DNA of 50,203 bases from Thermodesulfovibrionia bacterium (lineage in GTDB: Bacteria; Nitrospirota; Thermodesulfovibrionia; UBA6902): positions 1-50,203 of the forward strand of contig JAGVGM010000131.1 of NCBI GenBank assembly GCA_020057065.1. The letters run 5' to 3'. A model generated the notes under the pieces. The model saw only the letters and a program-made list of their open reading frames with translations. It searched no databases and had not been told where the DNA came from. Below, one piece after another: positions 1 through 50,203 of the stretch. Position 1 is the stretch's first letter; each line of letters begins with the position of its first letter. The position numbers were made by a program, and so were the translations under genes.

Positions 1-4
1 CTTC

Positions 5-40
5 GGCACCCCCTCTTAAGCTAAGAGGTGGAAGGGGAAG
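5..40. repeat. Fragment of the C/G-rich palindromic repeat family at the window start
   Basis: GGCACCCCCTCTTAAGCTAA, then GAGGTGGAAGGGG: a degenerate hairpin (CCTCTTAAGCTAAGAGG core) similar to the left-type unit of the other repeats. Confidence 0.45.
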
Positions 41-595
41 TTAATGTTTCACAGGCGTCTGCCTGTCATAATAGATGCTCTTTCCCGTTATACTCACTGG
101 TATCCCCAGGACAACCTCGCCTTTGATCAGGCCGATGGCCCTTGCAGCAGCTCCGACACGCTGCTGCACCCTGTTATCAACATTATGCAGACTTGCTGTC
201 TTTGCCGCTGATGACAGTGCAACGCCTATGTCTATCATCCGCATAACACAATGGGGACCTGAATACCCCATTTCCTTTTCCTTCAATTGCCTGTTTTTTG
301 AAAACTCGCCGCATGTGGGATAACCACACGCTCCGCAATCATAACCTGCTGTAACGGGTTTACTGAGACCAACAAGAAGCAAAGCCTGAGAGTTCTCGAT
401 ATTCGATGCATCCCGCAACCAGTACGCCTCGTTAGTGCTTTTCGGGGCATACTCTTTCATCGCCTCTGAGATTTTTTTCAAATCTTCGTCTTTTGTTATC
501 ACTACTATTTCGAGGAAATCCTTTCCTCCTGCCTTCGGCGCTGTCCTTGCCGATGCAGCCATTAATTTTACTACCATCTCCGTAACTTCTTTCAT
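41..595 (-). CDS. DUF2148 ferredoxin-domain protein
   Basis: A 184-residue protein of the DUF2148 family. A Cys cluster ('CGACGYPTC', about residues 86-94, plus a later Cys in 'GPHCVMRM') has the spacing expected for an iron-sulfur site. No signal peptide or membrane segment is visible, so it is probably cytosolic. The biochemical role of the family is unknown; an electron-transfer or redox-sensing role is inference. The ATG is preceded by a strong GGAGG Shine-Dalgarno site, which supports this start. It is the last of three tightly spaced minus-strand genes (ChrB, universal stress protein, this one) and lies about 20 bp from the stress-protein gene, so co-transcription from the chrB promoter is likely. 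Confidence 0.85.
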   Translation of the reverse strand: MKEVTEMVVKLMAASARTAPKAGGKDFLEIVVITKDEDLKKISEAMKEYAPKSTNEAYWLRDASNIENSQALLLVGLSKPVTAGYDCGACGYPTCGEFSKNRQLKEKEMGYSGPHCVMRMIDIGVALSSAAKTASLHNVDNRVQQRVGAAARAIGLIKGEVVLGIPVSITGKSIYYDRQTPVKH

Positions 596-614
596 CGTAA
601 ACCTCCTTTCGTTT

Positions 615-1457
615 CTATGCCTTTATCACTAAAACTGCACAACCTGTATGCCCGAGGACCTTTTCCGTTGAACTTCCCATAAACATTTTCTTAAGTCCTG
701 CTTTGCCATATGTTCCCATAATAATCAAATCAACCCCTCTGCCGCCCGCGGTCTCAACGATAACATCATAAGACCTGCCAACTGGAGTTAAGATTTCCGC
801 ATTTACCCCCTCTTTTTGTGCAAGCTCTGCTGCCTTGCTTACATTGGTCTGCGCTTCTTTTTGCTCGCTTTCATCCCTCATCGCAGAAAGAATAAGCAGC
901 TCACTGCCGCAGCATTTTGCGATCCCGATCGCTTCAGAAACGGCTTTCTCGCTATGTTTAGACCCATCTGTGGCAATAAGGAGTTTCTTGAATTCAATTT
1001 TTGAAGCCCTTGGAACTACAAGAACTCTGCACGGGGCATAACCAATGACCTTCGCAGCCACTTGACCCATAAAAAGTTTTGTCACCCCTGTTTTCCCGCG
1101 CCTGCCGACCACGATCATATCAACATTTTTTGCTGTTGCAACATCAACGATCTCCCTGTACGGTTCTCCGTGAGCAATGATGATTTCACAATCGATCTTC
1201 TCGTTTAAGGCCCTGGCTTTAACAGTTTCGAGATGTTTCTTGATCTCCAGATCCATCATCTCCTCTATTTTCTGAGGAGAAAAACCTTCATAATCTGTCA
1301 ATATTTCCACCACTGACATGGCATAAACTTTGCTCGAGCAATTTGCTGCAAATCTTATGGCCTCCCGTATGGCACCCTCGCAGAATTGTGAACCGTCTGT
1401 AGCCAACAGTATTTTCCTCAGTCCTGATAAAGGACAAGTTCCTGCACAAGTATTCAT
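615..1457 (-). CDS. Tandem universal stress protein (UspA family)
   Basis: A 280-residue protein made of two Usp domains (about residues 12-150 and 152-280). Each ends with the glycine-rich nucleotide-binding loop: 'GRRGKTGVTKLFMGQ' in the first and 'GTYGKAGLKKMFMGSS' in the second. The second fits the G-x2-G-x9-G(S/T) pattern of ATP-binding Usp proteins; the first has Q in place of S/T. Cytosolic; these proteins usually help survival under starvation, oxidative or metal stress. A Cys-rich start ('NTCAGTCPLSG') precedes the first domain. An AAGGAGAG Shine-Dalgarno site precedes the ATG. It lies between chrB and the DUF2148 gene with gaps of 15-20 bp, which suggests a metal or redox stress operon. 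Confidence 0.92.
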   Translation of the reverse strand: MNTCAGTCPLSGLRKILLATDGSQFCEGAIREAIRFAANCSSKVYAMSVVEILTDYEGFSPQKIEEMMDLEIKKHLETVKARALNEKIDCEIIIAHGEPYREIVDVATAKNVDMIVVGRRGKTGVTKLFMGQVAAKVIGYAPCRVLVVPRASKIEFKKLLIATDGSKHSEKAVSEAIGIAKCCGSELLILSAMRDESEQKEAQTNVSKAAELAQKEGVNAEILTPVGRSYDVIVETAGGRGVDLIIMGTYGKAGLKKMFMGSSTEKVLGHTGCAVLVIKA

Positions 1458-1472
1458 GTTGCTCTCCTTTCT

Positions 1473-2462
1473 TTATGTTCTTGATGCGTAAAGCATCTCA
1501 AACACGGTTATCCCTTTTTCAAGAATTTCCACATCATCCTTTACTGTTTTTCTTATTCCCGTCAGTATGTCTTCTATCCCTTTTACCTCAGGGTTTTTGT
1601 ACTTTTCATCTTTCATATCAAGTTCGTGGACCATTTCGGCGATCTTTTTAAGCGGTTTGTCTTTTAACCCGAAGGACTTGATCAAGACTTCAAAGGTGCA
1701 CATATCGCCAATATGCGTAAATGTTCCTCCGCTTACATCAAAGGGAACTGAGTCTCTATCCAACTTTCCTATATCATATTCATCAGCAAATCTAAAGACC
1801 GCTTTCTTATCTATAAAGTTTTTAATCAGCCATGCAGACGCCATCCTGTCCACAAACGGTCTTTTTCTTGTAACCCATATCCTGCCCTGATAATCTTCGA
1901 TATTCCGTGAAATTATTTCGTGAGTTTGTCTTTCTCCGGGTTTGAATAAGCCCTGCATTTCTGTCTGCAATGTTCCAATTTTCTTTCTTAATTCTGTCCC
2001 TGCCTTTGACGCAAAGAAATCAATCCTCCTTATCTCTTCATATTCCCTTAAACTTTTATTAAGCTGATCAAAAAGCTTCTTATGGTCCTGTATTCCTGTC
2101 CCCTTTCTGACGCTGCTTGTTTTCCTTTCAAGCTCCTCCATGTTTTTTTCAATTAAACTGTAGTCCCTCCTTCTTTGATAATTAAAAAGCTCAATAATCT
2201 CCTTCTCGTTCATTGTCTCAATCTTATCCACACTGACAAAAGCGCCTTCTCCCTTCATTGAGGTTACTTCAGATACAAGCCACTGGCATAATTCAAGATT
2301 TTCTTCATTGTACGGAAGGACGTACACAGCGCCTTTAATCAGTATAGCCCCGGCCTTAGCAAGCCTTCTCCATATCTTCATCATTGCATTTACCGGTTTT
2401 GAGGGGACGCTGTAAAAGAATATAAGCCATCCGGAATGAGATGTATTTACATTGTGTATCAT
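1473..2462 (-). CDS. chrB: ChrB-type chromate-resistance protein
   Basis: A 329-residue protein. The N-terminal part ('GWLIFFYSVPSKPVNAMMKI', then 'KAGAILIKGAVYVLPY') is the ChrB N-terminal domain, which resembles the PaaX/PadR-type regulator fold. The C-terminal part ('WVTRKRPFVDRMASAWLIKN', 'GTFTHIGDMCTFEVLI') is the ChrB C-terminal domain. Known ChrB proteins sense chromate and control or assist the ChrA efflux pump. No chrA is in this window, so the target here may be its own operon (chrB, usp, DUF2148). There is no Shine-Dalgarno site before the ATG. A promoter whose -10 box ends 8 nt upstream suggests a leaderless message, with a 20-bp palindrome inside that promoter. The region between the two domains (about residues 95-195) is charged and probably helical. 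Confidence 0.88.
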   Translation of the reverse strand: MIHNVNTSHSGWLIFFYSVPSKPVNAMMKIWRRLAKAGAILIKGAVYVLPYNEENLELCQWLVSEVTSMKGEGAFVSVDKIETMNEKEIIELFNYQRRRDYSLIEKNMEELERKTSSVRKGTGIQDHKKLFDQLNKSLREYEEIRRIDFFASKAGTELRKKIGTLQTEMQGLFKPGERQTHEIISRNIEDYQGRIWVTRKRPFVDRMASAWLIKNFIDKKAVFRFADEYDIGKLDRDSVPFDVSGGTFTHIGDMCTFEVLIKSFGLKDKPLKKIAEMVHELDMKDEKYKNPEVKGIEDILTGIRKTVKDDVEILEKGITVFEMLYASRT

Positions 2463-2499
2463 TTGTTAAAAATGTAACATATGTTACATTAATTGTCAA
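2463..2499 (-). promoter_or_regulatory. chrB promoter with a perfect 20-bp palindromic operator
   Basis: On the minus strand a TTGACA -35 box (2499-2494), a 17-bp spacer and a TACATT -10 box (2476-2471) precede the chrB ATG by 8 nt. The sequence 2471-2490 (AATGTAACATATGTTACATT) equals its own reverse complement over all 20 bp. It fills the spacer and overlaps the -10 box, an ideal place for a repressor. ChrB itself is the obvious candidate ligand, but this is inference. Confidence 0.65.
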
Positions 2500-2573
2500 G
2501 AGGCCGCCGGAGTGATAATATTATCTTAAGTTTTTACCTTTTAAATTCGATATGTATATTATGAGTTGAATCA

Positions 2574-5500
2574 TTGACAATAGTCTTCAAGTTAATAAAG
2601 AATATCGAAAAGAAGTTGCAAATGTTCCCCGACAACAAAAAAGTTGACAAAGCTTCACAAAGGCATCAAATAGTCCCCTTAAGCATCGGACTCGGAGCGC
2701 TTTACTGGATAATTGATTCTTTCGTAGACTCCTTTATATTTAATGAAGGTACATTTACAACACTGCTATTCCATCCGCCTTTACCGGAAATCTGGATGCG
2801 TTTGTTCACCATGGGTATTCTTGTTTTTTTGGGTGTATTTACTAACCACATAATTTTTAAACACACGCAAACAGGAGACGCTCTGAGTGAAAGTGAGAAA
2901 CGCTATAGAACATTAGCTGAAGCGGCACAGGATATGATATTTATTGTTGATCGTAATGATTTCGTTCAATATGTAAACAACATCGCCGCAAAACAATTCG
3001 GATGCAAACCGGAGGAACTCATCGGAAGAAAAAGAGGGGAATTATTCCCTGAAGAGGTTTCCAGCCGGCAGCGGCAATCCCTGCAAAAAGTCTTTGAAAC
3101 CGGTGAGGCGCTCTATACCGAAAACAGGATTGTTTTCCCAAATAAAGAATTATGGATAGGGGCTTCATTAGTTCCAGTCAAAGACGATACGGGGAAAGTA
3201 ATCTCTGTTACGGGTGTTTCAAGGGATATCACTAAACGCATGCTGAGAGAAAAGGAGATCAAAGCTAATAATGCCCTATTAGAAGCCATAACCCGCACTC
3301 AATCACAATTCATTGTAGATACCGAGCCGACTGTCATCTTCAACAACATCCTCGAAAGCCTCCTTTCTTTGACTAAAAGCGAATACGGTTTTATAGGCGA
3401 GATTCTCTTTACTGCTGAAGGAAAACCATATCTTAAAACACATGCAATCACCAATATCGCCTGGAATGAGGAGAGCAGATCCTTCTATGAGAAAAATGCC
3501 CCTAATATGAAATTTTATAATCTGAAAACGCTCTTTGGCGAGGTAATGATAACCGGCAAGCCTGTTATTTCCAATAATCCATCTACTGATCCACGTAGAG
3601 GGGGTTTACCTGAGGGACATCCTTCTCTTGATTGTTTTTTAGGTATACCATTTTATTATGGTAGTAATATGGTTGGCATGGTTGGCATTGCAAATAGTCC
3701 AGACAGTTACAATGAGAAGACAATAGAATACCTGCAGCCGCTTCTTATTACTTGCGGGAATATAATTGAAGCATACCGTAATAACCAACGACGTAAACAG
3801 GCAGAGGGAGCGCTTAGAGAGAGCGAAGAAAGATATCGCATGCTTTTTCACCGTTCTCCGTTAGGTGTATTTCATTATGATAAAGAACTGCGCATCACCG
3901 AATGCAATGACCGTTTTACTGAGATAGCGCATCTGTCCCGGGAGAAAATCGAAGGTCTTGACCTAAGAATATTAAATGACAAAGAATTGGTGTTAATTTT
4001 GCTGATGGTACTGGAAGGCAGGGAAGGTACCTATGAGGGCGTATGTGCTCTCACTTCAGGCGGTGAGGAAACATGGGTCTCTCTGCATGCTGCTCCCCTT
4101 TTTGATCAGCAAGGCAACATCAAAAGTGGGATTGGAATAGTAGAGGACATTACAGAGCAAAAAAAATCTGAAGACGAGGTTAAGAAAATACTGCGTCAGC
4201 AGGAAGCCATCCTCAACAATATCCCTGACATTGCCTGGCTGAAAAATAAGGAAGGCAGGTTTATTGCCGTAAACGAGCCGTTCGGCAGGGCCTGCGGTGT
4301 AAAACCGTCAGACCTTGTCGGGAAAACCGATTTTGATATTTGGCCCTTGGAATTAGCAGAAAGATATATAGCGGATGACAGAGAAGTCATGACATCCGGC
4401 AAACGGAAAAACGTTGAAGAACCTTTGGCAGACAAAGAGGATAAAATAGCCTGGATCGAGACCATTAAGACCCCTATTTACAATGAAAAAGGAGAAGTAA
4501 TAGGGACCTCCGGAATTGCACGCGACATTACCGAACGCAAAAAGATGGAAGAAAAGCTTTTTCAGATCACTCATGACTGGGAAGACACCTTTAATTCCAT
4601 CACGGATATGGTCACTGTCCACGATAAGGATTTCAACATAATACACGCTAATAAAGCTGCTGAGAAAATACTTCATCTCCCTATTTTAAACATAACGCCC
4701 CAAAAATGTTATCGCTTTTACCATGGGACTGATCGTCCTCCGGAGGGCTGTCCAAGCTGCGATTGCCTTAACACAGGGACAGCGTCTACAACTGAATTAT
4801 ACGAGCCTCACTTAGAAAAATTTATTGAGATAACGGCTATCCCGAGATTTGACAGCAGTAATAACGTTGCCGGATTAATCCATATTGTCAGAGACATCAC
4901 GGAGCGGAAAAAACTTGAAGATCAACTCCGCCAGTCACAGAAGATGGAGGCTATAGGACAATTGGCAGGAGGGATCGCTCATGATTTTAACAATATTCTT
5001 ACAGCGATTATAGGGTATGCAAATATATTAAAACTAAAATTGAAAGATGACCCCGTAAAGATCAATATAGACCAAATACTCGTATCATCTGAAAAGGGCG
5101 CTCTTTTAACACAAAGCCTCCTGGCATTCAGCAGACAGCAGGTTTCCAGACCTGAGACTGTTTATATAAATGATATTATTAAAAATATGGAAAAACTATT
5201 ATTAAGGGTAATCGGCGAGAATATGGAGTTAAAAACCGAACTTACTGGAGATTTAATTGTAATGGCAGATAGTATCCAGATAGATCAGGTACTGATAAAC
5301 TTGTGCACAAACGCAAGGGACGCCATGCCACATGGAGGGCGTCTTATTATAGAGACAAAGAAAGCCGGGCCTTCGGCAGTAGCATTTCTGAAAGAGGAAA
5401 GAAGTCTTTTGAAGTTAACAGGTAACGATGCCGATTACAGCGGAGAATTTGCAGAACTCTCTGTTTCGGATACGGGTATCGGCATGGACGAGAAAATCAG

Positions 5501-6083
5501 GGAAAGGATCTTTGAGCCTTTCTTTACAACCAAAGACTTCGGGAAAGGCACAGGGCTTGGGCTTTCAATAGTATATGGAATAATCAAACAACACAATGGT
5601 TACATCGTTTGCGAAAGCGAACCCGGCAAGGGCACGACATTTAAAATCTACCTTCCGATAATTAAAGCAGACGTTGTAAAGATAGAACCTGAAGAAATCC
5701 CTGATACTATAAACACAGCATATACAATCCTTTTGGCCGAGGATGAGTTTGTTGTGAGAAAACTCACAAAACAGGTGCTTGAGGAGTTCGGCTATCAAGT
5801 CATGGAGGCCGTTGACGGCGAAGATGCTGTAAATAAGTTTGTTGATAATAAAGATACTATTGATCTTCTCATTTTTGATATAATAATGCCGAAGATGAGC
5901 GGGCAAGAGGCTTATGATAAAATCATGAAGATAACCCCTGGTATAAAAATTATTCTGACAAGCGGTTACCCTGCTGATTTTATTAACAAAGATGCAATAA
6001 TCAAAGAGGGGATAAATTTTATGGCAAAACCAATCTCGCCTGCGAGATTGCTGAAAAAGGTGAGAGAGGTGCTGATAACTTGA
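2574..6083 (+). CDS. Membrane-linked multi-PAS/GAF hybrid histidine kinase
   Basis: A 1169-residue sensor. Two hydrophobic segments (about 34-53 and 73-95) should anchor it in the inner membrane. They are followed by PAS (about 107-220), GAF (about 235-400) and three PAS domains (about 412-525, 535-655, 660-775). The HisKA phosphoacceptor is His803 in 'GGIAHDFNN'. The ATPase domain has the N box 'NLCTNARDAMP', 'DTGIGMD', 'FEPFFTTK' and 'GKGTGLGLSIVYG'. A C-terminal receiver has Asp1102 in 'IFDIIMPKMSG' and a Lys in 'MAKPIS'. All catalytic residues appear intact. The start used is TTG; an in-frame ATG at 2622 is an alternative, and neither has a strong Shine-Dalgarno site. The stop overlaps the TTG start of the next gene (TTGA), so the two are co-translated partners. 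The signal is unknown. Confidence 0.9.
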   Translation: MTIVFKLIKNIEKKLQMFPDNKKVDKASQRHQIVPLSIGLGALYWIIDSFVDSFIFNEGTFTTLLFHPPLPEIWMRLFTMGILVFLGVFTNHIIFKHTQTGDALSESEKRYRTLAEAAQDMIFIVDRNDFVQYVNNIAAKQFGCKPEELIGRKRGELFPEEVSSRQRQSLQKVFETGEALYTENRIVFPNKELWIGASLVPVKDDTGKVISVTGVSRDITKRMLREKEIKANNALLEAITRTQSQFIVDTEPTVIFNNILESLLSLTKSEYGFIGEILFTAEGKPYLKTHAITNIAWNEESRSFYEKNAPNMKFYNLKTLFGEVMITGKPVISNNPSTDPRRGGLPEGHPSLDCFLGIPFYYGSNMVGMVGIANSPDSYNEKTIEYLQPLLITCGNIIEAYRNNQRRKQAEGALRESEERYRMLFHRSPLGVFHYDKELRITECNDRFTEIAHLSREKIEGLDLRILNDKELVLILLMVLEGREGTYEGVCALTSGGEETWVSLHAAPLFDQQGNIKSGIGIVEDITEQKKSEDEVKKILRQQEAILNNIPDIAWLKNKEGRFIAVNEPFGRACGVKPSDLVGKTDFDIWPLELAERYIADDREVMTSGKRKNVEEPLADKEDKIAWIETIKTPIYNEKGEVIGTSGIARDITERKKMEEKLFQITHDWEDTFNSITDMVTVHDKDFNIIHANKAAEKILHLPILNITPQKCYRFYHGTDRPPEGCPSCDCLNTGTASTTELYEPHLEKFIEITAIPRFDSSNNVAGLIHIVRDITERKKLEDQLRQSQKMEAIGQLAGGIAHDFNNILTAIIGYANILKLKLKDDPVKINIDQILVSSEKGALLTQSLLAFSRQQVSRPETVYINDIIKNMEKLLLRVIGENMELKTELTGDLIVMADSIQIDQVLINLCTNARDAMPHGGRLIIETKKAGPSAVAFLKEERSLLKLTGNDADYSGEFAELSVSDTGIGMDEKIRERIFEPFFTTKDFGKGTGLGLSIVYGIIKQHNGYIVCESEPGKGTTFKIYLPIIKADVVKIEPEEIPDTINTAYTILLAEDEFVVRKLTKQVLEEFGYQVMEAVDGEDAVNKFVDNKDTIDLLIFDIIMPKMSGQEAYDKIMKITPGIKIILTSGYPADFINKDAIIKEGINFMAKPISPARLLKKVREVLIT

Positions 6084-7150
6084 ACAAAACCGGAACGAAC
6101 ATTATCGTTGTTGACGATGAGCCGCTTGTACTCAATTCCCTTTCCGGACTCTTGAGAGAGCTGGGCTATTCCGTCATTTCCTGCAAAAACGGAAAAGAAG
6201 CGATTGATAAATTCATTGTGAACAAGATAGACGTTGTGTTAACGGATATCAAAATGCCGGAAATTTCAGGCATCGAACTGCTTGAAAAGATACATGACAT
6301 CAATAAAGAAATACCTGTAATTCTCATGACTGCATACACTCAAATAGATATGGCAGTTGCAGGGATTAGACACGGGGCTTTTGACTTTATTGTAAAACCC
6401 TACAATCCCGAATATCTTGTTTATTCAATAGAGAAAGCAGTTAAATATACCAAGCTTATTCAGATGGACAAAGACTATAAAAATCTGCTTGAAATTACAG
6501 TTGAAGAAAGAACCAAAGAGCTGGCAAACGCCCTGCTTTCGCTCAGAAATGTAAGCAGGGAGATGATACAGCGTTTAATATCAATGGCTGAGTTCAGGGA
6601 CACCGACACAGGCGCCCACATATCAAGGATCGGATTTTATTCAAACAAGATTGCAGAGGCAATGGATATGTCGATGGACTTCATTGAAAATATAACATTT
6701 GCAAGCCAGATGCATGATATCGGTAAGATAGGAATACCTGACAGCATATTATTAAAACCCGGGGCCCTTACTAAAGATGAATTTGAGACTATGAAGAGCC
6801 ATTGTATTATTGGTGAAAAAGTTCTCGCCGGTTCATCTTATCCCAATATACAAATGGCTGAGTCCATCGCCTTAAATCATCACGAGAGATGGGATGGGAC
6901 CGGTTATCCGCGTAAATTAAAAAGTACTGCGATACCTATCGAAGGAAGGATCGTCATGCTTACCGACCAGTATGACGCATTAAGAAGCAACAGACCTTAT
7001 AAGGCTTCTTTAAGCCACGAAAATGTCTTCAAAATAATAACAAACGGAGACGGCAGGACCATGCCCGAACACTTTGACCCCGATGTGTTGAATGCATTTA
7101 TTGAAATCGCTCCTTTATTGGACGAGATATTTCAAAACTTTTCCGATTGA
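6080..7150 (+). CDS. Response regulator: receiver plus HD-GYP c-di-GMP phosphodiesterase
   Basis: A 356-residue two-domain protein. The receiver (about 5-122) has Asp56 in 'VVLTDIKMPEISG' and the conserved Lys in 'IVKPYN'. After a coiled linker, an HD-GYP domain (about 160-345) keeps the metal ligands His212-Asp213 ('MHDIGKIGIPD'), the His267-His268 pair and the signature 'HHERWDGTGYP'. The family hydrolyses cyclic di-GMP, so phosphorelay from the upstream kinase probably lowers c-di-GMP. The TTG start overlaps the kinase stop by 4 bp and is preceded by a GAGAGAGG stretch that can act as Shine-Dalgarno site. Confidence 0.92.
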   Translation: MNKTGTNIIVVDDEPLVLNSLSGLLRELGYSVISCKNGKEAIDKFIVNKIDVVLTDIKMPEISGIELLEKIHDINKEIPVILMTAYTQIDMAVAGIRHGAFDFIVKPYNPEYLVYSIEKAVKYTKLIQMDKDYKNLLEITVEERTKELANALLSLRNVSREMIQRLISMAEFRDTDTGAHISRIGFYSNKIAEAMDMSMDFIENITFASQMHDIGKIGIPDSILLKPGALTKDEFETMKSHCIIGEKVLAGSSYPNIQMAESIALNHHERWDGTGYPRKLKSTAIPIEGRIVMLTDQYDALRSNRPYKASLSHENVFKIITNGDGRTMPEHFDPDVLNAFIEIAPLLDEIFQNFSD

Positions 7151-7187
7151 AAAAACTGATTTTCTTAAACTCTGCTGCATACATCAT

Positions 7188-7217
7188 TTGAATAACCGCC
7201 CTTATTTTACTTATAGT
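7188..7217 (+). promoter_or_regulatory. mnmG promoter, leaderless layout
   Basis: TTGAAT (7188-7193), an 18-bp spacer and TATAGT (7212-7217). The -10 box ends 7 nt before the ATG at 7225, so transcription would begin at or next to the start codon. No Shine-Dalgarno site is present. The layout matches those upstream of proB, uvrC and pyrE. Confidence 0.6.
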
Positions 7218-7224
7218 AACTACA

Positions 7225-9105
7225 ATGAAAACAAACAACGACTACGATATCCTTGTCATCGGCGCCGGACACGCTGGATGTGAAGCCGCTCTTGCATCTG
7301 CAAGGATAGGATTCAATACTGCTATTTTCACCATTAATCTCGACACAATCGGGCAAATGTCTTGCAATCCCGCTATTGGTGGACTCGCAAAAAGCCATCT
7401 TGTGAAAGAAATAGATGCACTTGGCGGCGAGATGGCAAAGATCACGGATAAAGCCGGTATACAATTCAAAACCCTGAACAAAAGCAAAGGTCCTGCTGTA
7501 TGGGCTACAAGAGTCCAGGCCGATCGCGCGCTTTACAGAAAATACATGAGAGAAGCTCTTGAGGCTCAGACAAAACTTGACATCAGACAGGAGAACGTTG
7601 AGGAAATTCTGATTGATAAGAATCGTGTTGCCGGCATCAGAACGAGCAAGCGCATCTATAAGTCAAAGGTTGTAATCATAGCAACAGGGACTTTCCTGAA
7701 TGGGTTGATCCATATCGGATTTGAGCATTTTCCTGCGGGAAGAATCGATGAACCTCCTTCGATAAATCTTTCAAAAAGCCTTCATGATTCCGGCTTTAAG
7801 ATCGGCAGGCTGAAGACCGGCACCCCTCCCAGGCTTGGCAAAAAGGGCATTGATTTCTCTGTAATGGAAATCCAGGAAGGGGATGTCCCGCCGCAGCCTA
7901 TGTCCTTATTCACAAAAGAGATCACAAATCCGCAGTTGCCGTGTTATATGACGTATACAAATGAACGCACCCACAAAATAATATTCGACAATCTTAAATA
8001 TTCACCACTATACAGCGGGATAATAAAAGGGGTCGGCCCCCGCTACTGCCCCTCAATTGAAGATAAAGTCGTCCGGTTCAGGGAAAAACCGAGACATCAG
8101 ATATTCCTCGAACCTGAGGGAATTGATGCGGATGAATATTATGCGAACGGCATTTCAACGAGCCTGCCGCGCGACGCTCAGACACAAATGGTGAAAAGCA
8201 TAAAAGGTCTTGAACAAGCTGAGATAATAAAATTCGGTTATGCAATCGAATATGACTTTATCTATCCGACTCAATTAAAACCTACTCTTGAGACGAAACT
8301 TATTGAAGGGCTTTTCCTTGCCGGACAAATAAACGGTACTTCAGGGTACGAGGAGGCTGCTGCACAGGGACTTATGGCCGGGATTAACGCAGCGCTGAAA
8401 CTTCAAAGTAAAGAATCTCTTATGCTTGGCAGGGATGAGGCTTACATCGGCGTGCTGATCGATGACCTTGTAACCAGGGGAACTCAGGAACCTTACAGAA
8501 TGTTCACTTCAAGGGCTGAATACAGGCTTTTACTAAGACAGGACAATGCTGATTTACGGCTTATGGAAAAGGGACATCGTCTTGGCCTTATTGATGAAGA
8601 ACAATATAAAGCCTTTGTTGGCAAAAAAGAGGCCATAGATACGGAATTGAAAAGGATCAGATCAACACGCATCAAGCCTGATGTTATAAATCCTGTATTA
8701 AATACCCTCGGCGGCACACCTGTTAAAGAAGATATCAGCTTATATCAACTGCTGAAAAGGCCGGAGGTAAATTATATAAATATTACAGAGGTTCTTCCTT
8801 CAAATATAGAATTGTCACAGGATGTTATGAATCAGGTCGGAATTCAGGTTAAATACAAAGGATATATTGACAGGCAGTCAGAGCAGGCGGAGCAGTTCAG
8901 GAAGGTTGAAGAAAAGACTATACCGGATGGATTTATTTACAAAGGTATCAACGGGCTTTCAAAAGAGATCATAGAAAAGCTTGAAGAGGTTAGACCGGGC
9001 AATTTGGGACAGGCAGGCAGGATCCCGGGTGTTACCCCGGCGGCAATGTCACTTCTGATAATAACAGTAAATAAATATAATCGAGAGGGAAAGAAGAGAA
9101 AATAA
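7225..9105 (+). CDS. mnmG: tRNA uridine-5-carboxymethylaminomethyl modification enzyme MnmG (GidA)
   Basis: A 626-residue FAD-dependent protein of normal family length. With MnmE it adds the carboxymethylaminomethyl group to U34 of certain tRNAs. The N-terminal dinucleotide-binding motif is '[12 protein letters not shown]', and family signatures '[19 protein letters not shown]' and 'TGTPPRLG' are present. '[20 protein letters not shown]' marks the C-terminal half of the FAD domain, followed by the helical C-terminal domain. Cytosolic. The ATG lacks a Shine-Dalgarno site but sits just after a good -10 box. The frequent neighbours mnmE and rsmG are absent; it converges on a cytochrome gene downstream. 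Confidence 0.96.
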
Positions 9106-9130
9106 AGAGGCGACTCCGCTTGAAGCCGCC
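9102..9130 (-). terminator. Candidate terminator between mnmG and the cytochrome gene
   Basis: Inverted arms 9109-9115 and 9124-9130 pair with one mismatch around an 8-nt loop. Read on the minus strand, the hairpin is followed by a T-rich run (CTTTATTTTC), as expected for an intrinsic terminator of the cytochrome gene. On the plus strand there is no T run, so mnmG termination here is doubtful. Confidence 0.4.
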
Positions 9131-9146
9131 CCCTTATCAGAATAAA

Positions 9147-9461
9147 TTACTTCTTGTGGCATTTTGCACAATTAGCTTCATCCTGTGCAAATGCTTTTGT
9201 GCCGTCATGACATGTGCCGCAGAGCTTTCCGGGCACGTGGTCCGCCTTTGTCATCTTTAAAGTGCCCTTCTTCATCTGGAACAACTTTGGATGACAATCG
9301 TTGCACTTATTGCCTTTATCAGCATGTGTTTTGCCATCAAATACAACCTTACCCTGGTCTCCGCCTGCAAATTCAACTGTTTTTCCACCAGGTACCGCCA
9401 TTACATTACCAACAAAAGCAACAGCGATTAAAATAGCCAATATTATTGTAATTGTCTTCAC
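9147..9461 (-). CDS. Periplasmic tri-haem c7-type cytochrome
   Basis: A small multihaem cytochrome. A hydrophobic signal peptide ('TIILAILIAVAFVGNVMA') precedes the mature protein, which carries three CxxCH haem-binding motifs ('CNDCH', 'CGTCH', 'CAKCH'). Three c haems in about 80 residues fit the cytochrome c7/c3 superfamily of periplasmic electron carriers in metal- or sulfate-reducing anaerobes. Start choice: a GTG at 9470 directly abuts the AGGAGG motif, whereas the in-frame GTG at 9461 lies 8 nt after it. I therefore use 9461 (104 residues); the longer form would add 3 residues. It is monocistronic, and a TATAAT-like -10 box lies at 9522-9517. The electron-transfer partner is not evident in the window. 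Confidence 0.9.
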   Translation of the reverse strand: MKTITIILAILIAVAFVGNVMAVPGGKTVEFAGGDQGKVVFDGKTHADKGNKCNDCHPKLFQMKKGTLKMTKADHVPGKLCGTCHDGTKAFAQDEANCAKCHKK

Positions 9462-9470
9462 TTGATTCAC

Positions 9471-9613
9471 CTCCTTTCTTCATATATGTTCTCAGATTCT
9501 TCTTCAAAAGTTAGCTATTATATAACAAAACATTATGAAATAGTTATGAATATAACTTTTGTTTATGGAAAAATTATTTTTTTCAATCTCACTGCAAACT
9601 ACGTGCAATTAAA
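9471..9613. other. Intergenic region upstream of the cytochrome gene
   Basis: AT-rich spacer of about 140 bp. It holds the cytochrome Shine-Dalgarno site and a TATAAT -10 candidate on the minus strand (9522-9517); no convincing -35 box was found. The rest shows no gene. Confidence 0.5.
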
Positions 9614-9699
9614 TGGCGGAGGGGGTAGGATTCGAACCCACGGGACTTTCGTCCTGCGGTTTTCAAGACCGCCGCCATCGACCACTCGGCCACCCCTCC
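9614..9699 (-). tRNA. tRNA-Ser (anticodon UGA)
   Basis: An 86-nt class II tRNA with encoded CCA. The 5' acceptor strand GGAGGGG pairs with CCCCTCC near the 3' end, followed by discriminator G and CCA. The anticodon stem GCGGT/ACCGC closes the loop CTTGAAA, giving anticodon TGA. A long variable arm (GGACGAAAGTCC region) and the T-loop GTTCGAATCC are both present; the long arm is a serine tRNA trait. It lies downstream of serS on the same strand. Confidence 0.96.
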
Positions 9700-9777
9700 A
9701 ATAAAACAATTGACAATTAACAATAAAGAATTAAGAATTATGGATAATTTTAAATTTCTTCCTTAATTATTCATTAC

Positions 9778-9917
9778 TAATGCAAACGTAATGAATAAAG
9801 TTACAAAATCCCCCTTCATCCCCCTTTTACAAAGGGGGACTGCTAATCCCCCTCTTTGGCAAAGAGGGGTTAGGGGAGATTTTATAAACTGTAACAATTC
9901 CTTTTGCGTTTGCATTA
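9778..9917. repeat. MITE-like palindromic element with 11-bp terminal inverted repeats
   Basis: Perfect terminal inverted repeats TAATGCAAACG (9778-9788) and CGTTTGCATTA (9907-9917) bound a 140-bp element. Inside, GTTACA and TGTAAC form a second inverted pair around two copies of the C/G-rich unit that recurs across the window (a CCCCCTTTT-type hairpin, then CCCCTCTTTGGCAAAGAGGGG). There is no coding capacity. It sits between tRNA-Ser and serS. Confidence 0.7.
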
Positions 9918-9921
9918 ATTA

Positions 9922-11519
<1,598 letters not shown>

Positions 11520-11828
11520 ATGTTTGCTATATTAGAAACAGGTGGAAAACAATACAGGGTTTCTGAAGGAGATGTAATAAAGATAGAAAAAGTTAACGAG
11601 ACCGAAACCGTTACCTTTGATAAGGTACTTATGGTTTCAGATGGCGATAAAATTTCCGTAGGCACCCCTTACCTTTCTTCTGCAAAAGTTGTTGCTGATA
11701 TTGTGGGTACCGGCAAAGGCGATAAAGTCCTTGTATTTAAAATGAAACCCCGGAAGAACTACAGGAAGATAAGAGGACACAGACAGCTTTATACTGAAGT
11801 GAAGATCAAAGGGATACAGGCTCAATAA
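11520..11828 (+). CDS. rplU: Large ribosomal subunit protein bL21
   Basis: A 102-residue protein with the canonical bL21 start 'MFAILETGGKQYRVSEGD'. A longer in-frame extension to 11478 exists, but a GGAGG Shine-Dalgarno site at 11508-11512 sits 7 nt before the ATG at 11520, so the short form is correct. It binds 23S rRNA. First gene of the conserved rplU-rpmA-obgE set. Confidence 0.97.
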   Translation: MFAILETGGKQYRVSEGDVIKIEKVNETETVTFDKVLMVSDGDKISVGTPYLSSAKVVADIVGTGKGDKVLVFKMKPRKNYRKIRGHRQLYTEVKIKGIQAQ

Positions 11829-11850
11829 CTATTGGTTGGAGGACATATAA

Positions 11851-12117
11851 ATGGCTCATAAAAAAGGTGTAGGAAGTTCAAGAAACGGCCGTGATAGTCA
11901 TTCGCAACGACTCGGCGTAAAAATGTATGGCGGCCAGGTTGTAAAAGCAGGCAATATCCTTGTGAGGCAGAGAGGGACTAAATTTCATCCTGGATTTAAT
12001 GTCGGCAAGGGAAGCGATGATACACTGTTTGCTAAAGTCAGCGGCATACTAAAATTTGAACGCAAAGGAAAAGACAGACAGCAGATAAGCGTATATCCGG
12101 TAGCGGAAACAGCCTGA
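11851..12117 (+). CDS. rpmA: Large ribosomal subunit protein bL27
   Basis: An 88-residue protein starting '[20 protein letters not shown]'; the N-terminal arm reaches the peptidyl-transferase centre. There is no cleavable N-terminal extension of the Firmicutes type. A GGAGG Shine-Dalgarno site lies before the ATG. It follows rplU by 22 bp and is followed by a strong terminator, so rplU-rpmA form one transcript. Confidence 0.97.
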
Positions 12118-12145
12118 CTGCAAAAAAGTATGTTTATAATTACTG

Positions 12146-12173
12146 AAGGCGGATTCATGTCCGCCTTTTTTAT
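12146..12173 (+). terminator. Intrinsic terminator after rpmA
   Basis: An 8-bp perfect stem (AAGGCGGA 12146-12153 with TCCGCCTT 12160-12167), a 6-nt loop, and a run of six T. It closes the rplU-rpmA transcript, so obgE probably needs its own promoter. Confidence 0.92.
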
Positions 12174-12189
12174 TTAGAGTGCCTTGACT

Positions 12190-12290
12190 AATTCCCCTCT
12201 TTGAAAAAGAGGGGTAAGGGGAGATTTTTACATTATTGTCTTTTATACTTTAAAAAATCCCCCCTCACCCCCCTTTGCTAAAGGGGGGAA
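12190..12290. repeat. C/G-rich palindromic repeat pair upstream of obgE
   Basis: Two inverted copies of a roughly 38-bp unit. The left copy contains the hairpin CCCCTCTTTGAAAAAGAGGG and ends in GGGGAGATTTTT. The right copy is its approximate reverse complement (AAAATCCCCCCTCACC, then CCCCCTTTGCTAAAGGGGG). Same family as the elements at 9778, 19223, 31786 and 32858. Confidence 0.8.
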
Positions 12291-12300
12291 TAAAGGTTAA

Positions 12301-13311
<1,011 letters not shown>

Positions 13312-13586
13312 CTTTCAACAATTATTCCCAGGAATGTCATCCTGAACTTGTTTCAGCATCTAAAGGAATCAATATCACCACCCTTAATCTTATATCTTCG
13401 CATCCCGTGTGTCTGCTTCCAAACAGATTTTACAAACCACTAACAAGCCTTAACACAAAATAATCTGAAAAATTGCAGTCATTTCATTTAAAATGTTTCT
13501 TAATGTTTTCGAAGATAGAAATAGATATTTGTTCCATTGTCTTGAGGGGATTTAAAAGTAACTTTTTATTGCTCAAATGATCTGAT
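13312..13586. other. Intergenic spacer between obgE and the type IIG gene
   Basis: About 275 bp without a gene. It contains a dispersed-repeat-like segment at 13331-13366 (GTCATCCTGAACTTGTTTCA), a sequence type found scattered in many bacterial genomes. No clear promoter was identified. Confidence 0.5.
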
Positions 13587-16500
13587 ATGGAAAAAGAAAC
13601 CGTAGCCAAATTAAGACTTCTTGTCAAAGACTTCGCCTCTGCTGAAAAAAAGGGGCTAAGTTTTGATGACCCGGAGGGCGACACGGAGCGCCTTTATATA
13701 GAGCCTCTTTTTGAAGCTCTTGGATGGAATATGCGATCGAGAGAGGTTCGCACACAGAGAGAAGCCGGCAAGTCGGGCAAGAGAACCGATTATTCTTTCT
13801 GGATAGAGCGTCATTCACGATTTATCGCTGAAGCAAAGGCAAGCAGTGTTTCTCTTGACGGTTATTATACTGACGGCAACAAAAAGGTTCCCTTCTCAGA
13901 AAAGACCCTTGAGTATGCATGGAATACTAATGTTACATGCGGAGTGCTGCTGAATTTCAAAGAAATCAGGGTATATAACGCAACTGTAAAAGTTGATGAT
14001 CCTGAGAAGGCATATCTATTCCCGCCAATCAGACACTTTGAGATTATTGACAGAATAAATGATCTATGGCTTCTTTCAAAGGAAGCCGTTGAAAAAGGTA
14101 TCCTTGAAGAAACAATAAGAAAGCAGATCATAGAACAAAGCCTTCCCGTCAGAACAACGATAGACAAAGATATTCTGGATAGCCTTGTGCGATGGAGACG
14201 AATATTGGCATTGGACATCGGTGAAAAATATAAGCACAGTTATAGAGAAATGCAGCATTTGCAGGAGATAGTCCAAAGGATCATAGACAGAGTTGTCTTT
14301 ATAAGGGTGCTTGAAGATTTGAATCTTGAAAAGATGGACGGACTCTGGCAGATAGCTACAGGCACAGAAAAACCGAGATATAAGAAGTTGGTTCGGCTAT
14401 TCGAATACATGGACAAATATTATAACAGTATGCTTTTCAGTAAAAGTCTTGCCGATTCTTTTGACGTCAGTGACTCCGTCATAGAAACAGTAATTAAGGA
14501 TTCGTATAAGTACAAGTTTGATAGAATTCCTTTAGACCTCTTCGGCATCTTCTATGAGAACTACATCGGCTTTATTCTCAATGAAGAAAAAGAGTTTGTT
14601 AAAAGCAAAGGGGAAACGCAGGCTAAAGGCATTTATTACACGTCCCCCTATATAGTTGATCTTATCTGCAGTTTAACGCTTAAGGAAAAACTTCAAACCT
14701 TAAAGCCTGTTAAAGGTAAATTGCCCGTTGTCAAAATACTCGACCCCGCCTGCGGTTCAGGGTCATTTACAATGAGGGCGTTTGATGAGCTTGTAAGCTG
14801 GTATAACTCATATTTTGAAAAAGACGATATCCGGTTGGACTTTGAAGAAAAGAAAAGGCTGCTCATCGAAAATATTTTCGGCGTTGATCTCGACAGACAG
14901 GCAATAGAAGTCGCCTCTACGTACCATTTAATAGGATTACTCAAAGGAGTATCGACAAGACCTCTTTTCCTTCCCTCAATGACAAAGGAGAAAAGAAATA
15001 ACTATTACGAGGCGGACGAAATTCATGAAGAACTGCCTTTGTATCAGCGCATCTATCAAGAGAAAAGAGAATCTATTTTTAAATCACTCCACAAACTTGT
15101 TGAAGAAGGGGCTTTTCATCTGCCGACAATGATGGGAGAACATTCCACCATCAGACATGGGAACTCTCTGATAAGCGCTTCGGCGAGAGATTTAAAAAGA
15201 TATTTCGGTACAAACTATCAGCAATTAATATATCCCTTTGACTGGTATCAGGAGTATCCCGATGTATTCGGGCAAGATATAAAAGATAAGGGCTTTGACA
15301 TAATTATCGGTAATCCGCCATACAGGAATATGGATGAGCCCAAAGAGGGTGAAGATACCGAGTTGTTTTCAAGGATAAAATCATTTTATCAAGAGTATGC
15401 ATCATCGAAGCATGGTTATTTAAGCTGGAAAGATTGCTACAGAAGGATGTCCGATATTTATTATTTCTTTTTCTTCAGGAGCATATCCCTTCTTACAAGA
15501 AACGGTATCCTCGGTTATATTACGTCAAGAAGCTATCTTGAAGCGCACTATGCAGATAATCTCAGGGCATTTATTTTGAGGACTTGCAAAGTAAAATACA
15601 TCATAGACTTCGGGGATGTAAGGGTATTCGACAAGGCTTCAATTACCACCGCTATTACTGTGCTTGAACGTGAACCGGAAAAGAAAAAAAGAGATGATAA
15701 CAAAATTATAGTTGTAAAGGTAAAGCAACCATTCTCAGGCATCAATTTCCAGGATAGCATCAGATTGCTTGTCACATATATTTCGCAGCATATAGACAGG
15801 AAAGACCATTCTGATAATCATATCGATGTGTTTGATGTTTTGCAGAAAACACTAACTGAGACTCCATGGAATTTTTTAAAAACTACTATAGATGATATTT
15901 ACAAAAAAATAGACTCCAATCATCCCAAGTTAAAAGATATATGCCATGTTGGTCAGGGAATGCAAACCGCTGCAAATGAGGTTTTTTGTGAATTCACCTG
16001 GGATGATATTTTAAGTAAAGGACTTGAACAACCTTATGTTTACAAGAGGGCTGTAAATTCTGATATAGAAGCTTATCAATTTAACCATAGCGGTAATTAT
16101 GCAATCTATATCGAAGACATCTCTGCAAACAATAATGACGACCTGAGCAATATCCCAAGGAATATAAAGAAATGGCTCCTGCAAAACAGGATATTTCTCG
16201 AAGACAGGGCAGCGTATAAAAGAGGGGATTGCCTCTGGTTTAAATACTCCTTCCCGCTCCATAAAGGATATTATCATTTTCCTAAAATCATCTGTCCTTA
16301 TAGGGCTGAAAAAAACAGATTCTACATAGATGAAGATGCAGAGCTTAAAGTTTACACGGACACAACCGTCATCTTCCCTAAAGACAGTGACAGAATTCCC
16401 CTCTTAAAAGGCCAAATGCCGGTAGAAGAAGCCCTTGACCTTCATTACATTCTTGGACTTTTAAATTCAAGCTTATTAACTTTCAGATATAAGGGGATAG

Positions 16501-16766
16501 GCAAGTTGACAAGCAAAGGCATCTATGAATACTTCTGGAATCAGATAGGCAGACTTCCTATAAAAGTGCCCGACTTTGAAAATAACCAAGAAGTGGAGCT
16601 TTACAATTTGGTACGCAATAACGCAAAAGAAATTCAAAACTTTTATAAAATAATTCAAAAGATGCCGGAGACCTTTAAAAAAAGAAAAGACATAATGGCG
16701 AAAATTGAGATACTCAAGAAGCAGATAGATGAAGGCGTTGAAACTTTATATGGGGTTACCTTGTAA
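13587..16766 (+). CDS. Type IIG restriction enzyme/adenine methyltransferase fusion
   Basis: A 1059-residue single-chain restriction-modification protein of the Eco57I class. The N-terminal nuclease domain carries a PD-(D/E)xK-like site (Asp68, then Glu82-Ala-Lys84). A helical connector leads to the methyltransferase, with SAM-binding motif I 'DPACGSGSF' (about 385-393) and catalytic 'NPPY' (about 576-579) typical of N6-adenine enzymes. The C-terminal third ('GQGMQTAANEVF', 'LGLLNSSLLTFRYKGIGK') resembles a TaqI-type target-recognition domain. One chain would cut and methylate, so no separate methylase is needed. No Shine-Dalgarno site is obvious before the ATG. It sits between obgE and proB, consistent with horizontal insertion. 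Confidence 0.9.
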   Translation: MEKETVAKLRLLVKDFASAEKKGLSFDDPEGDTERLYIEPLFEALGWNMRSREVRTQREAGKSGKRTDYSFWIERHSRFIAEAKASSVSLDGYYTDGNKKVPFSEKTLEYAWNTNVTCGVLLNFKEIRVYNATVKVDDPEKAYLFPPIRHFEIIDRINDLWLLSKEAVEKGILEETIRKQIIEQSLPVRTTIDKDILDSLVRWRRILALDIGEKYKHSYREMQHLQEIVQRIIDRVVFIRVLEDLNLEKMDGLWQIATGTEKPRYKKLVRLFEYMDKYYNSMLFSKSLADSFDVSDSVIETVIKDSYKYKFDRIPLDLFGIFYENYIGFILNEEKEFVKSKGETQAKGIYYTSPYIVDLICSLTLKEKLQTLKPVKGKLPVVKILDPACGSGSFTMRAFDELVSWYNSYFEKDDIRLDFEEKKRLLIENIFGVDLDRQAIEVASTYHLIGLLKGVSTRPLFLPSMTKEKRNNYYEADEIHEELPLYQRIYQEKRESIFKSLHKLVEEGAFHLPTMMGEHSTIRHGNSLISASARDLKRYFGTNYQQLIYPFDWYQEYPDVFGQDIKDKGFDIIIGNPPYRNMDEPKEGEDTELFSRIKSFYQEYASSKHGYLSWKDCYRRMSDIYYFFFFRSISLLTRNGILGYITSRSYLEAHYADNLRAFILRTCKVKYIIDFGDVRVFDKASITTAITVLEREPEKKKRDDNKIIVVKVKQPFSGINFQDSIRLLVTYISQHIDRKDHSDNHIDVFDVLQKTLTETPWNFLKTTIDDIYKKIDSNHPKLKDICHVGQGMQTAANEVFCEFTWDDILSKGLEQPYVYKRAVNSDIEAYQFNHSGNYAIYIEDISANNNDDLSNIPRNIKKWLLQNRIFLEDRAAYKRGDCLWFKYSFPLHKGYYHFPKIICPYRAEKNRFYIDEDAELKVYTDTTVIFPKDSDRIPLLKGQMPVEEALDLHYILGLLNSSLLTFRYKGIGKLTSKGIYEYFWNQIGRLPIKVPDFENNQEVELYNLVRNNAKEIQNFYKIIQKMPETFKKRKDIMAKIEILKKQIDEGVETLYGVTL

Positions 16767-17066
16767 GAGTTAAGAATAAAAATATAGAATGCGGTTGTGA
16801 TTGAAAAGAACGAGACTGACAATAATTGTCAATAGTTACTAAGAAATCTGATGTATCTAATGTGATGATTCAGAGGCAGGAATTCGTGAAGTTGATTAAA
16901 ATGCCTTTAATTTCAGTATGTTGTTTATGTGACGGTTATGTGATGGAGGGGATAAAGTATAGCCTAACGCTTTTCACTACTTATTAGAAAAACACCCTCA
17001 CTCTGTTTACAGCTTTTTCCGGAAGTGTTATAATTTAATATAACACTTTATCTGTGAGGGATATTT
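16767..17066. other. Intergenic region upstream of the XRE regulator
   Basis: About 300 bp. The first 235 bp show nothing recognisable. The last 65 bp hold a well-formed promoter, an inverted-repeat operator and a GAGGG Shine-Dalgarno site for the regulator gene. Confidence 0.6.
17006..17048 (+). promoter_or_regulatory. Promoter and inverted-repeat operator of the XRE/ImmA pair
   Basis: TTTACA (17006-17011), a 17-bp spacer and a perfect TATAAT (17029-17034). Perfect 10-bp inverted arms AAGTGTTATA (17023-17032) and TATAACACTT (17039-17048), separated by 6 bp, overlap the -10 box. This is typical of negative autoregulation by the downstream helix-turn-helix protein (inference). Confidence 0.75.
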
Positions 17067-17459
17067 ATGGGAAAAAAACAAACATTTCAAGACTTTTTAA
17101 GAGAAAAACGTCTTCAAAAAAATCTTGGACTAAGAGAGTTCGCTAAGCTGGTAGGCTTACAGCCTTCTAACTATTGCAGTATTGAAAGCAGCTCCTTACC
17201 GGCGCCGTCTGAAGATAAACTCCAGCTTATAGCCAGGATATTAGAACTAACTACGGACGAGAGGAGAATGTTATTCGACCTTGCGGCAAAAACAAAAGAT
17301 GATATCCCTGTCGATATTAAGGAGTTGATAAAAAAAGATGCAGTCATTCCAAACTTGCTCAGAACTGTAGAAGATGCAGATGTTAAACCGGAACAGATTA
17401 AAGCAATAGTAGAGGATATAAAGAGTGGGAGATACAGAAAAGCATCAAGGAAAACGTAA
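17067..17459 (+). CDS. XRE-family helix-turn-helix regulator
   Basis: A 130-residue DNA-binding protein. The N-terminal HTH (about 10-70) has 'LREFAKLVGLQPSNYCSIE'; the C-terminal 60 residues are charged and helical. It starts at ATG after GAGGG. It overlaps the downstream ImmA-like gene by 35 bp, forming a two-gene unit typical of phage- or ICE-type repressor/antirepressor modules and of some toxin-antitoxin pairs. It probably represses its own promoter through the inverted repeat at 17023-17048. It might also control the type IIG gene just upstream, but no matching operator was seen there. Confidence 0.88.
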   Translation: MGKKQTFQDFLREKRLQKNLGLREFAKLVGLQPSNYCSIESSSLPAPSEDKLQLIARILELTTDERRMLFDLAAKTKDDIPVDIKELIKKDAVIPNLLRTVEDADVKPEQIKAIVEDIKSGRYRKASRKT

Positions 17460-18066
17460 CACACCTGAAGTTCATGATTACCCTCTATGGCAATTAGAGC
17501 AGATTGCAGAAGACGTTTTAAAAGATGCAACATTCTGTATTCAAAAATATCGTATTGATATCGAAAAACTCATAGGCCAAAAATACGAAATCATTATTGA
17601 CATACATTACAATCTCCAACCTAAGTATGACATCATGGCGTACATGCTTACACATGGCAATCGTCTTTTCATAGACGATAACTTGATTGATAATCCACGA
17701 AATGCCAAGCGATACCGTTTTACTCTTGCAGAAGAACTGGCTCACTTTGTTATCCATAAAGACGTTTATAAAGACTGCAAAACCATTGATGAGAGAGTTG
17801 AAAGAGAGTCACTTTTAACAAGTCGGGAACAGTGGTATATGGAAACCAATGCCAAGGCTTTAGCCTCTGCTATTTTAATGCCAAAAAGCTTAATTGAAAG
17901 TCGGGTTAATGAATTATTAACAGTAATAGGGAACAGTACTACTCATACCGCTTCTGTTATAAACATCCTGTCACATGACTTTGATGTAAATCCAAGAGCC
18001 GTTAGAAGAAGGCTTATAAATCTTGGTTATCATAAAAGAAGCAATTTGAAATTAAAAGAAGAATAA
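17425..18066 (+). CDS. ImmA/IrrE-type metallopeptidase-like protein
   Basis: A 213-residue DUF955-like protein. The usual HExxH zinc site reads 'AEELAHFVIH': Glu103 occupies the position of the first His, while Glu104 and His107 are kept. This may weaken or alter metal binding, or it may be a natural subfamily variant. ImmA-type proteases cleave their partner XRE repressor, and the overlapping XRE gene fits that pairing. The GTG start at 17425 lies inside the regulator gene and is preceded by GAGG at good spacing. No signal peptide. A C-terminal segment ('SVINILSHDFDVNPRAVRRR') looks like a helix-turn-helix. Confidence 0.85.
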   Translation: MGDTEKHQGKRNTPEVHDYPLWQLEQIAEDVLKDATFCIQKYRIDIEKLIGQKYEIIIDIHYNLQPKYDIMAYMLTHGNRLFIDDNLIDNPRNAKRYRFTLAEELAHFVIHKDVYKDCKTIDERVERESLLTSREQWYMETNAKALASAILMPKSLIESRVNELLTVIGNSTTHTASVINILSHDFDVNPRAVRRRLINLGYHKRSNLKLKEE

Positions 18067-18086
18067 AGACTCTGCAAAGATGTTTT

Positions 18087-18116
18087 TTGAAACTCTATGT
18101 TACTGTAATGTATAAT
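18087..18116 (+). promoter_or_regulatory. proB promoter, leaderless layout
   Basis: TTGAAA (18087-18092), an 18-bp spacer and a perfect TATAAT (18111-18116), ending 7 nt before the ATG at 18124. No Shine-Dalgarno site. The predicted transcript starts at the initiation codon. Confidence 0.7.
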
Positions 18117-18123
18117 CTTTCCC

Positions 18124-19218
18124 ATGAAACGTCTCGTCATAAAAATAGGAAGCACCATCCTTGCTTCAGCAGAGCGGGGGCTGAATACGGAACGGCTGCA
18201 TGCATTGACAAAAGACATTGCCGGGGTCGTTGACCTTGGTTACAATGTTGTCATCGTATCCTCAGGCGCAGTTGCAGCGGGGCTTAAAAAACTTGGGCTC
18301 AAAGAAAAACCCAGGGACATAAAGCTGAAACAGGCTGCCGCAGCGATCGGCCAGTCAAGCCTGATGTGGGCATACGAGCAGAACTTTGCCGGTTTTCATA
18401 AAAAGGTTGCTCAGGTACTGCTTACAAAAGACGATATAACAAACCGCCAGAGATATATCAATGCAAAAAATACCCTGTTCACCCTCCTGAGCTACGATGT
18501 AATCCCGGTAATCAATGAAAACGATACCGTAGCCGTTGACGAGATAAAATTCGGAGACAACGATATGCTGGCTGCGCTTGTGGCAAGCCTTGTTGAGGCA
18601 GATATGCTTATTATCCTCTCTGATGTTGAAGGGCTTTATACAAAAAATCCTGCTTCTAAAGATGCCGAACTCATCGGATGCATTGATGAAATTACGCCTG
18701 ATATCGAAAAGGTAGCAGGAAGTGAAGGCAGCGCTGTCAGTACCGGCGGCATGTATTCGAAAATATTGGCGGCAAAACAGGCAAACAGTCACGGCATCCC
18801 TGTTGTAATAATGAGCGGTAAAAAAAGGGGACTTCTTGCACGTTTTATTCATGGTGAAAAAACAGGGACGTATTTCAAACCAAAAACACAGAGGCTTTCG
18901 TCAAAAAAAGGATGGATCGCCTACGGGGTTAAATCAAAGGGCGCCATTTATCTTGATGACGGCGCCGTAAATGCCTTGGCAACACTTGGTAAAAGCCTCC
19001 TCCCCTCCGGTATTTTGAAAATAGAAGGCGACTTTGAAGTCGGAGATTATGTAAGGTGTTTAGCAAAAGACGGCAAAAAGATCGCAAAGGGCTTAACCAA
19101 TTATTCTTCAAAAGAGCTGCAGCAGATCAAAGGGAAAAAGACCTCCGAGATAGAGAACATATTGGGATATAAATATTCGGATGAAGTGATCCACCGTAAC
19201 AATCTGGTAGTAGTGTAG
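18124..19218 (+). CDS. proB: Glutamate 5-kinase
   Basis: A 364-residue enzyme that phosphorylates glutamate in the first step of proline synthesis. The amino-acid-kinase domain (about 1-255) starts 'MKRLVIKIGSTILAS' and has 'VSSGAVAAGLKKLG', 'PVINENDTVAVDEIKFGDND' and 'STGGMYSKILAAKQA'. A C-terminal PUA domain (about 275-355) gives the full bacterial length. Cytosolic. The ATG has no Shine-Dalgarno site and lies 7 nt after a perfect -10 box. proA does not follow; uvrC does. In many relatives proB is adjacent to obgE, from which it is separated here by the type IIG and XRE/ImmA genes. Confidence 0.96.
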   Translation: MKRLVIKIGSTILASAERGLNTERLHALTKDIAGVVDLGYNVVIVSSGAVAAGLKKLGLKEKPRDIKLKQAAAAIGQSSLMWAYEQNFAGFHKKVAQVLLTKDDITNRQRYINAKNTLFTLLSYDVIPVINENDTVAVDEIKFGDNDMLAALVASLVEADMLIILSDVEGLYTKNPASKDAELIGCIDEITPDIEKVAGSEGSAVSTGGMYSKILAAKQANSHGIPVVIMSGKKRGLLARFIHGEKTGTYFKPKTQRLSSKKGWIAYGVKSKGAIYLDDGAVNALATLGKSLLPSGILKIEGDFEVGDYVRCLAKDGKKIAKGLTNYSSKELQQIKGKKTSEIENILGYKYSDEVIHRNNLVVV

Positions 19219-19222
19219 AGAG

Positions 19223-19320
19223 AATTCCCCCTCTTTGGCAAAGAGGGGTTAGGGGAGATTTTATAAAGAAATTCTCTGTTTTCAAAATCCCCCCTCGCCC
19301 CCCTTTTTCAAAGGGGGGGG
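19223..19320. repeat. C/G-rich palindromic repeat pair between proB and uvrC
   Basis: The left unit contains the hairpin CCCTCTTTGGCAAAGAGGG and ends GGGGAGATTTTATAAAG. A 15-bp spacer follows, then an inverted right unit starting AAAATCCCCCC and ending with CCCTTTTTCAAAGGG. The right end overlaps the putative -35 box of uvrC. Confidence 0.82.
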
Positions 19321-19336
19321 TCTTTTGCGTTATAAT
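19307..19336 (+). promoter_or_regulatory. uvrC promoter partly inside the palindromic repeat
   Basis: TTCAAA (19307-19312, inside the repeat), an 18-bp spacer and a perfect TATAAT (19331-19336). The ATG follows 6 nt later with no Shine-Dalgarno site. The -10 box is strong; the -35 box matches 4 of 6 positions. Confidence 0.55.
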
Positions 19337-19342
19337 CTCATT

Positions 19343-21181
19343 ATGGATGTTAAAAAGAAATTGGAGCAGGTCCCATCTTCCCCTGGCATTTATATCATGA
19401 AGGGAAACAAAGAGCAATCTCTTTATGTAGGAAAGGCGAAAAATCTCAAAAGCCGATTGAGGTCGTATTTTCAGGATTCTGCTTTTCTCGATGCACGGAA
19501 ATCAAAGATGGTGCAAGAGATAAAGGACTTTGAATACATTGTCACAAAGAACGAACTTGAGGCGCTGATACTTGAAGCAAATTTTATCAAAAGGCTGAAA
19601 CCTCCCTACAACATAATCCTCAGGGACGACAAAAACTATCCTTATCTCAAACTGACCATTACGGAACAGTGGCCCCGGCTTGAAGTGGTCCGCAAAATAG
19701 AGAAGGACGGCTCACTCTACTATGGCCCGTATATCCCTTCAGGGGGTATGTGGGAAATGCTTAAGTTCATACGGCACAATTTCCCCATCCGGCTCTGCAA
19801 ATACAATCTTGAAAAACCTTTCAGGCCCTGTGTTCAATACCAGATGGGAAGATGTCTGGCGCCGTGTGCAGGCGATAAACGAACATCAGCAGACCATAGC
19901 AGATATCTGGGCATAGTTAACGAGGTCAAATCCTTTATTCAGGGAGAAAAAAAAGAACTCCTTTGCAGTTTGCAAAACCGCATGCAGCAGCTTTCGGACA
20001 AACTGGAATTTGAAGAAGCTGCCAGGATCAGGGACAGGTTAACAGCGCTTGAAAAGGCGTGGGAGTCGCAGCGGGTTATAGCCCCCGAACTCGGGGATGC
20101 AGATGTCATAGGGCTCTACAGAGAAAAACACGAAGCATCCATATTCATGTTATTCATACGAAACGGTATGGTTATCGGCCAAAAGGATTTCTTTCTGAAA
20201 AAGGTCAGCGATATTGAAAACGAAGAACTTGTTGCAAGCTTTATAGAGCAGTTTTATTCAAAAGAGATGCTGCTCCCGCCTCGAATAATCCTTCCTTTAA
20301 AACTACAACTGACAACACAGCAAAAGTGGCTGAGTAAAAAAAGAGGGGCTAAAGTTGAGCTGGATCATGCAAAAAATGGACTTGAAGTTAAAGTATTGAA
20401 GATGGCTGATGATAATGCCATCTACTCGTTTAACAGGCATAAGGAAACAAAGATTGATGAGACGCTTCTGAAAATAAAAGAACTGCTCAGTTTAAAAAAG
20501 GTCCCGACAAAAATCGGGGCCATTGATGTGTCGAATATTTCCGGCTCGGAGGCGGTTGGCGCATTAATCGTCTATGAAAACGGTAAGTTCGTAAAAGATG
20601 GCTACCGGTTATTTAAAATAAAAACAGTTGAAGGAATTGATGATTTTGCCATGATTGGAGAAGTGGCAGGCAGATATCTTAAGAACATGGCAGAAAATGA
20701 ACAAATGTTGCCGATGTTAATTCTCATTGACGGGGGAAGAGGACAACTTGAATCCGCTTTGAAAGCCATGAAACCTTTTGACATTCCGGTTGAAATCGCT
20801 GCGATTGCGAAAGCAAAAGAACGCGGGACCAAGAAAAAACTGTCAGGAATTCGCACAGACATGGACAGGATTTATCTTCCTTCCAAAAGGGAGCCTGTAT
20901 ATCTGGAGCCTTTAATGGCATCAACCCATCTGCTCCAGAAGATACGTGATGAAGCTCATCGATTTGCTGTAAGTTATCATAAGAAACTTCGTAAGAAAAG
21001 GACCTTCGAATCTCCGCTGGAAAAGATCAGGGGTATAGGGAAAACAAGGAGGCTCCAGCTCTTAAGGCATTTCGGCAGTATTGACGGGATAAGAAAGGCG
21101 ACAGTAGAAGAGATAGTATCATTAAAGGGTATGAACAGGAAGGTTGCTGAGGTTTTAAAAGAATCGATAGCAAATAAATAA
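19343..21181 (+). CDS. uvrC: Excinuclease ABC subunit C
   Basis: A 612-residue nuclease of the UvrABC repair complex that makes the two incisions around bulky lesions. The N-terminal GIY-YIG domain has 'PGIYIMKG' and 'SLYVGKAKNLKSRLRSYF'. A UvrB-interacting UVR motif lies at 'LSDKLEFEEAARIRDRL'. The RNase H-like 3' nuclease domain contains 'GAIDVSNISGSEAVGALIV' and 'LILIDGGRGQL'. Tandem helix-hairpin-helix motifs end the protein. The ATG at 19343 is chosen because 'MDVKKKLEQVPSSPGIY' is the usual start and the TATAAT box ends 6 nt upstream; a start at 19325 would overlap that box. Confidence 0.96.
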   Translation: MDVKKKLEQVPSSPGIYIMKGNKEQSLYVGKAKNLKSRLRSYFQDSAFLDARKSKMVQEIKDFEYIVTKNELEALILEANFIKRLKPPYNIILRDDKNYPYLKLTITEQWPRLEVVRKIEKDGSLYYGPYIPSGGMWEMLKFIRHNFPIRLCKYNLEKPFRPCVQYQMGRCLAPCAGDKRTSADHSRYLGIVNEVKSFIQGEKKELLCSLQNRMQQLSDKLEFEEAARIRDRLTALEKAWESQRVIAPELGDADVIGLYREKHEASIFMLFIRNGMVIGQKDFFLKKVSDIENEELVASFIEQFYSKEMLLPPRIILPLKLQLTTQQKWLSKKRGAKVELDHAKNGLEVKVLKMADDNAIYSFNRHKETKIDETLLKIKELLSLKKVPTKIGAIDVSNISGSEAVGALIVYENGKFVKDGYRLFKIKTVEGIDDFAMIGEVAGRYLKNMAENEQMLPMLILIDGGRGQLESALKAMKPFDIPVEIAAIAKAKERGTKKKLSGIRTDMDRIYLPSKREPVYLEPLMASTHLLQKIRDEAHRFAVSYHKKLRKKRTFESPLEKIRGIGKTRRLQLLRHFGSIDGIRKATVEEIVSLKGMNRKVAEVLKESIANK

Positions 21182-21256
21182 TCCTCGATTGAAGACTTAG
21201 TGTATAATTGAAAATAATTTTAAAAAGGCATTGCCTCAAATTATGCCGATAGATAA

Positions 21257-21328
21257 ATGCCTATAATTTACGACAACATAGAAAATCATCTCACCAACGG
21301 CTTAAAAGAAATAGAAGCATGGCAATAA
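21257..21328 (+). other. Short ORF overlapping the hsdM start
   Basis: A 23-codon frame starting 'MPIIYDNIENHLTNGLKE' overlaps the hsdM start by 10 bp. It resembles, from memory, the first residues of some large defence-type helicases, so it may be a scrap left by an earlier insertion; it could equally be a short leader ORF or chance. Upstream (21203-21208) there is a TATAAT without a convincing -35 box. Confidence 0.25.
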
Positions 21329-23721
21329 GAAAATCTGAACTCTACAGTTCCCTCTGGGCAAGCTGCGATGAGCTCCGGGGCGGTATGGATGCCAGCCAGT
21401 ACAAGGACTATGTGCTGGTGATGCTGTTCATCAAATACGTCAGCGATAAATTCGCGGGTGTGCCTTATGCGCCCATTACAATTCCCGAAGGCGCAACCTT
21501 CAATGATATGGTGGCGCTCAAAGGGAAGCCCACCATCGGCGATGACATAAACAAGAAGATCATCGCCCCCCTTGCGGACGCGAATAAGTTGTCCGACATG
21601 CCGGACTTTAATGATGTAAGCAAACTCGGCAGCGGTAAGGAGATGGTTGACCGCCTTACCAACCTGATCGCCATCTTTGAGAACAAGGCGCTGGACTTCA
21701 GCAAGAACCGGGCAGAGGGCGATGATATCCTCGGCGATGCTTATGAATATCTGATGCGCCACTTCGCTACGGAAAGCGGCAAAAGCAAGGGGCAGTTCTA
21801 TACCCCTTCGGAAGTCAGCCGCATTATTGCAAAGATTATCGGGATTAATCCTGCCAACACCAGCGGGCAAACAACTGCTCACGACCCCACCAGCGGTTCC
21901 GGTTCCTTGCTCCTGAAGGTTGCTGATGAAGCAGGAAAGAGCATTACTCTTTACGGGCAGGAGAAAGACTCCGCCACTGCCGGGTTGGCCCGCATGAATA
22001 TGATTCTGCATAATAATCCAACCGCAGAAATCAAACAGGGCAACACCCTGGCCAATCCACTTTTCACGAATGAACAAGGCGCGCTTAAGACCTATGACTA
22101 TGTGGTTGCCAATCCCCCGTTTAGTGATAAACGCTGGGGTAATGGCGTAGACGCTGTTGGTGACATTCACGGCAGGTTTAAAGATTATGGCATTCCCCCG
22201 GCGAAAAACGGGGATTACGCCTATCTGCTTCATATTATCCGTACTCTGAAAAGCAAGGGGAAGGGGGCCTGCATTCTTCCTCACGGGGTTTTGTTCAGGG
22301 GCAACGCGGAGGCTGAGATCCGCAAGAATATTATTCGCAAGGGATACATTAAGGGAATTATCGGCCTGCCTGCCAACCTCTTTTACGGCACAGGCATTCC
22401 GGCCTGCATTATTGTGCTTGATAAAGAGAATGCCCATAATCGCAAAGGCATTTTCATGATAGATGCCGGTAAGGGTTTTATGAAAGACGGCAATAAGAAC
22501 CGGCTCCGCAGTATGGACATTCACAAGATTGTCGATGTCTTCAATAAGCAGATCGAGATTGCTAAGTACTCAAAGATGGTTCCATTTGCCGAGATTGAGA
22601 AGAATGAATACAACCTGAACATCCCCCGTTATATCGACAGTCAGGAAGCCGAAGACATTCAAAATATTGAAGCTCATCTTTTAGGTGACATTCCAGGCGC
22701 GGATATTGACGCACTGGGAAGCTATTGGAAAGTATGTCCGACGCTCAAAGATTCACTTGTCAGCAAGAGTAAACGGAAAAGTTACATGAAACTGAAGGTT
22801 GAAAAGGATGCCATCAAGAAAACTATTTTTGAGCACCTTGAGTTTGAAGCCTTTATCCGTGAGATGAATGCCCTGTTTACCAAATGGAAAAAGAAGAGCA
22901 CTGCTTTCCTGAAAGAACTGGAAGCGGGCCTGCACCCCAAAGAAGTGATCTTTGAGCTTTCTGAAAATCTGCTGGCGCACTACACCGGCAAAAACCTGAT
23001 TGACAATTACGATGTTTATCAGCACCTGATGGATTACTGGGCTGAGGTAATGCAGGATGACTGTTACATAGTCGCCGCTGAGGGCTGGAAGGCCGAGACC
23101 TACCGCATACTGGTTGAAAACAAGCAGAAGAAAATGGTGGACAAAGGCTGGACCTGCGACCTTGTCCCAAAAAAGCTGATGATAAACCGCTTTTTCCGTA
23201 AAGAAAAACAGGCCATTGAAGCACTGGAAGCCAAAGGCGAGACCCTTGCCGGACAGCTTATTGAACTGGAAGAAGAACACAGCGGTGAAGAGGGCTTTTT
23301 TGCTGAACTGGACAAGGTAAACAAGGGCAATGTGCAGAACCGGCTGAAAGAGATCAAAGGTGATGCCGACGCGAAGGAAGAGATAAAGGTTTTAAAGACC
23401 TACCTTGACCTTCTTGAACAGCAGGCTGAAACCAACAGGAAAATCAAAGAAGCCGGGGCTGAACTGGATAAAAAACTCTATGCCAAATATCCCACGCTTA
23501 CTGAAGACGAGATTAAAACCCTGGTGGTGGATGACAAGTGGATGGCGACCATCGACAAGGACATCCACACTGAAATGGATCGGATCAGCCAGCGGTTGAC
23601 CCAGCGGATAAAAGAACTGGCAGAGCGGTATGAGACGCCTTTGCCAAAGCAAACCGCTGAAGTCAGTGAGTTGGAAAAGAGGGTCAACGGCCACTTGGAA
23701 AAGATGGGGTACATTGTCTGA
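21319..23721 (+). CDS. hsdM: Type I restriction-modification methyltransferase subunit (system 1)
   Basis: An 800-residue HsdM. The N-terminal helical domain begins 'AIRKSELYSSLWASCDELRG'. The SAM-dependent N6-adenine methyltransferase core has motif I 'DPTSGSGSLLL' (about 190) and catalytic 'NPPF' (about 264). After residue 480 a long charged, helical extension runs to the end, as in many longer HsdM proteins, and probably contacts HsdS. The stop codon lies inside the left arm of a palindromic element (TTGTCTGAACTATGATT), so the last residues and the stop are repeat-derived. No clear Shine-Dalgarno site. By eye the gene is richer in GC than proB and uvrC, in keeping with horizontal origin. 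Confidence 0.95.
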   Translation: MAIRKSELYSSLWASCDELRGGMDASQYKDYVLVMLFIKYVSDKFAGVPYAPITIPEGATFNDMVALKGKPTIGDDINKKIIAPLADANKLSDMPDFNDVSKLGSGKEMVDRLTNLIAIFENKALDFSKNRAEGDDILGDAYEYLMRHFATESGKSKGQFYTPSEVSRIIAKIIGINPANTSGQTTAHDPTSGSGSLLLKVADEAGKSITLYGQEKDSATAGLARMNMILHNNPTAEIKQGNTLANPLFTNEQGALKTYDYVVANPPFSDKRWGNGVDAVGDIHGRFKDYGIPPAKNGDYAYLLHIIRTLKSKGKGACILPHGVLFRGNAEAEIRKNIIRKGYIKGIIGLPANLFYGTGIPACIIVLDKENAHNRKGIFMIDAGKGFMKDGNKNRLRSMDIHKIVDVFNKQIEIAKYSKMVPFAEIEKNEYNLNIPRYIDSQEAEDIQNIEAHLLGDIPGADIDALGSYWKVCPTLKDSLVSKSKRKSYMKLKVEKDAIKKTIFEHLEFEAFIREMNALFTKWKKKSTAFLKELEAGLHPKEVIFELSENLLAHYTGKNLIDNYDVYQHLMDYWAEVMQDDCYIVAAEGWKAETYRILVENKQKKMVDKGWTCDLVPKKLMINRFFRKEKQAIEALEAKGETLAGQLIELEEEHSGEEGFFAELDKVNKGNVQNRLKEIKGDADAKEEIKVLKTYLDLLEQQAETNRKIKEAGAELDKKLYAKYPTLTEDEIKTLVVDDKWMATIDKDIHTEMDRISQRLTQRIKELAERYETPLPKQTAEVSELEKRVNGHLEKMGYIV

Positions 23722-24248
23722 ACTATGATTTGTGTGATTTTTGTGATTAAGATGATTACTAAAAACAAAAAAATAAAACTCAGAGAAACTCTATGATTAA
23801 AGAACAATATAAACATTCAGAGCTGACTTCTAAAATCATTGGCTGTGCGATGACCGTGCATAAGACTCTTGGCAACGGGTTTCAGGAAGTGATTTATCAG
23901 AGGGCATTGGAAATTGAAATGAGTTTGGCAGGTCTGGTATTCAACAGAGAGTTTGAAATGCCCATCTTCTATCGTGAGCAGCAGATCGGCACACGAAGAG
24001 TTGATTTTCTGATTGAAGACGTTATATCCGTTGAATTGAAGGCCCTAACTGCGTTAGAACCGGTCCATTTTGCCCAAGCCATCAATTACCTTGAAGCCTA
24101 CAATCTCGAAATCGGCTTGCTCATCAATTTCGGAGAAACCAGCCTAACCTTCAAACGGCTTGCGAACAAGAAGTTCAAGCCTCAATCACAACAGGAGTCA
24201 TGCTAATCACGGTAATCACATGAATCAAAAAAATCATAGTTCAGACAA
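23714..24248. mobile_element. Palindromic element carrying the GxxExxY gene
   Basis: Perfect 17-bp inverted arms TTGTCTGAACTATGATT (23714-23730) and AATCATAGTTCAGACAA (24232-24248) enclose the GxxExxY gene. Next to each arm lie similar TGATT-rich imperfect repeats (for example TGTGATTTTTGTGATT on the left). The left arm contains the hsdM stop; the right arm encodes the first residues of HsdS. Whether it moves is unknown; no transposase is present. Confidence 0.65.
23793..24206 (+). CDS. GxxExxY-family protein (PD-(D/E)xK nuclease-like)
   Basis: A 137-residue protein with the naming motif G-F-Q-E-V-I-Y in 'GNGFQEVIYQRAL' (about residues 30-42). A likely PD-(D/E)xK core follows: 'RRVDFLIEDVISVELKAL' places an Asp and an E-x-K triad at nuclease-like spacing. 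The molecular function of the family is not established to my knowledge; nuclease activity is inferred from the motif. The gene lies between hsdM and hsdS, enclosed by inverted arms of a palindromic element, and its 3' end overlaps a possible longer hsdS frame. It may be a cargo gene of the element rather than part of the restriction system. Confidence 0.88.
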   Translation: MIKEQYKHSELTSKIIGCAMTVHKTLGNGFQEVIYQRALEIEMSLAGLVFNREFEMPIFYREQQIGTRRVDFLIEDVISVELKALTALEPVHFAQAINYLEAYNLEIGLLINFGETSLTFKRLANKKFKPQSQQESC

Positions 24249-25566
24249 GGGGTACAAACAGACTGAGGTGGGGGTGATTCCTGAGGATTGGGAGGTGAAA
24301 AAGTTGGGGGAGATTTCCAATGTCAAAACTGGCCCTTTCGGTTCAGCATTGCATGAGAGAGATTATGTAGAAGATGGGACACCGATAATAACAGTTGAGC
24401 ATTTGGGAGAGCAAGGCGTTGTTCACGAGAATTTACCAATGGTATCAGATTCTGATAAAAAAAGATTGGCTGCTTATTCGTTGCAACCCGATGATATAGT
24501 TTTTAGTCGAGTAGGCTCTGTTGATAGAAACTCATTGATTAGCAAAAAAGAAAACGGATGGTTGTTTTCCGGTCGTTTACTACGAATCCGCATTAATGAA
24601 AAGAATGTTTATCCGGCGTTTCTAAGTTATTATTTCCATTCTGACCCAACCAAACAAAGAATAAGAACTGTTGCAGTTGGGCAAACGATGGCATCATTGA
24701 ACACGCAGATTCTGAATAATGTTCAAGTCACCTTTCCCCCCACCAAAGCCGAACAAACCGCAATTGCAATCGTCCTGAGCGATGCCGATGCACTGATCCA
24801 ATCCCTGGAAAAACTCATTGCTAAAAAACGCAACATCAAGCAGGGAGCCATGCAAAAATGTCTGAACTGTGATTCGTATGATTTGTATGATGAAGATGAT
24901 TTAAAGATTCAGAAAAAAAATCAGGGCAATCAAAAGAATCATAAAAATCACAGTTCAGACAAGTGGGTGGTGAAGAAGTTGGGGGAGGTAGCAGTACTAA
25001 AAGCGAGAATTGGTTGGCAGGGTCTTACAACTGCCGAATATAAAGAAACAGGCGATTATTTCTTAATAACTGGCACTGATTTCAAAAATGGATTCATTGA
25101 TTGGGGAAACTGCGTTTATGTAGATGATCAGCGATATAAACAAGACAAAAATATTCAGGTAAAAGAAAATGATGTTCTTGTTACAAAAGACGGTACCATT
25201 GGCAAAGTTGCATTTATAAAAAATATCCCGAAACCAGCGACATTGAATAGCGGTGTCTTTGTAATACGACCTACCGAGCAATCTTTTCACCCTGAATTCT
25301 TTTACTATTTATTACTGTCAGAACATTTTAAAATATTCTTGTCCCAGCTTAGTGCGGGTTCTACAATAAATCATCTATATCAAAAGGATTTTGTTCATTT
25401 TGAATTTCAAACTCCAAAAACTATTGAAGAACAAACCCGCATCGCCACCATCCTCTCCGACATGGACGCCGAAATCGCTGCACTGGAAACAAAACTCACC
25501 AAATACAAACAGATAAAACAGGGGATGATGCAGGAATTGCTGACGGGAAGAACGAGGTTGATATGA
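24220..25566 (+). CDS. hsdS: Type I specificity subunit HsdS (system 1)
   Basis: A 448-residue specificity subunit with two target-recognition domains, each followed by a conserved helix. TRD1 runs from 'TEVGVIPEDWEVKKLGEI' to 'AEQTAIAIVLSDADALIQSL'; TRD2 from 'WVVKKLGEVAVLKARIG' to 'EEQTRIATILSDMDAEIAAL' and 'MMQELLTGRTRL'. The ATG at 24220 is preferred; an upstream frame (24160) reads only into repeat sequence. Both TRDs are preceded by the repeat-encoded peptide 'KNHSSDK'. The usual central linker is replaced by a repeat-derived segment ('NCDSYDLYDEDDLKIQKK', about residues 216-233, continuing to 'NHSSDK'). It determines the DNA site recognised by the HsdRMS complex. Confidence 0.92.
   Translation: MNQKNHSSDKGYKQTEVGVIPEDWEVKKLGEISNVKTGPFGSALHERDYVEDGTPIITVEHLGEQGVVHENLPMVSDSDKKRLAAYSLQPDDIVFSRVGSVDRNSLISKKENGWLFSGRLLRIRINEKNVYPAFLSYYFHSDPTKQRIRTVAVGQTMASLNTQILNNVQVTFPPTKAEQTAIAIVLSDADALIQSLEKLIAKKRNIKQGAMQKCLNCDSYDLYDEDDLKIQKKNQGNQKNHKNHSSDKWVVKKLGEVAVLKARIGWQGLTTAEYKETGDYFLITGTDFKNGFIDWGNCVYVDDQRYKQDKNIQVKENDVLVTKDGTIGKVAFIKNIPKPATLNSGVFVIRPTEQSFHPEFFYYLLLSEHFKIFLSQLSAGSTINHLYQKDFVHFEFQTPKTIEEQTRIATILSDMDAEIAALETKLTKYKQIKQGMMQELLTGRTRLI
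24859..24961. repeat. Palindromic element inside hsdS encoding the inter-domain linker
   Basis: Perfect 16-bp inverted arms TGTCTGAACTGTGATT (24859-24874) and AATCACAGTTCAGACA (24946-24961) bound a 103-bp copy of the same repeat family found at 23714-24248, here without a gene inside. It is read through in frame, with no stop, and encodes the link between TRD1 and TRD2. Confidence 0.78.
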
Positions 25567-25655
25567 TATGCTTGAATGAAGAACTGAAATAAGGAGTTGT
25601 CTTATTTTAGTTTTTGGCAATAATCTAAAATAACAGACGAGGATATTATAATTTC

Positions 25656-28600
25656 ATGATTAAGCAATTTTCCGCAGTCGGACAAATAGAACGCATCACC
25701 CAAAACCGGGTGGTGAAGCTATTCCGCGACACGCTGGACTACACATACCTCGGGAATTGGGAAGACCTTCCTGACAATAGCAATATCGAGGAAAAGTTCT
25801 TAGCTACCTACCTCACAAAAAAAAGGTACAGCACAACCCAGATTACTAAGGCACTGTACGAGCTGCGGGTCACAGCCAACAACTACAATGAGAGCCTCTA
25901 TACCAACAATAAAAATGTCTACAAACTGCTCCGCTATGGTGTTCAGGTAAAAGCGGAAGCAGGCGACAACTTTGAAACCGTCCATCTCATAGACTGGAAG
26001 AATCCGGAGAAAAACGACTTTGCCATTGCAGAAGAAGTCACCGTTCTTGGCAACCATGAAAAACGGCCTGATATTGTTCTCTATGTAAACGGTATTGCCA
26101 TCGGGGTATTGGAACTCAAACGCAGCATAGTCTCTATCGGTGATGGTATCAGGCAAAGCATTGTCAATCAAAGGCCGGAGTTCATCGGTTCCTTTTTCTC
26201 AACGGTGCAGTTTGTACTTGCTGGAAACGACACCGAAGGTTTGCGCTACGGTACCGTTGGCACGCCGGAAAAGTTCTTCCTCAATTGGAAGGAAGATGTA
26301 GAGGATGTTAGCCGATTGCAATTGGATAAATACCTGCTCAGGCTTTGCAATAAAAAGCGGCTGATAGAAATTATGTATGACTTTGTGCTCTTTGACGGCG
26401 GCAAGAAAAAACTTCCGCGTACACATCAGTACTTTAGCATTAAGGCCGCACAGGAACACATCCGCAGACGTGAGGGCGGTATCATCTGGCACACACAGGG
26501 GAGCGGCAAGAGCATCGTCATGGTGCTGCTCGCCAAGTGGATTTTAGAGAACAATCCTAATGCCCGTGTTGTCATCATTACCGACCGTGATGAACTGGAT
26601 AAGCAGATCGAGCGGGTTTTTAACGAGACAGGTGAGCCTATCAAGCGCACTACCAGCGGCCGTGATTTAATGGCACAACTGGCAGAGGCCAAACCGAGGC
26701 TGCTTTGCTCTCTGGTGCATAAGTTCGGCAAGAAGGGTGTCGATAACTTTGAGGAGTTCATTAAAGAACTGGAAAGCCAGCCTACCAAAGCAGTTGGAGA
26801 ACTATTTTTATTTGTTGATGAATGTCATCGTACCCAAAGCGGCAAGCTGCACCGCACGATGAAGGCGATGCTGCCCAGCGCCATTTTTATTGGCTTTACA
26901 GGCACCCCTCTTCTTAAACAGGACAAGCAGACCAGCCTGGAAGTATTTGGCAAATATATCCACACCTACAAGTTCAATGAGGCAGTTGAAGATGAAGTGG
27001 TGCTGGACCTGATCTATGAAGCGCGTGACATTGACCAGAAGATTTCTTCCCCGGAGCGCATAGATGCCTGGTTTGAATCCAAGACCAAAGGCTTAAACGA
27101 CTTTCAAAAATCAGAGCTGAAAAAGAAATGGGGCACGATGCAGAAAGTGCTCAGTTCCAAATCCCGCATGGAGAAAGTTGTAAGCGACATCATCTTCGAT
27201 TTCAATGTAAAGCCACGGCTAAGTTCTGAAAGAGGAAATGCCATTTTGATCGCCTCCAGCATTTATGAGGCGTGCCGCTATTTTGAACTGTTTCAAAAGA
27301 CTGAACTGAAGGGCAAATGCGCCGTTGTTACATCCTATAACCCCGTCACTCGCGACATTACCACTGAAGATACCGGTGCCAATACTGAAACGGAAAAGCA
27401 ATTTATCTATAAAACATACACTGATTTATTGGGCGACAAAAAAACCGAAACCTACGAAGATGAGGCAAAGGAAAAATTTATCAAAGAACCGGCAAACATG
27501 CGCTTGCTTGTTGTTGTGGCTAAACTTCTGGTGGGTTTTGATGCGCCACCTTGTACATATCTTTATATCGATAAATCCATGCAGGATCATGGCCTGTTTC
27601 AGGCTATCTGCCGGGTAAACCGGCTGGATACCGAAGATAAACAGTTCGGTTACATCGTGGACTACAAAGACCTCTTCCGGAAAGTTGAAGATGCGGTAGC
27701 GGTGTATACCTCTGAACTGGATTATGACGAGTTTGAAAAATCAGACTGCGATATTCTGCTGCAAGACCGTCTGAAAAAGGGACGTGAACGCCTTGATAAC
27801 GCCTTAGAAGAAAATGCTCTGCTCTGTGAACCGGTGGCCCTTCCAAAAGATACCCTGGCGTATATCCGCTACTTCTGCGGCAACCCGGAAATCCCCGAAG
27901 AGCTGAAAAGCCGGGAAGTGCAGAGGACTGCCTTATACAAATCTACGGTGGCATTGATAAGGGCCTATGCCAATATTGCAGATGAGATGGAAGCGGCAGA
28001 CTATAGCGAAAAAGAGGTTGCGGATATTAAAAAGCAAATCGGCTTTTATTTAAACCTGCGTGAAGAAATCCGAAAAGCAAGTGGCGAGACTCTTGACTTG
28101 AAAACCTATGAAGCCGATATGCGACATCTGATTGATAACTACATTCAGGCGGATGAACCAAAAAAGATTTCACCTTTCGGAGACCTGACTCTTTTAGAAA
28201 TTATTGTTAATACAGGTATTGCTGACGCCATAAACAGTTTGCCTAAAGGCATACGGGGCAGCAAGGAAGCTGTTGCCGAAACCATCGAGAATAATGTTAG
28301 AAGTAAAATCATTAAGGATCATTTGATAGACCCGGCATTTTTTGAAGAAATGTCGAAGCTGCTTAATTCAATCATCAAAGAGCGCAAGGCCAATGCCATC
28401 AGCTATGAAGCGTACCTGAGAAAGATTGCCGAGTTGGCGAAGAAGGTGAATGAAGGGAAAAGCGAAAGCACCCCGGATGCTTTAAATACACCTGCGAAGA
28501 GGGCACTGTACAATAATTTAAGCAACAACGAAGACCTGGCATTGGCTGTCCATGAAAAAGTTGTCACTTACAGGCCGGATAACTGGAAAGGCAACAAAAC

Positions 28601-28700
28601 TAAAGAACTGGTTATTAAAAGTAATTTGTATGAAGTTCTGAAGGATGAGAAAGAGGTAGAAAAAATATTTCCTATCATAAAAGAACAGCGCGAGTATTGA
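25656..28700 (+). CDS. hsdR: Type I restriction subunit HsdR (system 1)
   Basis: A 1014-residue translocase-nuclease. The N-terminal PD-(D/E)xK endonuclease site is in 'RPDIVLYVNGIAIGVLELK' (about 137-154). The superfamily 2 helicase motor has Walker A 'TQGSGKS' (about 280), DExH box 'DECHRTQSG' (about 388), 'GFTGTPLL' and the RecA2-domain motif 'QAICRVNRLD'. The C-terminal helical region contacts HsdM and HsdS. It cuts unmodified DNA after ATP-driven translocation. A GAGG sequence lies about 14 nt before the ATG. The stop is separated by one base from the start of the YgjP-like gene. Confidence 0.95.
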   Translation: MIKQFSAVGQIERITQNRVVKLFRDTLDYTYLGNWEDLPDNSNIEEKFLATYLTKKRYSTTQITKALYELRVTANNYNESLYTNNKNVYKLLRYGVQVKAEAGDNFETVHLIDWKNPEKNDFAIAEEVTVLGNHEKRPDIVLYVNGIAIGVLELKRSIVSIGDGIRQSIVNQRPEFIGSFFSTVQFVLAGNDTEGLRYGTVGTPEKFFLNWKEDVEDVSRLQLDKYLLRLCNKKRLIEIMYDFVLFDGGKKKLPRTHQYFSIKAAQEHIRRREGGIIWHTQGSGKSIVMVLLAKWILENNPNARVVIITDRDELDKQIERVFNETGEPIKRTTSGRDLMAQLAEAKPRLLCSLVHKFGKKGVDNFEEFIKELESQPTKAVGELFLFVDECHRTQSGKLHRTMKAMLPSAIFIGFTGTPLLKQDKQTSLEVFGKYIHTYKFNEAVEDEVVLDLIYEARDIDQKISSPERIDAWFESKTKGLNDFQKSELKKKWGTMQKVLSSKSRMEKVVSDIIFDFNVKPRLSSERGNAILIASSIYEACRYFELFQKTELKGKCAVVTSYNPVTRDITTEDTGANTETEKQFIYKTYTDLLGDKKTETYEDEAKEKFIKEPANMRLLVVVAKLLVGFDAPPCTYLYIDKSMQDHGLFQAICRVNRLDTEDKQFGYIVDYKDLFRKVEDAVAVYTSELDYDEFEKSDCDILLQDRLKKGRERLDNALEENALLCEPVALPKDTLAYIRYFCGNPEIPEELKSREVQRTALYKSTVALIRAYANIADEMEAADYSEKEVADIKKQIGFYLNLREEIRKASGETLDLKTYEADMRHLIDNYIQADEPKKISPFGDLTLLEIIVNTGIADAINSLPKGIRGSKEAVAETIENNVRSKIIKDHLIDPAFFEEMSKLLNSIIKERKANAISYEAYLRKIAELAKKVNEGKSESTPDALNTPAKRALYNNLSNNEDLALAVHEKVVTYRPDNWKGNKTKELVIKSNLYEVLKDEKEVEKIFPIIKEQREY

Positions 28701-28701
28701 T

Positions 28702-29415
28702 ATGGAAAAATTGAAACTGGGCACTATGACTGTCGATGTGGTGCAAAAGGAAATCAAAAATATTCACCTGAGCGTTTATCCCCCTACTGGAAGGGTAAGG
28801 ATTTCTGCACCGGTTAGAATGGACATTGATACCATCCGTGTATTTGCTATTTCAAAACTATGCTGGATAAAAAAACAACAAACCAAAATGAAAAATCAGG
28901 AACGGGAAACACCAAGGGAATTTCTGAATAGGGAAAGTCATTACTTCAACGGTAAACGCTATTTACTGAAAGTGATTAAACAGGATGCGGTGCCGAGAGT
29001 TGAACTAAAACACAGCAAAATTGAGTTGTATGTAAGACCACAAACAAACAGAGAAAAAATGAAATCCATTTTAGATGAATGGTACAGGAGCCAATTAAAA
29101 GTATCATTACCCGCTCTCATTCAGAAATGGGGAAAAAAGATGAATGTTAAGGTCAATGAGTTTGGGATCAGGAAAATGAAAACCAAATGGGGCACCTGCA
29201 ACCGTGAAAACAAGCGGATTTGGTTGAATTTAGAATTGGCCAAGAAGCCAGCAGAATGTCTTGAATATATCGTGGTACATGAGATGGTGCACCTGCTTGA
29301 AAGAAACCACAAAGACAGATTCATTTCACTTATGAACGAGTTAATGCCAAAGTGGAGATTCCATAAAGAAGAATTGAATAGAAGCCCTTTACGTCATGAA
29401 AATTGGAGTTATTAA
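28702..29415 (+). CDS. YgjP-like (DUF45) metal-dependent hydrolase, system 1
   Basis: A 237-residue protein with the zinc-metallopeptidase signature 'VVHEMVHLLERNH' (HExxH plus a downstream His) and the family motif 'KTKWGTCNRENKRIWLN'. The physiological substrate of YgjP-like proteins is not established. It starts 1 bp after the hsdR stop, so it is translated with hsdR. The second type I operon in this window has the same arrangement, which argues for a functional link, perhaps control of HsdR stability (inference). Confidence 0.9.
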   Translation: MEKLKLGTMTVDVVQKEIKNIHLSVYPPTGRVRISAPVRMDIDTIRVFAISKLCWIKKQQTKMKNQERETPREFLNRESHYFNGKRYLLKVIKQDAVPRVELKHSKIELYVRPQTNREKMKSILDEWYRSQLKVSLPALIQKWGKKMNVKVNEFGIRKMKTKWGTCNRENKRIWLNLELAKKPAECLEYIVVHEMVHLLERNHKDRFISLMNELMPKWRFHKEELNRSPLRHENWSY

Positions 29416-29421
29416 CCATAA

Positions 29422-29520
29422 TCTGAAACCGCCTCCAGCGGCTTCACGGATGAGGAACTGGGATTCATCATCAACTACGACATCAAATACCGCATGGGGC
29501 GGGGGAACGAGGAGGAATAA
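29422..29520 (+). pseudogene. C-terminal scrap of an adenine-specific methyltransferase
   Basis: A 32-codon open stretch with no start codon, reading 'SGFTDEELGFIINYDIKYRM' followed by 'GRGNEEE' and stop. This matches the well-known C-terminal end of Eco57I-type N6-adenine methyltransferases. A stop codon lies just upstream in frame, so only the tail remains. Confidence 0.55.
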
Positions 29521-29522
29521 AC

Positions 29523-29783
29523 ATGACATTTGAAATCTCCAGACACGCACGTGAGGAAATGGAACGCAGGGCAATTCCTTTGAATATCGTTGAAACTGTC
29601 CTGCAAAATCCTCAACAGATTGTTGATGAATATGGAAATAAGAAGGCGTTTCAGTCCATAATGGATATAGGAACAGGAAAGGATTATCTTGTCAGGGTCA
29701 TCGTGAACGATACTCTTGATCCGGCAAGGGTGATCACTGTTTATAAAACGAGCAAAGTCAAGAAATATTGGAGGCAGCCATGA
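29523..29783 (+). CDS. DUF4258 protein
   Basis: An 86-residue protein starting 'MTFEISRHAREEMERRAIP', the DUF4258 hallmark (a small RelE-like or BrnT-like fold is suspected). It ends with 'ARVITVYKTSKVKKYW', a typical conserved end. A GGAGG Shine-Dalgarno site precedes the ATG. Its stop overlaps the start of the DUF2283 gene by 4 bp (ATGA). Such pairs are often annotated as toxin-antitoxin-like modules; toxicity is inference. Confidence 0.85.
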   Translation: MTFEISRHAREEMERRAIPLNIVETVLQNPQQIVDEYGNKKAFQSIMDIGTGKDYLVRVIVNDTLDPARVITVYKTSKVKKYWRQP

Positions 29784-29977
29784 AAATTACCTACGACCCT
29801 GAAGTTGATGTTATGCGCATAGTTTTCAGCAGTGCGCCGATTGAGGAAAGCGATGAGGAAAAACCCGGCATAATTCTCGATTTCGATAAAAGCGGGAATG
29901 TTGTTGGTATGGAAATACTGGACGCCTCAAAGCGGATGGAAAACCCGAGAGCAGTCGAATACGCAGTGTCAAACTGA
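29780..29977 (+). CDS. DUF2283 protein
   Basis: A 65-residue protein beginning 'MKITYDPEVDVMRIVF' with 'GIILDFDKSGNVVGMEILDA', the standard DUF2283 pattern. The ATG at 29780 is 5-6 nt after GGAGG; a TTG at 29768 lies on top of that site and is rejected. Four-base overlap with the DUF4258 gene gives translational coupling and fits a two-component toxin-antitoxin-like unit. Confidence 0.87.
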   Translation: MKITYDPEVDVMRIVFSSAPIEESDEEKPGIILDFDKSGNVVGMEILDASKRMENPRAVEYAVSN

Positions 29978-30168
29978 TTACCACAATGCTACAAACACAA
30001 GGGATCGGCACTCTGATGCAGGCCCCAAGTTCGAGGATCCCACCCCGAAGGGCTGCCACTGTTGCCAGCGACCTCTACAAACCTTGCGCTTGCCTGTATT
30101 GGTATAATCGCACATTTCGCAGCTGTCGTCGATACCCCGTATTAGAAAAAAACAACGGAGACGAAATA

Positions 30169-30294
30169 GTGAGACTAACACCCTATCGTATAGACTGCGT
30201 GATAGCGAGGCACTACGGCTTCAGGGACGAGGAGCTGGACAATCCCGATAACAAATCAAAACGTTATGCCAAGTATGTACCATATTGGGCCTGA
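30169..30294 (+). pseudogene. Second methyltransferase C-terminal scrap
   Basis: A 41-codon frame reading 'RIDCVIARHYGFRDEELD' near its middle, which resembles the segment just before the C-terminus of Eco57I-type methyltransferases (typically '..ARHYGFTEEELD'). The following residues have drifted from the family end. It probably represents decay of a methyltransferase gene; the similarity is by memory of the family. Confidence 0.4.
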
Positions 30295-30659
30295 TTGTTA
30301 TTTAGGCAATAGGGTTTAAAAAAGGAGGTGAGTCTAATTTTTTAGAGTAAAATCAGCATGTTGTCATTTAGATGCAAAATCAGTGGTGTTCATGGTTAAT
30401 GGTGTGCTGGGAACTGTTAAATTAAATCTATTTTAAATGTATTTTGTGCATTAAATTAAAATTACATACTAAAAACAATATGTTAGTTTCGATCTAATTA
30501 AATCTGTTTTAAATGCAAACTAATTCTAAACAAACTATGGGACTGTAGCCTAAAGTTCTTGAAGCACATTATGAAAGAAAAAATTATCAGAGAGTTTTTT
30601 AGCAAGCAAAACAATCAGCACTTTTGAATTACAAAAATCAGCCGACTCGTAAAAAGAAC
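30295..30659. other. AT-rich gene-free stretch
   Basis: About 360 bp, strongly AT-rich. It holds an imperfect direct repeat of the type TTAAATCTATTTTAAATG / TTAAATCTGTTTTAAATG (around 30420-30520). No gene or clear promoter was recognised. The preceding 29978-30168 is also without a supported gene. Confidence 0.4.
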
Positions 30660-31778
30660 ATGATAAACAAAAAGAACATAGAAAGATACATAAAAGGGCT
30701 TTTGGGAAGTGATCTTATCGGGATAAAGATAAAAAAACTCGGTGAGGGGGTTCAGGGAGCGGGTTTCCTGATTGATATGAAAACAAAACAGGGCCCCAAA
30801 TCGTATGTTATAAAAGGTCTCTTTCCCGAAGGGCTGGAGCATGATTATCCTTCAGACAGGGCAGGCGTATTCCTCCTGGACTTTGATGAGTTTAAAAACC
30901 TGCCAAAGCATGTGAAGGCTGTTGATGTACTGGCTGAAATGGAAAACGGCTCCATAAAATCCATCGGCGGCGGCAAGGAATATTATCTGCTGATGGAACG
31001 GGCTGAGGGCAGGCATTATTTCAACGATCTGACTGCCTTCTCTGAAAAAGAAAGGCTTGATGATACAGATATTACAAAAATTAAAACTATGACGTCATAC
31101 CTTGCTGAAATACACTCTTTAAAGAAAGCGTCAAAACAACTCTACTGGAGAAAGGTTAGAGATACCATCGGACACGGTGAATGTTTGATGGGAGTATTTG
31201 ATACTTACCCTGACGGAACTATCAGTTATGAAGAAATAGCGGATATTGAAAAAAAGTGCGTGGACTGGCGGGCTAAATTAAAACCAGGATTCAAAAGGCT
31301 TTGCCAGATACACGGAGATTTCCATCCGGGGAATATATGGTTTAAAGAAAATAGCGGTCAGCGGTCAGCAGTCTGCGGTAACCCCCCCATCCCCCCCTTA
31401 GATAAGGGGGGGCAAGGGGGGGTTATTGACTTTATTCTCCTCGACCGAAGCCGCGGGCCATGGGGTGATGCCGCAGATGACATTACAGCATTGACAATAA
31501 ACTATATCTTTTTTTCAATTAATAATTATGGTAACGTTCAGGGAATTTATCTTGAGGCGTTGAAATTATTTCATGATGATTATTTTAAAAAAACCGGGGA
31601 CCAGGAACTGCTTGAAGTAGTTGCGCCATTTTATGCATTCAGGGGGGCCGTTGTCGCCAATCCGGTTTTTTATCCTGACGTGTCACCGGAGAACAGGAGA
31701 AAGATCTTCAATTTTATACATGGAGTTCTGGATGATGAATTTTTTAAGATTGAGAGAATAAACGAATATATAGAGTAG
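30660..31778 (+). CDS. Aminoglycoside-phosphotransferase-fold kinase with a repeat insertion
   Basis: A 372-residue APH-superfamily protein. The Brenner-type catalytic loop is 'HGDFHPGNIWF' and the metal-binding Asp is in 'ILLDRSRGPWGDAADDI'. An N-terminal lobe with 'LGEGVQGAGFLIDM' fits the nucleotide-binding region. The substrate is unknown. Between catalytic loop and metal-binding Asp the frame runs through a C/G-rich palindromic repeat, adding a Pro/Gly-rich peptide ('GNPPIPPLDKGGQGG'). Because both motifs and the frame are intact, the protein may still work with an extra loop, or be impaired. ATG at 30660 chosen over the upstream TTG at 30624. No strong Shine-Dalgarno site. Confidence 0.85.
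   Translation: MINKKNIERYIKGLLGSDLIGIKIKKLGEGVQGAGFLIDMKTKQGPKSYVIKGLFPEGLEHDYPSDRAGVFLLDFDEFKNLPKHVKAVDVLAEMENGSIKSIGGGKEYYLLMERAEGRHYFNDLTAFSEKERLDDTDITKIKTMTSYLAEIHSLKKASKQLYWRKVRDTIGHGECLMGVFDTYPDGTISYEEIADIEKKCVDWRAKLKPGFKRLCQIHGDFHPGNIWFKENSGQRSAVCGNPPIPPLDKGGQGGVIDFILLDRSRGPWGDAADDITALTINYIFFSINNYGNVQGIYLEALKLFHDDYFKKTGDQELLEVVAPFYAFRGAVVANPVFYPDVSPENRRKIFNFIHGVLDDEFFKIERINEYIE
31352..31425. repeat. C/G-rich repeat inserted in frame in the phosphotransferase gene
   Basis: A short repeat motif GCGGTCAGCGGTCAGCAGTC is followed by a palindrome of the window's repeat family (CCCCCCTTAGATAAGGGGGG, then CAAGGGGGGG). The frame is kept and no stop is created. Confidence 0.8.
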
Positions 31779-31785
31779 GGTATAG

Positions 31786-31880
31786 TAATCCCCCTCTTTA
31801 GCAAAGAGGGGTTAGGGGAGATTTTCTGAATAATTTGTTATCAAAATCCCCCCTGCCCCCCTTTTACAACGGGGGGGGGT
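31786..31880. repeat. C/G-rich palindromic repeat pair upstream of the IMPase-like gene
   Basis: A left unit with CCCTCTTTAGCAAAGAGGG ending GGGGAGATTTTCTG, then an inverted right unit starting AAAATCCCCCC and ending CCCTTTTACAACGGGGGG. Same left/right order as the copies at 12190 and 19223. Confidence 0.8.
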
Positions 31881-31912
31881 AATATGACAGTTTCATTAGA
31901 ACAGAGTCAGCT

Positions 31913-32713
31913 ATGGAAATTGCACAACTCAGAAAGATCGGTAAACGCCTGAAGAAAGAAATCCTTCTTCATTTAGAAGAGTTGCGCAATGCAGCTCCAA
32001 TAGGAAAAGGTGCAAGCGGCGATATTACCCATCCGATTGATAAAAAAGCTGAAGACATCGTTATTGAAGAAGCTGAGAAACTCAAAATACCGCTTACTAT
32101 TGTATCTGAAGAATGCGGCGTCATAGATATCAGAGGCGGCGGGATTAAACTTTTATTAGATCCTATTGATGGAAGCAGAAATGCATTAAGCGGTATCCCG
32201 CTGTTTTCTACGTCAATAGCAATTGTTGACGGCGATACTATAGGGAACACTTCACTGGGTTACGTAATTAACCTGATAAGCGGAGACGAATTCTGGGCAA
32301 TAAAAGGCGGGGGAAGTTTCCTGAATGGAATACCTGTAAAAACCCAGCAGGATAGTACCTTCAAGGTCCTTGCCTATGAGGCCCAGACACCGAAAGTTGA
32401 TATACCGGTAATTATGCCGCTGATCTCCATGTTTTCCAGGGCCAGATGCTTTGGTTCAACTGCACTCGATCTGGCATTTCTTGCACAGGGCGCTATAAGT
32501 GTATTTGCTGTGCCCTCTAACTCACGAAGTTTTGATTTTGCAGCAGGGTATCTGATGGTTAAAGAAGCAGGTGGTTTTATTACGGACCTTACTGGTGGGA
32601 AAATAGAAGATATCAAAATAAGTGTTAAAAGTACAACGTCTCTGCTTGCAGCAGGGAACGAAGAGCTTCATAAAAAAATGTTAGAAGTTTTATGCAATCA
32701 AAAAAGAAACTGA
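31913..32713 (+). CDS. Inositol-monophosphatase/FBPase-family phosphatase
   Basis: A 266-residue Li-sensitive-phosphatase-fold protein. Metal-binding motifs are 'VSEECG', 'LLLDPIDGSRNALSG' (DPxDGS form) and C-terminal 'FDFAAGYLMVKEAGG', where Phe replaces the common Trp of WDxAAG. Sequence style is closer to the archaeal/anaerobe bifunctional IMPase-FBPase group than to SuhB, but the substrate (inositol phosphate, fructose 1,6-bisphosphate or 3'-phosphoadenosine compounds) cannot be fixed from sequence. ATG start without a clear Shine-Dalgarno site. The next small gene overlaps its 3' end by 22 bp. Confidence 0.88.
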   Translation: MEIAQLRKIGKRLKKEILLHLEELRNAAPIGKGASGDITHPIDKKAEDIVIEEAEKLKIPLTIVSEECGVIDIRGGGIKLLLDPIDGSRNALSGIPLFSTSIAIVDGDTIGNTSLGYVINLISGDEFWAIKGGGSFLNGIPVKTQQDSTFKVLAYEAQTPKVDIPVIMPLISMFSRARCFGSTALDLAFLAQGAISVFAVPSNSRSFDFAAGYLMVKEAGGFITDLTGGKIEDIKISVKSTTSLLAAGNEELHKKMLEVLCNQKRN

Positions 32714-32847
32714 AAAAGAATCCCTGCCCTGATTGCAACTTCTGCCAGTGGTGCAGTGATGAACGATGCAGGGTCTGCAGGCATCCCTGTAAAAGACATA
32801 AGAAAAAAAAGAAGAAACCGCATAAACCCCTTTTTCTGAAATATTAG
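32692..32847 (+). CDS. Small Cys-rich, Lys-rich protein
   Basis: A 51-residue frame overlapping the IMPase-like gene. It has seven Cys within about 22 residues ('CPDCNFCQWCSDERCRVCRH') and a basic tail rich in Lys/Arg/His. The CxxC spacing suggests a zinc ribbon or other metal site, and the basic tail a nucleic-acid or ribosome contact; both are inference. ATG start; the Cys pattern is unlikely by chance. I recall similar short proteins in anaerobic proteobacteria but no assigned function. Confidence 0.6.
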   Translation: MQSKKKLKKNPCPDCNFCQWCSDERCRVCRHPCKRHKKKKKKPHKPLFLKY

Positions 32848-32857
32848 TCTGTGTAAA

Positions 32858-32985
32858 TAAAGTTACAAAATCCCCCTGCATCCCCCTTTTTCAAAGGGGG
32901 ACTAAATTTTCCTCTCTATTAAGAGGGGATTAAGGGGTGTGTCCCCCTCTTTGGCAAAGAGGGGTTAGGGGAGATTTTATAAATC
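32858..32985. repeat. C/G-rich palindromic repeat cluster between the Cys-rich gene and pyrE
   Basis: A right-type unit (AAAGTTACAAAATCCCCC start, CCCCCTTTTTCAAAGGGGG hairpin), a degenerate middle hairpin (CCTCTCTATTAAGAGGGG), then a left-type unit (CCCTCTTTGGCAAAGAGGG, GGGGAGATTTTATAAA). The order is reversed relative to the copies at 12190, 19223 and 31786, and the left edge matches the element at 9778. It could also act as a terminator between the converging genes. Confidence 0.8.
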
Positions 32986-33000
32986 GTAAAAAACGAAACA

Positions 33001-33570
33001 TTAATTATTGGCAGGAACAAAATCATGCAGTGTCAGGATATTATAAACCGGATAACCTGAAGCCTCTATATTCTGTCTGCCGTTTTGTTCACAACGGTCT
33101 AAAAGTATAATCACTGCGTCTATGATCAGGTTGTTTTCTTTTGCAGTATTTATTGCCTTTATTGTGGAGCTGCCTGTAGTCACTACGTCATCCACAATAA
33201 TAACGTGGTCCCCTGTCTTTACATCTCCTTCTATCGGTAATTTGAGGCCGTGCTGTTTCGGTTCTTTTCTTATCACAAAAGCATGTATAGGTTCTTTTGC
33301 AATATAAGAATGCATGGCAACTGCATAAGCGATAGGATCGGCCCCAAGAGTAAGGCCGCCGATCGCATGCGGATGCAAACCAAGCCCTTTGATCTTCTCA
33401 AAAACGATTTTACCAACAAGATACATGCCGTCAGAAGATTGAGTTGTTTTTTTCAGGTTAAAGTAAAAATTGCTGACCCCGCCTGATGAAAGTTTAAATT
33501 TTGGCTCACTGCTATACTGAAAAGAGCGTTTCCGTATTATTTGAATGAGTTTCTCTTTTAGATTGTCCAT
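33001..33570 (-). CDS. pyrE: Orotate phosphoribosyltransferase
   Basis: A 189-residue enzyme of pyrimidine synthesis converting orotate and PRPP to orotidine 5'-phosphate. The PRPP-binding signature is 'HVIIVDDVVTTGSSTIKAI'; the loop 'AFVIRKEPKQHGLK' contains the conserved Lys residues. Length is normal. The ATG lacks a Shine-Dalgarno site; a TTGAAA/TATAGT promoter ends 8 nt upstream, suggesting a leaderless message. It lies downstream of recX on the same strand, with its own promoter. Confidence 0.94.
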   Translation of the reverse strand: MDNLKEKLIQIIRKRSFQYSSEPKFKLSSGGVSNFYFNLKKTTQSSDGMYLVGKIVFEKIKGLGLHPHAIGGLTLGADPIAYAVAMHSYIAKEPIHAFVIRKEPKQHGLKLPIEGDVKTGDHVIIVDDVVTTGSSTIKAINTAKENNLIIDAVIILLDRCEQNGRQNIEASGYPVYNILTLHDFVPANN

Positions 33571-33578
33571 GGCTATGA

Positions 33579-33608
33579 ACTATACCAGATAGTAAAATAG
33601 TTTTTCAA
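33579..33608 (-). promoter_or_regulatory. pyrE promoter, leaderless layout
   Basis: On the minus strand TTGAAA (33608-33603), an 18-bp spacer and TATAGT (33584-33579), 8 nt before the ATG. No Shine-Dalgarno site. Same geometry as the mnmG and proB promoters. Confidence 0.68.
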
Positions 33609-33631
33609 TTAAAACTCATTATGCCGTGCCC

Positions 33632-34087
33632 CTACAGTCTCTCAATCACTTTATTAATCACCTCAACTGAAAACCCCCTGCGCTGAAGCATGCCCCAGAG
33701 TCTCCGCCTGATAATTTCTTTGGGATATTTATCAAGGCTCTTTAATTTCTTTTCTGCAAATCCCGTAGCAGATTCGGCCTCAATATCGTTTGTATAGATT
33801 GATAATTCTTTATGTATGAGTTCTTTATCGATCCCTCTTTTGGAGAGGAAGGCCTCAATGCCTTTTTTCCCGAGAGATTTTCTTTCTACTGAATATCTGA
33901 AAAGCTCTTTGGTCAGAGCTTCGTCGCTGATCAAGCCTGCCTTCTCAAGGAAGTGAATAGTAGCTTCAATCTCTATGACGGAGAAGCCTTTTCTTTTCAG
34001 TCTGTCAACTATCTCTTTTCTGCTTCTGGAGCGGTAACTTAGCAGTTTTAATGCGCAGGTTTTGGCGTCATTGCGAAAACCTTTCAA
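33632..34087 (-). CDS. recX: Regulatory protein RecX
   Basis: A 151-residue, all-helical RecX protein ('CALKLLSYRSRSRKEIVDRL', 'SLGKKGIEAFLSKRGIDKELI', 'RRRLWGMLQRRGFSVEVI'), which binds RecA filaments and limits their activity. Normal family length with three tandem helical repeats. Its start overlaps the 3' end of pilT by 20 bp. The usual recA-recX adjacency is broken by pilT. Confidence 0.92.
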   Translation of the reverse strand: MKGFRNDAKTCALKLLSYRSRSRKEIVDRLKRKGFSVIEIEATIHFLEKAGLISDEALTKELFRYSVERKSLGKKGIEAFLSKRGIDKELIHKELSIYTNDIEAESATGFAEKKLKSLDKYPKEIIRRRLWGMLQRRGFSVEVINKVIERL

Positions 34088-35225
34088 TATCAGGCCCCTT
34101 TTTATTTTTTTCTTTAGTAGCGGAACTCTGTTCCCATGAATCCTTTGTGGATAATATTCCTTTAACCCTTAGTGCAAAGTCATCCGGATTTGTGGCCCAG
34201 CTTATTGCATTTTCATACGTTATAATCCCGCGTTTGTACAGGCTCAGGAAGGATTGATCAAAGGTCTGCATGCCGTACTGGCTGAACCCTTCCGCTATGT
34301 AATCAGAAATAAGCTTTGTTTTATCAGAGTCCTCTATACAGCCCTTTATAGTTGCCGTTGCCACAAGCACTTCAATGGCGGGCACTCTTCCTTTTTCATC
34401 TGCCCTCGGAACAAGCCTCATGGATATGATCGCCCTTAGAATAGAGGCAAGCTGTATCCTGACCTGCTTATGCTGATACGGAGGGAAAACTGTAATGATC
34501 CTGTTTATAGTTTCTACTGCATCAGAAGTGTGCAGCGTGCTGAAAACAAGATGGCCTGTTTCAGCTGCAATCAAGGCCGTCTGGATGGTTTCAAAATCAC
34601 GCATTTCACCTACAAGAATAACGTCAGGGTCCTGTCTTAAGGCAGCCCTCAGGGCCTTGCTGAACGATTCTGTGTCATGACCGATCTCTCTCTGGCTGAT
34701 TATACTTTTTTTATCCCTGTGTAAAAATTCTATCGGGTCTTCGATCGTTATAATATTTTTTGTTTTATTTAAATTTATATAATCGACCATGGATGCGAGG
34801 GTAGTGGACTTCCCGCTCCCTGTTGTGCCCGTAACAAGGATAAGCCCTCTCGGCTCCAGGGCTATCTTCTTTAAAACAACCGGCAGCATCAATTCTTCAA
34901 TATCCAGAATTTCCATGGAAACAACCCTGAATACAATGCTTATCGACCCTCTCTGCACAAAACAGTTACACCTGAACCTGGCAAGCCCGGGGACGCTATA
35001 CCCAATATCTATATCATGTGCCTTATCAAATTGCTCCCACTGATAGTCGTTCATTATTGATCTGGCTAAATTCAAAGTATCTTCCGGGGACAGTCTTTTT
35101 TCATCCTGCAAAGGGATAATCTTCCCATCGACCCTGACAATAGGCTGATTGCCTGCCTTTATATGCAGGTCGGAAGCCTTCATCTGAGCAGCCTTCTTTA
35201 AAAGTATATTAATATCAATTGACAT
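34068..35225 (-). CDS. PilT-type retraction/secretion ATPase
   Basis: A 385-residue hexameric ATPase of the PilT/PilU group. N-terminal PAS-like domain ('MKASDLHIKAGNQPIVRVDG'), Walker A 'GTTGSGKSTTLASMV', Asp box 'TIEDPIEFLHRDKKS', Walker B region 'ILVGEMRDFETIQTAL' and His box 'HLVFSTLHTSDAVETINRI'. It would power type IV pilus retraction at the inner membrane; no other pilus genes are present. Residues after about 345 ('YENAISWATNPDDFALRVKG') are the usual family end with a short charged tail. A GGAG site precedes the ATG. PilT versus PilU cannot be separated with certainty. Confidence 0.92.
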   Translation of the reverse strand: MSIDINILLKKAAQMKASDLHIKAGNQPIVRVDGKIIPLQDEKRLSPEDTLNLARSIMNDYQWEQFDKAHDIDIGYSVPGLARFRCNCFVQRGSISIVFRVVSMEILDIEELMLPVVLKKIALEPRGLILVTGTTGSGKSTTLASMVDYINLNKTKNIITIEDPIEFLHRDKKSIISQREIGHDTESFSKALRAALRQDPDVILVGEMRDFETIQTALIAAETGHLVFSTLHTSDAVETINRIITVFPPYQHKQVRIQLASILRAIISMRLVPRADEKGRVPAIEVLVATATIKGCIEDSDKTKLISDYIAEGFSQYGMQTFDQSFLSLYKRGIITYENAISWATNPDDFALRVKGILSTKDSWEQSSATKEKNKKGPDIERFSQ

Positions 35226-35332
35226 AGTTTATCTCCGATTTAAAACCTTAATGCATAATGAATTTTTCTTCTCATTTACTCATCTCTAATTACACTTCAC
35301 ACATTACGATTAACTTTATCGGATTTTTTTAC

Positions 35333-36328
35333 TTATTTCTTAAAATTATACGCTTCCAGTATTTTTGATTCAATCTCGCCGGCTATTTGAGGGTTCGCCT
35401 GTAGATATTGTCTGGAATTCTCTCTCCCCTGTCCTATGCGGCTTCCGTTGTAAGAGTACCATGCGCCTGATTTCTCAATGATGTTCTTTTCAACGCCGAG
35501 ATCAATTATCTCGCCGTTTCTCGAAATCCCTTCATTGAAATAAATATCAAACTCAGCCTGTTTGAAAGGCGGGGCCACCTTGTTTTTTACCACCTTCACT
35601 CTCACCCTGCTTCCTATCGATTCCTGTGCATCTTTGAGGTTTTCAATTTTTCTTATATCAAGCCTGACAGATGCGTAAAACTTGAGTGCATTCCCGCCGC
35701 TTGTTGTTTCAGGGTTCCCGAACATAACACCTATCTTCATTCTGATCTGGTTAATAAAAATAACGGTTGCCTGTCCTTTTGCAATCGCCGCGGTGAGCTT
35801 TCTTAAGGCCTGGCTCATGAGCCGCGCCTGAAGTCCCGGCAGGCTATCCCCCATGTCCCCTTCGATCTCTGCCCGTGGTACCAGCGCTGCTACAGAATCT
35901 ATGACAATAACATCAAGCGCACCGCTGCGAACCAGCGTTTCGGTCACTTCAAGCGCCTGCTCTCCTGTATCAGGCTGGCTTACAAGAAGATCATTGATAT
36001 TGACCCCGAGTTTTCCAGCATATGACAGATCCAGAGCATGCTCGGCATCGATATAGGCTGCGTTGCCTCCTGCTTTTTGTGCCTGCGCTACAGCATTGAG
36101 CGCAAGAGTTGTCTTTCCTGACGATTCAGGGCCGTAGATCTCAACAACCCTTCCTCTCGGATATCCTCCGATCCCAAGGGCCGCATCAAGACCTATGGAC
36201 CCTGAAGGGATAACTTGTATTTCCGTTATACCTTCAGAGCCGAGACGCATTATTGCGCCTTTGCCGAACTGTTTTTCTATCTGTGATATGGCTACTTCAA
36301 GAGCCTTTGAACGATCTTTATCAGACAT
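35333..36328 (-). CDS. recA: Recombinase RecA
   Basis: A 331-residue recombinase that forms filaments on single-stranded DNA and drives strand exchange and the SOS response. Walker A '[15 protein letters not shown]', Walker B '[20 protein letters not shown]', DNA-binding loop region '[20 protein letters not shown]' and '[20 protein letters not shown]' all present. Length is slightly short because the acidic C-terminal tail is reduced. A strong AAGGAGG site precedes the ATG. A TTGAAT/TACAGT promoter is possible at 36394-36366. No LexA-type operator of the E. coli or GAAC-N4-GTTC kind was seen upstream. Confidence 0.97.
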
Positions 36329-36365
36329 GTAATTCCTCCTTGGTTTTTAGATAATTATGCATTCT

Positions 36366-36394
36366 ACTGTAATAAGATTATTCTCAGGATTCAA
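36366..36394 (-). promoter_or_regulatory. Candidate recA promoter
   Basis: TTGAAT (36394-36389), a 17-bp spacer and TACAGT (36371-36366) on the minus strand. The -35 box overlaps the left arm of a TTCAAGGGG/CCCCTTGAA inverted repeat. A normal leader with a Shine-Dalgarno site follows. Confidence 0.4.
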
Positions 36395-36458
36395 GGGGTC
36401 AAGGGTACGAGTAAAGACAAGCTGACTCACTTGAACCCTAAACCCTCGGCCCCTTGAA
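36390..36458. repeat. Inverted repeat between thpR and recA
   Basis: TTCAAGGGG (36390-36398) and CCCCTTGAA (36450-36458), each with further CCCTT/AAGGG-like repeats beside it. No T run follows the stem, so it is a repeat remnant rather than a clear terminator. Confidence 0.55.
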
Positions 36459-36465
36459 CCCTTTC

Positions 36466-37023
36466 TCATTTTCCCAATGCAATCTCCGCAATCTTTGTAT
36501 ACCGCGCCCCTGCCGGGCTTAAATCGCTTTTAATGAAAGAGACGGATTTCACATCGATAACGCCAAACTTATTGTCCTTATGCAATTCAATTTCTTCCAA
36601 TAAAGTTTCTTTCCCAATTAAAGACCTGAATCTGCCAAGGGTGAGGTGAGGGAGAAATTTCCTGTTTTCTTTTTCAAATCCCATAGAAGCCATCGCGTCC
36701 TCAATTTCCTGTTGAAGTGCTGCAAAAGTCCCGTTTCCGTTAATTCCAACCCATAGAACACGTGGAGATCTCTTGTTTGGGAAAACGCCTGCTCCCGCGA
36801 TCTCAAGATTAAACGCTGTATACTTCCTGCACGTCCCCTCAATTATATTTACTATACGATCAACATCTTTTTCTTTAATATCGCCGAGAAATTTCAGTGT
36901 AAGATGAATGCCCTCGGGTTTTACCCATCTCACATCCGCTCCGCACTTTTTAAGTCCATTCTGCAATTCAGAAAGAGCGGTTCTTACCGACTCCGGCAAT
37001 TCTATAGCAATAAAACTTCTCAA
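36466..37023 (-). CDS. thpR: RNA 2',3'-cyclic phosphodiesterase (2'-5' RNA ligase family)
   Basis: A 185-residue 2H phosphoesterase. The two catalytic HxTx motifs are His40 in 'HLTLKFLGD' and His126 in 'HLTLGRF'. The family opens RNA 2',3'-cyclic phosphates and can ligate tRNA halves in vitro; its cell role is unclear. The start is TTG ('MRSFIAIELP'), with a TATA-rich stretch 6-8 nt upstream and no Shine-Dalgarno site. Position just upstream of recA is conserved in many bacteria, usually after cinA, which is missing here. Confidence 0.93.
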   Translation of the reverse strand: MRSFIAIELPESVRTALSELQNGLKKCGADVRWVKPEGIHLTLKFLGDIKEKDVDRIVNIIEGTCRKYTAFNLEIAGAGVFPNKRSPRVLWVGINGNGTFAALQQEIEDAMASMGFEKENRKFLPHLTLGRFRSLIGKETLLEEIELHKDNKFGVIDVKSVSFIKSDLSPAGARYTKIAEIALGK

Positions 37024-37127
37024 GATTATTTTATATACAGTTTATGTTCCAAAATAGGATACCACAGAAATGTAAAAATGTGCAGGGCTTTTGAAAATCC
37101 ACATCATTTTTTCGCATCTTTGCTCCC

Positions 37128-37862
37128 TCAGAAATAAAAGTTACTTCCCTCTTCCCTCAATCTTTCCTTCCGTTTATCATAATCGGGTAAAATGGAGCCG
37201 AGATATTTCCAGAAAGCATTTGAATGGTTTCTGTATTTAAGATGGCAAAGCTCATGAACAATAACATAATCAACGATACTCATGGGCGCCATAATTATGC
37301 GCCAGTTGAAGCGTAATACACCTTTTGTATCACAACTACCCCATCTTTTCTGTTGATCGCGTATTAAAACCTTTGGATCGGGTAATCCCATTTTTTTAAC
37401 ATATATGTTTGCCCTCTCTATAATCCGTTTTTTTGCCTGTACCGAATACCAATTAATTAATACATTCCTGATCTCTCCGGGGCATTGATCATTGGGCGTA
37501 TCGCAATACCCCCCAACAATCAGGCGACTTTTGTGCAATCTTACAGCAGGCTTATTATGGTTATGGCTTCTCAGGATTTTAAGGCGTAGATGACGGCCAA
37601 GATAGGGGAAAGACTCTCCGCTGACAAACTCTTTTTCCGCATGATGAGAAATTTTCAGAGAACCGGTCTTTTTAATTATCCATTCTGATTTAGACTTTAC
37701 AACATGAATAAGTTTTGAATAGGGGGCATGAATAGGCGATCTTACTAAAACATCGCCTGCCGGTCCGATAGAGAGGGCGATTGTCTTTTTCCGTCTCGGA
37801 CTCCTGATTATCGCAAAATTGATAGTCTTTCGGCCAAAAGTTACTTGACCTTTATTAGTCAT
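37128..37862 (-). CDS. YgjP-like (DUF45) metal-dependent hydrolase, system 2
   Basis: A 244-residue protein with the metal-binding motif 'VIVHELCHLKYRNHSNAFW' and the family motif 'QQKRWGSCDTKGVLRFNWR'. It overlaps the hsdR stop by 4 bp and is the last gene of the type I operon. It is only distantly similar to the YgjP-like protein at 28702, so the hsdR-YgjP arrangement was probably acquired twice rather than duplicated locally. Confidence 0.9.
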   Translation of the reverse strand: MTNKGQVTFGRKTINFAIIRSPRRKKTIALSIGPAGDVLVRSPIHAPYSKLIHVVKSKSEWIIKKTGSLKISHHAEKEFVSGESFPYLGRHLRLKILRSHNHNKPAVRLHKSRLIVGGYCDTPNDQCPGEIRNVLINWYSVQAKKRIIERANIYVKKMGLPDPKVLIRDQQKRWGSCDTKGVLRFNWRIIMAPMSIVDYVIVHELCHLKYRNHSNAFWKYLGSILPDYDKRKERLREEGSNFYF

Positions 37863-40852
37863 CTTCTGATCCTCACACGTGCGAGATCCATTAATTTAAT
37901 CGTTAAAGGTTCTACCTCTTCCAATTTATATCCTGCAGCTCTCAAATGTCTCTTGATCTGTCTTCGCATTTCACGCTGAACGTCATCTTTATGCATCCAG
38001 TCCACTACAGCAAGCTTTTCAAGGGATTCAAAAATCAGCCCTGCCAGTTCCTTATTGGGTCCTTTTCTGCCCCCGTAAGAAGGTCGTTCCTCTGATATTT
38101 TGCCCTCGCCATGATCTCCGTCTTTTTTCGACAATATGTTATAGAAGGCAAACTCGGTCTCAGACATGCCCATCTCTTCAGCGACTTTGTGCACATTTTT
38201 CATCTCATCCGTTATTGTCTGAAGAAGTTTAAGCTGCTTTGCAGCATCTATCCTCTCCTGCTTTCTCTCCTCGATTATTTTTTCAAGCCGTTCTTTAAGG
38301 GACTGATAAAAAACAGGATCTTCTTCAAGTTTCACAGATATCTCGTGTCTGATGGCATGCTCCATCTCACTCGCTTTAGCCTCTGTAGAAGTCAGTTTTG
38401 CCACTTCTTTATCAAATCTCTCAGAGAAAATGGAGATAGGTTCAAGGATTTGTTCTATTCCTGATACATGAATATACTCTTCAATTAGTTTGCGCACCTT
38501 CGCGCCGCAGTCTGCAAGGTCAAGTCTTGAATCACGGTACCGGGCTCGCGCAGCATTGCGTATCTTCCCGAGCCACTTCAGGTCTTTTACATATGGAAGG
38601 GCTGATGGTTCAGGCAGGAGCATATCCATACTCTGCGAAAATCTCCTGAAGGCGATATCAAATTCCGCTCTCACATCCTCAGGCTCCAAAACTTTTATAC
38701 ATGCCTCCAGATTATCTTTATTAACCCTGTCAAAAAAGCGCATGGCAGCCCTGTGACGGCTTTCAAGACGCGGCAGCTCTTCGGATTTCGGACGCATTAC
38801 ACCTTCAATATCCTTTGGATGAAAGATACTCAGGGCCTCCTGTAAAAATCGTGATATTCCCCAGTAATCGACTACGAGTCCGTAATCTTTCCCTTGAGAA
38901 ATACGATTTACCCTTGCTATGGCCTGAAGCAATGTATGTTCTTTGAAATTGCTGTCAAGATACATGACTTGTTCGACCGGGGCATCAAAGCCCGTGATCA
39001 GCATATCGCAGACTATCAGGATGGAAAGGGGATCGTTTTTGTCTTTAAATCTGTCAATCAGCGCCTGTTGTTTTTCTTTGATCAGTTTGTATTTTGCAAG
39101 CCTTTCAGGGTCATTATGACTTGCCGACATAATAAGGGCGGATTCCGGGGCGTCAAGGCGGTCGAGTGTTTCCTTGTAGGTTACTGCTGTGTCCCTGTTT
39201 ACCGCTACAATCTGCGCCTTAAAACCATTCGGCTGAATAAACTTTTCATAGTGTTCGATGATATCAAGGCATATCCTCTCTATCCTTTTGGGAGCGCCGG
39301 CAACTGCCTCAAGGGTAGCGTATTTAGTCTTAATGCGTTCTCTTTCATCAGAGGGATAATCCTTAAAAACCCTTTCAAAAATAGCATCAAGGGACTCTCC
39401 CTCTATTCTGATATCAGGCAGTCTGCCTTCATAATAGATCGGAACAGTCGCCCTGTCCTTTACAGACTGTTCAATATTATAGGTATGAATGTATGGACCA
39501 AATGTATGGATCGTGCTTCTATCTTTTTTATCAATCGGGGTTCCTGTAAATCCCAAAAAGCAGGCATTAGGCATGGCCCTGCGCATATTCGCTGCAAGGC
39601 TCTTATATTGAGTGCGATGAGCTTCATCAACCATCACAAACAGGTTCTTTTCTTCTGTGAGGACCGGATGAATATCTTCGGTCGTGGCATCCTGAAATTT
39701 CTGTATTGTGGTCATAATTGTCTTTCCAACGCCTGCCTTGAGCAGATCACGAAGGCCTGCTACACTTTTTGCTCTCTCAGGATTTGGAAAGCCGCATCTT
39801 TCAAAAGTCCCGCTGATCTGGGTATCGAGATCGATTCTGTCAGTGACTATGACAATAGTAGGGTTCTCAAATTCCATTATGCGCCTGAGCTTGACAGCCA
39901 GCCATAGCATAGTGAGGGACTTCCCTGATCCCTGTGTATGCCAGATTACCCCGCCTCTTTTTGTGGGAACCTTTGCACTTAGAATTCTTTCTATAGCCTT
40001 ATTCACAGCAATAAACTGCTGATATCTGGCAACCTTCTTTATGGTTCTTCCTTTATCAACCTCAAAGGCTATAAAGTTTCTCACCATATCAAAGAGGTTT
40101 GCAGGGTGAAGAACTCCATAAATAAGAACATCCTGCGGCGACGGGATTCTGCCTAATATTTTTTGCAGACTATCGAGCGTTAAAGGAAAAGGGACTTTCC
40201 ATTCAGCATAATACATGTGCGACGTGCCGACAGCGCCGAACATGGAAGCCTGCCCGCATGTGGCAACAAGGATTTGAGCTGTCTCAAACAGGCGCGGCGC
40301 TCCCTGTCCCTTGAACCTATCTTCTGCTTCCTGGTAACGGATAAGTTGAGTGATCGCTTCTTCGATAGGATTTTGTATTGTAGGACTTTTGCATTCAATG
40401 ACTACGAGCGGAATGCCATTGACAAAAACTACGATATCAGGACATATAGCTTTTTTACTTCCCTGAACCCAGAATTGCCTGGTGACAATGAATTCATTAT
40501 TTTCAGGATGCTCAAAATCAATGAAGTGAACGCTCTGTCCTTTCTTACCCTGCCCCAAATCCTGTTCAAAAGAGATGGTGTGTACCAATGCGGTATGAAT
40601 CTTTTCATTAGCATCCACGAGGCTCACAGCCTGAACATTGGCTATCTCACGAACCGCCTTTTTAAGATTCTCATCCGATATCCAAGGATTCAGTTTCCTG
40701 ATCGCTTTCTCAAGACGGCTGATTAAGATAACTTCTTTCTGGCTTGAACGTTCTTTATCAAGGTCTTCAGAAGAGACAAAGGTATAGCCGATTGATTCAA
40801 GAAGCTCCGCCGCAGGGTCTTCAGAGAGATGCAGTTCGTTCCAGTCCTGCAT
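37859..40852 (-). CDS. hsdR: Type I restriction subunit HsdR (system 2)
   Basis: A 997-residue translocase-nuclease. The endonuclease site lies in 'CPDIVVFVNGIPLVVIECK' (about 135-153). The motor has Walker A 'TQGSGKSLTMLWLA' (about 305), DExH box 'DEAHRTQYKS' (about 407), 'GFTGTPIDKKDRSTIHTFG' and 'QAIARVNRISQGKDYG'. The long helical C-terminus ends near 'RQIKRHLRAAGYKLEEVE'. It differs clearly from system 1 HsdR, which indicates an independent type I family. It follows hsdS by 2 bp. Confidence 0.95.
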   Translation of the reverse strand: MQDWNELHLSEDPAAELLESIGYTFVSSEDLDKERSSQKEVILISRLEKAIRKLNPWISDENLKKAVREIANVQAVSLVDANEKIHTALVHTISFEQDLGQGKKGQSVHFIDFEHPENNEFIVTRQFWVQGSKKAICPDIVVFVNGIPLVVIECKSPTIQNPIEEAITQLIRYQEAEDRFKGQGAPRLFETAQILVATCGQASMFGAVGTSHMYYAEWKVPFPLTLDSLQKILGRIPSPQDVLIYGVLHPANLFDMVRNFIAFEVDKGRTIKKVARYQQFIAVNKAIERILSAKVPTKRGGVIWHTQGSGKSLTMLWLAVKLRRIMEFENPTIVIVTDRIDLDTQISGTFERCGFPNPERAKSVAGLRDLLKAGVGKTIMTTIQKFQDATTEDIHPVLTEEKNLFVMVDEAHRTQYKSLAANMRRAMPNACFLGFTGTPIDKKDRSTIHTFGPYIHTYNIEQSVKDRATVPIYYEGRLPDIRIEGESLDAIFERVFKDYPSDERERIKTKYATLEAVAGAPKRIERICLDIIEHYEKFIQPNGFKAQIVAVNRDTAVTYKETLDRLDAPESALIMSASHNDPERLAKYKLIKEKQQALIDRFKDKNDPLSILIVCDMLITGFDAPVEQVMYLDSNFKEHTLLQAIARVNRISQGKDYGLVVDYWGISRFLQEALSIFHPKDIEGVMRPKSEELPRLESRHRAAMRFFDRVNKDNLEACIKVLEPEDVRAEFDIAFRRFSQSMDMLLPEPSALPYVKDLKWLGKIRNAARARYRDSRLDLADCGAKVRKLIEEYIHVSGIEQILEPISIFSERFDKEVAKLTSTEAKASEMEHAIRHEISVKLEEDPVFYQSLKERLEKIIEERKQERIDAAKQLKLLQTITDEMKNVHKVAEEMGMSETEFAFYNILSKKDGDHGEGKISEERPSYGGRKGPNKELAGLIFESLEKLAVVDWMHKDDVQREMRRQIKRHLRAAGYKLEEVEPLTIKLMDLARVRIRR

Positions 40853-40854
40853 GA

Positions 40855-42066
40855 TTAAACCTTCACCCTCACTTCACCTATCAACAAAACCTGCATGAGG
40901 GCAGCCTTAAATTTACTAAATTCTGCAATCAAGTTAGAATTAATTCTTAAAATATTTTCCAGCTTGTTTATTGTTAACGAAATTTCTTTTTGCTCTTTAT
41001 ATTTTGGTAAAGGGATTTTAATTTTTCTTAACTGCTCAGCGGGTAGGTGAGCAATAGTATTTACTCCTGTAAGATAAGTGAAGTATTTTTTCTCGGCAGC
41101 AAACAACATGAAATGCAATAAAAATTCCGGAACCGTATTATGTTCTAATGGACGTAATCTGTGTATCGCCTTTTGGTAGTAACATTCTGGAAGTTCGTTA
41201 TTCCAGATTGCAGTTCTTCCGATTTCGCCTCCTTCACAAATTAACAGGTCTCCTTTTCTCAATCTATACTTTTCCATTTCTTTTTCAGTGAAATCCATGT
41301 ATTGAATAGTTTTTAAATCTATTCTGTTCCACTGAACATTGTAATTGCCTAAATATGGCCTTGGATTAAATCCACCTTTAGATTTTGGTGACAACATTTT
41401 GCCCAATTGAATCTCGTAAATATCCCCCAACCTCACCACCTCCCACTCCTCCGGTATCTCTCCGATAGGAGTCTTCTTGAACTTCTTATGCCGTCCGGGG
41501 ATGCCACTGGTAAGCAATTCCTGCATCAGTCCTTTTTTTACAACCTTTGTCTGCTCAATAATCGCCTTTGTCTTTTCAATGGCATTATCTACAGATGAAA
41601 GGATAGCAGCGATCTTGCGTTGTTCGGAAAGAGGGGGAAGAAGGATTGTAATGAATTGTAAAGACCTCCCAGCGTGCAATATTGTTGAACCTGTTGTATA
41701 GGCTTTAACTATTGACTGAACCGTGGGCGATTGTAGGGCATAGAATAAAAAGTCTTTTTTGACTTTCTGGTTTTTGGGTTTAACCAATCTAATTCCTGAA
41801 GATATTGCTCCGCTATAGCCTTTCGCTACCAGTCCCGGTGAACCATCTAAAGCAAAAAGAATATCATCAGGACCGATATACAATAATCCTTTCGCTTTTG
41901 TAAAAACCGGATTGTTTGTCTTTCCAGATAAATCACCTATCCTAAGAAAACAGACCCCTTTTTCAGGTTCACAGTAAGCTTCATAGCCGGGCTCAGTGCC
42001 TCTTTGTGCACTAACCAAATTCATCAGTAAATCTTCTGTCCATCCCTCCGGGATCACTTTGCTCAC
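40855..42066 (-). CDS. hsdS: Type I specificity subunit HsdS (system 2)
   Basis: A 403-residue specificity protein with two target-recognition domains. The first spans 'VIPEGWTEDLLMNLVSAQRG' to 'LSEQRKIAAILSSVDNAIEK', followed by the conserved 'VVKKGLMQELLTSGI'. The second spans 'GEIPEEWEVVRLGDIYEIQL' to 'YKEQKEISLTINKLENILRI', followed by 'FKAALMQVLLIGEVRVKV'. The start overlaps the DUF1016 gene by 4 bp. Unlike system 1 hsdS, the central linker is normal and no repeat is inserted. Confidence 0.93.
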   Translation of the reverse strand: MSKVIPEGWTEDLLMNLVSAQRGTEPGYEAYCEPEKGVCFLRIGDLSGKTNNPVFTKAKGLLYIGPDDILFALDGSPGLVAKGYSGAISSGIRLVKPKNQKVKKDFLFYALQSPTVQSIVKAYTTGSTILHAGRSLQFITILLPPLSEQRKIAAILSSVDNAIEKTKAIIEQTKVVKKGLMQELLTSGIPGRHKKFKKTPIGEIPEEWEVVRLGDIYEIQLGKMLSPKSKGGFNPRPYLGNYNVQWNRIDLKTIQYMDFTEKEMEKYRLRKGDLLICEGGEIGRTAIWNNELPECYYQKAIHRLRPLEHNTVPEFLLHFMLFAAEKKYFTYLTGVNTIAHLPAEQLRKIKIPLPKYKEQKEISLTINKLENILRINSNLIAEFSKFKAALMQVLLIGEVRVKV

Positions 42067-43175
42067 TGAATCTTTCTTCTCCTTCTGGAAACTTCTTTAT
42101 CCACCCTTTCGGCTTCTCCTTCCATCTCCTCTTTCCCAAGCTCCTGCATTATTTGCCTTTCAAGTTCTTCAGGTTTAGGCAGTTTGTCTACAAGATCAGA
42201 TGGTAACTTTCTGGTAAGCGTGTATTCAGCGACGCCCATTGGTTTTTCTATGCCCTTCAGGGAATATTCCACTTCCATCCTGTTGCGGTCTCCGCACAAG
42301 ATGATTCCGATAGAAAGATTTTCATCAGGCTCACGGACAAAGTCATTAAGCAGGTTTAGATAGAAATTCATCTTGCCTGCATATTCAGGCTTGAACTTGC
42401 CCGCTTTCAATTCTATAGCGACAAGACATTTCAGTTTGCGGTGATAAAAGAGGAGATCGATAAAATACTCTTCGTTGCCGAGTTTCACTGGATACTGATT
42501 GCCGATGAATGCAAAGCCATGTCCGAATTCCAATAAGACACTGCGTATCTGATTTACCAAACGCCGTTCAAGCTCCCGCTCAACAACGGGTTTTGTTATA
42601 CCGAGGAAGTCGAGGGCGTAAACGTCTTTCATGGCCTGATCCGCCTGTTCAGCAAGGGCAGCAGGGAGCGTATCAGGGAAATTGTGCTGTTTCGTGGCAA
42701 GCTTGTGCCTCTTGTGCGCCTGAGTCTGTATTTGATGCAGAAGAACATTCCGGCTCCAGCCCATTTCGACGGTCATTTTGAGATAGTATTCCCGTGCGGA
42801 TAGCTCTTTAACCTTAGCGATGATTATCAGATTTTGTCCCCAGGGAATTTCTCCAACAACTTGTTGGAGATTTGGATGTTCATTATACTCAAGATAAAAC
42901 TGCCGCATATACCATAAGTTTTGCGTAGAGAAACCCGATGTACCCGGTAATTCTTCACGCAGGTCATAAGACAGTTTTTCAACTATGGATTTGCCCCATC
43001 CATCACGCTTCTGTCGTAAAGCAATCTCGCGTCCTATATTCCAGTAAAGGCCAATAAGTTCCTTGTTTACTGCTCTATAGGCTTGAATTCTGCTTTCACT
43101 GATATGCTGCTTTATTGTTTTTAGAAAGGCGGCATAATCGGAAGGGAGTTTCTGGATTTTTTTACTGTTGCTCAT
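42063..43175 (-). CDS. DUF1016 (YhcG-type) PD-(D/E)xK nuclease-family protein
   Basis: A 370-residue protein. The N-terminal DUF1016 domain has 'RAVNKELIGLYWNIGREI' and 'GFSTQNLWYMRQFY'. The C-terminal nuclease-like domain has 'YFIDLLFYHRKLKCLVAIEL' followed by KAGKF, giving D-x(n)-E-x-K spacing. Often found inside type I restriction operons; its role there is unknown. It overlaps both neighbours by 4 bp (ATGA type), so it is translated with HigA-like and HsdS proteins. The final 40 residues are strongly charged. Confidence 0.92.
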   Translation of the reverse strand: MSNSKKIQKLPSDYAAFLKTIKQHISESRIQAYRAVNKELIGLYWNIGREIALRQKRDGWGKSIVEKLSYDLREELPGTSGFSTQNLWYMRQFYLEYNEHPNLQQVVGEIPWGQNLIIIAKVKELSAREYYLKMTVEMGWSRNVLLHQIQTQAHKRHKLATKQHNFPDTLPAALAEQADQAMKDVYALDFLGITKPVVERELERRLVNQIRSVLLEFGHGFAFIGNQYPVKLGNEEYFIDLLFYHRKLKCLVAIELKAGKFKPEYAGKMNFYLNLLNDFVREPDENLSIGIILCGDRNRMEVEYSLKGIEKPMGVAEYTLTRKLPSDLVDKLPKPEELERQIMQELGKEEMEGEAERVDKEVSRRRRKIQ

Positions 43176-43426
43176 CCTAAATCCCTCATATAAGCAGCTT
43201 GAAGGTTTAGCCAGAAATCCAAGGATGTCCCGAAGGCTTCTGAAAAAATGAGGGCCGTTTCAGAAGTAATCGCCTTCTTGCCTGCTATAATTTCGTTTAT
43301 AGACTGAAGTGGTTTCCCCGTGATCTTTGCAAAATCCGTCTGTGTCCAGCCACGGGCATTTAACTCTTCTTCTAATATTTCACCGGGCGGTATCTGTTTG
43401 AAGGGTCTATCGTTTTCCTTAATCAT
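43172..43426 (-). CDS. HigA-like XRE antitoxin/regulator
   Basis: An 84-residue helix-turn-helix protein of the HigA/VapI type ('IPPGEILEEELNARGWTQTD', 'KPLQSINEIIAGKKAITSET', 'EAFGTSLDFWLNLQAAY'). The ATG at 43426 is used: it has a GGGAG Shine-Dalgarno site and overlaps the fic stop by 4 bp. A longer frame to 43483 would run inside fic. No HigB-type toxin is adjacent; the neighbours are Fic and a DUF1016 nuclease, so either could be the partner, or it regulates the operon. Confidence 0.88.
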   Translation of the reverse strand: MIKENDRPFKQIPPGEILEEELNARGWTQTDFAKITGKPLQSINEIIAGKKAITSETALIFSEAFGTSLDFWLNLQAAYMRDLG

Positions 43427-44184
43427 TTCTTCTCCCTGCTCAAACTCTTCAGCAACCTTATATAATCCTTCTGACTTTCCCAAACCATGCAGGATATGAA
43501 ATTTATAAAGGGCTGGTTTTCCCCTTTATTTGCGCCCCGGGTTGCGGAAATATAATCGCTGCGCACTACCGGAGGAATGATGGTTATCGGGTAGCCTTCC
43601 TGAAGCAGCGCAAGGTTCATTAACAGTCTGGCTGTCCTGCCATTTCCATCCATAAAAGGATGAATGGTAACAAGTCGAATATGCAAAAGCGATGCAAATT
43701 CAACCGGATGAAATTTCTTTTTCAGGGCGGGTATCTCAGCCGTAAATTTCCGCATTAAAGTCTTAAGCTCGAAATGCGACGGAAACTCAAAATCAGTCCC
43801 GGTAACAATAACAGCCTGTTTTCTGTATTTCCCGGCATTTTTTGAATCAACGCGGTAATAGAAAAGTTTATGTAACTGCAATATGTCTTTTTCGGTTATG
43901 GTCTTGTTTTTAGCGAGTTCATATAAAAGGTCATAAGCTTCACTATGCCCTATAGCTTCATAATGATCCTTTAGCGGCTTCCCCCCTATTGTTATCCCGT
44001 CTTCAATAACGACCTTTGTCTCGGATTCAGTAAGCGAGTTCCCCTCTATTGCATTGCTGGAATATGTTAATCCGATCCGGTAATATTCCTTCAACTGCTT
44101 AAGCGCATGACGGCTTAACGGCCGGTATTTGTTGATCTCCTTCTGTAACTCGTCAACCTCTGAAAGTCTGTTCTGATATTTCAT
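43423..44184 (-). CDS. Fic-domain AMP-transferase
   Basis: A 253-residue Fic protein. The active-site motif 'HPFMDGNGRTAR' fits HxFx(D/E)GNGRxxR completely. An N-terminal inhibitory motif (S/T)xxxE(G/N) is visible in 'TYSSNAIEGNSLTESET', so this is a self-inhibited class II Fic enzyme. Such proteins transfer AMP (or other nucleotide parts) to hydroxyl groups of target proteins; the target here is unknown. GGAGG precedes the ATG. It is 65 bp downstream of hsdM and overlaps the HigA-like gene by 4 bp. Confidence 0.92.
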   Translation of the reverse strand: MKYQNRLSEVDELQKEINKYRPLSRHALKQLKEYYRIGLTYSSNAIEGNSLTESETKVVIEDGITIGGKPLKDHYEAIGHSEAYDLLYELAKNKTITEKDILQLHKLFYYRVDSKNAGKYRKQAVIVTGTDFEFPSHFELKTLMRKFTAEIPALKKKFHPVEFASLLHIRLVTIHPFMDGNGRTARLLMNLALLQEGYPITIIPPVVRSDYISATRGANKGENQPFINFISCMVWESQKDYIRLLKSLSREKK

Positions 44185-44207
44185 AAGCTCTTCCTCCGTT
44201 TTAGAAA

Positions 44208-44228
44208 GGGCAGGTTACAAACCTGCCC
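44208..44228. repeat. Perfect hairpin between hsdM and fic
   Basis: GGGCAGGTT (44208-44216), ACA loop, AACCTGCCC (44220-44228): a 9-bp perfect stem. No T run follows on the minus strand, so it looks like a dispersed-repeat fragment or an mRNA-stabilising hairpin rather than a terminator. Confidence 0.6.
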
Positions 44229-44249
44229 CTACATTTCATAAAAATGTAA

Positions 44250-45770
44250 TCACTCAAACCCCAGTTCCTTCAAATACGCATTCATCTCCGATGCGGCATT
44301 GTCACGTTCCTTTTCAAGCTGCCTAAGTTTTGTCAGCGCCTCTTTTATATCAATCTTTTCTTCGGGCAGTGAAGTATCTACATACCTGCTAATGTTGAGG
44401 TTGTAGTCATTATTTTTTATTTCTTCAAGCGTAACTACTCTGGCGTACCGTTCAATATCCTTGAATTCTTTGAATGTATTTACTATCTTTTGGATATCCT
44501 GGTCTCTCAAATGATTCTGGTTTTTCCCCGCTTCATATTCATCGGCAGCTTGTATAAATAATACTTTCCCTTTACGCTCGATAGATTTGTTTCTGTTGAA
44601 TATCAATATCGCTGCCGGTATCCCTGTCCCATAGAAGAGATTTGGCGGAAGTCCTATCACGGCCTCAAAAAGGTCATGCTCAAGAATGCCCTGGCGGATT
44701 CTGCCCTCAGCAGCTCCCCGGAACAGAACGCCGTGAGGCATGACAACGCCGACCATGCCATTCATGTTTATCGTTGCTATCATATGCTGCACAAACGCCA
44801 GATCGCCCTTTGTCTTTGGGGGTAAACCGAAACGGAACCGGCCGTAACCGTCGTTTTCAGCAACATCTCTGCCCCACTCGTCAAGGCTGAACGGTGGATT
44901 AGCTATCTCTCTGTCAAAGAGCATAAGTTCGCCGTCCTTAACAAGCTGTGGATTGCGAATGACATCTCCTTTTCTAATATCAGCATCCGGCAAGCCGTGC
45001 AGGAGCATATTCATTTTACAGATTGCCCATGTGCCGAGATTCTTTTCCTGCCCGAAGAGTGAAAGGTTCTTGGGATTTCCTCCATTCCGTTCAACATGAT
45101 GGGCACACTCTATAAGCATGCCTCCGGAGCCATTAGTAGGATCACATAGTCTCATCCCTTCTTTAGGGTCAAGTAGTTCTACAAGCAGTTGAACCACTTT
45201 TCGCGGGGTATAAAACTCTCCACCTTTTTTCCCTGCGTCGTCAGCAAACTTTTCGATGAGATATTCATATGCCCTGCCGAGTAAATCAGGCTCGGAAAGG
45301 TCCGCATTTTTCAGGCCGATCTGTGAAAAATGCTGTATCAGCCTGGTGAGTACGGTTTCACGGTTCTTTGCATCCCCAAGTCTGTATGGATCATTAAAAT
45401 CAATTCCGGCAAGAACACCCTCCAGAGTTTGATTCTGCTCCTCAAGGGCTTCGCAAGCCTTATTAAGTGCATCACCCATCTGACTCGAAACCTTCCTTAT
45501 CTCAGACCAGCGAGCCCGTAAAGGTACAAAGAACTGGTGTTCATCCGGATCTTCCCATGCGATCTGTTGCGCCTCTTCAGGTGGAGTGCCTGCGTCAAGC
45601 TCTCTCTTTTCCACCTTCTCCGCCTCTTCTTCAAAAACATCGGAGAGACGCTTTAGGAAAAGCATCCCGAATATATAGTTCTTATAATCAGACGAATCTA
45701 TGGAACCACGGAGTATATCCGCTGCGCTCCAGAGATATGCATTTAGTTGTTCCCTCGTTAATTTATTCAC
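44250..45770 (-). CDS. hsdM: Type I restriction-modification methyltransferase subunit (system 2)
   Basis: A 506-residue HsdM of the short type. N-terminal helical domain 'LNAYLWSAADILRGSIDSSD'; SAM motif I is 'DPTNGSGGML' (Asn where Cys or Ser is common, about residue 208); the catalytic motif is 'ANPPFSLDEWG' (about 288). It modifies adenine in the site chosen by HsdS. The GTG at 45770 is preferred: CGGAGG lies 7-8 nt upstream and the start overlaps the stop of the half-length hsdS gene. An ATG at 45794 would overlap the Shine-Dalgarno site. First full-length gene of the overlapping type I operon. Confidence 0.93.
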   Translation of the reverse strand: MNKLTREQLNAYLWSAADILRGSIDSSDYKNYIFGMLFLKRLSDVFEEEAEKVEKRELDAGTPPEEAQQIAWEDPDEHQFFVPLRARWSEIRKVSSQMGDALNKACEALEEQNQTLEGVLAGIDFNDPYRLGDAKNRETVLTRLIQHFSQIGLKNADLSEPDLLGRAYEYLIEKFADDAGKKGGEFYTPRKVVQLLVELLDPKEGMRLCDPTNGSGGMLIECAHHVERNGGNPKNLSLFGQEKNLGTWAICKMNMLLHGLPDADIRKGDVIRNPQLVKDGELMLFDREIANPPFSLDEWGRDVAENDGYGRFRFGLPPKTKGDLAFVQHMIATINMNGMVGVVMPHGVLFRGAAEGRIRQGILEHDLFEAVIGLPPNLFYGTGIPAAILIFNRNKSIERKGKVLFIQAADEYEAGKNQNHLRDQDIQKIVNTFKEFKDIERYARVVTLEEIKNNDYNLNISRYVDTSLPEEKIDIKEALTKLRQLEKERDNAASEMNAYLKELGFE

Positions 45771-46392
45771 ATTTCCCCTCCGTAGGTTGTTCATCTGGCT
45801 TAATAAAAAAATTATGGACTATGTTATAGGCTATTTCGCGCCTTAGATTAGCAGATTCAATAGTAGTTGAGTAGCAATTATTCGCTGCTGTTATTAACCC
45901 TGCAAGTTTTTTCTGTGTTTCTAACGGGGCGACCGGCACCTCTATGTTTTCAACATCCGAAACTGTCAAAGCAATCTGCATGGTAGAAGAACGGACATTG
46001 GAGAGCAGGGTTTTCTGCCCCGTGGGACTTTGGAAAAAGGCTGAAAGCAGGACAGGATCAAGGCTGCCATTAAGGCGAATAGCAATTAGGTTTGATGTTA
46101 TCAAACTGTGATCAATTCCCTCTGGCACAACTGCAGACTTTAAAAGAGTCCCTCGGCATGTAACTAACACATCACCGGAATGGATAACATATTTATCAAC
46201 ATTTTTATAATCAACCGGTATTGCGTCAAGGGCATTGAGTTGAACCTGACCATCCACGATGTCCTTAATATTAATAATGGGAATGTTTCTTTCGTATTGC
46301 TTAGCCTTGGAGCTTCTTGAAGGAGACAACCCCTGGAATATCTTTTCGGTTAAATGAAATAATCTCATTTTAGCAATATTTGAAGTTACCAT
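45763..46392 (-). CDS. Half-length HsdS-like specificity protein
   Basis: A 209-residue protein with one target-recognition domain ('IPIINIKDIVDGQVQLNALD', 'GDVLVTCRGTLLKSAVV', 'NLIAIRLNGSLDPVLLSAFF') and one following helix ('VPVAPLETQKKLAGLITAAN'). Complete HsdS has two such modules. It overlaps the hsdM start by 8 bp and so is translated with it. It may be the remaining half of a broken HsdS, a dimerising half-subunit, or a spare recognition domain. No Shine-Dalgarno site is visible. Confidence 0.78.
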   Translation of the reverse strand: MVTSNIAKMRLFHLTEKIFQGLSPSRSSKAKQYERNIPIINIKDIVDGQVQLNALDAIPVDYKNVDKYVIHSGDVLVTCRGTLLKSAVVPEGIDHSLITSNLIAIRLNGSLDPVLLSAFFQSPTGQKTLLSNVRSSTMQIALTVSDVENIEVPVAPLETQKKLAGLITAANNCYSTTIESANLRREIAYNIVHNFFIKPDEQPTEGKCE

Positions 46393-46457
46393 AAGTTAAA
46401 GCATATAAGATCCAAAAACAAAAGTCAACAAATTACTGCAATATTTCAATATCATAT

Positions 46458-46985
46458 TTAATAATTACAATATATCAATCGTTCACGTAAGCCTTCAATA
46501 AACTCTGCAGTGTCGACTTTATCGCTATAACTACGCTCTCCTTCTTTACCGCCAAAATCACTTTTAGTAGCAAACGGCGGATCGATGCAAATAAGCTTCA
46601 CCTTCCCTTTCACCTTCCCCTTTATCAATGGATCCTGATTCAAGTAACAGGTTTTCAGAAATTGCAGATTATCTCCCTGAAGAATCAGATTCTTCCAGTC
46701 GCCATTTTTGCCATTGGCAAAGCTCCGGATAATCTGCAGAGGAGCTGCGCCGCCGGTAATGGCAGCCTGCGCAAGGATTACGGATTCTGGTCTTTTGCCT
46801 GCGTATTCAATGGTAGGGATTTTGTATTTATCCAGTTCCTTATAATCAAACTTCCCTGCCTGCCTCAGTTTCTCAAAAAAGCCGGGGGATAATTTAAGCA
46901 ATAAATCTTCAGGAACCTCCGTCTGATCATTTATGCATTCAGAAAGAATCCTGAAATCCTCGTCTGTCAGATTAATCTTTCCCAC
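46458..46985 (-). pseudogene. Truncated site-specific adenine methyltransferase (N-terminal part)
   Basis: A 175-residue frame matching the start of type III Mod-like adenine methyltransferases: 'LILQGDNLQFLKTCYL', then 'KLICIDPPFATKSDFGGKE' with the catalytic DPPF, then 'AEFIEGLRERLI'. Full proteins continue for several hundred residues; here the frame stops after 'RERLIYCNY'. The SAM-binding region that should follow is missing, so it is inactive. A GGAG Shine-Dalgarno site and ATG remain. It is a remnant of an earlier defence system. Confidence 0.75.
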
Positions 46986-47188
46986 GTGGTTATCTCCTTT
47001 AAAATTCTACTATGCCGTCCTGAGCCAATTGAGTCCTCTGTGAGCCCTTTAATGTCCCCATTATGTCCCCTTAGTGAAGGGTTTGACGGGTTTATGACGG
47101 GTTTATCAAGAAGCCGATTCATGGCCCGTTTGGCCCCTTTATGGCCCCTTTGAATCCTCAATCCCCGAGCTGTAAAAGAAATCCTCAT
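46967..47188 (-). CDS. Hypothetical short frame in a repeat-rich stretch
   Basis: A 73-codon frame ('MRISFTARGLRIQRGHKGAK...') rich in Arg, Lys and Gly, overlapping the methyltransferase remnant. Part of it is encoded by degenerate AAAGGGGCCA repeats also present at the end of the preceding gene. I do not recognise it. It may be the shifted tail of the RecG-like protein upstream rather than an independent gene. Confidence 0.25.
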   Translation of the reverse strand: MRISFTARGLRIQRGHKGAKRAMNRLLDKPVINPSNPSLRGHNGDIKGLTEDSIGSGRHSRILKEITTWERLI

Positions 47189-47646
47189 GGCCTCTTTGGC
47201 CCCTTTGTGGCCCCTTTACCCAAACGATAATGGACACCCTTACCGGTTATTCCAACTTTCTCAACGACTCCTTTCGTCATCATATCATCCAGATCGCGAG
47301 AGGCAGTTCGTTTTGACGCCTCAAACTCAATCTGATAAATCGAGTTTGTAATTTCTCGATGCGTTTTCAAGTAATCGACAGCTTTTGTCTGCCGCTCACT
47401 CAGGCCGAGCCCGGACAAATACTTTTCTGTAAATATATCCTTCCATAATACCGTTATGAAATGTCCCATCTTCTGCATAAATTCCGGTTCCGGCAGGTTA
47501 TTTTTTCTGCATTGTTTTATCATTTCAATAGTGCCTGAGCCTGCCCTTTCAATATACCTCGCTAAATAAAACGGTTCACAGAATGAACTACCTCGCAGCA
47601 GAGCTGACGAGGTATCACACGGATAAATTTGTTTGATATTTATCAC
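47185..47646 (-). pseudogene. C-terminal fragment of a RecG-like (Schlafen/AlbA_2) transcription regulator
   Basis: A 153-residue frame matching the C-terminal part of the so-called ATP-dependent DNA helicase RecG-like or AlbA_2 proteins: 'EPFYLARYIERAGSGTIEMI', 'LPEPEFMQKMGHFITVLWKD', then a winged helix ('LSERQTKAVDYLKTHREITN', 'TASRDLDDMMTKGVVEKVG'). The N-terminal AlbA_2 domain is missing, and the first 20 residues do not fit the family, so the gene is truncated at its 5' end. The C-terminus ends in a 'GKGATKGPKRP' repeat tail. Confidence 0.65.
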
Positions 47647-47666
47647 GCAGTAGAACTGCGGGGAAT

Positions 47667-48224
47667 TTACCCATAGAGATTAAAAGAGGTGAGCGGGGCG
47701 CCGGCAATATTTAATTCCTTTATCAAATCATCCCGCTTTTGTTTCTGGAGTTTTATAAGGCTCTCTTGAACGACCTTTCTAAAGGCAAGATTAAAAGTTC
47801 TGAATCCTTCACTTAAAGCTTTTTTTTGAAAGTCTGGATTAGCTATTATTTCATCTTCTGTTCTTTTGCCTGTACCTGAAATGATTATCTTATCGCTTTC
47901 GGTTTTTATAAGTTTATCACAGGATTGCCTTAGACAGCTTTTTAGAAAATCGAGGTTATAATTTGTTTCAAGTTGTTGTAGTAATTCTTTTTTGAAAGTA
48001 TCTTCATCAAGTGAAATAGAATACTCGCCTTTTTTTACAGAAAATTGGAACGACTCTTTATTTTTTATAGTGCTTAATATTTTTTGTTGAAATTCAGAAA
48101 AAACAGATAGCTCTGAAGTTAAGTGATCATTTGTCCATTTATAATCGATTTTCTTTTGAAAATTAAAGCGGGTTTCTGTATAGGTAGCAAAGTAGTTTAG
48201 AATGCTTTTAGCAAATTTTTCCAT
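47667..48224 (-). CDS. Unrecognised 185-residue protein at the island edge
   Basis: A complete frame starting 'MEKFAKSILNYFATYTETRF' and ending 'SFNLYG'. It is charged and mainly helical, with no signal peptide or membrane segment and no motif I can name. The style resembles the N-terminal part of a larger defence-associated protein, so it may be a truncated remnant like its downstream neighbours. AT-rich. The start lacks an obvious Shine-Dalgarno site. Confidence 0.6.
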   Translation of the reverse strand: MEKFAKSILNYFATYTETRFNFQKKIDYKWTNDHLTSELSVFSEFQQKILSTIKNKESFQFSVKKGEYSISLDEDTFKKELLQQLETNYNLDFLKSCLRQSCDKLIKTESDKIIISGTGKRTEDEIIANPDFQKKALSEGFRTFNLAFRKVVQESLIKLQKQKRDDLIKELNIAGAPLTSFNLYG

Positions 48225-48451
48225 TCCTTATCCCAATAAATGCTGTCTAATTACTTTTTATGCCCTACATCAGAATACTTTGGATTGAGAGAAAAAAGCT
48301 TTCATAATTGTATCATAAACAGCATCTTTTTGAGGAGAAAATGTTAGACAACATCAGGTAAGTTAGTTAGAATTGGAACCAGTAACAAAATGCAAAATAT
48401 GATCTCAAGAGCATATAACAAGTATTTATTTGCCGGGTAACAGATCGCCAA
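48225..48451. other. Spacer at the boundary of the defence island and pgpA
   Basis: About 225 bp, AT-rich, no gene seen. It marks the change from accessory DNA to housekeeping genes. No direct repeat or attachment site could be identified by eye. Confidence 0.4.
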
Positions 48452-48898
48452 TCAATTTGCAATATATCTCCACAACTGCAAACAAACATTCGCATAAATC
48501 CCTGCCAATACATCATCCAGCATAATGCCTGCTCCTCCGGGGACATTCCTCTCTATTGCTCTTATCGGAGGTGGTTTGAATATATCGAATATCCTGAACA
48601 ATATAAATGCCGCAATCAAATATCCGATGCTTTTAGGAATAAATATTACTGATATCATATAGCCGCAAAGTTCATCTATTATGATATGCCTGCTGTCTTT
48701 TCCAAGTTGTTTTTCAGCACTATGCGAAGTAAAAAGACCGAGCAGGAATATAACTGCGGAAGATATCAAAAGACTGATGTCGTCACTCTTCAGTAATAAT
48801 ACAAACAAGAAACCCGCTGCCGTGCCAAAAGTCCCCGGCGCATAGGGCAGGTAACCTATGAAGCCAAGTGTTGCGATGTATTTGAATAATATTTGCAA
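48452..48898 (-). CDS. pgpA: Phosphatidylglycerophosphatase A
   Basis: A 148-residue membrane enzyme that dephosphorylates phosphatidylglycerophosphate to phosphatidylglycerol. Family motifs: 'GYLPYAPGTFGTAAG', 'SRHIIIDELCGYMISVIFIP', 'FRIFDIFKPPPIRAIERN' and 'GGAGIMLDDVLAGIYAN'. Three to four hydrophobic segments. The start is TTG ('MQILFKYIATLGFIGYLPYA'), without a clear Shine-Dalgarno site. In many bacteria pgpA precedes cinA and recA; here the defence island lies in that place. Confidence 0.94.
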   Translation of the reverse strand: MQILFKYIATLGFIGYLPYAPGTFGTAAGFLFVLLLKSDDISLLISSAVIFLLGLFTSHSAEKQLGKDSRHIIIDELCGYMISVIFIPKSIGYLIAAFILFRIFDIFKPPPIRAIERNVPGGAGIMLDDVLAGIYANVCLQLWRYIAN

Positions 48899-48937
48899 TA
48901 GTAATAATAAGAGATCAGGAATTATAAAAAATTGAGT

Positions 48938-48972
48938 ACTAACCCCTAATCCCTAAACCCTAACCCCTTTTT
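48938..48972. repeat. CCCTAA-type short repeat
   Basis: Three to four imperfect copies of CCCTAA (AACCCCTAATCCCTAAACCC, then TAACCCC) between OsmC and pgpA. This is a dispersed-repeat fragment; the similarity to telomere repeats is superficial. Confidence 0.45.
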
Positions 48973-48979
48973 CGTATAT

Positions 48980-49399
48980 TCATTCCTGGATAATCTTATA
49001 CGAATGTGTTATTTTTGCAGCCTTCCCAAGAGTTGCGCCTACCGAGCAATATTTCTCAAGTGAAAGTTCTATGGCCCTCTTGACAGCATCTTCAGAAATA
49101 TCTTTTCCCGTTACAACATATTCTATATGCATGTCTGTATACATGTGAGGGTAATCTTTGGACATCTCGCCACTCACATTTATCTCAAATTTGGTCACAT
49201 TCTGTTTCTTCTTCCTTAATATTGAGATCACATCCATCCCCGAACAGCCGCCAAAAGCCATCGGGAGTAATTCCGATGGTTTTGAACCCGTGCCTTTGCC
49301 GCCGGCTGAAAGAGGCGCATCCATAACTACTGCATGACCTGTATCAGCTACACCTACAAACTGCATGTCCTGAACAAGAGTAATTTTAGCGCTCGGCAT
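48980..49399 (-). CDS. OsmC-family protein
   Basis: A 139-residue OsmC/Ohr-fold protein. The two conserved Cys lie in 'AFGGCSGMDVISIL' and 'LEKYCSVGATLGKAAKI', the pair used for hydroperoxide reduction in OsmC/Ohr. The sequence is closer to the general YhfA-like OsmC group than to Ohr, so peroxide substrate is uncertain. Cytosolic. A strong AGGAGG precedes the ATG. It stands alone, divergent from wrbA. Confidence 0.9.
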   Translation of the reverse strand: MPSAKITLVQDMQFVGVADTGHAVVMDAPLSAGGKGTGSKPSELLPMAFGGCSGMDVISILRKKKQNVTKFEINVSGEMSKDYPHMYTDMHIEYVVTGKDISEDAVKRAIELSLEKYCSVGATLGKAAKITHSYKIIQE

Positions 49400-49604
49400 A
49401 ATAAACCTCCTGTAAAAATGAATCTATCCACAGAACGTCTCCCCTCCCCTGTCAAGGGGGAGGGAAATATACGGAAATATTTTTTATCATCTTCTTAAAT
49501 GTACGTAATTGTCTTTTTTTTGTCAATTAATACGATAATTATTGCGAAACCTGAATTTATCATTCATAATTGTTTTATACACTTTTTAACAAAGGAGGAA
49601 AGTT
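49400..49604. other. Divergent intergenic region between osmC-like gene and wrbA
   Basis: About 205 bp. It holds a C/G-rich hairpin (CTCCCCTCCCCTGTCAAGGG, 49439-49458, continuing GGAGGG) of the same general type as the other repeats, and Shine-Dalgarno sites for both flanking genes. No clear promoter was assigned. Confidence 0.4.
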
Positions 49605-50203
49605 ATGAAAGCATTAATTGTCTATTACTCGATGTACGGACATATTCACCGTATGGCGGAAGCTGTTGCTGAAGGAGTTAAAAGCTTGCCGGGTGCAACA
49701 GTCGAAATGCGGCGAGTTCCTGAAACACTCCCGCTCGAAGTTCTACAGAAAATGGGCGCGGTCGAGGCTCAGAAAAAATTTGAGCATGTTTCGGTCTGCA
49801 CTGTTGAAGCACTTGGGAAAGCCGATGCTATTATATTCGGCACCCCGACACGTTTCGGCAACATGTGCGGGCAGATGAAACAGTTCCTCGATGCAACAGG
49901 CGGGCTCTGGATGAAGGGAGCGCTTGTCGGCAAGGTTGGCAGTGTTTTCACCAGTTCCGCAACACAGCACGGGGGACAGGAATCCACGATCCTCAGCTTT
50001 CATATTACTTTGCTTCACCATGGAATGATAATTGTCGGGTTACCGTACGCTTTTCAGGGTCAAATGCGGATTGATGAGATCACCGGTGGTTCGCCATATG
50101 GCGCTTCCACTATTGCAGGCGGACAGGGGGAGCGCATGCCCAGTCTCAATGAGCTTGAGGCTGCACGTTATCAGGGCAAGCACGTTGCGACAATTGCATC
50201 AAA
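49605..50203 (+). CDS. wrbA: NAD(P)H:quinone oxidoreductase WrbA (partial at window end)
   Basis: 199 codons are visible before the window ends; the family is about 200 residues, so nearly all is present. Flavodoxin-like FMN site '[19 protein letters not shown]', then '[20 protein letters not shown]', '[19 protein letters not shown]' and '[20 protein letters not shown]' are WrbA hallmarks. It reduces quinones by two electrons with NAD(P)H and is linked to oxidative stress. An AAAGGAGG site precedes the ATG. Confidence 0.94.

Follow-up and report, generated by a model that had tools for sequence, protein, structure and literature searches.

The kinase gene described here carries, in a hairpin turn that is only four residues long in most of its homologues, a composite of repeat DNA that is read in frame with the surrounding protein. 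We consider it likely that this insert is one instance of a broader pattern, in which 7-nt tandem arrays and palindromes are repeatedly gained and overwritten at tolerant loops, each genome drawing on a repeat stock of its own. The gene lies in a 50,203-nt stretch of DNA from a Thermodesulfovibrionia bacterium (hereafter the window, its genome being G000), and its features are as follows, in window positions.

30660..31778, + strand: kinase gene of the APH (aminoglycoside phosphotransferase-like) fold, 372 aa (PF01636, AlphaFold2, Foldseek, dN/dS)
31311..31334, + strand: catalytic motif HGDFHPGN, residues 218-225, near-invariant in 38 homologues
31344..31427, + strand: hairpin turn, residues 229-256, 28 aa versus 4 aa in most homologues
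31353..31379, + strand: 7-nt tandem array, AGCGGTC x3.9, translated SGQRSAVCG (Tandem Repeats Finder)
31379..31425, + strand: C/G palindrome, an inverted repeat with dispersed copies, translated GNPPIPPLDKGGQGGV
31443..31481, + strand: metal-binding motif DRSRGPWGDAADD, residues 262-274, with D262 RSRG invariant in 38 homologues
31790..31879, no strand assigned: doublet of related palindromes, intergenic, just downstream of the kinase

The gene begins at the ATG at 30660, a start backed by homologues, and its product matches PF01636 in Pfam with an E value of 1.2e-5 and 25.6 bits, above the gathering score of 23.2. Both the HxDxxxxN catalytic motif and the metal-binding Asp that follows it, which mark membership in the APH fold, are present. 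The AlphaFold2 model (mean pLDDT 86) has its best Foldseek matches in 5-methylthioribose kinase, choline/ethanolamine kinases and APH, and a sequence search of the PDB with the kinase returned no significant match. The gene is under purifying selection, with dN/dS of ~0.1 against relatives and dN 0.10 and dS 1.26 against its sister in genome G028. Homologues 40-46% identical occur in archaea, including Methanoperedens (L048-L072), and may reflect gene transfer between archaea and Nitrospirota. Downstream of the kinase lies a gene of the inositol-phosphatase family (31913-32713), which may share its pathway.

The insert proper occupies 31353-31425 (73 bp). The initial annotation gave its sequence and coordinates correctly and took the whole interval to be palindromic. 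The palindrome is real, with arms at 31379-31397 and 31407-31425 that are 89% complementary over 19 nt around a 9-nt spacer, but the first third of the interval is a separate array of AGCGGTC, a unit that recurs at many loci of the window genome. The palindrome core, C6TTA..TAAG5, is present on both strands of the window, against an expectation of 0 from 100 shuffles. Array and palindrome are both read in frame between HGDFHPGN and DRSRG, and the open reading frame runs through them with neither stop nor frameshift, as had been claimed; the alignment likewise bears out that these two motifs lie close together in homologues. An extra loop has indeed been gained, of 24 residues (28 versus the usual 4) rather than about 25. 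In the AlphaFold2 model the insert is the sole disordered part of the kinase, residues 232-253 having a pLDDT below 50 between strands at 226-229 and 257-260. The loop, which had been placed next to the active site, adjoins the active-site motifs in the sequence, and in the model its predicted disorder falls within the turn of a beta hairpin.

Because the gene is under purifying selection, the stop-free insert is, on the evidence of its sequence, almost certainly translated into protein, in agreement with the annotated conversion of a repeat into coding sequence, which extends to array and palindrome alike. A reading in which the insert is bypassed or removed by splicing, and so is missing from the protein, is very improbable. 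In the mRNA the palindrome is predicted to fold into a highly stable hairpin (-46.8 kcal/mol), and ribosome-bypassed inserts, which are known elsewhere, count in favor of skipping; yet the frame is kept and stops are avoided, 49 of the 52 arrays within open reading frames counted below having stop-free sense units, and such care would be needless if the insert were removed.

Elsewhere in the Nitrospirota, and in archaea (Methanoperedens, Methanothrix, Lokiarchaeota), the same turn measures ~3-7 residues, whereas the window's own genus and two genera related to it mostly have 14-29 residues, nearly each genome carrying another repeat. The sister kinase of G028 (support 100/96 in a tree built without the loop) has a 29-aa turn made of (AGAAGTC)n and (AACTCTA)n. 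Arrays are found in G023 (AGGAGTC and ACTCATA), G030 (AACTCTA), G025 (GGGGCAA) and G017 (AGTCAGC), whereas G029 (AGCAGTC) and G033 (AGAACAC-like) combine an array with the palindrome and G035 has the palindrome alone. The loops of G026/G027, G032, G034 and G036 are no longer clear repeats, and in G031 and G019 the turn is devoid of an array. On the loop-free tree, parsimony requires a minimum of 6 switches between long and short turns, 5 changes in the palindrome and 14 between repeat classes.

These comparisons bear on two simpler readings. That the loop has always been this long, its likeness to repeats being due to chance or to an assembly artefact, is hardly credible. The G000 assembly is fragmented and has 6% contamination, and the assemblies compared are metagenomic; nonetheless, inserts of a similar kind are present in assemblies from several independent projects, the repeats far exceed their shuffled expectation, and the long-standing loop is contradicted by the short turns of distant homologues, among which, archaea included, the search for a non-repeat loop of equal length met turns of only 3-7 residues. 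The second reading, close to that of the initial annotation, is a single in-frame insertion of a mobile palindromic repeat to which the 7-nt array is incidental. Copies of the palindrome are scattered through the genome, and a second, distantly related kinase copy in G000 (L418), 67% identical and situated on the short contig C294 beside a serA-like gene, bears the palindrome alone at the turn. This copy groups with short-turn homologues, so that its palindrome points to an independent gain, although the copy perhaps derives from a contaminating species. However, the first 27 nt of the insert consist of the 7-nt unit that is commonest in the genome, arranged in tandem, and relatives have arrays but no palindrome at the kinase turn, which leaves this reading quite unlikely. 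The annotated picture of one palindrome inserted once gives way to an array plus a palindrome, with different repeats in sister species and with many genes affected.

The palindrome itself is probably a separate REP-like element. Copies are present in 20 of 37 family genomes and are dispersed in G000 at 52 per 450 kb, with doublets spaced 28-35 or 60-73 bp; of the 11 copies in the window, 10 are intergenic, and the one in the kinase is single. Five intergenic CCCCCTTT..AAAGGGGG doublets in the window (9819-9869, 12194-12288, 19227-19318, 31790-31879 and 32881-32964) have a REPIN-like spacing. Like REP/REPIN elements, which are associated with RAYT transposases (PMC3116915, PMC3733652), these palindromes are of REP size and often occur as doublets, and Y1 transposases are encoded in the genome. 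Unlike the REPIN/RAYT arrangement, no palindromes were found flanking or near the 7 Y1_Tnp matches of G000, on contigs that are short, and a tie between the palindrome and a neighboring transposase was accordingly dropped.

The arrays are a genome-wide phenomenon. In stretches totaling 450 kb of G000 and 400 kb of G026, there are 49 and 28 period-7 arrays, respectively, and none in shuffled sequence. No other tandem period is abundant: period 8 accounts for 6 (G000) and 4 (G026) arrays, and every other non-harmonic period for 4 or fewer. The distant family member G005 has 5 period-7 arrays. Array length peaks at 30-35 nt (~4.5 units), even though arrays as short as about 17 nt could be detected. 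Of 246 Nitrospirota genomes, 27 have a perfect GTCAGC array, most of them belonging to the window's class. In G000, 18 of the 20 such arrays lie inside long open reading frames, on the sense strand; the genes concerned include guaA, proC, dnaE, livF and nnrD, as named from their sequence. Seven nucleotides do not make up a whole number of codons, so that an array yields one and the same seven-residue repeat whichever frame it is read in. In signal peptides the hydrophobic core is built from pyrimidine-rich units, and in pilin-like genes the leaders before GFTL are built from AAATTTC units; such arrays occur in both G000 and G026 (e.g., L268:7804-7859, L251:19293-19320 and L247:14198-14231).

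Inside open reading frames lie 52 of the 77 period-7 arrays of G000 and G026, a share that depends on a simple caller by which frames were defined on length only. As coding DNA makes up 87-89% of the sample, the count in genes falls somewhat short of that expected from random placement. Only some 1 in 6 insertions placed at random would preserve the reading frame and present a strand free of stops. Under a neutral filter in which all such insertions are tolerated, the expected coding share is ~0.55 (p 0.017 for the observed 52/77), and at 20% tolerance it is 0.20 (p 1e-19). The excess over even the generous filter speaks for arrays with a selected function, such as mRNA binding sites or useful linker peptides kept at set places, as do their characteristic size and the service of hydrophobic units as signal peptides. 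Against such a function, the unit, the peptide and the RNA folding all vary between sister species at one site, and G031 and G019 are entirely without an array, rendering it decidedly improbable. Strand bias was dropped as proof of selection, given that an array in the wrong orientation breaks the open reading frame and hence is not counted as coding. RNA structure as a common function was also dropped: the palindrome and some of the composite loops are predicted to fold strongly, most arrays show no folding, and the loops share no fold. The same fate befell G-quadruplexes for GGGGCAA-type arrays, as units devoid of G-tracts have equal length.

Three further genes, selected for the array that each of them bears in G000, were compared across the family. 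At the loop that bears the array in G000, an array is present in 9 of 30 genomes for proC, 10 of 30 for guaA and 12 of 30 for nnrD, mostly of 3.5-4.9 units, and the loops are short in more distant family members. Many units are represented, and the arrays often come in pairs, G-rich first and C-rich second. Units differ by 1.63 mismatches between sites within a genome versus 2.31 between genomes at one site; this within-genome likeness has a p of 0.0065 when the window genome, which had guided the choice of sites, is left out, and same-site likeness across genomes gave no signal (p 0.55). Units are thus closer within a genome than at the same site, the opposite of what simple inheritance with decay would give. 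Other palindromic repeats, of the GTAGGGGCG..CGCCCCTAC kind, are translated in frame beside arrays or in their place (L223, L224), and likewise in the guaA loops of G035 and G036 (L331, L335).

It could be argued that each array arises on the spot, from a local seed extended by replication slippage, and that nothing is copied from one locus to another; an excess of bacterial heptamers has been attributed to polymerase slippage (Mrazek 2007, as cited in PMC4679880 and PMC4692102). However, slippage is hard to reconcile with a length distribution that peaks at 30-35 nt instead of declining from the detection limit, with units that resemble those at other loci of their own genome rather than those at the same site elsewhere, and with arrays of two kinds side by side. 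We therefore regard slippage as unlikely.

Repeated gain and overwriting from a genome-specific stock could proceed as follows. Two repeat classes, a ~30-nt array of 7-nt units and a REP-like palindrome, would have become established in a permissive turn at the surface of a functional kinase. The process would be active throughout this Nitrospirota family, with particular loops of particular proteins repeatedly gaining or overwriting repeats, such that the site of an array is retained while its content is replaced from the units typical of each genome. Selection would retain only those repeats that preserve the frame, bring in no stop and suit the shape of the protein, and the kinase loop itself may be neutral ballast. 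The arrays could be copied between loci by gene conversion, template switching or an as yet unrecognized writing enzyme; either of the first two, acting among dispersed arrays, would be the least demanding route and a writing enzyme the boldest. The palindrome would move as a separate element, often landing beside or in arrays. No insertion event with a target duplication or a donor copy was seen, and the mobility of the repeats is thus inferred rather than observed. A stronger version, which we offer only tentatively and hold to be possible rather than likely, is that an unrecognized process writes ~32-bp period-7 arrays into genes and spacers and thereby rewrites the loops of essential enzymes between species, from a stock specific to each genome.

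Translated repeats and heptamer arrays are both already known, the described arrays being mainly intergenic. Rickettsia palindromic elements (RPEs) are palindromes of 105-150 bp with conserved peptides of their own, found in frame in many unrelated conserved genes (Ogata et al. 2000; PMC10969869, PMC2229807), and an RPE-bearing Gmk is translated and active (PMC2229807, PMC10969869). The in-frame insertion into conserved protein genes is shared by the repeats described here. In contrast to RPEs, the latter are palindromes of ~45 bp and period-7 arrays of ~32 bp, and sister species differ at the same site; judged by size and make-up, the 73-bp composite of the kinase falls outside the RPE length of ~105-150 bp. 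Heptamer arrays have been reported as GGGAATC in Xanthomonas and Nostoc, where 89-93% are intergenic and a preference for four units was ascribed to G-quadruplexes (PMC4692102), and as TAACTGA in Beggiatoaceae and cyanobacteria (PMC4679880). These resemble the present arrays in having a 7-nt unit, several units per array, a dispersed distribution and variation among close relatives. They differ in being mainly intergenic, whereas here two-thirds lie in open reading frames and many different units are in use, for which reason G-quadruplexes cannot account for the preferred array length.

From Nostoc, Elhai et al. in 2008 reportedly described small dispersed repeats (SDRs), hairpins embedded in tandem heptamers. 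The likeness consists in a small hairpin element in or beside heptamer arrays; the sequences and the phylum differ, and in-gene recurrence at fixed loops is not known to have been described in that work. The literature that was searched contained neither period-7 arrays lying mainly inside genes nor repeat turnover at fixed protein loops.

In this family, repeat DNA becomes protein recurrently at the same loops; GMP synthase (GuaA) and pyrroline-5-carboxylate reductase (ProC) are among the enzymes concerned, and each relative carries its own version. The length of ~4.5 units holds for units lacking G-tracts, which argues against a G-quadruplex account of such arrays in general. By comparing close relatives, one can thus test directly how tolerant protein loops are and how repeat DNA spreads.
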